A stretch of DNA of 33,167 nucleotides. It comes from Vulcanisaeta sp. GTDB lineage: Archaea > Thermoproteota > Thermoprotei > Thermoproteales > Thermocladiaceae. Position 1 is the stretch's first letter. Each line of letters opens with the position of its first letter. The notes under the pieces were generated by a model. The model did not search any database. It saw nothing but the letters and a program-made list of their open reading frames with translations, and was not told where the DNA came from. The DNA is taken from positions 1-33,167 of the forward strand of contig JAKMAE010000003.1 in the NCBI GenBank assembly GCA_022014875.1, written 5' to 3'. Positions 1 through 33,167 of this stretch are shown here, in pieces. A program made the position numbers and the translations under genes.

Positions 1-359
1 ATTATTAAGTTGATCGGTAAGTGCGTTATTAAAACGTCGTTACTAACGAAAATACTCACTATGTATGGGGATGAAATATTCATCAGCAGGTAACCGCTCG
101 GTGACTGCGTTATTGAGGGCACGTACTTTACCATGAACGTACCATTACCAAACACGGGTATGATTAAGTTATTACCCATCAGCATGGCGGGTATTGATGA
201 ACCATTGGCGCTTTGTACGGTTAATGTTGGTGCAATGGGTTCCACAGGCAACGTGATATTAAGCAGGGCAACGCTTTGTGTGGTAGTAACGTTAATACTT
301 ACCAATGAACCATTGCCCATTAGGTAAATTATTATCGAAATCATAATTATGGGAAGCAT
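1..359 (-). CDS. N-terminal part of an exported surface protein (cut by the window edge)
   Basis: The frame is open on the minus strand from an ATG at 359 to the left edge, giving about 119 residues. A hydrophobic N-terminus (MLPIIMISIIIYLMG) could be a signal or anchor. It is followed by Asn/Ser/Thr-rich beta-type sequence with sequons such as NVT, NIT, NGS, NGT and NIS, as in glycosylated archaeal envelope proteins. A TATA-like box at 383-390 lies 27 bases upstream, which supports this ATG and leaderless transcription. The next gene upstream is also a secreted sequon-rich protein on the same strand, so the two may form a surface module. No family is recognisable from the fragment. Confidence 0.6.
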   Translation of the reverse strand, partial: MLPIIMISIIIYLMGNGSLVSINVTTTQSVALLNITLPVEPIAPTLTVQSANGSSIPAMLMGNNLIIPVFGNGTFMVKYVPSITQSPSGYLLMNISSPYIVSIFVSNDVLITHLPINLI

Positions 360-382
360 CAGCGAATGATTATAATGAGGAA

Positions 383-390
383 CTTAAAAA
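383..390 (-). promoter_or_regulatory. TATA-like box for the left-edge surface protein
   Basis: The minus strand reads TTTTTAAG, centred about 27 bases upstream of the ATG at 359. This distance matches a transcript that begins at the start codon. Confidence 0.5.
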
Positions 391-489
391 TTTTGTTCAT
401 TCTCCTTATAAAAAGAAGAGAAATAGAATGCAAAACATTTTTAATAATAATGTGATGGAAAATGGTGTTTTTAATGCTTCAAATTATCA

Positions 490-1653
490 TTAGCCGCCAT
501 TGCCCCGACCCATTCCTTTACCCTCGCCTTGTCCCTGGCTGCCACGTCCTTGTCCATGTCCCTTGCCAAGCCCATGACCGCGCATGTACCACGCCTTTAC
601 CTCCTGACCGAACTGCTGCACCATACTTAACCAATCATTGAAGCCCTTGCCGTGCTTGAGCAATTGGAGGAGTTGGGCTTGGGCGGTCTCGTTGCCCTGT
701 ATCAATGGGTATATGCTTAGCAATTCCTTGAACAGTTCATGGAGCTCCTTAACGCTGGTTATGTTTAGGCCTGTCACATTCGTAAGCATACCGAGCTCGC
801 GGTCTAGAACGGCCAGTTGTGTTAAGGTTTGGTTAAGCGTTATTGCGCCCTTTATTATTTGCCTAATGTAGTGCTCAAGCTCGTGCTCGATCCTATTTGC
901 AAAGCCTATCTTCTGCTCCTCATAGTACTGGGCCGTTATGTTACTAATCAAGGAGTTATACTCGCTCAGTAGCGCCTCGGCCTCTGAGTAGTTACCACTG
1001 ATTAATGCCTGCTTCAACTGGGACAGTAAGGAGTAAACCTCGCTTGCCTGTGTGCTATTTAGTAGTCCTTGTTCCTCAAGTCTTGTCAACGTCTCATTCA
1101 GTAGCATTAATCTATAGGTTAAGGTTCTATTCAGAATCTCGGCATGCTTCTCAAGTACGTACTCATGGACTAGGTAATGCCTAAGGTGTACCAGGAATTG
1201 CAGGGCTAGTAGGCACTCGCCCTTGCTAATGAAGTAATTGGTTATGTTCTCTAGCGTGGTTGGTGTTAGGGCGAGGCTTGTTAAGTTAAAGCCCGTTGCG
1301 TTAAACCTCGTTATGTTGAACCCAGCGAATGTGGCGTTAACCAGCGTTGTATTTAACGCGGTGGCGTTAAAACCGCTCATGTTAGCCCCAACCCTCATAA
1401 GCCACATGTCGTCAATGTACAGGTTGGCCTGTATGGCGGTGAGTAGGCCGGGTGGGCATGTTGCGTTGACGACCGTAGTATTAGTCATGGATATTGTGGA
1501 GTTAGTGCTTATGGTCGAGTTAGTGGAATTGCCTGTGCCTGAGGCCATTATTGGCTCTGCCACCATCACTACGGTTAGCACCAGCGCTAGTGCCAGCGCT
1601 ATTGTTAGTGTTATTACTCCCATATTTATTACTTTTCTACTCTCCATACCCAT
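490..1653 (-). CDS. Exported, sequon-rich helical protein with Gly/Arg-rich tail
   Basis: This protein of about 387 residues has a clear signal peptide: a basic start (ESRKV), then a long Ala/Leu/Val stretch ending near MASG. The mature part contains 22 N-x-S/T sequons, dense at residues 40-125. That region includes a short run with Phe or Leu every five residues (GFNIT, RFNAT, GFNLT), which resembles pentapeptide repeats. Residues of about 150-350 are helical and Leu/Glu-rich and probably form coiled coils. The last 25 residues are almost only Gly, Gln, Arg, Lys and His. There is no C-terminal membrane segment. The start could be GTG 1656, ATG 1653 or ATG 1647; ATG 1653 lies 27 bases after a weak TATA-like TTATTAG. 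Function is unknown; an envelope or extracellular role is inferred. Confidence 0.75.
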   Translation of the reverse strand: MGMESRKVINMGVITLTIALALALVLTVVMVAEPIMASGTGNSTNSTISTNSTISMTNTTVVNATCPPGLLTAIQANLYIDDMWLMRVGANMSGFNATALNTTLVNATFAGFNITRFNATGFNLTSLALTPTTLENITNYFISKGECLLALQFLVHLRHYLVHEYVLEKHAEILNRTLTYRLMLLNETLTRLEEQGLLNSTQASEVYSLLSQLKQALISGNYSEAEALLSEYNSLISNITAQYYEEQKIGFANRIEHELEHYIRQIIKGAITLNQTLTQLAVLDRELGMLTNVTGLNITSVKELHELFKELLSIYPLIQGNETAQAQLLQLLKHGKGFNDWLSMVQQFGQEVKAWYMRGHGLGKGHGQGRGSQGQGEGKGMGRGNGG

Positions 1654-1768
1654 CACCCAGACCGTGAATTAACCCTCTAATAAGGAAAACTCCCTGAAAA
1701 CACCGTGGGTACTCCATGAAATAAGTTGAAACTTGGTTTTAGCCGTGACGTGTATCAACACCGCAATA

Positions 1769-1776
1769 CTTTAAGA
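1769..1776 (+). promoter_or_regulatory. TATA-like box for the HAD phosphatase gene
   Basis: CTTTAAGA is centred 27 bases before the GTG at 1799, which supports that non-ATG start and a leaderless message. Confidence 0.5.
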
Positions 1777-1798
1777 ACCTAGGCCACCCCCGACCCTA

Positions 1799-2506
1799 GT
1801 GCTTGTCCTGGTCGACCTCGATGGGACACTGATCCCATTGGATGCCTGGGACCCGGTGTTTCGAGACGTGAGCATATACATCGCAGAGAGGGCTGGTGTT
1901 GACTGGGTCGTTGTGTACCAGGCCGCTAAGGAAATGAATAGGTCCTTACTACGTAGCTTTAGCATCAAGGCGTTCAATTGGGACTACATATTTACCGAGG
2001 TCGCCCGTAAACTCGGCGTAACAGTGAGTATAGACATTAACGAGTTCTTGATAAGGCATGTACGTGAATTTAAACCGTACGATGGCGCAATCGACCTCTT
2101 AAGGGTAATTAGGGACCTTGGTTACGGAGTGATCATCGCCACTAACGGTCTCTATAGGTATCAATTGATCGTCATTAGGGAACTTGGGTTTTCGCGGTAC
2201 GTGGATGGCATTAGAACGCCTGACTTAATCGGCTGCCCAAAGAACTGCTGTGAGTTCTTCAGGGGTGGCTTGGTCATGGTTGGTGACAACCCATTATTTG
2301 ACGTGTACTACCCATCAATGTGCGGCTTAACGACTGTGTTTATCGGCGACTGGGCCAGTAGGTTGGGTTATGTCAGGGATGTGTGGGGTTTGGATTTATC
2401 CGGCATGAGGCCTACGTTCTCCTTCAGAAGCATCAAGGAACTACTGGATGGAGACCGCCTAATAAGTATTCTTAAGGCTTCGTCACGACCCCACGCCTTA
2501 GCCTGA
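1799..2506 (+). CDS. HAD-superfamily hydrolase (phosphatase-like)
   Basis: The protein has 235 residues from a GTG start set by the upstream TATA box. The four HAD motifs are visible. Motif I is DLDGT with D6 as nucleophile and D8 as general acid. Motif II is ATNG at 114-117. The motif III lysine is probably K148 in GCPKNCC. Motif IV is GDNPLFD at 162-168. The cap region between motifs I and II is helical, as in subfamily I enzymes that act on small phosphate esters. The substrate cannot be read from sequence. The cysteine-rich CPKNCC around the presumed lysine is unusual. The 3' end overlaps the convergent VKOR gene by 35 bases. Confidence 0.85.
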   Translation: MLVLVDLDGTLIPLDAWDPVFRDVSIYIAERAGVDWVVVYQAAKEMNRSLLRSFSIKAFNWDYIFTEVARKLGVTVSIDINEFLIRHVREFKPYDGAIDLLRVIRDLGYGVIIATNGLYRYQLIVIRELGFSRYVDGIRTPDLIGCPKNCCEFFRGGLVMVGDNPLFDVYYPSMCGLTTVFIGDWASRLGYVRDVWGLDLSGMRPTFSFRSIKELLDGDRLISILKASSRPHALA

Positions 2507-2957
2507 CCAGGTAAAGCGTTATTACCGTGAAGTCGATTATTATCATCGCATGCATTATTGTGCAGTAAATACACAGTGCATGGAGTAAGTACGTCTCGAC
2601 ATAAATTAGGTACGGAACCACGACTATACCGAGAAACCTCCAATAAAACAATGCATTAATCGCGAAACGCGCCACCATCCCTGGGCCTATGTCGTACGTG
2701 ATCACGAACGCTATATTAATCACGAACCATATAGCAGCCAATAGGTCGAGTGGGACACCGCCTATGTCGGAGTACTTACTCGAGAGCACTCTTTCACAAT
2801 CAATTGTAACCCCAGGGAATGGTGACTTAAACGATGTACATAATGGTGGTAATTCATGTAAGTAGTAATACGTGTATATGACCACGGATGAGGCAAAGAG
2901 TCCCGTGGCTGAGAATGCAAGCATAAGTGCAAGCCAGCTCTTTTCCAATCTACCCAT
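2472..2957 (-). CDS. VKOR-family thiol oxidoreductase (DsbB-like)
   Basis: This membrane protein of 161 residues has about four hydrophobic segments. It carries the vitamin K epoxide reductase signature: loop cysteines C40 and C54, a Ser/Tyr-rich SSKYSDIGGVPLDLL segment (59-73), and the active pair CIYC (C129, C132) in the last helices. In archaea and bacteria lacking DsbB, members of this family pass electrons from a thioredoxin-like partner to quinone and so drive disulfide formation in exported or intracellular proteins. No fused thioredoxin domain is present, so the partner must be encoded elsewhere. A TATA-like box at 2989-2998 lies 36 bases upstream of the ATG, implying a leader of about 10 bases. 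The promoter region is shared with the divergent moeA. Confidence 0.88.
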   Translation of the reverse strand: MGRLEKSWLALMLAFSATGLFASSVVIYTYYYLHELPPLCTSFKSPFPGVTIDCERVLSSKYSDIGGVPLDLLAAIWFVINIAFVITYDIGPGMVARFAINALFYWRFLGIVVVPYLIYVETYLLHALCIYCTIMHAMIIIDFTVITLYLVRLRRGVVTKP

Positions 2958-3035
2958 TGTGGGTTACTGACACCAGGGCTTGCAGGAACTTAAATACTTA
3001 TCCTACATCGCATTTATCGAATCTCCGCAAAAACG

Positions 3036-3043
3036 CATTTAAG
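3036..3043 (+). promoter_or_regulatory. TATA-like box that sets the moeA start
   Basis: CATTTAAG is centred about 27 bases before ATG 3066 and favours it over the TTG three bases upstream. Confidence 0.5.
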
Positions 3044-3065
3044 AAGTAACATTGCGTGGGTATTG

Positions 3066-5051
3066 ATGGTTGAGGTAGGTAAGAGGGTTATATTTCATGA
3101 GTTATTAACGCCTGAGGAGGCGTTGAATAAGGTCTTTAATACCGTGAGGATAGGGCCCGTGGGTACGGAGGTGGTTAGGATAGAGGATAGTTATGGCAGG
3201 GTCCTCGCACGCGATGTTTACTCGGGGATTGATGTACCGCCGTTTGATAGATCCACAATGGATGGGTTCGCTGTAAGGGCTGAAGATACCTTCGGCGCCG
3301 ATGAACTAAACCCTGTTAGGTTGAGGGTTGTGGGTAATGTGGAGACCGGGGCTGAGAAATTACCGAGTATTAACCCAGGCGAGGCCGTGGAAATAGCCAC
3401 CGGAGCCCCCATGCCGCCTGGCGCCAACGCTGTGGTTATGGTCGAGTATACCAAGAGGGTTGGTGATGAGGTGTTTATATATCGTTCAGTCACCCCTGGT
3501 GAAAACGTGATGTCGGCGGGTTCCGACATAATGGTGGGGGAGCTCGTACTTAGGAAGTGCACGGTAATTAGGGAGAGGGAGGTTGGTTTGCTGGCGGCTG
3601 TGGGTATTCGCGAGGTCGAGGTTTTCCGGAGACCTAGGGTCTCAATAATATCCACAGGCAATGAACTGGTTAGTCCCGGTAATCCCCTGGGCCCTGGCAA
3701 GATATATGATATTAACACGTACACGATATCCCACGCCGTTAGGTCAATGGGCGCTGAACCCATCATAATGGGTATAGTTAGGGACAATATAGATGAGATG
3801 AGGGATGCCATAAAGAGGGCGCTAAGCATAAGCGACCTCGTCCTCCTCTCAGGCGGTACATCGGCGGGCCTGGCAGATCTAACGTACAGGGTCCTTGACG
3901 AGATAGGCCCACCTGGAATTATAGTGCATGGCCTAAAGGTCAAGCCTGGTAAGCCGACGGTAATCGCGGTGTCTAGGGAGGGCAAGTTGGTGATTGGGTT
4001 GCCTGGTTACCCAAGCTCGGCATTGATGATCTTCAACATAATAGTCAAGCCGATATTGGCTAAGATGCAGTGCATGGGTGTTGACGAGACTAGGATAAAG
4101 GCTAGGTTGGCGATTAGGGCTGACGGTGCCAGGGGCAGGAGGGCGCTTTACCCAGTCGCGCTCGTCGACACGGGCCACGGCATAGTGGCTTACCCATTAC
4201 CAGCCGAGTCCGGCGCAATAAGCACGTTAGCCTTTGCCGACGGATACATAGTCATCCCCGAAACCGTGGAGTACCTAGAGAGTGGTGACGAGGTTGAGGT
4301 TACCCTATTCACGCATCAGTACGTGCCCTCCAACCTCTACATAGTGGGTTCCCACGACATTGGCCTAGATGTATTAATACCAATGCTACCGAGCTTCGTC
4401 AAGGCCAGGGTTATCAATGTCGGCTCTATGGGTGGTTTATACGCCGTTAAGCGCGGTGAGGCTGACGTGGCAGGTATACACCTAGTTGATGAAGAGACCG
4501 GGCAATACAACATACCGTACATGGTCAAGTACGGCGTGAACAATGCTGTCCTGGTTAGGGGTTATCTAAGGGAGCAGGGGTTAATAGTTCCCAGGGGTAA
4601 TCCAAAGAATATCAATGGCGTAGAGGACTTGCTTAGGGGTGACGTTAGGATTGTCAATAGGAACAAGGGCGCTGGGACTAGGTTCCTCCTAGACATGAAG
4701 TTAAGGGAGATTGCGTCTAAAATGGGTGTAAGTTTCGAGGATCTCGTCAAGAAAATCAATGGATACTACTACGAGGTTAGGACACACACCGCGGTAGCTG
4801 CCGCGGTCGCCCAAGGAAAGGCCGATGTAGGCATAGGCATTAGGGCTGCGGCTGCCATGTACGGGCTAGACTTCATACCACTGGGCTGGGAGAGCTATGA
4901 TTTTGCAATACCAATCGATAGGTTAGACAAGGAGAGCGTTAAAGCGTTCCTAAACCTACTAAGGAGTAACGAGTTCAAGGAGAGGCTCGAGAAATTACCT
5001 GGGTATAAGGTCCCAAGTGACATAGGTAGTATTGTGTGGAAAGGAAGTTAG
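3066..5051 (+). CDS. moeA: Molybdopterin molybdenumtransferase MoeA fused to a periplasmic-binding-like domain
   Basis: The protein has 661 residues. The first ~405 are MoeA: PPFDRSTMDGFA near 55-67, STGNELV near 195, and the MPT-binding core LLSGGTSAGLADLT, GLKVKPGKPT and GLPGYPSSA (about 260-320). MoeA inserts molybdate or tungstate into adenylated molybdopterin. The last ~250 residues form a substrate-binding-protein-like domain with VGSHDIGLDVL, NRNKGAGTRFLLD and AAVAQGKADVGIGIRAAA. This fused domain is known in archaeal MoeA proteins and is thought to bind a small ligand, perhaps the oxyanion; that role is not established. The enzyme implies Mo- or W-cofactor metabolism in the cell. The gene stands alone and is divergent from the VKOR gene. 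Confidence 0.93.
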   Translation: MVEVGKRVIFHELLTPEEALNKVFNTVRIGPVGTEVVRIEDSYGRVLARDVYSGIDVPPFDRSTMDGFAVRAEDTFGADELNPVRLRVVGNVETGAEKLPSINPGEAVEIATGAPMPPGANAVVMVEYTKRVGDEVFIYRSVTPGENVMSAGSDIMVGELVLRKCTVIREREVGLLAAVGIREVEVFRRPRVSIISTGNELVSPGNPLGPGKIYDINTYTISHAVRSMGAEPIIMGIVRDNIDEMRDAIKRALSISDLVLLSGGTSAGLADLTYRVLDEIGPPGIIVHGLKVKPGKPTVIAVSREGKLVIGLPGYPSSALMIFNIIVKPILAKMQCMGVDETRIKARLAIRADGARGRRALYPVALVDTGHGIVAYPLPAESGAISTLAFADGYIVIPETVEYLESGDEVEVTLFTHQYVPSNLYIVGSHDIGLDVLIPMLPSFVKARVINVGSMGGLYAVKRGEADVAGIHLVDEETGQYNIPYMVKYGVNNAVLVRGYLREQGLIVPRGNPKNINGVEDLLRGDVRIVNRNKGAGTRFLLDMKLREIASKMGVSFEDLVKKINGYYYEVRTHTAVAAAVAQGKADVGIGIRAAAAMYGLDFIPLGWESYDFAIPIDRLDKESVKAFLNLLRSNEFKERLEKLPGYKVPSDIGSIVWKGS

Positions 5052-5081
5052 AACTACTTTAATTAATTTAAAATAAGGCAT

Positions 5082-6584
5082 TTATGTACTGGGTAGTTCA
5101 TCCACGAAGTACACCTTCCTAAGCTTCTTATAAAAGGCTACCCTCGAGTTAACGAAGTCCATTAACTCCTTCTCGGAAACCCTACCCCTGTATTCGTCCT
5201 TAACGACAACGTAAGCCACGGGTATCTGCCCTATGGATGGGTCCTCAGACTGCTCGCCAGTCACCAAGACGGCCTTAACCGCGGGATGTCTCATTAATAT
5301 TACCTCGAGATCCCTTGGGAATATTGGGTAGCCCTTGTACTTAATCATACGCTTCTTAACACCCCTAAAGTATAGTAGGCCTTTCTCGTCCATCATCATT
5401 AGGTCGCCCGTCAACAACCAACCGTTATAGAAGGCCTTCCTTGTCTCCTCAGGGTCGGAGTACCCCTTCATGACCCATGGCGCCCTAACCATCAACTCAC
5501 CAACCTCACCAACCCCAAGCTCCCTCGCTGGGTTTTTCGGGTCCACGATCTTCAACTCAACACCAGGTATTGCCGAACCCACGGTACCCGTCACATCCCT
5601 ATACCTGAGCGGCTGTACGGTGAGGACAAAGGCCTCCGTTAAGCCATAGAATTGAACCAGGGGGACGCCGAACCTCTGATAAAAGCCTAGCTGCGTCGAG
5701 GGGGCCAGCGGCGCGGCTGCGGATAATGCAATCCTCAGTGAGGATAGGTCCCTGGGGTCCAGGTTCTTATTATTTAGTAATTGATCAAACATTAACGGGA
5801 CACCTGCGAACACCGTAACGCCATACCTCTTAATGAGGCTTGGTGTCTCATTGGCATCAAAGTGCCTTGCAATCACAACTCGTGAACCCCTTAAGAATGC
5901 TGATAGGAACTCGGTTAGGCCTAGGATGTGTGATAATTGGGCAACAACTAGGACGATGTCGTCCTGGCCAAGGCCTATGGCTTCGCCGAAGGCGTACGGG
6001 CCTAGGTATAGGCTGGAGTATTTATGCCAGACCTGCATCGTCCTACCCGCAATCCCCGCGTAGTAATAGATGAGGCCCACATCGTCGCCCTTAACACTCG
6101 CGGGTTTGAACTCTGCTGTGGATGTGCTAACTAAATCGTTTAGGTTGAGCATGCCCTCAACCGAGGAGCCAACACCTATAACCTTAAACCTCGATAGTAC
6201 CTTCGCCTCCCTTTCAATGACAGCCTTATCGGCAATAACGACCTTGGGTGATGAGTCAGTTAATTGGTAATCCAGATCCTCGGATATGGTTAATGGGTCT
6301 ATAAGCACGGTAGAGGCGCCTAGGGACCACGTCGCGAATAGGGATACCGCTAATTCAATACTATTACTCATGACGATACAGACCTTATCACCATACCCCA
6401 CACCTAACTTACTCAATGCATTCGCGAGCCTCATGGTATGGTCATAAAACTCGCCGTAGGTCATTGATCTGCCATCCTCATCCACGATGAATACGCTGTT
6501 GCCACGAGTTCTTGAATAATTGATCAGGACATCCACGGGATTATCGTAATTATAAACCAGGTCTTTAAAGGCCATGGGGGTCAC
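5082..6584 (-). CDS. Acyl-CoA synthetase-like adenylate-forming protein, short at the C-terminus
   Basis: This 500-residue ANL-superfamily protein keeps the fold motifs FYGLTEAF, GELMVRAPWVMKGY, LTGDLMMMDEKG and the hinge region GVKKRMIKYKGYPIFPRDLE. Two key elements are altered. The phosphate-binding A3 loop, usually like YTSGTTGRPKG, reads YYAGIAGRTMQV at about 174-185, without the lysine. The protein also stops at VDELPST, just before the PKTxSGKI segment that carries the catalytic A10 lysine. I see no continuation in the 30 bases downstream. The GTG start overlaps the stop of the upstream synthetase (GTGA); ATG 6575 is an alternative. It may be a CoA-ligase with changed chemistry, a thioesterification-only partner, or a regulatory paralogue of its neighbour. 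Confidence 0.82.
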   Translation of the reverse strand: MTPMAFKDLVYNYDNPVDVLINYSRTRGNSVFIVDEDGRSMTYGEFYDHTMRLANALSKLGVGYGDKVCIVMSNSIELAVSLFATWSLGASTVLIDPLTISEDLDYQLTDSSPKVVIADKAVIEREAKVLSRFKVIGVGSSVEGMLNLNDLVSTSTAEFKPASVKGDDVGLIYYYAGIAGRTMQVWHKYSSLYLGPYAFGEAIGLGQDDIVLVVAQLSHILGLTEFLSAFLRGSRVVIARHFDANETPSLIKRYGVTVFAGVPLMFDQLLNNKNLDPRDLSSLRIALSAAAPLAPSTQLGFYQRFGVPLVQFYGLTEAFVLTVQPLRYRDVTGTVGSAIPGVELKIVDPKNPARELGVGEVGELMVRAPWVMKGYSDPEETRKAFYNGWLLTGDLMMMDEKGLLYFRGVKKRMIKYKGYPIFPRDLEVILMRHPAVKAVLVTGEQSEDPSIGQIPVAYVVVKDEYRGRVSEKELMDFVNSRVAFYKKLRKVYFVDELPST

Positions 6585-8470
6585 ACGATGTAGCCTCTCT
6601 CCCTGAGCGCTGCCTTTATTTCATCGAGGGACTTGACATCGTCTAGCGTCGAAACGTCTCCATACGGTTCACCCCTAACTATAGCCCTCAGCAACCTCCT
6701 CATTATCTTGCCAGACTTTGTTTTTGGGAGCTTCCTAACTATTATCACGTCATCCACCCTAACGCCCGAGGCCCTCGCGAACTCCTTAATATCATTGATC
6801 AAGGCCTCCGACGGTGTTTCACCAGATTTAAGCACCACAAAGGCCAACACCCTCTCGCCACCGCCAGGCGCAGGTGAGCCGACAACGGCGACCTCGGCCA
6901 CCGCCCTATGCCTAGCTAGTACGCCCTCTATATCCATCGTCCCAAGCCTCTCGCCGCCGACGGTTAATATGTCATCGGCCCTACCTAATACGTATAGGTA
7001 ACCATCGGCGTCGTAGAAGCCGTAATCGCCGGTGTAGAAGTAGCCAGGGAATCGGGACCAGTAAGTCTTGATCAGCCTTTCGTTGTTCGGGTCATTCCAC
7101 ATCTTGGCCATTGCCGGGTTCGGTATTGCAACGACAATGTAGCCCCTCTGGCCTGGCGGTAGTGGTTTACCGTCATCATCAACCACCAACCATTTTGACC
7201 CAGGGAATTGAATTCCAGCGGAACCGGGCTTAAACGGTATCTCGCCAAGACCGTACGGCGTCGCCGCTATTGGTATTAGGTGCTCAGTCATCCAGTAGGC
7301 ATCGGCTATTATGGTGTTGGGTAACTGCTCAATATACCACTGCGCAACACCAGGGTTCAACGTCTCACCTGTATTCAGTATGATCCTAAGCCTGGATAGG
7401 TCGCCCTTTAGTGCGTCCTCGCCAATACTCCTAATCGTGTACAGCGTGGTCGTGCTACTCCATATTAGTGATACACCGTACTTCTCAATGATCCTCCCAA
7501 ACAAATCCCTCCTATACCCAACGAACCCCTCGAATAACAACCCTGTCAAGCCCATCACGGGTATCGTGTATAGGTTAGCCATGGGCCACACGGGCCAGCC
7601 CAGCTCTGATATAGTCCACCAAACATCGTCACCCCTCGGGTTAAACAGCGCTCTAAACGTCCAGTTGAGACCGATCACGTAACCACCGTTGCTCTGCACC
7701 AAACCCTTCGGCCTACCTGTAGTACCCGAGGTGTAGTAAATCGTGGCTGGCTCATTAGCCTCCACAGGCACTGGTTCAACGTACACCTTACCCCTCGGCG
7801 CCACGTCTTCGTAGACAACGTCCCTACCCTGCTTAACGTTGAAGTCGGAGAAGCCCCTGGAAACTACGAGTACCTTCTCCACAGGGGTTTGGTACCTCTC
7901 CAGGGTCCTATCGACAAGGTCCTTCATCCTAACCTCCTCACCTGCCCTGAACCCCTTCGACGCGACTATGAACACCTTCGAACCACAGTCCTGCAACCTA
8001 TAGGCAAGCACCTCTTCGCTCAGCCCAGCATAGTGTATGACTAGGATCGCGCCGAGCCTGTGTACAGCCAGCCCGAAGTAAACGGCCTCGGGTATACTGG
8101 GCATCATCATCGACACGGTGTCCCCCTTCTTCACACCGAGCTCCCTCAGTACGTAAGCCGCCCTATTAACCTCACGATAAAGGTCCCAATAACTAACGAC
8201 CCTACTATCGCCCCTCTCATTCTCGTAGTAAAACGCGACCTTGTTTGCCAGCTCCGGTATGTGCCTATCAACCGCGTTATAGGCAATGTTCAAGTACCCA
8301 CCACGGAACCAATAGACATCCGGCACCTTACCCTCAAGGACAGACTTAGGCTTCTCAAACCAGGTCAAGTACTCAGCCTTATCCGCCCAGAACTTGGCAG
8401 GGTTCTCCGCAGCCTCCGCAGCCAACCTCCTAATCCTATCTAGGGAATAGAACTTTTGATTTAATGCCAT
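6581..8470 (-). CDS. AMP-forming acetyl/propionyl-CoA synthetase-like enzyme
   Basis: This complete enzyme of 629 residues has all core motifs: an N-terminal ACS-type region (FWADKAEYLTWFEKP), YYTSGTTGRPKGL at 245-257, ISELGWPVWP, the pocket motif DAYWMTEHL, YFYTGDYGFYDADGYLYVLGRADD, and the catalytic KTKSGKIMRR (K588). The Trp in YWMTE lies where acetyl- and propionyl-CoA synthetases have the Trp that limits acyl size, so a short acid is the likely substrate. The usual TETGG is TEHLI here. A TATA-like box at 8491-8500 lies 26 bases before the ATG. The next gene on the strand overlaps its stop codon, so the pair is one operon. Confidence 0.9.
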   Translation of the reverse strand: MALNQKFYSLDRIRRLAAEAAENPAKFWADKAEYLTWFEKPKSVLEGKVPDVYWFRGGYLNIAYNAVDRHIPELANKVAFYYENERGDSRVVSYWDLYREVNRAAYVLRELGVKKGDTVSMMMPSIPEAVYFGLAVHRLGAILVIHYAGLSEEVLAYRLQDCGSKVFIVASKGFRAGEEVRMKDLVDRTLERYQTPVEKVLVVSRGFSDFNVKQGRDVVYEDVAPRGKVYVEPVPVEANEPATIYYTSGTTGRPKGLVQSNGGYVIGLNWTFRALFNPRGDDVWWTISELGWPVWPMANLYTIPVMGLTGLLFEGFVGYRRDLFGRIIEKYGVSLIWSSTTTLYTIRSIGEDALKGDLSRLRIILNTGETLNPGVAQWYIEQLPNTIIADAYWMTEHLIPIAATPYGLGEIPFKPGSAGIQFPGSKWLVVDDDGKPLPPGQRGYIVVAIPNPAMAKMWNDPNNERLIKTYWSRFPGYFYTGDYGFYDADGYLYVLGRADDILTVGGERLGTMDIEGVLARHRAVAEVAVVGSPAPGGGERVLAFVVLKSGETPSEALINDIKEFARASGVRVDDVIIVRKLPKTKSGKIMRRLLRAIVRGEPYGDVSTLDDVKSLDEIKAALRERGYIV

Positions 8471-8490
8471 AAAGATAAAATTAGCTATGA

Positions 8491-8500
8491 ATTTTAAAGC
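8491..8500 (-). promoter_or_regulatory. TATA-like box for the acyl-CoA synthetase operon
   Basis: The minus strand reads GCTTTAAAAT, centred about 26 bases upstream of ATG 8470. Confidence 0.5.
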
Positions 8501-8578
8501 ATTACCTCTTCGATAATTTATAATTACATATAATAATAATTAATCAAGTTGCAAACGTGGCAATGAAGAAAGAGACCG

Positions 8579-8616
8579 AGTACTGTACGGTGTACTAAGG
8601 CATGTAAAGATGCCTT
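8579..8616. repeat. Two adjacent inverted repeats in a divergent spacer
   Basis: AGTAC (8579-8583) pairs with GTACT (8592-8596) across an 8-base loop. Directly after it, AAGGCAT (8597-8603) pairs with ATGCCTT (8610-8616) across a 6-base loop. They lie in the 275-base region between the divergent synthetase and FMN-protein genes. They could be operator half-sites or an RNA structure; the sequence does not decide. Confidence 0.45.
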
Positions 8617-8745
8617 TGTTTCACATTAATTAGTAGTTAAATTAAAATAGTTTTCACGTTACAACATGACTAAGTGCCCTTATGATTATGCGTTTTTTGC
8701 CATATTTTCCATTATGTATATTAACGCATTTACTTAAACCACACC

Positions 8746-10125
8746 GTGCTTATAGACATAGCTAGGTTAATCATTAGGTTAAAGGCTTATTGGATAGCCA
8801 TTAGGGGGCTTAGGGAATTCATAAGTGATTACCCATTTGATGAAATAGCGCTCAAGGCTCTTAAGGGCCGCGACGCCGTTTACCCCTTCGGCGAGTTAGC
8901 CTCGTACGGTGCGGCTGTACTTGGATCGAGCATTTACGAGAAGGGTTACCCGCGCTTTAAAACATTGGATAACTCATTGATACTGCTGCCGCCAGCCTTC
9001 ACGCCACGTAGGCTCGAGAAGATGGCCGAACTGCTTAGGGAACCAACGTTCATGGATGTGAACCTTGAGGGCGAGTTGGGTGGTTTTAAGGTTTCGATGC
9101 CCATTGTTGTTGGTTCGATGGGTTCGACATCGATAGCCAGTAGGTTTAGTCTGGATATAGCCAGGGCAGCTGCTAAGGCGGGTATTGTGTTTGGTATTGG
9201 GGAGAACGTGGCAACGGTGAGGGGTTACTCGAGGAGGTACACCAGGGGTCACCCGAGCTTTAAGGAGAGGGTTATGGCGTATTTAACGAACGTGAATAAA
9301 TACGGTGGTCTGATCATTCAGCAAAGCGTCGAGGATGCGTACGACGAGCTTTGGAATAGGGTATACAGCGATAGGGATATTGAGCCGTACATAGACGAGG
9401 GATTGATAGGTTTCGAAATAAAGATTGGGCAGGGCGCCAAGCCTGGGCTTGGCGGCGTGATTAAAATACCTAGGGAGGAGGCGATTAGGTTAAAGGCTAA
9501 GTACCACTTCGAGTTCGACCCGGAAAAGGTCAGGGACAAATTCGTAACGAGGTACTCAGTCCCTGGTACGTATACGGAGGACATACTTAGGGGCATGATT
9601 AGGTTCATGAGGACCGCGTATCCAAGGGCTAGGATATGGATAAAGCTTGGTCCTTACAGGGATGTGGATAGGGTGATAAGTATTGCCCATGAGGAGGGCG
9701 CGCATGCGGTAGTGATTGACGGTAAGGAGGGAGGTACGGGTATGGCGCCATCCGTAGCGCTGAAGCACCTGGGCTACCCAACAATCGTGGGTTTGAAGAA
9801 GATTAGGGACGCCAGGAGACTGGGAATTAAGGATCTATCGCTCCTAATAGCGGGTAGGCTATACAATGGCTCGCACGTTGTAAAGGCAATAGCGCTTGGC
9901 GCAAGTGGTGTGTATATGGCCAGGCCCTTCCTAATAGCGGCGATGGTTAAGGGCGAGGAGGGAGTCGTTAACTACATAGAGGCCCTTAGGGAGGAGATAC
10001 AGATGTTAATCTCCGCATTGGGTAAGTATGACATTAAGGACTTGGGTGATGAGGATGTCGCGGCTTTGGACAAGGACGTTGCCGAAATGTTCGGCATACG
10101 ATACGTTTACTCAAGCACGTTTTAA
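8746..10125 (+). CDS. Stand-alone glutamate-synthase-type FMN domain protein
   Basis: The 459 residues match the FMN-binding synthase domain of GltB: SMGSTSIASRFS and GIGENVATVRGYSRRY (about 125-165), KIGQGAKPGLGG near 226, WIKLGPYRDVD, DGKEGGTGMAPSVALKHLGYPT and AGRLYNGSHVVKAIALGA. The amidotransferase domain and the beta-helix of full glutamate synthases are absent. The protein has no cysteine at all, so the 3Fe-4S cluster ligands that follow the barrel in GltB are missing. It may be a divergent glutamate synthase core or an FMN oxidoreductase of other function. The GTG start is supported by TATATTA at 8717-8723. The gene stands alone, upstream of the UbiA gene. Confidence 0.82.
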   Translation: MLIDIARLIIRLKAYWIAIRGLREFISDYPFDEIALKALKGRDAVYPFGELASYGAAVLGSSIYEKGYPRFKTLDNSLILLPPAFTPRRLEKMAELLREPTFMDVNLEGELGGFKVSMPIVVGSMGSTSIASRFSLDIARAAAKAGIVFGIGENVATVRGYSRRYTRGHPSFKERVMAYLTNVNKYGGLIIQQSVEDAYDELWNRVYSDRDIEPYIDEGLIGFEIKIGQGAKPGLGGVIKIPREEAIRLKAKYHFEFDPEKVRDKFVTRYSVPGTYTEDILRGMIRFMRTAYPRARIWIKLGPYRDVDRVISIAHEEGAHAVVIDGKEGGTGMAPSVALKHLGYPTIVGLKKIRDARRLGIKDLSLLIAGRLYNGSHVVKAIALGASGVYMARPFLIAAMVKGEEGVVNYIEALREEIQMLISALGKYDIKDLGDEDVAALDKDVAEMFGIRYVYSSTF

Positions 10126-10166
10126 GCTAGTTACCTTAATTAACCCTGATTACTCACCAGGTCCTC

Positions 10167-11051
10167 GTGAACCTGAGGGCCTTGGCCAGGCTTTCCAGAA
10201 TTGAGCATGGGGTTCTAACGAGCCTAATAGTGATTGCGTCATACGTAGTGTCTGGAGGTAGGGATGGCATCGCAATGGCCATATTGTTTACATCATCCCT
10301 GCTAACCGAGGTATTCCTCTTCGTCACAAACGACATATATAACATAGAGGAGGATAGAATTAACAGGCCCGATGCCCCCCTAGTGCGTGGTGAAGTTTCG
10401 ATGGGGACTGCTTGGGCCTTATCATTAGTATCCCTAACCACGTCGGTCCTGCTGAACATCGTCGGAGTCATCCTTAGGTATCTGGCCCTGTGGAGCGTCG
10501 TCATTTTAATAATAGCAATCGCATTGGGCTTTTCCTATAACTACAGGTTGAAGAAGGTCATGGTTGTTAATAACCTATTGGTGTCGATCACGTCATCACT
10601 AACCTTCCTATACGGGTTATACGCCGTTAAGTCAACGCCGCCCACGATAAACCTGCCCTACATGTTATTCACCGTGTCACTATTGGCAACGATGGGTAGG
10701 GAGTTGATCAAGGGGGTACTTGACATACCTGGTGATATAAGGGCTGGCGTCCAAACCATAGCCAATAGGTACGGCGTATCAACGGCTATAGGGCTTGCCG
10801 TGGTATTTACATTAATCGCGGTCGCCCTGTCACCATTAATAATCATACTATCCCTAGGGGAGGCCTTTGGATTCGTGTTGGCAGTAGGCGTCGTGATCAC
10901 TGATGCGTTGTTAACGTACATAAGCATTAATGTGTTACGTAGGCATGATTATGCAGGTAAGTTTAGGTCCCTTTCCCTATTGGCTATGTCAATAACAATA
11001 ATTACGTATTTACTACTCGCGTTGTTGCTACTGATTTTTGATGGTTCCTAA
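10167..11051 (+). CDS. UbiA-family prenyltransferase, probably digeranylgeranylglyceryl phosphate synthase
   Basis: This integral membrane protein of 294 residues has about eight or nine hydrophobic segments. The first Asp-rich site is NDIYNIEEDRINRPDAPL (about 56-73) and the second is LDIPGDIRAGVQTIANRYG (about 187-205). The first site has Asn where many relatives have Asp (NDxxD reads NDIYN). In archaea this family attaches the second geranylgeranyl chain to GGGP in ether-lipid synthesis. The convergent neighbour two genes away is CarS, the next enzyme of that pathway, which supports the assignment. A quinone or haem prenyltransferase is the alternative. The GTG start follows a TATA-like CCTTAATTA at 10134-10142. 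The 3' end overlaps atpF by 4 bases. Confidence 0.85.
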   Translation: MNLRALARLSRIEHGVLTSLIVIASYVVSGGRDGIAMAILFTSSLLTEVFLFVTNDIYNIEEDRINRPDAPLVRGEVSMGTAWALSLVSLTTSVLLNIVGVILRYLALWSVVILIIAIALGFSYNYRLKKVMVVNNLLVSITSSLTFLYGLYAVKSTPPTINLPYMLFTVSLLATMGRELIKGVLDIPGDIRAGVQTIANRYGVSTAIGLAVVFTLIAVALSPLIIILSLGEAFGFVLAVGVVITDALLTYISINVLRRHDYAGKFRSLSLLAMSITIITYLLLALLLLIFDGS

Positions 11052-11347
11052 ATACCCAGGACACTCCTTAGTATGGCTAGGTAATTAACCTCCTTGAGCC
11101 TTGCCTCCCTCAGCGACATTATCTCGATGAGTACGGGCTTCCTCATCTTCATCCTCATCTTTTCGAAATCTTCCCTAACCCTGTCAACGAGCTCGCTTGT
11201 TACGAGTATCGCGCCCACGTCCTCCTCCATGCTTAACTCCCTAATTATCGAAATCACGTCATCCCTCTCCCCAACAACCCTGCCCTCAAAGCCCATGAGC
11301 CTAAGCGTGTACACTGTATGCTCATCACCTATGACAACTGCACGCAC
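11048..11347 (-). CDS. atpF: A-type ATP synthase subunit F
   Basis: This small cytoplasmic protein of 99 residues has the subunit F pattern: an opening VIGDEHTVYTLRLMGFEG, a central strand AILVTSELVDRVREDF and the PVLIEIMS segment near residue 80. Subunit F sits in the central stalk of the A1 part. I chose GTG 11347, although the frame is open to ATG 11389, because TTTTTAAG at 11369-11376 lies 25-26 bases upstream of it and would otherwise be inside the gene. The resulting length fits the family. The gene is away from subunits E and A, which lie 4 kb downstream on the other strand. Confidence 0.85.
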   Translation of the reverse strand: MRAVVIGDEHTVYTLRLMGFEGRVVGERDDVISIIRELSMEEDVGAILVTSELVDRVREDFEKMRMKMRKPVLIEIMSLREARLKEVNYLAILRSVLGI

Positions 11348-11368
11348 GTGGAATCGCGTTATTACTGG

Positions 11369-11376
11369 CTTAAAAA
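11369..11376 (-). promoter_or_regulatory. TATA-like box that decides the atpF start
   Basis: The minus strand reads TTTTTAAG, centred about 25 bases before GTG 11347. It lies inside the longer frame, so it argues for the shorter protein. Confidence 0.5.
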
Positions 11377-11398
11377 CCTGATTCCCCAAAGCGCATCA

Positions 11399-11947
11399 TC
11401 ACCACGGCTCCTTCTTCAACTTGAGCAGGTACGCTATTGCGTTCGTCGCCAGGTGTATTGGGGGCGTTATTACTACGGCAATCACCACGTACACCCAACG
11501 CAGCATCCTGGGTTCAATGAGCCAAAGAGCTAGGAGCGCAGCCAATAAGAAATCGAGTTGATCAAGCAACGGCGCAGGTGCGCCGCGGGGTAGCCCGAGC
11601 CTTCTCTTTATGAAGGCGCCAAGTAAGTCGCCCAGCAGGGCGGCCGCGCACATTGCAAAGACCGCCAATGGCCCGGGGGGATTCCAGGGAATTCCGACAA
11701 CGCCCGTAACGATTATGTACGTGAGCTCACCGATTAGGAAACCAGCGAGGAGGCCCGTTACGAAACCCTCGTACGTCTTACCATCACCGAAGATTCTCCT
11801 ACCGTCAATGAAGTTACGGCCAAGATCTATCGGCGTTCTCTTCCTAAATAATTTACTCGCAATCACAGGCGTGGCGTTAGCGACGTATGGGGGCCACACG
11901 ATGAGTAATGTAATGACTAAATCCCACAGAACGCTCACAATGCTCAC
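11399..11947 (-). CDS. carS: CDP-archaeol synthase CarS
   Basis: This membrane protein of 182 residues matches CarS. Its signatures are WPPYVANATPVI, PIDLGRNFIDGRRIFGDGKTYEGF (about 40-63), GDLLGAFIKRRLGLPRG (about 105-121) and LLDQLDFLL. The enzyme transfers CMP from CTP to unsaturated archaetidic acid, giving the precursor of all polar ether lipids. Its start overlaps the stop of the zinc-finger gene by 4 bases (ATGA), so it is probably translated in an operon with that gene. It follows the UbiA step in the pathway. Confidence 0.92.
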   Translation of the reverse strand: MSIVSVLWDLVITLLIVWPPYVANATPVIASKLFRKRTPIDLGRNFIDGRRIFGDGKTYEGFVTGLLAGFLIGELTYIIVTGVVGIPWNPPGPLAVFAMCAAALLGDLLGAFIKRRLGLPRGAPAPLLDQLDFLLAALLALWLIEPRMLRWVYVVIAVVITPPIHLATNAIAYLLKLKKEPW

Positions 11948-12348
11948 TCAAAACTATGCCTCTTCAGTATGTGCGTGATGGCCGAGTTCTTAGTTATGAA
12001 TTCCTGACCACAAACTAAACAGTAGTAAATATCCATGCCACCCCTCCTAACAGCAATTACTAAGTGCTCCTTAAGGTGCCTTAGGAATGCGCCCTCCCCA
12101 TTAACCTTAGCACCGCATATATCGCAGGTTATTGTTTTGCCTCCAATACGTCCATGTCTGCGCAGGTGCGTGACGAACATGTTTGCGTCAACCTCCTCAC
12201 CGCACTTAGGACACTTAACTCTGGGTTGTGGCGTAGCCTTCATTATGGCCTCCACAACCTTGCCAACATCCTCTCCCATGTAGTTGCATAGGGGGCAAAC
12301 GACTATTTTAGTTAATGCCCTAACCTGCAAACCCACACCCTCAACCAC
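11944..12348 (-). CDS. Small protein with three C2H2-type zinc fingers
   Basis: The 134 residues contain three clear fingers of the form CxxC-x(12-13)-HxxxH. They begin CPKCGEEVDANMFVTHLRRH, CDICGAKVNGEGAFLRHLKEH and CLVCGQEFITKNSAITHI. A fourth pair near the N-terminus (CPLC) has no His partner. The protein may bind nucleic acid; no target is evident. GTG 12348 lies 28 bases after CTTTAAAAGC (12371-12380 on the minus strand), so it is probably leaderless. It is the first gene of an operon with carS. Confidence 0.82.
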   Translation of the reverse strand: MVEGVGLQVRALTKIVVCPLCNYMGEDVGKVVEAIMKATPQPRVKCPKCGEEVDANMFVTHLRRHGRIGGKTITCDICGAKVNGEGAFLRHLKEHLVIAVRRGGMDIYYCLVCGQEFITKNSAITHILKRHSFE

Positions 12349-12370
12349 AGATTAACCCACGTCCCCACAG

Positions 12371-12380
12371 GCTTTTAAAG
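12371..12380 (-). promoter_or_regulatory. TATA-like box for the zinc-finger/carS operon
   Basis: The minus strand reads CTTTAAAAGC, centred about 28 bases upstream of GTG 12348. Confidence 0.5.
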
Positions 12381-12440
12381 AATTTTGGCTGCGGCACTAC
12401 GCAATACGTGAGATGGTACGTGGGTGATGGGTAAAATAAT

Positions 12441-12448
12441 CTTTTAAG
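12441..12448 (+). promoter_or_regulatory. TATA-like box for the unknown gene at 12470
   Basis: CTTTTAAG is centred 26 bases before ATG 12470, divergent from the zinc-finger promoter. Confidence 0.5.
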
Positions 12449-12469
12449 TAACGCCTCAATACGTAGTTA

Positions 12470-13027
12470 ATGAATAACGTAGTAGGGCTCAGCATGTTTC
12501 GGTGGGATCTGGGCATTATTGGTTATGTCAGGGCTTCGCGGCAGGGCATTGAGGAGGCATATTCGGAGATTTTCCTTAGGTGCTTCCCAACAACGATTGA
12601 TATGACGAAAGAGATGAAGGGTAAGGTTATGTGTATAACCAACGTTGTTAGTAGGGGGTTGCCGATATATATCGCGGCATTTCTCCTCGATCCATACGGT
12701 ATAGCCAATAGCTTTGGTACGAAGTATGGGTTGACCAGAGTCTTTGTGTTGAACCTCGTGTATTCATGGTTCATTAATTACCTAAGGAGTAATGGTTTCC
12801 TCAGTGATCAAGATGAGGTGGAGCTTGATGAGGAATTGAGCGTACTTACGTCGTACATAAAAGCAAGGGTTGGGGGTAATGCCAGCAAAATCGCCGGTGT
12901 AATAAGTACTTTAGTTGCGGTGAGGGGGGTTGATAAGGATAGATTACCTATAAAAATCATTGACCTAAGGAGCGAGGTGGAGAAATACCTAGAACACTCA
13001 CTACACTCGCTTAGGGGAAATACCTAG
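12470..13027 (+). CDS. Hypothetical protein, mixed alpha/beta
   Basis: I do not recognise this 185-residue protein. It has no signal peptide or clear membrane segment. Two moderately hydrophobic stretches (PIYIAAFLLDPYGIA and RVFVLNLVYSWFINYL) look like buried core. An acidic patch (DQDEVELDEELS) lies in the middle. A good TATA-like box supports the ATG. Codon use resembles the neighbours and gives no sign of transfer. It stands alone between a divergent promoter and an antisense C/D box sRNA just past its stop codon. Confidence 0.7.
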   Translation: MNNVVGLSMFRWDLGIIGYVRASRQGIEEAYSEIFLRCFPTTIDMTKEMKGKVMCITNVVSRGLPIYIAAFLLDPYGIANSFGTKYGLTRVFVLNLVYSWFINYLRSNGFLSDQDEVELDEELSVLTSYIKARVGGNASKIAGVISTLVAVRGVDKDRLPIKIIDLRSEVEKYLEHSLHSLRGNT

Positions 13028-13037
13028 TTTTCCACGC

Positions 13038-13096
13038 AGGGTCAGTAGTTCCGGCTTTCACTCATTGATTCAGTTAAATGCCTCCTCATCACTCAA
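13038..13096 (-). ncRNA. C/D box guide sRNA (predicted)
   Basis: On the minus strand the boxes are in order: C box GTGATGA (13086-13092), a 12-base guide GGAGGCATTTAA (13074-13085), D' box CTGA (13070-13073), a degenerate C' box ATGAGTG (13059-13065), a guide of about 13 bases ending GCCGGAACTA, and D box CTGA (13042-13045). The size and the 12-base C-to-D' spacing are those of archaeal 2'-O-methylation guides bound by L7Ae, Nop5 and fibrillarin. By the N+5 rule the D' guide would direct methylation of the fifth base of TTAAATGCCTCC, and the D guide the fifth base of TAGTTCCGGCTT. I could not search the rRNA or tRNA targets. Ends are approximate. Confidence 0.72.
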
Positions 13097-13139
13097 TACG
13101 AAAGCGTTGATCTAGGAGATAAGTTTTACTAAGGTAATT

Positions 13140-13147
13140 CTTAAAAA
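13140..13147 (+). promoter_or_regulatory. TATA-like box for the DUF35 pair
   Basis: CTTAAAAA is centred about 26 bases before ATG 13170. Confidence 0.5.
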
Positions 13148-13169
13148 TTGAGAAACCAATTATTAACCC

Positions 13170-13682
13170 ATGGTTGGAGGTACACCAATTAAGGAGAGCG
13201 AAATAAAGAATTACCCTCATGAGGAGTGGTTAAGACCGTTTCAATACAACGTCACGGTAGGTACGGCGTATTCAAAGTTCCTTGAGGGGCTTAGGAATGG
13301 GAAAATCTACGGGACTTACTGTAATCGCTGTGGACACGTTTTCGTACCCCCCAAGATGTACTGCCCGTACTGCTTTAAGCCCGTGGATGGCTGGGTTGAG
13401 GTTAAGGACGAGGGCGTCGTCGTGACGGCGGTTGTTAGTTACATCAGTGCCACTAGGGAGCCGCTTAAGGAGCCGAGGGTTATTGGTGTCATTAAGCTGG
13501 ACGTTCCAGGTAGGGAATTTACCGAGCATAGATTCCCAGGGATAATGCATTATCTATGTATCGATCCTGAGGAGGTTAAGTCAATGAGAGTCTTCGGTAT
13601 GAGGGTTAGAGCTAGGTGGAAACCAGCCGATAAGAGGGTGGGTTCCATACTCGATATTGAGTGCTTCGAGCCGGTGAGGTGA
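13170..13682 (+). CDS. DUF35-type zinc-ribbon/OB-fold protein, first copy
   Basis: The 170 residues have the layout of the DUF35 (ChsH2-like, OB_aCoA_assoc) family. An N-terminal helix (YSKFLEGLRNGKIYG) leads into a four-cysteine zinc ribbon CNRC...CPYC at about 51-70, followed by a beta-rich OB fold (about 75-165). Known members bridge thiolase and HMG-CoA synthase in archaea, or form acyl-CoA dehydratase and thiolase complexes in steroid degradation. No thiolase gene is nearby, so the partner is unknown. A TATA-like box 26 bases upstream supports the ATG. The stop overlaps the start of the second copy. Confidence 0.85.
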   Translation: MVGGTPIKESEIKNYPHEEWLRPFQYNVTVGTAYSKFLEGLRNGKIYGTYCNRCGHVFVPPKMYCPYCFKPVDGWVEVKDEGVVVTAVVSYISATREPLKEPRVIGVIKLDVPGREFTEHRFPGIMHYLCIDPEEVKSMRVFGMRVRARWKPADKRVGSILDIECFEPVR

Positions 13683-14155
13683 TGGGTATGTCCTTCGAGA
13701 AATTGAATGTAAACAAGGACATAAGGCATTGGCTACACACGATAGAGCAGGGCTATAGGTACACGGCCGGCCCCATAGGCACGAAATTCCTAGAGGGCTT
13801 AAGGTCTGGCAGGCTACTGGCAGGTAAATGCCCCGTGTGCGGTAGGGTTATGATACCACCAAAGGCCTTCTGTCAATACGACTTCGCAGAAATTAAGGAG
13901 CTCGTTGAAATAGCGCCAGTCGGTATCCTAAGGACCTACACCGTAGTCTATGAGGACTCCTACGGCAATAAATTGCCGAAGCCCGTGATAATAGGTTTCA
14001 TAGAGTTTCCAGGCGTGACGGGAGGTCTCGTGCATTACATAATTAATGTAGACCCTGGCAATGTGAGAGTAGGGCTTAAGGTAAAGCCGGTGTTTAAGCC
14101 CGAGAATGAGAGGAGGGGTTCGTTAACGGACATAGTCGGTTTCGAGCCGGCGTAG
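13682..14155 (+). CDS. DUF35-type zinc-ribbon/OB-fold protein, second copy with an altered zinc site
   Basis: The 157-residue paralogue has the same order: helix TKFLEGLRSGRLLAG, ribbon CPVCGRVMIPPKAFCQYDF, then OB fold. The fourth cysteine of the ribbon is replaced (CQYD instead of CPYC), so zinc binding may be lost or use the Asp. I chose ATG 13682, which overlaps the preceding stop (TGATG) after a purine-rich GGTGAGG, so the two proteins are probably translationally coupled and made in equal amounts. The frame is open further upstream to 13661, and ATG 13688 is also possible. The pair may act as a heterodimer. Confidence 0.83.
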   Translation: MGMSFEKLNVNKDIRHWLHTIEQGYRYTAGPIGTKFLEGLRSGRLLAGKCPVCGRVMIPPKAFCQYDFAEIKELVEIAPVGILRTYTVVYEDSYGNKLPKPVIIGFIEFPGVTGGLVHYIINVDPGNVRVGLKVKPVFKPENERRGSLTDIVGFEPA

Positions 14156-14173
14156 GGACAAGTTGTCACTAAA

Positions 14174-14183
14174 AATTTAATAA
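14174..14183 (+). promoter_or_regulatory. TATA-like box for the rps3 cluster
   Basis: AATTTAATAA is centred about 29 bases before ATG 14207 and may serve rps3, rpl29 and the genes after them. Confidence 0.45.
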
Positions 14184-14206
14184 GGCATTAGTTTCTTGGT
14201 TCCTGA

Positions 14207-14884
14207 ATGAGTCAATCACAGAGGCAGGCCAGGATACCTGTGTATAAGAAAATACTTCAGGATAGGATTAAGGAGTGGATGATTAAGGAGTTTCTGAACT
14301 ATAAATTAACGAAGCAGGGCTACGTCGACTCGGACATACTCAGGACCCCGCTGGGTACTAGGATTATTATATATGCAGAAAGACCTAATAGGATAATCGG
14401 TAGGAAGGGCGCTATTGTTAAGGAATTAACGGAGATACTTAGTAAGAAGCTTGGGGTCGAGAATCCGATAATCGACGTTACACCGGTACAAAACCCAGAG
14501 CTTAACCCCAAGATTATTGCGAACAGGATAGCGTGGGCCATGACTAAGGGGGTCAAGTTTAGGAGGGCCGGTATGATAGCCCTTAGGCAGATAATGGATG
14601 GCGGCGCTAAGGGTGCTGAGATAACAATAAGTGGTAAATTAACGAGCGAGAGGGCCAGGTTCGAGAAGTACATCTACGGAGTAGTCTACAAGAACGGCTA
14701 TGACGCAAAGACGAAGGTGCAGAGGTTCGTCGGTCAAGTACTCCTTAAGCCTGGTATCTACGGTATTGAGGTCAGGATAACACCGCCGGTACGCTTCAGC
14801 GATGAGTTCCTAATAAAACCGCCAAGTAGGGAGGTTACAGCAGAGGCCCAAGTACAGGCACAACAGCAGGAGGTGAGTAAATGA
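14207..14884 (+). CDS. rps3: Small-subunit ribosomal protein uS3
   Basis: The 225 residues match archaeal uS3. The KH-type RNA-binding loop is RPNRIIGRKGAIVKELTEIL (about 59-78), followed by the conserved LTSERARFEKYIYGVVYKNGYDAK and a Gln/Ala-rich tail after residue 205. uS3 lies at the mRNA entry site of the 30S subunit. The usual upstream neighbours of this operon (uS19, uL22) are absent; a DUF35 gene lies there instead, so the S10-type operon is broken. uL29 follows after eight bases. Confidence 0.97.
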   Translation: MSQSQRQARIPVYKKILQDRIKEWMIKEFLNYKLTKQGYVDSDILRTPLGTRIIIYAERPNRIIGRKGAIVKELTEILSKKLGVENPIIDVTPVQNPELNPKIIANRIAWAMTKGVKFRRAGMIALRQIMDGGAKGAEITISGKLTSERARFEKYIYGVVYKNGYDAKTKVQRFVGQVLLKPGIYGIEVRITPPVRFSDEFLIKPPSREVTAEAQVQAQQQEVSK

Positions 14885-14892
14885 GGTGATTG

Positions 14893-15150
14893 ATGATGGC
14901 GAGCAAGCAGAAGTTGAACGCGAAAACCATCAGGAGCATGAAACCGGAGGAGAGAGTTAAATTACTGAATGAACTCAGGAACGAACTACTTAAACTACAG
15001 ACACAGAGAGCTAGGGGTACGCTTGAAAACCCAGGTAGAATAAGGGCCATTAAAAGGGCTATAGCCAGGATATTGACTATAATGAATGAGGAGGCAAGGG
15101 CGAAGAGCAAGGAGTCCGGGGAAGGTAAGGGGAAGGCCAAAAGTAAATAA
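14893..15150 (+). CDS. rpl29: Large-subunit ribosomal protein uL29
   Basis: The protein of about 85 residues is largely helical. The uL29 core is KTIRSMKPEERVKLLNELRNELLKLQTQRARGTLENPGR split over residues 8-46, followed by IRAIKRAIARILTIMNEEA and a Lys/Gly/Ser-rich tail. It contacts 23S rRNA at the peptide exit tunnel. ATG 14893 and ATG 14896 are both possible; the purine-rich GAGGTGA at 14883-14889 is a ribosome binding site with normal spacing to the second. Confidence 0.94.
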   Translation: MMASKQKLNAKTIRSMKPEERVKLLNELRNELLKLQTQRARGTLENPGRIRAIKRAIARILTIMNEEARAKSKESGEGKGKAKSK

Positions 15151-15172
15151 GTTAATTAAATAAAAAACGTTT

Positions 15173-15427
15173 ATGGAGATCGAAATCTTTGGAAAGGTCG
15201 TAACAACCACGAGGTGTAGGAATAAGTACCTCGATGGTATCCAGGGAATAGTCATCGAGGAGACAACAAACACGATCAAGGTATTAACGTTAACGGGCTC
15301 TATAAAAACAATAATAAAGGAGGACTGCTGGTTCTACATCGATATTGGAAATTGCACGTACTTAATAAATGGGTATAAATTAAGGGGTTCCAGGGGTAGG
15401 AAAATTTTAAAGTTTGTCAAGGACTAA
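15173..15427 (+). CDS. rnp1: Ribonuclease P protein component 1-like protein (Rpp29/Pop4 family)
   Basis: The 84-residue protein fits a short, divergent Rpp29. It has the Sm-like barrel pattern G-x2-G-IVIEETTNTIKVLTL at 22-40, KTIIKEDCWFYIDIG at 45-59, and the closing INGYKLRGSRGRK at 65-77, where relatives have a G-x-x-L-x-x-R-P-x-x-R motif. Position supports it: archaeal S10-type operons carry Rpp29 right after uL29. Rpp29 normally pairs with Rpp21 and supports the specificity domain of RNase P RNA. The N-terminal extension of longer relatives is missing, and uS17, which usually follows, is absent. Subunit E of ATP synthase begins 6 bases after the stop. Confidence 0.75.
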   Translation: MEIEIFGKVVTTTRCRNKYLDGIQGIVIEETTNTIKVLTLTGSIKTIIKEDCWFYIDIGNCTYLINGYKLRGSRGRKILKFVKD

Positions 15428-15433
15428 ACCTCC

Positions 15434-16030
15434 GTGTCTGATCAGGAACTCGTGGAGAGGTTGATCAGCAATATTACGAACCGTCTCAGCCGAGAAATTG
15501 AGGAATGGAGTAATAACCTTAGGTTAAAGGCCGAGGCCGAACTAATGAATAGCGCTAAGGCAATCATTGATAAGTATGCCAATGTTCTCGAGAATATCGA
15601 GAAGGAGATAAACATGGATAGGGAGTATAGGCTCTATGAGGAGATGATGAAGGCTAAGAGGGAGAGACTTAGCATTCTTGAGAATGCATATGCAGAGGTT
15701 GTTAAGAGGGTTAGGGAGAGGTTCGCGGCCATGAGGAACACGGATGATTACAGGAAATTCATTAGAAGATCCATACAATGGGCCGCGTCCATAATTGGAT
15801 CGCAGGAATTAGTAATAATCACAAGCAGGGCCGATGAGAAGGTGGTGAATGAGGTCGTTTCCGAACTTGGACTAAGGGCTACCGTCAACACGGTTGATAG
15901 GGACCTTGTGGGTGTCATAGTTAGGTCTATCGATGGCTCCATAAGCGTTGATGCAACCCTGGACTCTAGACTCAACCTCATGGAGCACCAGATAAAGACA
16001 TTAATAATGAGGTTAGCATTGACGGCGTAG
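15434..16030 (+). CDS. atpE: A-type ATP synthase subunit E
   Basis: The 198-residue protein has the peripheral-stalk layout: a long charged N-terminal coiled coil (about 1-100) followed by a compact alpha/beta domain with WAASIIGSQELVIITSRADEKVV, GVIVRSIDGSISVDATLDSRLNLM and a final helix. It links the A1 head to the membrane part. The GTG start lies 6 bases after the Rpp29-like gene with no separate TATA box, so the gene is probably cotranscribed with ribosomal genes. Confidence 0.9.
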   Translation: MSDQELVERLISNITNRLSREIEEWSNNLRLKAEAELMNSAKAIIDKYANVLENIEKEINMDREYRLYEEMMKAKRERLSILENAYAEVVKRVRERFAAMRNTDDYRKFIRRSIQWAASIIGSQELVIITSRADEKVVNEVVSELGLRATVNTVDRDLVGVIVRSIDGSISVDATLDSRLNLMEHQIKTLIMRLALTA

Positions 16031-16076
16031 ACTTACCACCGCATTATCGAGGTAGGTACACGCTTATGTAGAATTA

Positions 16077-16085
16077 ATTTTAAAT
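16077..16085 (+). promoter_or_regulatory. TATA-like box for atpA
   Basis: ATTTTAAAT is centred 25 bases before GTG 16106, so atpA can be transcribed independently of atpE. Confidence 0.45.
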
Positions 16086-16105
16086 ATGCCTAAGCTACCC
16101 CGTCT

Positions 16106-17920
16106 GTGTCATCGACTAAGGGAAAAATCGTGTATATTAGTGGGCCTGTCGTTAAGGCGGAATTACCCGGCGCATTGCTTTACGAGTTAGTCTTCGTCGG
16201 TGAATTAGGACTTTTCGGGGAGGTTGTTAGGATCCAGGGTGACATGGCCTTCATACAGGTCTATGAGGAAACCACAGGGCTAAGGCCTGGGGAACCCGTG
16301 ATTAGAACCGGCGAGCCACTAAGCGCTTGGTTGGGTCCAGGCATCATAGGCCAGGTCTATGACGGAGTCCAAAGGCCATTAAGAGACATATTCGACCTGA
16401 CGAAGAGGCCCTTTGTCGCCAGGGGAATCAATTACGAAAAGGCGCCTCCACTCGATTTTAAGAAGGGGTGGAAGTGGATACCGAGGGTTAAGGTCGGCGA
16501 TGAGGTAGAGCCCGGCGACATACTTGGTATTGTGCCGGAGACCCCCCTGATTGAGCATAGGATATTGTACCCACCGTTGTATAGGAAGGGTACGATTAAG
16601 TACATAGCGCCGGAGGGTGAATATACATTAAACGATGTCATTGCTGAGGTAGAGACTAGTGAGGGTACGGTACAGGTAAGGATGTGGCATAAGTGGCCTG
16701 TCAGGAGACCGAGACCCTTCAGGGAGAAGCTACCGCCTGTTGAGCCGTTGATAACAGGTATTAGGGTTATCGATACGTTATTCCCAATAGCCATAGGCGG
16801 CGCAGCAGCCATACCCGGGCCCTTCGGCAGTGGAAAGACAGTAACGATCAGAACACTGGCCATGTACAGCCAAGCTAAGTACGTGATACCTGTTCTATGC
16901 GGTGAACGTGGTAATGAGGCTGCAGATGCGCTCCAGGGATTGCTTAAGTTGGTTGACCCAACGACTGGTAGGCCGTTGATGGAGAGGACTACGATAATAG
17001 TCAACACCTCAAACATGCCCGTGGCCGCGAGGGAGGCGAGCATTTACATGGGCGTCACAATAGCCGAGTACTTCAGGGACCAGGGCTACGACGCATTCCT
17101 AATGGCTGACTCAACGAGTAGGTGGGCCGAGGCCATGAGGGAGGTCGCGCTTAGGATAGGCGAGATGCCCAGCGAGGAGGGATTCCCAGCCTACCTACCG
17201 ACGAGGCTGGCAGAGTTCTACGAGAGATCTGGTAGGGTCGTGACGCTGGGTAAGGAGGGTAGGCTTGGCTCGGTGACCATAGCCGCATCAGTTAGTCCAC
17301 CGGGCGGCGACTTCACGGAACCCGTCACCAGCCACACGCTCAGGTTCATAGGAGCCTTCTGGCCTCTTGACGCTAAGCTTGCCTACTCGAGGCATTACCC
17401 AGCCATTAATTGGCTAATGGGGTTTAGTAGGTACGTGGATACCGTAGCCGAGTGGTACCACAAGAACGTTGCTCCAGATTGGAAGGAGCTTAGGGATGAG
17501 GCCATGAGGATACTGACCAGGGAGGCGGAGCTCCAGGAGGTTGTTAGGATACTCGGCACAGAGGCCTTGAGTGAGCAGGAGAAGCACATACTCAACACTG
17601 CTTACCTAATCAGGGAGGGCTTCCTGAAGCAGGATGCTTACCACCCAATCGATGTTAAGTCACTACCACCAAAGCAGTACTGGTTACTCAGGCTAATGAT
17701 CACATTCTATAGGAAGGGCCTCGAGGCAATAAGCCGCGGCGTACCAGCGGCAGCGCTTAGGGAGCTCGATATCGTGAAGAGAATACCGAGGTTAAGAATG
17801 GAGATTAAGAATGAGGAGTACCAGAAACTCATTGAGTACGAGAAGGAGTTGATAAACGCGATTGAAAACTTGGCTAGGCAATACGAGTCGCAGAGGGTAG
17901 TAACTAAGGCAACTCAGTGA
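16106..17920 (+). CDS. atpA: A-type ATP synthase catalytic subunit A
   Basis: This complete catalytic subunit of 604 residues contains the Walker A loop GPFGSGKT at 238-245, the long non-homologous insertion typical of A/V-type subunit A, the Walker B strand DAFLMADSTSRWAEAMRE, and the glutamate-containing GERGNE segment. It hydrolyses or makes ATP in the A3B3 head. No intein interrupts it. Subunits B and D, often downstream, are not here; a convergent unrelated gene ends 8 bases after its stop. The GTG start is supported by the TATA box. Confidence 0.97.
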   Translation: MSSTKGKIVYISGPVVKAELPGALLYELVFVGELGLFGEVVRIQGDMAFIQVYEETTGLRPGEPVIRTGEPLSAWLGPGIIGQVYDGVQRPLRDIFDLTKRPFVARGINYEKAPPLDFKKGWKWIPRVKVGDEVEPGDILGIVPETPLIEHRILYPPLYRKGTIKYIAPEGEYTLNDVIAEVETSEGTVQVRMWHKWPVRRPRPFREKLPPVEPLITGIRVIDTLFPIAIGGAAAIPGPFGSGKTVTIRTLAMYSQAKYVIPVLCGERGNEAADALQGLLKLVDPTTGRPLMERTTIIVNTSNMPVAAREASIYMGVTIAEYFRDQGYDAFLMADSTSRWAEAMREVALRIGEMPSEEGFPAYLPTRLAEFYERSGRVVTLGKEGRLGSVTIAASVSPPGGDFTEPVTSHTLRFIGAFWPLDAKLAYSRHYPAINWLMGFSRYVDTVAEWYHKNVAPDWKELRDEAMRILTREAELQEVVRILGTEALSEQEKHILNTAYLIREGFLKQDAYHPIDVKSLPPKQYWLLRLMITFYRKGLEAISRGVPAAALRELDIVKRIPRLRMEIKNEEYQKLIEYEKELINAIENLARQYESQRVVTKATQ

Positions 17921-17927
17921 TTAAAAA

Positions 17928-18497
17928 TTACGAGCTGCTTAACACGCTTATTATCGATTTAATCAATTGATAATTACTTGAGCCACATACTATCAGTACT
18001 GAATCCCCACACTTTACTTTAGTTACTAGGTCATGAAGCTTTTTTCCGAGGTCCACGTACATGTCCTCAAAGTAATTGCCAAGTTTAAGGATTAGGAATT
18101 TACCCTGCGGGCATTCATACCTCAGGAACAGCACGGCGTCAGCGCCATTCCTAATGGCAACATCCCTAAGCCTCACTATATCGCCCTCACCAAAGGCCTT
18201 GTTCGTCGCTAATACGTAGCACCTCCTACATCCACAGTTAAAAACCCTCGCAAACTCATCATCCTCAATTATGAATGCTATACCAGCATTGTTAAGCATA
18301 GTCTCTAGGATTTCCTCACCCTTACTCGTCAACTCAGCCCCACCCCTCAAAACCCTAATTGCACCCTGCCCCCTCAATTCATTGAGAACCCTCCTAACAA
18401 CCCCCTCGCCAATGCCGGTCACAGAGCTCAAGGTGTACCTACCCACCCTACCGTACTTCTTCAACGCCAGCAGTATTGTTATGGCTTCGGCACTCAT
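17928..18497 (-). CDS. Winged-helix protein (DUF4443-like)
   Basis: The 189-residue protein opens with a winged helix-turn-helix (residues about 3-65): helices around ITILLALKKYGRVGRYTLSSVTGIGEGVVRRVLNEL and a wing at GAIRVLRGGAELTSKG. The second half is an alpha/beta domain with an unusual CGCRRCY pair of cysteines near 88-94 and further cysteines at CPQG, KCGD and VCGSS. This arrangement resembles the archaeal DUF4443 proteins, whose role is not known. The cysteines could bind metal or sense redox state. It converges on atpA and is divergent from CysRS, with an A/T-rich region at 18523-18538 as its promoter. Confidence 0.75.
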   Translation of the reverse strand: MSAEAITILLALKKYGRVGRYTLSSVTGIGEGVVRRVLNELRGQGAIRVLRGGAELTSKGEEILETMLNNAGIAFIIEDDEFARVFNCGCRRCYVLATNKAFGEGDIVRLRDVAIRNGADAVLFLRYECPQGKFLILKLGNYFEDMYVDLGKKLHDLVTKVKCGDSVLIVCGSSNYQLIKSIISVLSSS

Positions 18498-18552
18498 TGG
18501 TCAGGGTGTAAATACTACGTAAGAAAATAAATTTTATTGTAACATTATCACA

Positions 18553-18589
18553 ATATTTATTAACACCTCAATTACCTAGGCCTGGTGAT
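18553..18589 (+). promoter_or_regulatory. TATA-like box and ribosome binding site for cysS
   Basis: ATATTTATTA (18553-18562) predicts transcription from about 18583, and GGTGAT (18584-18589) lies 6 bases before TTG 18596. This gene would have a short leader with a ribosome binding site, unlike most of its neighbours. Confidence 0.5.
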
Positions 18590-18595
18590 TATTAT

Positions 18596-20080
18596 TTGCC
18601 AAGTAAGGGTGCGTATGCGAACTCGAAGGATTTACCAATAATCATATACAACACGGCATCAAAGAGGCTTGAGAAAATAACCCTCCTAAGACCCGGGCTC
18701 GTTAGGATCTACGTATGTGGCTTGACACCGTACGACTCAATGCATGTCGGCCATGCAAGGACGTTTGTGTTCTACGACATATTTAGGAGGTACCTTGAGT
18801 ACCTGGGCCTAGAGGTTAGGCTTGTCACGAACTTCACCGACATTGATGATAAGATAATCAACAGGGCGAGGCAGGAGTTTGGGCAGGACCTGGTCAATAG
18901 GTGGTATGAGGTACCGAGTAGGTACATTAGGGAGTTCTTCGAGGCCATGGATAGGCTATACATAAAGAGGGCATATGCGTACCCGAGGGTTACTGAGAAC
19001 ATAGGCGACATGATCAAGTGGATACAGGAATTAGTCAATAGGGGCTTCGCATACGTAAGCCCAGATGGCTCGGTCTACTTCGACGTAACGAAGGTGCCTA
19101 GGTATGGGGAGTTCTCGGGGCAGAAAATAGAGGACTTGATAGCTGGGGCCAGGGTGGAGCCGGAGCCAGGTAAGAGAAATCCCCTGGACTTCGCACTGTG
19201 GAAATCGTGGAGTGAGGGTGAGCCGTGGTGGAATAGCCCGTGGAGCCCGGGCAGGCCTGGTTGGCACCTGGAGTGCGTGGTTATGTCGAGTAAATACCTG
19301 GGGGTCCCATTCGACATACATGGTGGTGGTCAGGACCTGATATTCCCACACCACGAGAATGAGGTGGCAATAGCTAGGGTGTACTTCGGCATCGATTACT
19401 TCGCCAGGTACTGGGTACATGTGGGCTTGGTGACGATCAAGGGACAGAAGATGAGCAAGTCCCTGGGCAACATAATACCCATAATGGACGTATTGAGGAA
19501 GTACGATGGGGAGGTACTCAGGCTATACTACGCAATGACCCACTACCGAAAACCCATGGACTTCGACCCAGACGCCCTGGATCAGATCAGGAATACGCTG
19601 ATGAGCCTATACGCAGCCTACGATGAACTACTTGAGGCAATAAACGAGGCACCCGAGGTAGGGACGAGGGATGAGGAATTACTAAACCGGGTTAATAATT
19701 ACGTAAACTCCTTCGAGGAATCGCTGAACAACGACATGAACACGAGCAATGCCGTGGCATCACTGATAGAGTTCGCGAAGTACATAACATCGACGTTAAT
19801 CTACAATGCAAGGAACTACTCAAAGAACGCATTAACACAGGTATTAACCGCGTTCAGTGACTTAGCCGGTGTACTCGGCATACTCAACAGGACAAAACTA
19901 CCACCATCACTCGTGTCTTTAATAAATACGTTGGTCAATGTTAGGTCGCAACTGAGGGCTAGGAAGATGTTTGACCTTGCCGATGAAATCAGGAATGAAC
20001 TAGGTAGGCTAGGTATTGTCATAAGTGACGTTGGAAATAAAACCTACTGGTATGTAGATAGAGATAAAATTGCAATTTAA
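18596..20080 (+). CDS. cysS: Cysteinyl-tRNA synthetase
   Basis: This complete class I enzyme of 494 residues has the zinc cysteine and HIGH motif in CGLTPYDSMHVGHART (about 40-56), VTNFTDIDDKIINRA, the zinc ligands WHLECVVMS and HGGGQDLIFPHHENE (about 225-255), KMSKSLGN (about 284-291) and a C-terminal helical domain with YWYVDRD. It charges tRNA-Cys. Its presence shows direct Cys-tRNA formation rather than the SepRS route. The start is TTG, chosen from the GGTGAT ribosome binding site; no in-frame ATG precedes the first motif. Confidence 0.96.
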   Translation: MPSKGAYANSKDLPIIIYNTASKRLEKITLLRPGLVRIYVCGLTPYDSMHVGHARTFVFYDIFRRYLEYLGLEVRLVTNFTDIDDKIINRARQEFGQDLVNRWYEVPSRYIREFFEAMDRLYIKRAYAYPRVTENIGDMIKWIQELVNRGFAYVSPDGSVYFDVTKVPRYGEFSGQKIEDLIAGARVEPEPGKRNPLDFALWKSWSEGEPWWNSPWSPGRPGWHLECVVMSSKYLGVPFDIHGGGQDLIFPHHENEVAIARVYFGIDYFARYWVHVGLVTIKGQKMSKSLGNIIPIMDVLRKYDGEVLRLYYAMTHYRKPMDFDPDALDQIRNTLMSLYAAYDELLEAINEAPEVGTRDEELLNRVNNYVNSFEESLNNDMNTSNAVASLIEFAKYITSTLIYNARNYSKNALTQVLTAFSDLAGVLGILNRTKLPPSLVSLINTLVNVRSQLRARKMFDLADEIRNELGRLGIVISDVGNKTYWYVDRDKIAI

Positions 20081-20415
20081 AAACTTAAAATAGGTAATAT
20101 CACAATTTAGGTTGTGAGGTCTACCCCTTAGTATGGTAATTTCGCCGTGTTATATGACTAAAATTAATACATACCTGGGTGATTACGGTAATATACCTGG
20201 TAACCCGTGGATAATAACAGCTACTACATAGCGAGGGAGCCTTACCAAGGCTAAGGAATTAATGGCATGGGTTAATGAGGTGAAGACACCCACAAACTAC
20301 TGCCTGACAGTTTGAATTTAGGGCTTGCTGACGTCAGTTACACCACTTGTGTGAAGCCACGCGGAGTACTTAAGGACCTACATGATGAAGAAGAGGTGGG
20401 GTTAACGCAGTTGAC
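20081..20415. other. Gene-poor spacer between convergent cysS and pfp
   Basis: No intact gene is visible in these 335 bases. Short in-frame pieces occur on the plus strand, for example TKAKELMAWVNEVKTP near 20250-20290 and SHAEYLRTYMMKKRWG near 20355-20400. They lie in different frames with stops between, so they may be a decayed gene. CTGACGTCAG is a perfect palindrome at 20328-20337. No tRNA, terminal repeat or clear guide RNA was found. Confidence 0.4.
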
Positions 20416-21420
20416 CTAGAGGCCCCAGTATGTCTCGTAAAGCTTGAGCCAATAACCACTAACGAGCCTATTCCTACCCAATACCTCACTTATGGGTATC
20501 CTAACGATCTCACCACCCCTATAAGCAACCATTTTACCAAAGTCACCCTCCTCAATGGCATTGTATGCCTCCGTAGCGAATCTAACGGCCAACACCCTAT
20601 CGAAGGCTGTGGGTGGCGCGCCCCTGATTATATGGCCTGGAATCACGGCCCTGGTCTCAAGGCCCGTGGCCTTTTCTATATAACTCGCCAATTCATTACC
20701 CACACCGCCAAGCCTTGTGTGGCCGAACTCGTCCTTGGGACCTCCATACTCCTTAATACCCTCCGAAACAATAATCAACGCCCACCTCTTATCATTGTAG
20801 ATCTCCCTGACCCTCCTGGCTACGGCATCCCATGAAACGGGCTTCTCCGGTATAAGGACTACATCGGCCATTGTAGCCAAGCCCGTGAACAACGCTATCC
20901 AACCAGCCTCCCTGCCCATAACCTCGACGACGCCGACTCTCTCGTGAGATATTATCGTAGTCTTAAACGACTCGGTGACCCTTATTGCTTCGTTAACCGC
21001 CGTATCGAAGCCTATGGTGTAGTCGGTACCGTACACGTCATTATCGATCGTCTTAGGGATCCCAACCACATTAACCAAACCCCTAACCTGCGCCTGCGCG
21101 CCTGCTGATAACGTGTCATCACCGCCAATCGCGATAATAACGTCGAAACCCAACTCCTTAATGCTTTTGGCGAACTGCTCGGCCCTGGCCTCGTCCTTAA
21201 ACGGGTTCGTCCTAGAGGTCCTTATGTACGTACCGCCCGTAAACGCGAAGTCGAGCAACTCCCTAGAAGTCACCTTCCTAACCTCCTTGTCCAGGATACC
21301 TCTCCAGCCATGAAGCACGGCATAGACCTCGTGCCTCCTCTCCAATAATTTTGTAAGTGTATAAACGGCTATGTTGAGCCCCGGTGCGTCGCCGCCCCCT
21401 GTTAATATGCCTACCTTCAT
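20416..21420 (-). CDS. pfp: 6-phosphofructokinase, PPi-dependent type
   Basis: This PFK of 334 residues reads GGGDAPGLN at 8-16, GGDDT at 99-103 and PKTIDND at 122-128, then MGREAGWIA and GHTRLGGVGNELA. The two residues that separate phosphate donors are Asp in GGDD and Lys in PKTIDND. Both are the PPi-using type; ATP-PFKs have GGDG and PGTIDND. The enzyme interconverts fructose 6-phosphate and fructose 1,6-bisphosphate reversibly, so it can work in glycolysis and gluconeogenesis. The ATG lies 6 bases after the aldolase stop, as in the fba-pfp operon described in Thermoproteus tenax. Confidence 0.93.
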   Translation of the reverse strand: MKVGILTGGGDAPGLNIAVYTLTKLLERRHEVYAVLHGWRGILDKEVRKVTSRELLDFAFTGGTYIRTSRTNPFKDEARAEQFAKSIKELGFDVIIAIGGDDTLSAGAQAQVRGLVNVVGIPKTIDNDVYGTDYTIGFDTAVNEAIRVTESFKTTIISHERVGVVEVMGREAGWIALFTGLATMADVVLIPEKPVSWDAVARRVREIYNDKRWALIIVSEGIKEYGGPKDEFGHTRLGGVGNELASYIEKATGLETRAVIPGHIIRGAPPTAFDRVLAVRFATEAYNAIEEGDFGKMVAYRGGEIVRIPISEVLGRNRLVSGYWLKLYETYWGL

Positions 21421-21426
21421 GGCTCA

Positions 21427-22227
21427 TCACCTATAGAGCTCAGGTAATACGTCGGTGACCTTCTTCCCGCCATACACCATTTCGGCGAGTATCTTCGCAA
21501 ACTTCAGAGCATCCTTCCTCTGCCACACGTTACGGCCAACCGCAATACCCAATGCGCCAGCCTCGAGGGCGCCCTCTACCTGCCTTAGGAACTCCTCCTC
21601 GGTCTTAGTCTTCGGCCCACCCGACATTAACACGGGCACTTTACCGGCCACCTTAACGGCCCAGGCAAAGGTCTTTGGATCGCCCGTGTACTTGATCTTC
21701 ATTGCGTCGGCGCCGACCTCAAGGGCTATCCTGGCTGCGTAAGCCACAACCTCCGGCGCCGTCTCGTTAGTTACCTTACCACCCCTTGGGTATGACCAAA
21801 TAACCAACGGTATGTCGAACTTCACAGCCTCCTTCTTTATTGTGCGTAATTCCTCGAACATCTTCCACTCATAGCCGCTGCCTGGGTATATCGTGTAACC
21901 AACAGCGCTCGCGCCTAGGCTAACGGCCTCCTCAACGGTGCAGTTAGCCACGGATATTGGCTCACCGGCGTATAGGCTGGTCTTCCCATTCAACTTGAGT
22001 ATCAACGGCACACTACCATCGTAGTACTTCTCGGCTATACCCCTCTGGAAAACTACGCCGTCGAAGCCGGCCTCCCTAGCGATCTTCAGTATGTACTCCG
22101 GATCCGCCGCGTCGGGATTCTCAAGGAAGTCCGTTGGGCCGTGCTCAATACCGTGGTCATAGGCCAAAATTATCGATCTACCCCTCCTGGCGAATATCTT
22201 TAGGAACTTCTCTATTAAGTTCGTCAT
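21427..22227 (-). CDS. fba: Archaeal class I fructose-bisphosphate aldolase
   Basis: The 266-residue TIM barrel has the archaeal class I features: LAYDHGIEHGP at 21-31, GVVFQRGIAEKYY, SYPRGGKV, and the Schiff-base lysine K177 in MKIKYTGDP, with GGPKTKTEEEF forming a phosphate site. It cleaves or forms fructose 1,6-bisphosphate. I chose ATG 22227 over two upstream TTG codons because GATTAAATAG (22250-22259, minus strand) lies 27 bases upstream. It is the first gene of an operon with pfp, so one promoter drives two consecutive glycolytic steps. Confidence 0.94.
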   Translation of the reverse strand: MTNLIEKFLKIFARRGRSIILAYDHGIEHGPTDFLENPDAADPEYILKIAREAGFDGVVFQRGIAEKYYDGSVPLILKLNGKTSLYAGEPISVANCTVEEAVSLGASAVGYTIYPGSGYEWKMFEELRTIKKEAVKFDIPLVIWSYPRGGKVTNETAPEVVAYAARIALEVGADAMKIKYTGDPKTFAWAVKVAGKVPVLMSGGPKTKTEEEFLRQVEGALEAGALGIAVGRNVWQRKDALKFAKILAEMVYGGKKVTDVLPELYR

Positions 22228-22249
22228 CAACAACTACGGGGCAGGGGCC

Positions 22250-22259
22250 CTATTTAATC
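22250..22259 (-). promoter_or_regulatory. TATA-like box for the fba-pfp operon
   Basis: The minus strand reads GATTAAATAG, centred 27 bases before ATG 22227. It selects that ATG over upstream TTG codons. Confidence 0.55.
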
Positions 22260-22305
22260 ATGAATGGTGGGAAGGGTATTATTGGGTGTATCCTTAGCAC
22301 AGTCA

Positions 22306-23016
22306 TTAACTGAGGAGGCCCGGGTAGTAAGTCCTCAATTGACCTATCAAGTCATCAATAATGAACCTAAGCAATTCAGCGCCAACCTCAGGCCTAATCA
22401 AATCCCTCCTCAGGGTACCGACTATTCCCGTGGCGCTCACCTCGATTGTCCTGGTGACGTTTATGTTACCATCGGCCTCCACATCCAATACCCTATCCCA
22501 CCTCACCAAGTCCTTACTTATCGCGGCAATGATCGAGGATTCCGCAGCATCCGCGTGCCCGAAGGATGGAAAGAACCTCCTTATTAGGTTAGTAACGCGT
22601 TGGTTATAAATATAGTAATGAAGCGCCCTTGGCCTATCGTGGCCGTAGTTCCAAGACTTAACGACGAGGTTGAGCACATCCACATTGCCGCCATGGCCAT
22701 TAACGAATACCACGCCCACCGCGCCCCATGAGGAGACGCTCTCGAGGAGGTCAAGTAAGTAGTGATATAGGCTCTCAAAACGAACATAGGTGACGCCTTG
22801 AAAGCCGACGTGCTCCATGGAGGAACCAATTGCAATTACGGGAAATAACAGGACCTTATCTGGGAACCTGCGCTCAACCTCATTAGCAACGTACTCGGCA
22901 ATTATCGAGTCGGTACCCAGTGGGAGGTGGGGACCGTGTTGCTCCACAGAACCTATTGGTATCAGGATTATGAAATCCTCAGGTAAATCCTCACGCGTGA
23001 TACTCAAAACCCTCAT
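22306..23016 (-). CDS. Creatininase-family amidohydrolase (ArfB-like)
   Basis: The 236 residues show the creatininase fold metal motifs: GSVEQHGPHLPLGTDS at 22-37, FVNGHGGN near 105-112, and HADAAESS near 155-162, where relatives have HAGxxETS. Family members include creatininase, the mycofactocin enzyme MftE, and the archaeal FAPy deformylase ArfB of riboflavin and F420 synthesis. In an archaeon ArfB is the most likely role, but no flavin gene is adjacent, so this is an inference. TATTTAAAAA at 23038-23047 lies 26 bases before the ATG. Confidence 0.8.
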   Translation of the reverse strand: MRVLSITREDLPEDFIILIPIGSVEQHGPHLPLGTDSIIAEYVANEVERRFPDKVLLFPVIAIGSSMEHVGFQGVTYVRFESLYHYLLDLLESVSSWGAVGVVFVNGHGGNVDVLNLVVKSWNYGHDRPRALHYYIYNQRVTNLIRRFFPSFGHADAAESSIIAAISKDLVRWDRVLDVEADGNINVTRTIEVSATGIVGTLRRDLIRPEVGAELLRFIIDDLIGQLRTYYPGLLS

Positions 23017-23082
23017 TTCCGAGGATTTTCACGGCCTTATTTAAAAAGACTTTTAACGAGGTCAAGAATGAGTGTTTAGCGC

Positions 23083-23113
23083 AACCGTAGGGGTTCGAAG
23101 CCAGTCTGCGGTT
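23083..23113 (+). other. Stem-loop in a divergent spacer
   Basis: AACCGTAG (23083-23090) pairs with CTGCGGTT (23106-23113) over eight positions including one G-T wobble. The loop contains GGTTCGAAGCC, which looks like a tRNA T-loop but does not form a T-arm with its flanks. It lies between the creatininase-family and dehydrogenase genes. A structured RNA or a regulatory element is possible; there is no further support. Confidence 0.3.
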
Positions 23114-23207
23114 ATTTACTCGTGGTATGCAGTTTTTTGGAACCTGAACGGTCTGGGGTGTCGATTTAAACAATATTTAAATTATTGGCTTAGTTTCTGG
23201 GTGCTTG

Positions 23208-24320
23208 ATGGATAGGGTGGGTGTTGTTGGTGTTGGTCGTGTTGGTAGTTTTGTCGCTTATTACCTAAGGGGGCGTGGGTATGACCTTAGGCTTTTGGAT
23301 GTTTCTGAGAGGGTGAGGGATTTAGCTGGTAAATTGGGTGTTGAGTATCGAGTAGTTGATGCCTTATCAATCAACGACTTGAGGACCGCCCTCTCCGGCG
23401 TTGACGTGGTGGTTACGGCAGTACCTGGCAGTGTAGGTCATGAGGTGGTTAAGAACGTGGTTTCCCTAGGCTACAACGTGGTTGATGTATCCTTCTTCCC
23501 GGAGGATCCGGGCGATATTGATGAGTTGGCGAGGAGAAACAAGGTATTGGCGGTTTTGGACTGCGGCATAGGCCCTGGACTCACAAACCTCCTGGTTGGT
23601 AGGGCCTACGAAAAGCTCGGTGGATTAACTGAGTACAGGATATACATAGGCGGTATCTCTGAGGTCTACGACCCACCATTCGGCGTAGTGCTGGGGTTTA
23701 ACCCACTGGACTTCATAGACGAGTATAGGAGGCCGGCGCGTTATATCGAGAATGGCGAGGTGAGGGTGGTCGACCCATTGAGCGGACCAACCGGTAGGGT
23801 GTTTATCGAAGGCGTGGGGGAGCTGGAGTTCTTCCATACCGATGGCTTGCGTTCATTAATAAGGAGCTTCCCAAATGTCAGGTTCGCTGCGGAGTACACA
23901 CTTAGGTGGCCAGGACATGTCGAGTTCATGAGGGGACTCAAAAAACTCGGCCTGTTGAGCCACGAGAGGCTGGGTTGTGGGGTCTACGCGGATGAGTGCC
24001 TAGCCTCAGCCATAGCCAGCGCCGCGGCTAGGTCGGGCATGAGGGACATGACAGTCCTTAGGGTAGATGCGTGTAAAGACACGAACTGCCTCGTGTACAC
24101 ACAGGTGGTTAAAGCCACCAGTGAGTGGAGGGCTATGGAGAGGGCTACGGGCTCCTTCCTATCGTACGTAACCATCGAGCTCCTACAGGGCAGGGTAAAA
24201 ATGGATCATGGAGTCGTCTACCCAGAGAAATTAGCCTACCTATCGGACGACATACTAAGTATGTACGAAAAAGACGGCATGCCAATATCGGAAAAATACG
24301 CCGTGGCGGGCAGGGAGTAA
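23208..24320 (+). CDS. Saccharopine dehydrogenase-like / lysine 6-dehydrogenase-like oxidoreductase
   Basis: The 370-residue protein has an N-terminal Rossmann fold with VGVVGVGRVGSFVAYYL (residues 3-19) and VVDALSINDLRTALSGVDVVVTAVPG. The catalytic half has VLDCGIGPGLTNLLVGRA (about 117-134), GGISEVYDPPFG and HTDGLRSLI. This is the pattern of saccharopine-reductase-like NAD(P) enzymes, a group that includes L-lysine 6-dehydrogenase and carboxynorspermidine dehydrogenase. No lysine-pathway gene lies beside it, so the substrate is open. ATG 23208 is preferred to the adjacent TTG; TATTTAAAT at 23174-23182 is 30 bases upstream. Confidence 0.82.
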   Translation: MDRVGVVGVGRVGSFVAYYLRGRGYDLRLLDVSERVRDLAGKLGVEYRVVDALSINDLRTALSGVDVVVTAVPGSVGHEVVKNVVSLGYNVVDVSFFPEDPGDIDELARRNKVLAVLDCGIGPGLTNLLVGRAYEKLGGLTEYRIYIGGISEVYDPPFGVVLGFNPLDFIDEYRRPARYIENGEVRVVDPLSGPTGRVFIEGVGELEFFHTDGLRSLIRSFPNVRFAAEYTLRWPGHVEFMRGLKKLGLLSHERLGCGVYADECLASAIASAAARSGMRDMTVLRVDACKDTNCLVYTQVVKATSEWRAMERATGSFLSYVTIELLQGRVKMDHGVVYPEKLAYLSDDILSMYEKDGMPISEKYAVAGRE

Positions 24321-24354
24321 TGTTAATTAAATCATTGTCAATACCTAACACGGG

Positions 24355-24828
24355 ATGGTTAATTGGGTGAAACTAACGGTACCACCCATCATAACGGGTA
24401 TTGGCTACGCAATGATAGAGGCCATGATCGTGCCCGAGCTGGTCTACGCAATCCACCACGACCCAGCAACTTCCTGGTACCTAACCCTCGTTCATTACCA
24501 CCCCTGGTTAGGAATGTGGCTGTATAGGCTGGGCGTCGCAATAGTGTTGTCACTACCCTGGGTGGTACTTGGCGATCCCTGGCAATGGTTGTTCGCCGCA
24601 GACCTAGCCGTATGGAGCGAGGACGCAGCGTTCTGGCTATTCATAGGGCACATACCGCACTCCTGGGGGTACATAAGGAGCCTCCACATATACACGTACC
24701 CAACAATACCAGTACATGGAGGGTTACCACTCTATTACATACCGGCCGCAGTCATACTCTATATAAGCATCGTAAAGATCAGGGAAAACACCGCACCTCA
24801 CCCCGAACCGCCTTGCCTAATTACCTAA
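24355..24828 (+). CDS. Small His/Trp-rich integral membrane protein
   Basis: I do not recognise this protein. The 157 residues contain about four hydrophobic segments (around 8-30, 50-70, 75-100 and 128-142). The loops are rich in His and Trp: AIHHDPATSW, VHYHPWLGMW, GHIPHSWGY, SLHIYTYP. Such clusters could bind haem or metal, but no named motif is present. A TATA-like TTAATTAAAT at 24323-24332 lies 28 bases before the ATG, so the gene has its own promoter 34 bases after the dehydrogenase. Confidence 0.65.
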   Translation: MVNWVKLTVPPIITGIGYAMIEAMIVPELVYAIHHDPATSWYLTLVHYHPWLGMWLYRLGVAIVLSLPWVVLGDPWQWLFAADLAVWSEDAAFWLFIGHIPHSWGYIRSLHIYTYPTIPVHGGLPLYYIPAAVILYISIVKIRENTAPHPEPPCLIT

Positions 24829-24842
24829 ACCTAGGTTAAATG

Positions 24843-24850
24843 ATTTAAAA
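24843..24850 (+). promoter_or_regulatory. TATA-like box that sets the start of the membrane protein at 24871
   Basis: ATTTAAAA is centred 25 bases before ATG 24871, and only 13 bases before the upstream in-frame GTG 24859, so it favours the ATG. Confidence 0.5.
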
Positions 24851-24870
24851 CCCTGGATGTGAACCCCACG

Positions 24871-25377
24871 ATGAGGTTGCTCCGCGATTTCCTGCTCGGG
24901 ATTCTAATATTCATTACAGGCATCCTCATCTTCTTCCTGCTCTATCCCCTGGCGCGGCATGTGGGTAGTGGTTTTGTTGCGTTGTTGGTTCTCCTCGTGC
25001 CGTTAATCTTCGGCATTGCTGGTTTGGGGTGGTACCTTGGTGAGTGGTTCGGTGTTGGTTCGGCGATTAGGGAGTTAATGCTTAGGCTCAGGGTTTGGCT
25101 TCTTTGGCGCTTACTCTATGGTGATAGGGAGTTCCTGATGGATCTAGTGTTCATAGAGTACGTACTAGGCGAGGTTTACCGCCTACCCCATGAATTGTTA
25201 ATAAACGGCAACGAAGTCACGATAAGGATAAACGCACCAATAAGCAAGGACCTAGCCATAAGACTCATGAACCAAATAAACACAAACCTAAACAAACTAA
25301 TAGTAATGGGGATTGAGGAAAACAGGTCGGAGGAAAACCTAAAAACCCAGGGCAATAAGACAAAGCCGGGCCCGTAG
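24871..25377 (+). CDS. Small two-helix membrane protein overlapping tRNA-Val
   Basis: The protein has about 168 residues. Two long hydrophobic segments occur at about 7-30 and 35-60, then an amphipathic region rich in Arg, Leu and Trp, and a soluble C-terminal part of about 80 residues (LPHELLINGNEVTIRINAPISKDLAIRL). The tail is charged and ends KTKPGP. The family is unknown. The last three codons and the stop lie in the first ten bases of the tRNA-Val gene on the same strand, so processing of a read-through tRNA would remove the stop codon from the message. GTG 24859 is a less likely start. Confidence 0.65.
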   Translation: MRLLRDFLLGILIFITGILIFFLLYPLARHVGSGFVALLVLLVPLIFGIAGLGWYLGEWFGVGSAIRELMLRLRVWLLWRLLYGDREFLMDLVFIEYVLGEVYRLPHELLINGNEVTIRINAPISKDLAIRLMNQINTNLNKLIVMGIEENRSEENLKTQGNKTKPGP

Positions 25378-25442
25378 TCTAGCGGTAGGATGCCCGCCTC
25401 ACGCGCGGGAGATCCCGGGTTCGAATCCCGGCGGGCCCACCA
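25368..25442 (+). tRNA. tRNA-Val (anticodon CAC)
   Basis: A full cloverleaf can be drawn. The acceptor stem GGGCCCG (25368-25374) pairs with CGGGCCC (25432-25438). The D-arm is 25377-25391. The anticodon stem CCCGC/GCGGG encloses loop CTCACGC with anticodon CAC at 25400-25402. The T-stem CCGGG/CCCGG encloses TTCGAAT. The discriminator is A25439, and CCA is encoded at 25440-25442. No intron is present, although tRNA introns are common in this order. The gene begins before the stop codon of the preceding CDS. Confidence 0.95.
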
Positions 25443-25525
25443 TGAATCTTCTGCCGTTATTGGTTGTGGGTATCCTGCTTAATAGCTGAATGGTTTTTAA
25501 TGGCTGTAGGTCACTGTGTTGGTGT

Positions 25526-25885
25526 ATGGCGAACATATACATGGGCCGTAGTAGTTGCTATGGGATTAAGGAGGGTATGTACGTTGCGCCTGGCCCAATG
25601 GATCTGGGTAGGGTTGCTGCCCACCTGTTCCTTCATCTACGTGATTTGAGGAGGGGCTGGAGTTATGACCATGACTGTAACAGGGTCGTTATGGATAGGG
25701 GCTTGTTCGAGGCTAGGAGCAGGTACTTGGTTAAGATATGCCGTGACCAGGGCCTTAGGGATTGCGACGAGGTTGAGAGGCTTGTTGAGGAGGTAATAAC
25801 TACATTGAGGATGCCGAAGTGGGCTGAGGACTTGGCCGCTAGGTACATCGTCAAGGTTATGTCCATAATGGACTTCTCACAGTGA
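25526..25885 (+). CDS. Hypothetical 119-residue protein
   Basis: I do not recognise this protein. It is soluble and mostly helical, with an N-terminal segment MANIYMGRSSCYGIKEGMYV and conserved-looking charged helices (HLFLHLRDLRRGWSYDHDC, DEVERLVEEVITTLRMPKWAEDLAARYIV). Four cysteines are scattered without a metal motif. The frame is open to ATG 25490, but GTTTTTAA at 25493-25500 lies 29 bases before ATG 25526, so I prefer the shorter form. The 3' end overlaps the convergent oxidoreductase gene by 9 bases. Confidence 0.6.
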   Translation: MANIYMGRSSCYGIKEGMYVAPGPMDLGRVAAHLFLHLRDLRRGWSYDHDCNRVVMDRGLFEARSRYLVKICRDQGLRDCDEVERLVEEVITTLRMPKWAEDLAARYIVKVMSIMDFSQ

Positions 25886-26797
25886 CCCAAGGACCTTGTC
25901 CAAGTCAACCTCCTCCCTACCACTGATTATACCCTCAACAACAGCTAAAGCCCTTATCCCATCCTCAATGTCAATGATCGGCTTCTCAACACCCCTCAAC
26001 ACCCTGATCACGTGGGTTAACTCCTGGACCAATTGATCGGTAATCTCCACCGCGAGTCTCTCGCCATTGCGCACCAAGGCCTTATTTAGTAGGTCAGCCT
26101 CGTAATACCTATCCCTAAGCATTACAGTCAATCTCCTAACCCTCACCTCGTAGTTCCAGGATGCATGGAGCGTGTACGTTACATCGCCAAGCCTCATCAT
26201 GACCCATGCGGAGTTGATTGGATCACCAATGAGGATCCTGCCCACAACCTTGACTTTACGTTCATGTACTAAACCAAGAGCTAGGTCTATATCGTGTATT
26301 CCAAGGTCGAGGAGTACGTTACCGTAGGATTGAGGGTTGCCCCTCAGCGGCCCTACCCTAATTGATTCCATGTAAACCGGCACCTCGTTGGCAACCTCGG
26401 TAAGTAATGCCCTATATGCTGGGTTGAAACGCTCCACATGGCCTACGAAAACCCTCCTACCGAGTGCCCTGGCCTCGCGGTATAGGTCCAGGGCCTCGCT
26501 CAACTTCTCAGTAATGGGCTTCTCAATGAGGAGGTCCATGTACCTAACCAGGTCCTTAGCCACCCTGTAATGGAGACTTGTTGGTACAGCTATTATGCCC
26601 AGGTCGGGCCTGTACTTAATTGCCTCATTCACGTCGGTGAAGACCATGTCGGCGCCGTACTCCTTAGCAACTAGGAGCTTCTCTTTATCGACATCGACCG
26701 CGTAGATCCTCGAGACATAACCGTCACTCCTCAATTGGCCCAGGGCCCTTAGGTGATTGCGGCCCATCGATCCTACACCAACGACGAGGATATCCAC
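25877..26797 (-). CDS. Gfo/Idh/MocA-family oxidoreductase
   Basis: The 306-residue protein begins with a Rossmann fold, VVGVGSMGRNHLRALG (5-20), followed by AVPTSLHYRVA and the family motif EKPIT near residue 92. The second domain has GHVERFNPAYRAL and DLGIHDIDLALGL, with the His/Asp pair typical of the catalytic site. GHVERFNP is common in archaeal UDP-GlcNAc 3-dehydrogenase-type members, so a nucleotide-sugar substrate is possible, but no sugar-modifying gene is adjacent. The GTG start has CTTTAATA (26819-26826, minus strand) 25 bases upstream. Confidence 0.87.
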   Translation of the reverse strand: MDILVVGVGSMGRNHLRALGQLRSDGYVSRIYAVDVDKEKLLVAKEYGADMVFTDVNEAIKYRPDLGIIAVPTSLHYRVAKDLVRYMDLLIEKPITEKLSEALDLYREARALGRRVFVGHVERFNPAYRALLTEVANEVPVYMESIRVGPLRGNPQSYGNVLLDLGIHDIDLALGLVHERKVKVVGRILIGDPINSAWVMMRLGDVTYTLHASWNYEVRVRRLTVMLRDRYYEADLLNKALVRNGERLAVEITDQLVQELTHVIRVLRGVEKPIIDIEDGIRALAVVEGIISGREEVDLDKVLGSL

Positions 26798-26834
26798 GTG
26801 GTTTTTAATTCGAGGCGGTATTAAAGGGTTAGCA

Positions 26835-27278
26835 TCACTTAGGCACTATTTTCCTAACTAGCTCGCTCTTTGATGCTATGAGCAATGTCGATACCGTCTT
26901 CGGTACGTAGACCGTGTTTACATTGACTATCTTAGCCACCTTATTCTTAATTAAATCGTTCGTTACGTCATCCGCAAACACGAGCTCATCCATATCCCTG
27001 AAAACCACCGGTTTATCGAGGGATTCCAGGTCAGCCTTTGTCACTGTTAGTGATGAGATACCGCTTATCACAACCACATCACCCGACCTCACCAGGTTAT
27101 CGATCGTCCTCGACACATTCTCTAGAGTCGTTATGTAGCGCCTAAGGGCTTCATTCACAATCTCACCCACGGTAACCCCCATTTCCCTAGCCAGCCTACT
27201 TATCCTGTTGTAAATATCCACGCTCAAACCCCTGATCGTCACAGTCTTCCTCTCGCTACTCTCTGTATTGCTAGACAT
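26835..27278 (-). CDS. Ribbon-helix-helix DNA-binding protein with unknown C-terminal domain
   Basis: The 147-residue protein opens, after a Ser-rich start, with a ribbon-helix-helix fold: strand KTVTIRGLS, then helices VDIYNRISRLAREMG and VTVGEIVNEALRRYITTLE (about 10-55). The remaining 90 residues have alternating strands (VVVISGIS, KPVVFRDMDELVF, KIVNVNTVYVPKTVSTLLIAS) and match nothing I know; they could bind an effector or partner. It is probably a transcription regulator. ATG 27278 follows a TATA-like box at 27308-27315 by 34 bases; TTG 27296 is an alternative. It is divergent from the two unknown genes at 27431. Confidence 0.75.
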   Translation of the reverse strand: MSSNTESSERKTVTIRGLSVDIYNRISRLAREMGVTVGEIVNEALRRYITTLENVSRTIDNLVRSGDVVVISGISSLTVTKADLESLDKPVVFRDMDELVFADDVTNDLIKNKVAKIVNVNTVYVPKTVSTLLIASKSELVRKIVPK

Positions 27279-27396
27279 GTTAATCAAGTAATTCAAGCAT
27301 TACTAGCCATATAAACCTTACTCCAGGAAATAATGCATAAACACCACATGCATGAAGGTTACCGTAAATCCTGGTTATTATGGGGTGACAGGCACG

Positions 27397-27417
27397 ATCT
27401 TTAAAAATCCTAAAGAT
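27397..27417. promoter_or_regulatory. Inverted repeat over the TATA box of the 27431 operon
   Basis: ATCTTT (27397-27402) and AAAGAT (27412-27417) are inverted and flank the TATA-like CTTTAAAA at 27399-27406, which lies 28 bases before GTG 27431. A repressor bound here would block the promoter. The divergent ribbon-helix-helix gene is the obvious candidate, by inference only. Confidence 0.4.
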
Positions 27418-27430
27418 TTAATCACCAACC

Positions 27431-27781
27431 GTGGAGTGCAACGAATTGACTGTGAGGGAGCAGGGGGGCGTTAAGGAGTACATATGCGGTGAGGTGTCGC
27501 TCGCCAGGTTAATAACTACTGGCAATGGAACCCGCGTGCTCAGCATTGACGTTGTCTCGACGTGGGATATGCCTATAGATGAGTCGGTGAGGGTTGGCAA
27601 TGTCCAGTTAATATATAGGAGGGATGTTGTGAATAACGCGAGGTGGGAGTTCGTCGGTTACGATGATGGGACGAATAGGGAGTTAATCTCAATAAGGGTG
27701 TTCCTGGAAGGAGAATTGAGCGATGATGCAATAAAAGAGTTAATTATTAATGTCGTGAAGACCTACTCGAGGAATAAATGA
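27431..27781 (+). CDS. Hypothetical 116-residue protein
   Basis: I do not recognise this protein. It looks beta-rich: strands around GVKEYICGEVSLARLI, TRVLSIDVVSTW, VQLIYRRDVV, RWEFVGYDD and LISIRVFLEGE, followed by a C-terminal helix DDAIKELIINVVKTYSR. It is a soluble single domain with two cysteines. The GTG start is supported by a TATA-like box. Its stop overlaps the next start by 4 bases (ATGA), so the two proteins are coupled and may form a complex. Confidence 0.65.
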   Translation: MECNELTVREQGGVKEYICGEVSLARLITTGNGTRVLSIDVVSTWDMPIDESVRVGNVQLIYRRDVVNNARWEFVGYDDGTNRELISIRVFLEGELSDDAIKELIINVVKTYSRNK

Positions 27782-28275
27782 GGCAGTACACGTTAATACT
27801 CATATACGCAGATAGTGAGGAGGTTCAGGACCTAGTGGAGAGGAGGTTAAGTGAGGTAGGCCTTGAAATAACGAGGGGCGTTATTATATCCTGGCATGTG
27901 AAGCAGGACTTGGATAGGGTAATCATGAGGATTAAGGATGAGTTAATAGACATGATGGAGAGGGGTTTCGAGGGAGAGCTCGCATACGCACTTGTGGAGC
28001 TCACTGAAGAGCAGTTCAGGGCCGTTAGGACGTTGATAGCCCGGAAGCTAGAGAGCGAGGATAGAAAATTACTATCGTATGGCGAGGCCCTGCTTAAGAG
28101 GGTTAGGTCGTCAAAGTCCAGTAAATCAATTGATAAGGAATACGCTAGGTTTGACAGGCTGTATAGGCGCTTGGTCATGCTTCACGAAGTATTCGACATA
28201 AAGCCTGATTTATTGAATAAAGTAATGGATCTGGCCAGGGAATTGAGGATTGAGTATGAGAGGAGACGAAGGTAG
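27778..28275 (+). CDS. Hypothetical helical protein
   Basis: I do not recognise this protein. The 165 residues start with a strand YTLILIYADSEEVQDLVERRL that resembles the first half of a ferredoxin-like fold. Long charged helices follow (LDRVIMRIKDELIDMMERGFEGELAYAL, EQFRAVRTLIARKLES, EYARFDRLYRRLVMLHEVFD) and a basic tail EYERRRR. It contains no cysteine and no membrane segment. It is coupled to the upstream beta-rich protein through the ATGA overlap. Confidence 0.65.
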   Translation: MRQYTLILIYADSEEVQDLVERRLSEVGLEITRGVIISWHVKQDLDRVIMRIKDELIDMMERGFEGELAYALVELTEEQFRAVRTLIARKLESEDRKLLSYGEALLKRVRSSKSSKSIDKEYARFDRLYRRLVMLHEVFDIKPDLLNKVMDLARELRIEYERRRR

Positions 28276-28278
28276 GGA

Positions 28279-28310
28279 TTTTGAGGGATTTTAACTTTGA
28301 TTTTTACCTA
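28279..28310 (+). terminator. T-rich tract after the 27431-28275 operon
   Basis: Several runs of four or five T follow the stop codon at 28275, before the convergent surface-protein gene. Archaeal transcription commonly ends at such tracts. Confidence 0.35.
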
Positions 28311-28319
28311 AACCGGGTA

Positions 28320-30332
28320 TTACATCGTTACTACTTCGTACTCCTTATTCCTCCTACCATTGGCGAAGGCGAAGGCTATCGCCGCAGCCCCGCCCAGCCC
28401 TAGGGTCCCTATTAGTGCCTCCGTTGTTGTTATTGGGAACCCATCTATTATGGCCAGTATGTCGGACTTTATCGTTATCACATCATTCCCATTAATGGTG
28501 ACTAATTCACTGTACTTCAAATTACCGTACTGAGCAGTCACTAGATATGTACCGCTAAGCACGTTGGTGAAGCTGGCAGTCCCAATGCTATTAGTCGTAC
28601 CGTTATAGACAGGGCCTGTGCCGACCCTATATAGCGTTATTTTCGCGTTAGGTATCGCCTGGTTCCTCGCGCCTACGAATAGCACTGTGACGTTGTACAG
28701 CCCAATGGTTACCTGGATTGGTTGGTTAATCAGTGAGTTGACGTTGACGTAGTACAGCGGCACACCCTCGTAGTACACAACGGCTGTGAATGGCGCTGGC
28801 TCGTCAATACTTACGTAGGCATTACCGTCAGAACCACTGACGGCTGTCGCCACCAGTGAACCATTGACGTAGGCCTTAACCACAACACCACTTATCGGCG
28901 TGTTTACCGTGTTCGTGAAGTGCATCGTTATTGGTGTCCAGTTAACATACACCGTGTATGTGCCAGTCTCACTAACGCCCAACGTTGAGACCGCTATATA
29001 AGCCTGGGAGCCATCCGGGCTTATTGAGACCAGCCTTTCCGCGCTTCCCCATGGAACCTCTGAATTAACAAGCCCTGTATAGACCGTACCGCTTGGTGTA
29101 ACGATCTTGTATATATGCGCTATCTCGGGTAACTGAACAACCAGGGCTGTCCATAGGCCGCCAGAGACGTCAGCGTCAGTCACAGTTACCTGCAGGTTCC
29201 CGTTTACCCACTGACCCACCGGCTTGTATATTATTGGCATGAACGTGACCACCAAGGGAACGTCTAGGTTATCAACAACCTCGAAGTACCTGTCATAGAC
29301 TATGTATATTCCGAACATGGGTGCAAACCTAATGAATGGAGGCAGTAGGTAGCTTATGCCGCTGACCTGCACCAGCGTGCTGTATAGGGAAACAGGCGAC
29401 ACCCTATTCGCGACTATCTCGAAGTGTCCAGGCTGCTCCCCAACGATTAGGGGCTGCACTGTGTAGACAACAACTATGTAGCCAAGTAGGTTCCAGCCAG
29501 GCGGTACGCCAAACTCTGAACCGGTTATCTCGAGGGTCTGGCCTGGATTGACCGTGTAATTGAGGAACTCCGTACCCTTGACCAACATCGCGCTCGGCAT
29601 TACATACTCACTGCCGTAGTTGATGATTACCTGATACTGGCCAGGAGGTAATTCGTTGGCTATGAACTCGGCGTACTTAGGCTCAATCTTTATGTAATTA
29701 GCCAGCGGGCTCCACTCAGAAACAAGTTGGGAAAGCGTTGTTCCGTTCGGTAGAGCAACACCAGCTATCTCAAACGGCATGTAGTTAGGTATTGAGAGCT
29801 CAACTACTTGCTGTGTGACGTACTGTATCGACTCGTCGGGTATGGCCACATTAAGCGTGAAGGATGTGGCTGATGTATTAAGTGCGAGGTATTCCTCCTT
29901 AATGAATACGTAGGTTATGGTTATTGTCTCGTTGATTGGTTTATTACCAGCATTTGTTATGGTTAACTGATTGCTCCTCGTGTAAGCGCTGACTACGGCA
30001 CCAATCTCGTTCTCACTATACATCACACCACTACCGCTAATCACCAATGCCGGGGATGGCTGGCTGATATGTACCTCTATGTAATCGAGCACGTAACCAG
30101 GCCCTGGAGGTAATGGCGCCTGTATGGTTATGGATTGGCCAGGCGTTAGCGTTACAGTCCTCGTAGTGTTTATATAATCTATGTACTCAAGCGATGCGTA
30201 GTATGGCTGGTTAATTGTGGTTGGTGCGTTTACGTTGGGCGAAACCTGGTACTGAGTGGCTAAAACCATGATTGGGATTGCTACGGCCATTACTAGGAGG
30301 ATCGCTACTAAAATCCTCCTTATACCGTTCAC
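28320..30332 (-). CDS. Large envelope protein with Ig-like domains and C-terminal membrane anchor
   Basis: The protein has about 670 residues. The N-terminus (MNGIRRILVAILLVMAVAIPIMVLA) is a signal peptide. The body is beta-rich with many N-x-S/T sequons. Two carboxypeptidase-regulatory or CnaB-like modules lie near the end: one around NTPISGVVVKAYVNGSLVA, one around NQAIPNAKITLYRVGTG. A hydrophobic helix (ALIGTLGLGGAAAIAFAFA) and a charged tail anchor the C-terminus. It is probably a surface structural or S-layer-associated protein. I chose GTG 30332, not the TTG at 30446, because a TATA-like box at 30355-30364 lies 27 bases upstream and the longer form would cross the C/D box sRNA on the other strand. 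Confidence 0.8.
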   Translation of the reverse strand: MNGIRRILVAILLVMAVAIPIMVLATQYQVSPNVNAPTTINQPYYASLEYIDYINTTRTVTLTPGQSITIQAPLPPGPGYVLDYIEVHISQPSPALVISGSGVMYSENEIGAVVSAYTRSNQLTITNAGNKPINETITITYVFIKEEYLALNTSATSFTLNVAIPDESIQYVTQQVVELSIPNYMPFEIAGVALPNGTTLSQLVSEWSPLANYIKIEPKYAEFIANELPPGQYQVIINYGSEYVMPSAMLVKGTEFLNYTVNPGQTLEITGSEFGVPPGWNLLGYIVVVYTVQPLIVGEQPGHFEIVANRVSPVSLYSTLVQVSGISYLLPPFIRFAPMFGIYIVYDRYFEVVDNLDVPLVVTFMPIIYKPVGQWVNGNLQVTVTDADVSGGLWTALVVQLPEIAHIYKIVTPSGTVYTGLVNSEVPWGSAERLVSISPDGSQAYIAVSTLGVSETGTYTVYVNWTPITMHFTNTVNTPISGVVVKAYVNGSLVATAVSGSDGNAYVSIDEPAPFTAVVYYEGVPLYYVNVNSLINQPIQVTIGLYNVTVLFVGARNQAIPNAKITLYRVGTGPVYNGTTNSIGTASFTNVLSGTYLVTAQYGNLKYSELVTINGNDVITIKSDILAIIDGFPITTTEALIGTLGLGGAAAIAFAFANGRRNKEYEVVTM

Positions 30333-30354
30333 GGTATTGGGTATGGACAAAATC

Positions 30355-30364
30355 AATATTAAAT
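30355..30364 (-). promoter_or_regulatory. TATA-like box that decides the start of the large surface protein
   Basis: The minus strand reads ATTTAATATT, centred 27 bases before GTG 30332. Confidence 0.5.
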
Positions 30365-30424
30365 AATTAATTAAAATAACTAATGCAATTCGTATTGAGG
30401 CGTGTCTTCGACCGATATTATAGG

Positions 30425-30481
30425 GGGTGTGATGAGCCCTAGACAAGCTGATGAGTGAGGATACCGTTCTAGGCTGATCAA
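30425..30481 (+). ncRNA. C/D box guide sRNA (predicted, near-canonical spacing)
   Basis: On the plus strand: C box GTGATGA (30429-30435), a 12-base guide GCCCTAGACAAG (30436-30447), D' box CTGA (30448-30451), a 3-base spacer TGA, C' box GTGAGGA (30455-30461), a 12-base guide TACCGTTCTAGG (30462-30473), and D box CTGA (30474-30477). Both guides have the 12-base length and the D'-C' gap of three bases seen in archaeal box C/D RNAs that direct 2'-O-methylation. The targets would be CTTGTCTAGGGC (D') and CCTAGAACGGTA (D), modified at the fifth base. I could not check them against rRNA or tRNA. It lies between divergent genes. Confidence 0.85.
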
Positions 30482-30542
30482 CTATAGTGGTATATATAAT
30501 AATTATATCACTAGTTAATTTATTAAGTACTAAGGGAAAGGC

Positions 30543-30554
30543 TTTAATTTAAAT
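30543..30554 (+). promoter_or_regulatory. TATA-like region for the iorAB operon
   Basis: TTTAATTTAAAT lies about 23 bases before ATG 30571. Confidence 0.45.
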
Positions 30555-30570
30555 AGGCTTATTAACCGCG

Positions 30571-32421
30571 ATGAGTGATTGCACCGTTAGATTAATGCTC
30601 GGAAACCACGCCATTGCCCACGGAGCACTAGAGGCGGGCGTCGCAGTCGCAACGGGCTATCCAGGGACACCGTCAAGTGAGATAATAGAGTACCTAATCG
30701 ATTACGGCAGGGAATTTGGAGTATACGCTGAATGGAGCAGTAATGAGAAGGTTGCGTTTGAGATTGCGTACGGCGCCGCCCTAGCTGGTGCGAGGAGTAT
30801 CACTGCGATGAAGCATGTCGGCCTTAACGTAGCAATGGACCCACTCATGTCGAGCGCATACACCGGAGTTAGGGGCGGCTTCGTGATAGTCACCGCGGAT
30901 GACCCAAACATGTGGTCTAGCCAGAATGAGCAGGATAATAGGTGGGTGGGGCTTCACGCATATATACCCGTCTTCGAGCCGTACGACCCACAGAGCGCTA
31001 AGGATTTCGTAAAGATGGCCATTGAATTCAGCGAAAAGCACTCGCACCCGGTCATATTAAGGAGTGTGACCAGGGTATCACACGTTAGGGGACCGGTCAC
31101 GGTGTGCCAACCAGCTAAGCCTAGGTATGCCGAGGGTTATGTTAAGGACCCAAAAAGGCATGCGTTGATTCCTGCAAATGCCCGTGCACTTAAGGAGGAA
31201 TTGATAAAGAGGTGGGGAATTATCGAGAGGTCGGTTGATGAGTTACCGCATATGTACGTTGAGGGTGGCAGAAACCTCATAATAACCAGCGGTGTCGCCT
31301 TCACGTACACGCTAGAGGCCGTTAAGAACTACGGCGTTAGGGCCAGCATCCTCAACGTCGTCACGCCAGTGCCATTACCTAGGAAGACGATATTGAACGC
31401 CGTGTCTAATGCGGATAGAGTTGTGGTTGTCGAGGAGGGGGACCCCGTTGTTGAGCAGCAGTTGAAGGCACTGCTTTACGACGAAGGTATTAGGGTGCCC
31501 GTTCTTGGTAAGGCAGAAAACCTATTTAACAGGGTTGGGGAGTTAACGATTAATTCCGTAATGGATGGGTTATCCAAGGCGCTCAACATCGTTAATCCAT
31601 TATTATCGAAAAACCCGGTAAAGATTGACTACACACCACCACCGAGACCGCCAGTCTTCTGCCCTGGGTGTCCACATGCTGCGTCGTTCTATGAGTTGAA
31701 GATAAGTACCGCGAAGGCTGGCGTGAAACCTATCTTTAGTGGCGACATTGGATGCTACAGCCTAGGCATAAACAACCCATTCAATGAGCAGGACTTATTG
31801 ACTAACATGGGTAGCTCGCTCGGCTTAGGCATGGGTATTTACCACGGCACCCATGGAGGCGAATTCGTTGTGGCAATAATAGGTGACTCGACATTCTTCC
31901 ACGCCGGGCTACCGGCCCTTGTTAACGCGGTTTATAACAAAACCCCCATGTTGGTGGTTGTTCTTGACAACAGAGTAACGGCAATGACAGGCGGCCAACC
32001 AAACCCAACAAGTAAGGTAGACATAGGTAGCGTGGCCAAGGCCCTAGGCGCCGATTACGTAAGTACAGTCGACCCATTCGACGTAAAGAAGGCACAGGAA
32101 GTGATTAGTGAGGCTATAAATGTAGTGAGGAGGGGAGGGGTCGCGGTCGTCGTTATGAAGAGGGGCTGCGCACTTGAGGCGACCAGGCTCTTTAGGGGCT
32201 ACGTGGTTCGTTACTACGTTGATGAAAACGCCTGTAAGGCATGTGGTATATGCTACAACTTAATAGCGTGCCCAGCATTAATACCACTGGAGAATAGGAA
32301 GGCATGGATAGACCCATACATGTGTGTTGGGTGCTCAGTATGCGCCCAGGTATGCCCATACAACGCAATAAGACCTGAGGGCAACGTCAAGGAGTGGTTA
32401 AGTAAGTGGGCGGAAATGTGA
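30571..32421 (+). CDS. iorA: Indolepyruvate:ferredoxin oxidoreductase, alpha subunit
   Basis: The 616 residues have the full IorA order. The N-terminal pyruvate-oxidoreductase-like domain has GYPGTPSSEIIEYL and SNEKVAFEIAYGAALAG. The thiamine-diphosphate domain has FCPGCPHAASF, FSGDIGCYSLG and IIGDSTFFHAGLPALVNAVYN...DNRVTAMTGGQ. At the C-terminus are two 4Fe-4S sites, CKACGICYNLIACP and CVGCSVCAQVCP (about 559-598). The enzyme oxidatively decarboxylates aryl-pyruvates made from aromatic amino acids to aryl-acetyl-CoA and reduces ferredoxin. IorB follows in the same operon. Confidence 0.95.
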   Translation: MSDCTVRLMLGNHAIAHGALEAGVAVATGYPGTPSSEIIEYLIDYGREFGVYAEWSSNEKVAFEIAYGAALAGARSITAMKHVGLNVAMDPLMSSAYTGVRGGFVIVTADDPNMWSSQNEQDNRWVGLHAYIPVFEPYDPQSAKDFVKMAIEFSEKHSHPVILRSVTRVSHVRGPVTVCQPAKPRYAEGYVKDPKRHALIPANARALKEELIKRWGIIERSVDELPHMYVEGGRNLIITSGVAFTYTLEAVKNYGVRASILNVVTPVPLPRKTILNAVSNADRVVVVEEGDPVVEQQLKALLYDEGIRVPVLGKAENLFNRVGELTINSVMDGLSKALNIVNPLLSKNPVKIDYTPPPRPPVFCPGCPHAASFYELKISTAKAGVKPIFSGDIGCYSLGINNPFNEQDLLTNMGSSLGLGMGIYHGTHGGEFVVAIIGDSTFFHAGLPALVNAVYNKTPMLVVVLDNRVTAMTGGQPNPTSKVDIGSVAKALGADYVSTVDPFDVKKAQEVISEAINVVRRGGVAVVVMKRGCALEATRLFRGYVVRYYVDENACKACGICYNLIACPALIPLENRKAWIDPYMCVGCSVCAQVCPYNAIRPEGNVKEWLSKWAEM

Positions 32422-32431
32422 GGTGGTTCCC

Positions 32432-33019
32432 GTGAGGTTGAACATATACCTAGCGGGCGTTGGCGGGCAGGGCTTAATAACCTTCGCCACGGTACTCGGC
32501 GACGCGGCGCTAAGGACTGGTTATAAAGTGCTGATTGCGGAGACCCACGGACTGAGCCAGAGGGGTGGCTCGGTCGATGTTCACGTGAGGATTGGCGACG
32601 TCGATGCCCCGTTAATACCGAGGGGTGGCGCCGACGTTATCGTGGCATTCGAAATACTTGAGGCATTCAGGGCCGTGAGTTATGCCAACGAGGACACAGT
32701 CTTCATAGTAAATAGAAGACTCATTAGGCCGCCGGCAACTAGGCAGAGAATACCGCGTATTGAGGAGCTTGAGGGCATTTTACGGAACAGCATTAAAAAT
32801 ATGCACTTCATAAATGCGTACGAGGATGCAGTTAAGCTTGGCAATGCGATTTATGAAAACATGGTGATGCTTGGTGCCCTATACTCAATCATGAACTTAG
32901 GCCAATACATACCACGTAGCATCATTGAGGAGGCGATAAAGGCAAATGTAAGGAGGGATGTCGATAAGAACATAAAGGCATTCGCGCTAGGCTTGAAATA
33001 CGGTAGCGGCACCGCCTGA
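32432..33019 (+). CDS. iorB: Indolepyruvate:ferredoxin oxidoreductase, beta subunit
   Basis: The protein of about 195 residues matches the gamma-type domain: IYLAGVGGQGLITFATVLGDAA at the N-terminus, ETHGLSQRGGSVDVHVRIG (about 40-58), and ADVIVAFEILEAFRAV. It completes the CoA-dependent enzyme with IorA. GTG 32432 is preferred because GAGGTG (32420-32425) sits 6 bases before it as a ribosome binding site; the upstream GTG 32423 would overlap that site. The gene begins 10 bases after iorA, so the subunits are coupled. Confidence 0.93.
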   Translation: MRLNIYLAGVGGQGLITFATVLGDAALRTGYKVLIAETHGLSQRGGSVDVHVRIGDVDAPLIPRGGADVIVAFEILEAFRAVSYANEDTVFIVNRRLIRPPATRQRIPRIEELEGILRNSIKNMHFINAYEDAVKLGNAIYENMVMLGALYSIMNLGQYIPRSIIEEAIKANVRRDVDKNIKAFALGLKYGSGTA

Positions 33020-33043
33020 TAAGAGATGAAGGCAGGCAAAAAG

Positions 33044-33066
33044 AAAAATTTATTTTTATTTTGATT
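33044..33066 (+). terminator. T-rich tract after iorB
   Basis: A run with ATTTATTTTTATTTTG lies 25-45 bases after the iorB stop and before the convergent right-edge gene. It resembles an archaeal oligo-T terminator. Confidence 0.45.
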
Positions 33067-33083
33067 TAATATAAAAAGCGCAT

Positions 33084-33167
33084 TTACCTTTCCTTAACAA
33101 TCCTCAGGTCAGTACCTATGGTCTCAGGGCCTATAGCAGCTGCAATACCATAGACAATACCCGCAAG
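33084..33167 (-). CDS. C-terminal end of a gene cut by the right edge
   Basis: The minus strand is open from the right edge to TAA at 33084-33086, giving 27 residues (start LAGIVYGIAAAIGPETIG, end IVKER). The Gly/Ala-rich segment could be the last membrane helix of an integral membrane protein or part of an enzyme; the family is not recognisable. It converges on iorB. Confidence 0.45.
   Translation of the reverse strand, partial: LAGIVYGIAAAIGPETIGTDLRIVKER

Follow-up and report, generated by a model that had tools for sequence, protein, structure and literature searches.

We analysed a stretch of 33,167 nt (hereafter the window) that forms contig 25 of a 1.3-Mb Vulcanisaeta MAG with 80% completeness, asking whether a short set of box motifs in the spacer upstream of an iorA-like gene encodes a methylation-guide sRNA and, if so, which RNA that sRNA would act on. 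The iorA gene was 69–87% identical to Vulcanisaeta loci, with Caldivirga and Thermocladium as the next closest. Positions 30429–30477 on the plus strand are best read as encoding a C/D guide sRNA with 23S rRNA as its target, a reading to which we assign a probability of roughly 0.93 from sequence comparisons.

Layout, conservation and genomic setting of the element

The features of the locus are as follows.

28320..30332, minus strand: divergent surface-protein gene with a CarboxypepD_reg domain; the conserved start is the GTG at 30332, not the TTG of the open reading frame at 30446
30429..30435, plus strand: box C, GTGATGA; TGATGA invariant in 11/11 aligned Vulcanisaeta sequences
30436..30447, plus strand: D' guide, GCCCTAGACAAG, 12 nt; core AGAC invariant
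30448..30451, plus strand: box D', CTGA; GA invariant, first two bases variable in congeners
30452..30454, plus strand: D'–C' gap, TGA; 3 nt in most congeners and 4 nt in two, with variable sequence
30455..30461, plus strand: box C', GTGAGGA; TGANGA invariant
30462..30473, plus strand: D guide, TACCGTTCTAGG, 12 nt; TTCTA invariant
30474..30477, plus strand: box D, CTGA; invariant in 11/11
30571..32421, plus strand: iorA-like 2-oxoacid (indolepyruvate) ferredoxin oxidoreductase alpha subunit, the syntenic downstream neighbour

The four boxes in order, the two 12-base guides and the 3-base D'–C' gap described in an earlier note on this DNA lie exactly so at 30429–30477, and they comprise the features of an archaeal C/D box sRNA, namely terminal C (RUGAUGA) and D (CUGA) boxes, internal C' and D' boxes and 12-nt guides. 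The canonical box pattern, with exact or flexible spacing, occurred once in the window and in none of 1500 order-2 Markov windows searched on both strands, and a much looser pattern had an expectation of 0.004 per window.

Searched with a sequence-only model derived from 11 sequences, 12/12 Vulcanisaeta genomes gave one strong copy each (E 5e-12 to 2e-16), and none of the order's 33 remaining genomes gave a full-length match comparable to these. BLAST matches of congeners to a 116-base query, searched across the family, started at box C or at most one base from it. The invariant columns are TGATGA, most of the D' guide core, the GA of box D', TGANGA, TTCTA and CTGA, and the gap and guide edges vary. 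The element is kept genus-wide (12/12 genomes) and the kink-turn residues of its boxes are invariant in the alignment of 11, the opposite of the loss of boxes in close relatives that had been named as part of a refutation. Box D' is canonical in the window lineage only, congeners carrying CGGA, CCGA, TGGA or CAGA. One genome (G025) carries identical sRNA copies with flanks identical as far as printed (L167/L168; G025:C3:45477-45514 and 245915-245952); their position 200 kb apart on one contig suggests a repeat or an assembly duplication.

In the proposed covariance search, the Rfam families sR9, sR7, snoPyro_CD, sR1 and sR5 aligned end to end with the positions of the element, on the plus strand, at scores below their gathering thresholds (for sR9, 23.3 bits against 36). 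Such scores are to be expected where guide sequence dominates a family, and the element is not filed under Rfam's single-guide-set families since gathering scores were not reached, although it is of the same kind. A whole-window Rfam search at gathering level recovered a tRNA alone and no C/D family.

The longest open reading frame of the surface-protein gene reaches back to the TTG at 30446, inside the element, so that choosing the first start codon over-extends it (28320–30446) by 38 codons, as had been anticipated for gene callers. In congeners the extension region holds stop codons or poorly alignable sequence, and their surface protein starts at the GTG or a nearby ATG, preceded in most by a conserved promoter-like block, TTATTTTAATTGCTTATTTAATA. 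Because the conserved start is the GTG at 30332, the element falls outside the gene and is intergenic, which supports its description as lying in a divergent non-coding spacer. The order surface protein (minus), sRNA (plus) and iorA (plus) was fixed wherever neighbours were read, with the sRNA between the surface-protein gene and iorAB. In most congeners a TATA-like sequence, TTAAATATATAAAC or similar, stands upstream of box C and is likely the TATA box of their sRNA. The window lineage lacks this element and its upstream spacer (30340–30428) is about 35 nt shorter than those of congeners, and its promoter is therefore uncertain.

Pairing of the two guides with congeners' 23S rRNA

Since neither 16S nor 23S rRNA was detectable in the MAG, we looked for targets in six congeners whose 23S and 16S sequences are complete. 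The exact 12-mer targets predicted earlier, CTTGTCTAGGGC and CCTAGAACGGTA, found no exact match in the congeners' 16S or 23S rRNA, and none of CTAGAA, TCTAGG or CCTAGG occurred anywhere in the six complete 16S sequences. tRNAs were rejected as targets: the best match among the 18 found in the MAG covered 8–9 positions with G-U pairs, weaker than the 23S matches.

Assignment of an archaeal C/D guide generally calls for at least nine consecutive Watson–Crick pairs to a stable RNA, including the N+5 position, and is relaxed for double guides whose targets lie within 100 nt (PMC4644070). On congeners' 23S rRNA the window's D' guide forms nine such pairs including N+5, with GATGTCTAGGGA at ~1275, and has an A-A mismatch at position 2. 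Against their own complete 23S, 5/6 congeners form 10 contiguous Watson–Crick pairs including N+5 at ~1275, one of them adding a G-U pair; in JCM 16159 (G020) a mismatch within the D' guide leaves six contiguous pairs. The ~1275 site is the sole strong rRNA site of the D' guide in 5/6 congeners with complete rRNA. Shuffling the D' guide gave a score as high as the observed one in 0/300 trials for one congener and in 1/300 for another. Shuffles of the window's own D' guide also reached 9 bp in 25/300 trials, so that this guide taken alone is weak evidence and the case rests on conservation. By the N+5 rule and alignment with E. coli 23S rRNA, the predicted product is Um at E. coli ~1132, the starred U of GAUGU*CUAGGG.

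The D guide of the window pairs with 23S CCTAGAAGGGTG (~1170) over seven Watson–Crick pairs, one mismatch and then four pairs, or 11/12 positions with one G-U. This site lies 105 nt upstream of GATGTCTAGGGA. The predicted product is Gm at E. coli ~1033 (the starred G of CCUAG*AAGGG), where the alignment is loose. The seven contiguous base pairs fall below the usual 9-bp criterion, and the 105-nt distance is just past the relaxed 100-nt range; in some congeners the contiguous pairing is weaker than in the window. The suggestion that the CTAG core shared by both guides makes their targets related or close was right as to proximity, the sites being 105 nt apart, and wrong as to cause, given that CTAG pairs in different registers at the two sites. 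A second CCTAGAA lies 41 nt beyond CCTAGAAGGGTG, in the GTPase-associated centre, at what we take to be E. coli ~G1068 by hand count from the well-known sequence of that centre.

sRNAs addressing the same sites, and alternative readings

Double-guide sRNAs with the swapped guide order were found in another genus of the family (G009, loci L187/L209; G010, L172) and in another family (G043, L173; G044, L177). Their D' guide addresses ~1033 and their D guide ~1132. The own 23S rRNA of these four genomes was sought in the assemblies and not found; on Vulcanisaeta 23S rRNA the swapped sRNAs pair at 11–12/12 positions at the ~1033 site and at 9–10 at the ~1132 site. Their neighbours, judged from translations by eye, are a radical-SAM-like gene (G009, G010) and molybdopterin-type genes (G044), and not iorA.

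The MAG itself encodes a second C/D sRNA aimed at both regions (sRNA B; L160, G000:C73:6397-6440, minus strand; D' guide GCCTAGACATG, D guide GACACCCTTCG), on a contig assigned to Vulcanisaeta by one of its proteins. It pairs over 9 bp at the same D' site and, with an offset of 3 nt, over 11 bp in the ~1033 region. It lies a short distance past the 3' end of a tRNA and is followed on the same strand by two more C/D-like sRNAs; a counterpart near the same tRNA and a DUF58-type gene was sought in other Vulcanisaeta and not found.

A clear counterpart of the element at 30429–30477 was sought, and not found, in the Pyrobaculum (g6) and g7 genomes searched. Both 23S sites are changed in the g6, g7 and g4 genomes in which no clear sRNA was detected, the altered sites in Pyrobaculum and g7 being GATGTACAGGGA and GATGTAGAGGGA. 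The 23S rRNA of G001 (g2) retains the first site almost intact, whereas its second site is altered.

The methylation-guide reading made in the earlier note is upheld by the conservation in 12/12 genomes, by the constraint on boxes and guides, and by N+5 targets in 23S rRNA that the sRNAs of other genera also fit. The part played by the D guide is less firm. We lean towards its also directing methylation. It is possible, if rather doubtful, that only the D' guide directs methylation and that the contact made by the D guide is decaying or serves as a chaperone only: this guide forms 5–7 contiguous pairs in most Vulcanisaeta, is mismatched close to the D box in G014, G017, G024 and JCM 14467, and is weaker than the swapped sRNAs, which keep 11–12/12 positions paired. 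Against this, its TTCTA is invariant, the D guide of G024 has nine contiguous pairs and that of KMA_Bin30 pairs at 12/12 positions with G-U.

Whether the D guide acts at ~G1068 and not at ~1033 was considered next to this, the identical 7-nt core being present there in most congeners. We regard such a target as quite improbable. Pairing outside the 7-nt core prefers ~1033 or ties, G024 has lost the second CCTAGAA (CCTAATAG) and retains its nine pairs to ~1033, and ~1033 is also the site matched by the swapped sRNAs and by sRNA B.

It is very unlikely that the locus is an orphan, either a C/D sRNA or a kink-turn element, that acts on tRNA, mRNA or the flanking genes and not on rRNA. The element does lie in a promoter region, and roughly one in three of the known archaeal C/D sRNAs has no clear rRNA target (PMC4644070); set against these points are the weaker tRNA pairing given above and the recurrence of the same guide pair at unrelated loci in other genera. 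Finally, a chance arrangement of common tetramers with no transcription is effectively refuted by the genus-wide conservation and the simulation (0/1500 windows), in agreement with the earlier view that the layout is too regular for chance.

The swap between genera may reflect circular permutation, module recombination or convergence. That the Vulcanisaeta sRNA and its swapped-order equivalents in two further genera of the Thermoproteales form a single, circularly permuted gene, plausibly a reintegrated circularised C/D sRNA that kept both contacts, is an unlikely version of these events on present comparisons. If it were true, and the swap at 23S ~1767/1831 were of the same kind, sRNA genes would have evolved repeatedly by permutation. 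The latter swap concerns another sRNA family (L159 on G000:C70, L162, L163 and L170), with guides ATGCCGAGTTCG and TCGGTTCTAKG to 23S ~1831 and ~1767; in Pyrobaculum G031 (L171) the guides of this family likewise stand in the opposite order.

Predicted action and comparison with known systems

From knowledge of the family (PMC4644070), the locus is predicted to yield a transcript of ~50–60 nt in which C with D and C' with D' would fold into kink-turns bound by L7Ae, and Nop5 and fibrillarin would be recruited to it. The sRNA would bind domain II of pre-23S rRNA close to the GTPase-associated centre. There it would direct 2'-O-methylation of the nucleotide facing the fifth guide base upstream of D' (Um ~1132) and probably also of the one facing the fifth base upstream of D (Gm ~1033). 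The contacts, 105 nt apart, could also help local rRNA folding.

The locus adds an sRNA gene that gene callers miss and that falls below Rfam thresholds, together with two specific predicted methylation sites adjoining the 23S GTPase-associated centre. One target pair addressed by guides in either order from unrelated loci makes a clear comparative case of guide-module reshuffling with the coupled targets kept. We found no paper on Vulcanisaeta C/D sRNAs among the open-access literature searched.

By its sequence features, among which the D guide is borderline, the Vulcanisaeta sRNA is an ordinary archaeal C/D methylation-guide sRNA, new only as an individual member. It resembles the sR families of Sulfolobus, Pyrococcus, Pyrobaculum and Thermoproteus in its RUGAUGA and CUGA boxes, internal C'/D' boxes, 12-nt guides, N+5 complementarity to rRNA and two targets ~100 nt apart, and differs from the Rfam models sR9, sR7 and snoPyro_CD in its guide sequences. 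Swapped guide order (sR88) and a 3-nt target shift between duplicates (sR24/25) have precedents in Methanopyrus (Dennis et al. 2015, PMC4644070), where sR39/119/88 and sR24/25 display swaps and shifts among related or duplicated sRNAs, as seen here. Unlike the Methanopyrus cases, the swap involving Vulcanisaeta is between genera and at different loci, and both guides still fit both targets.
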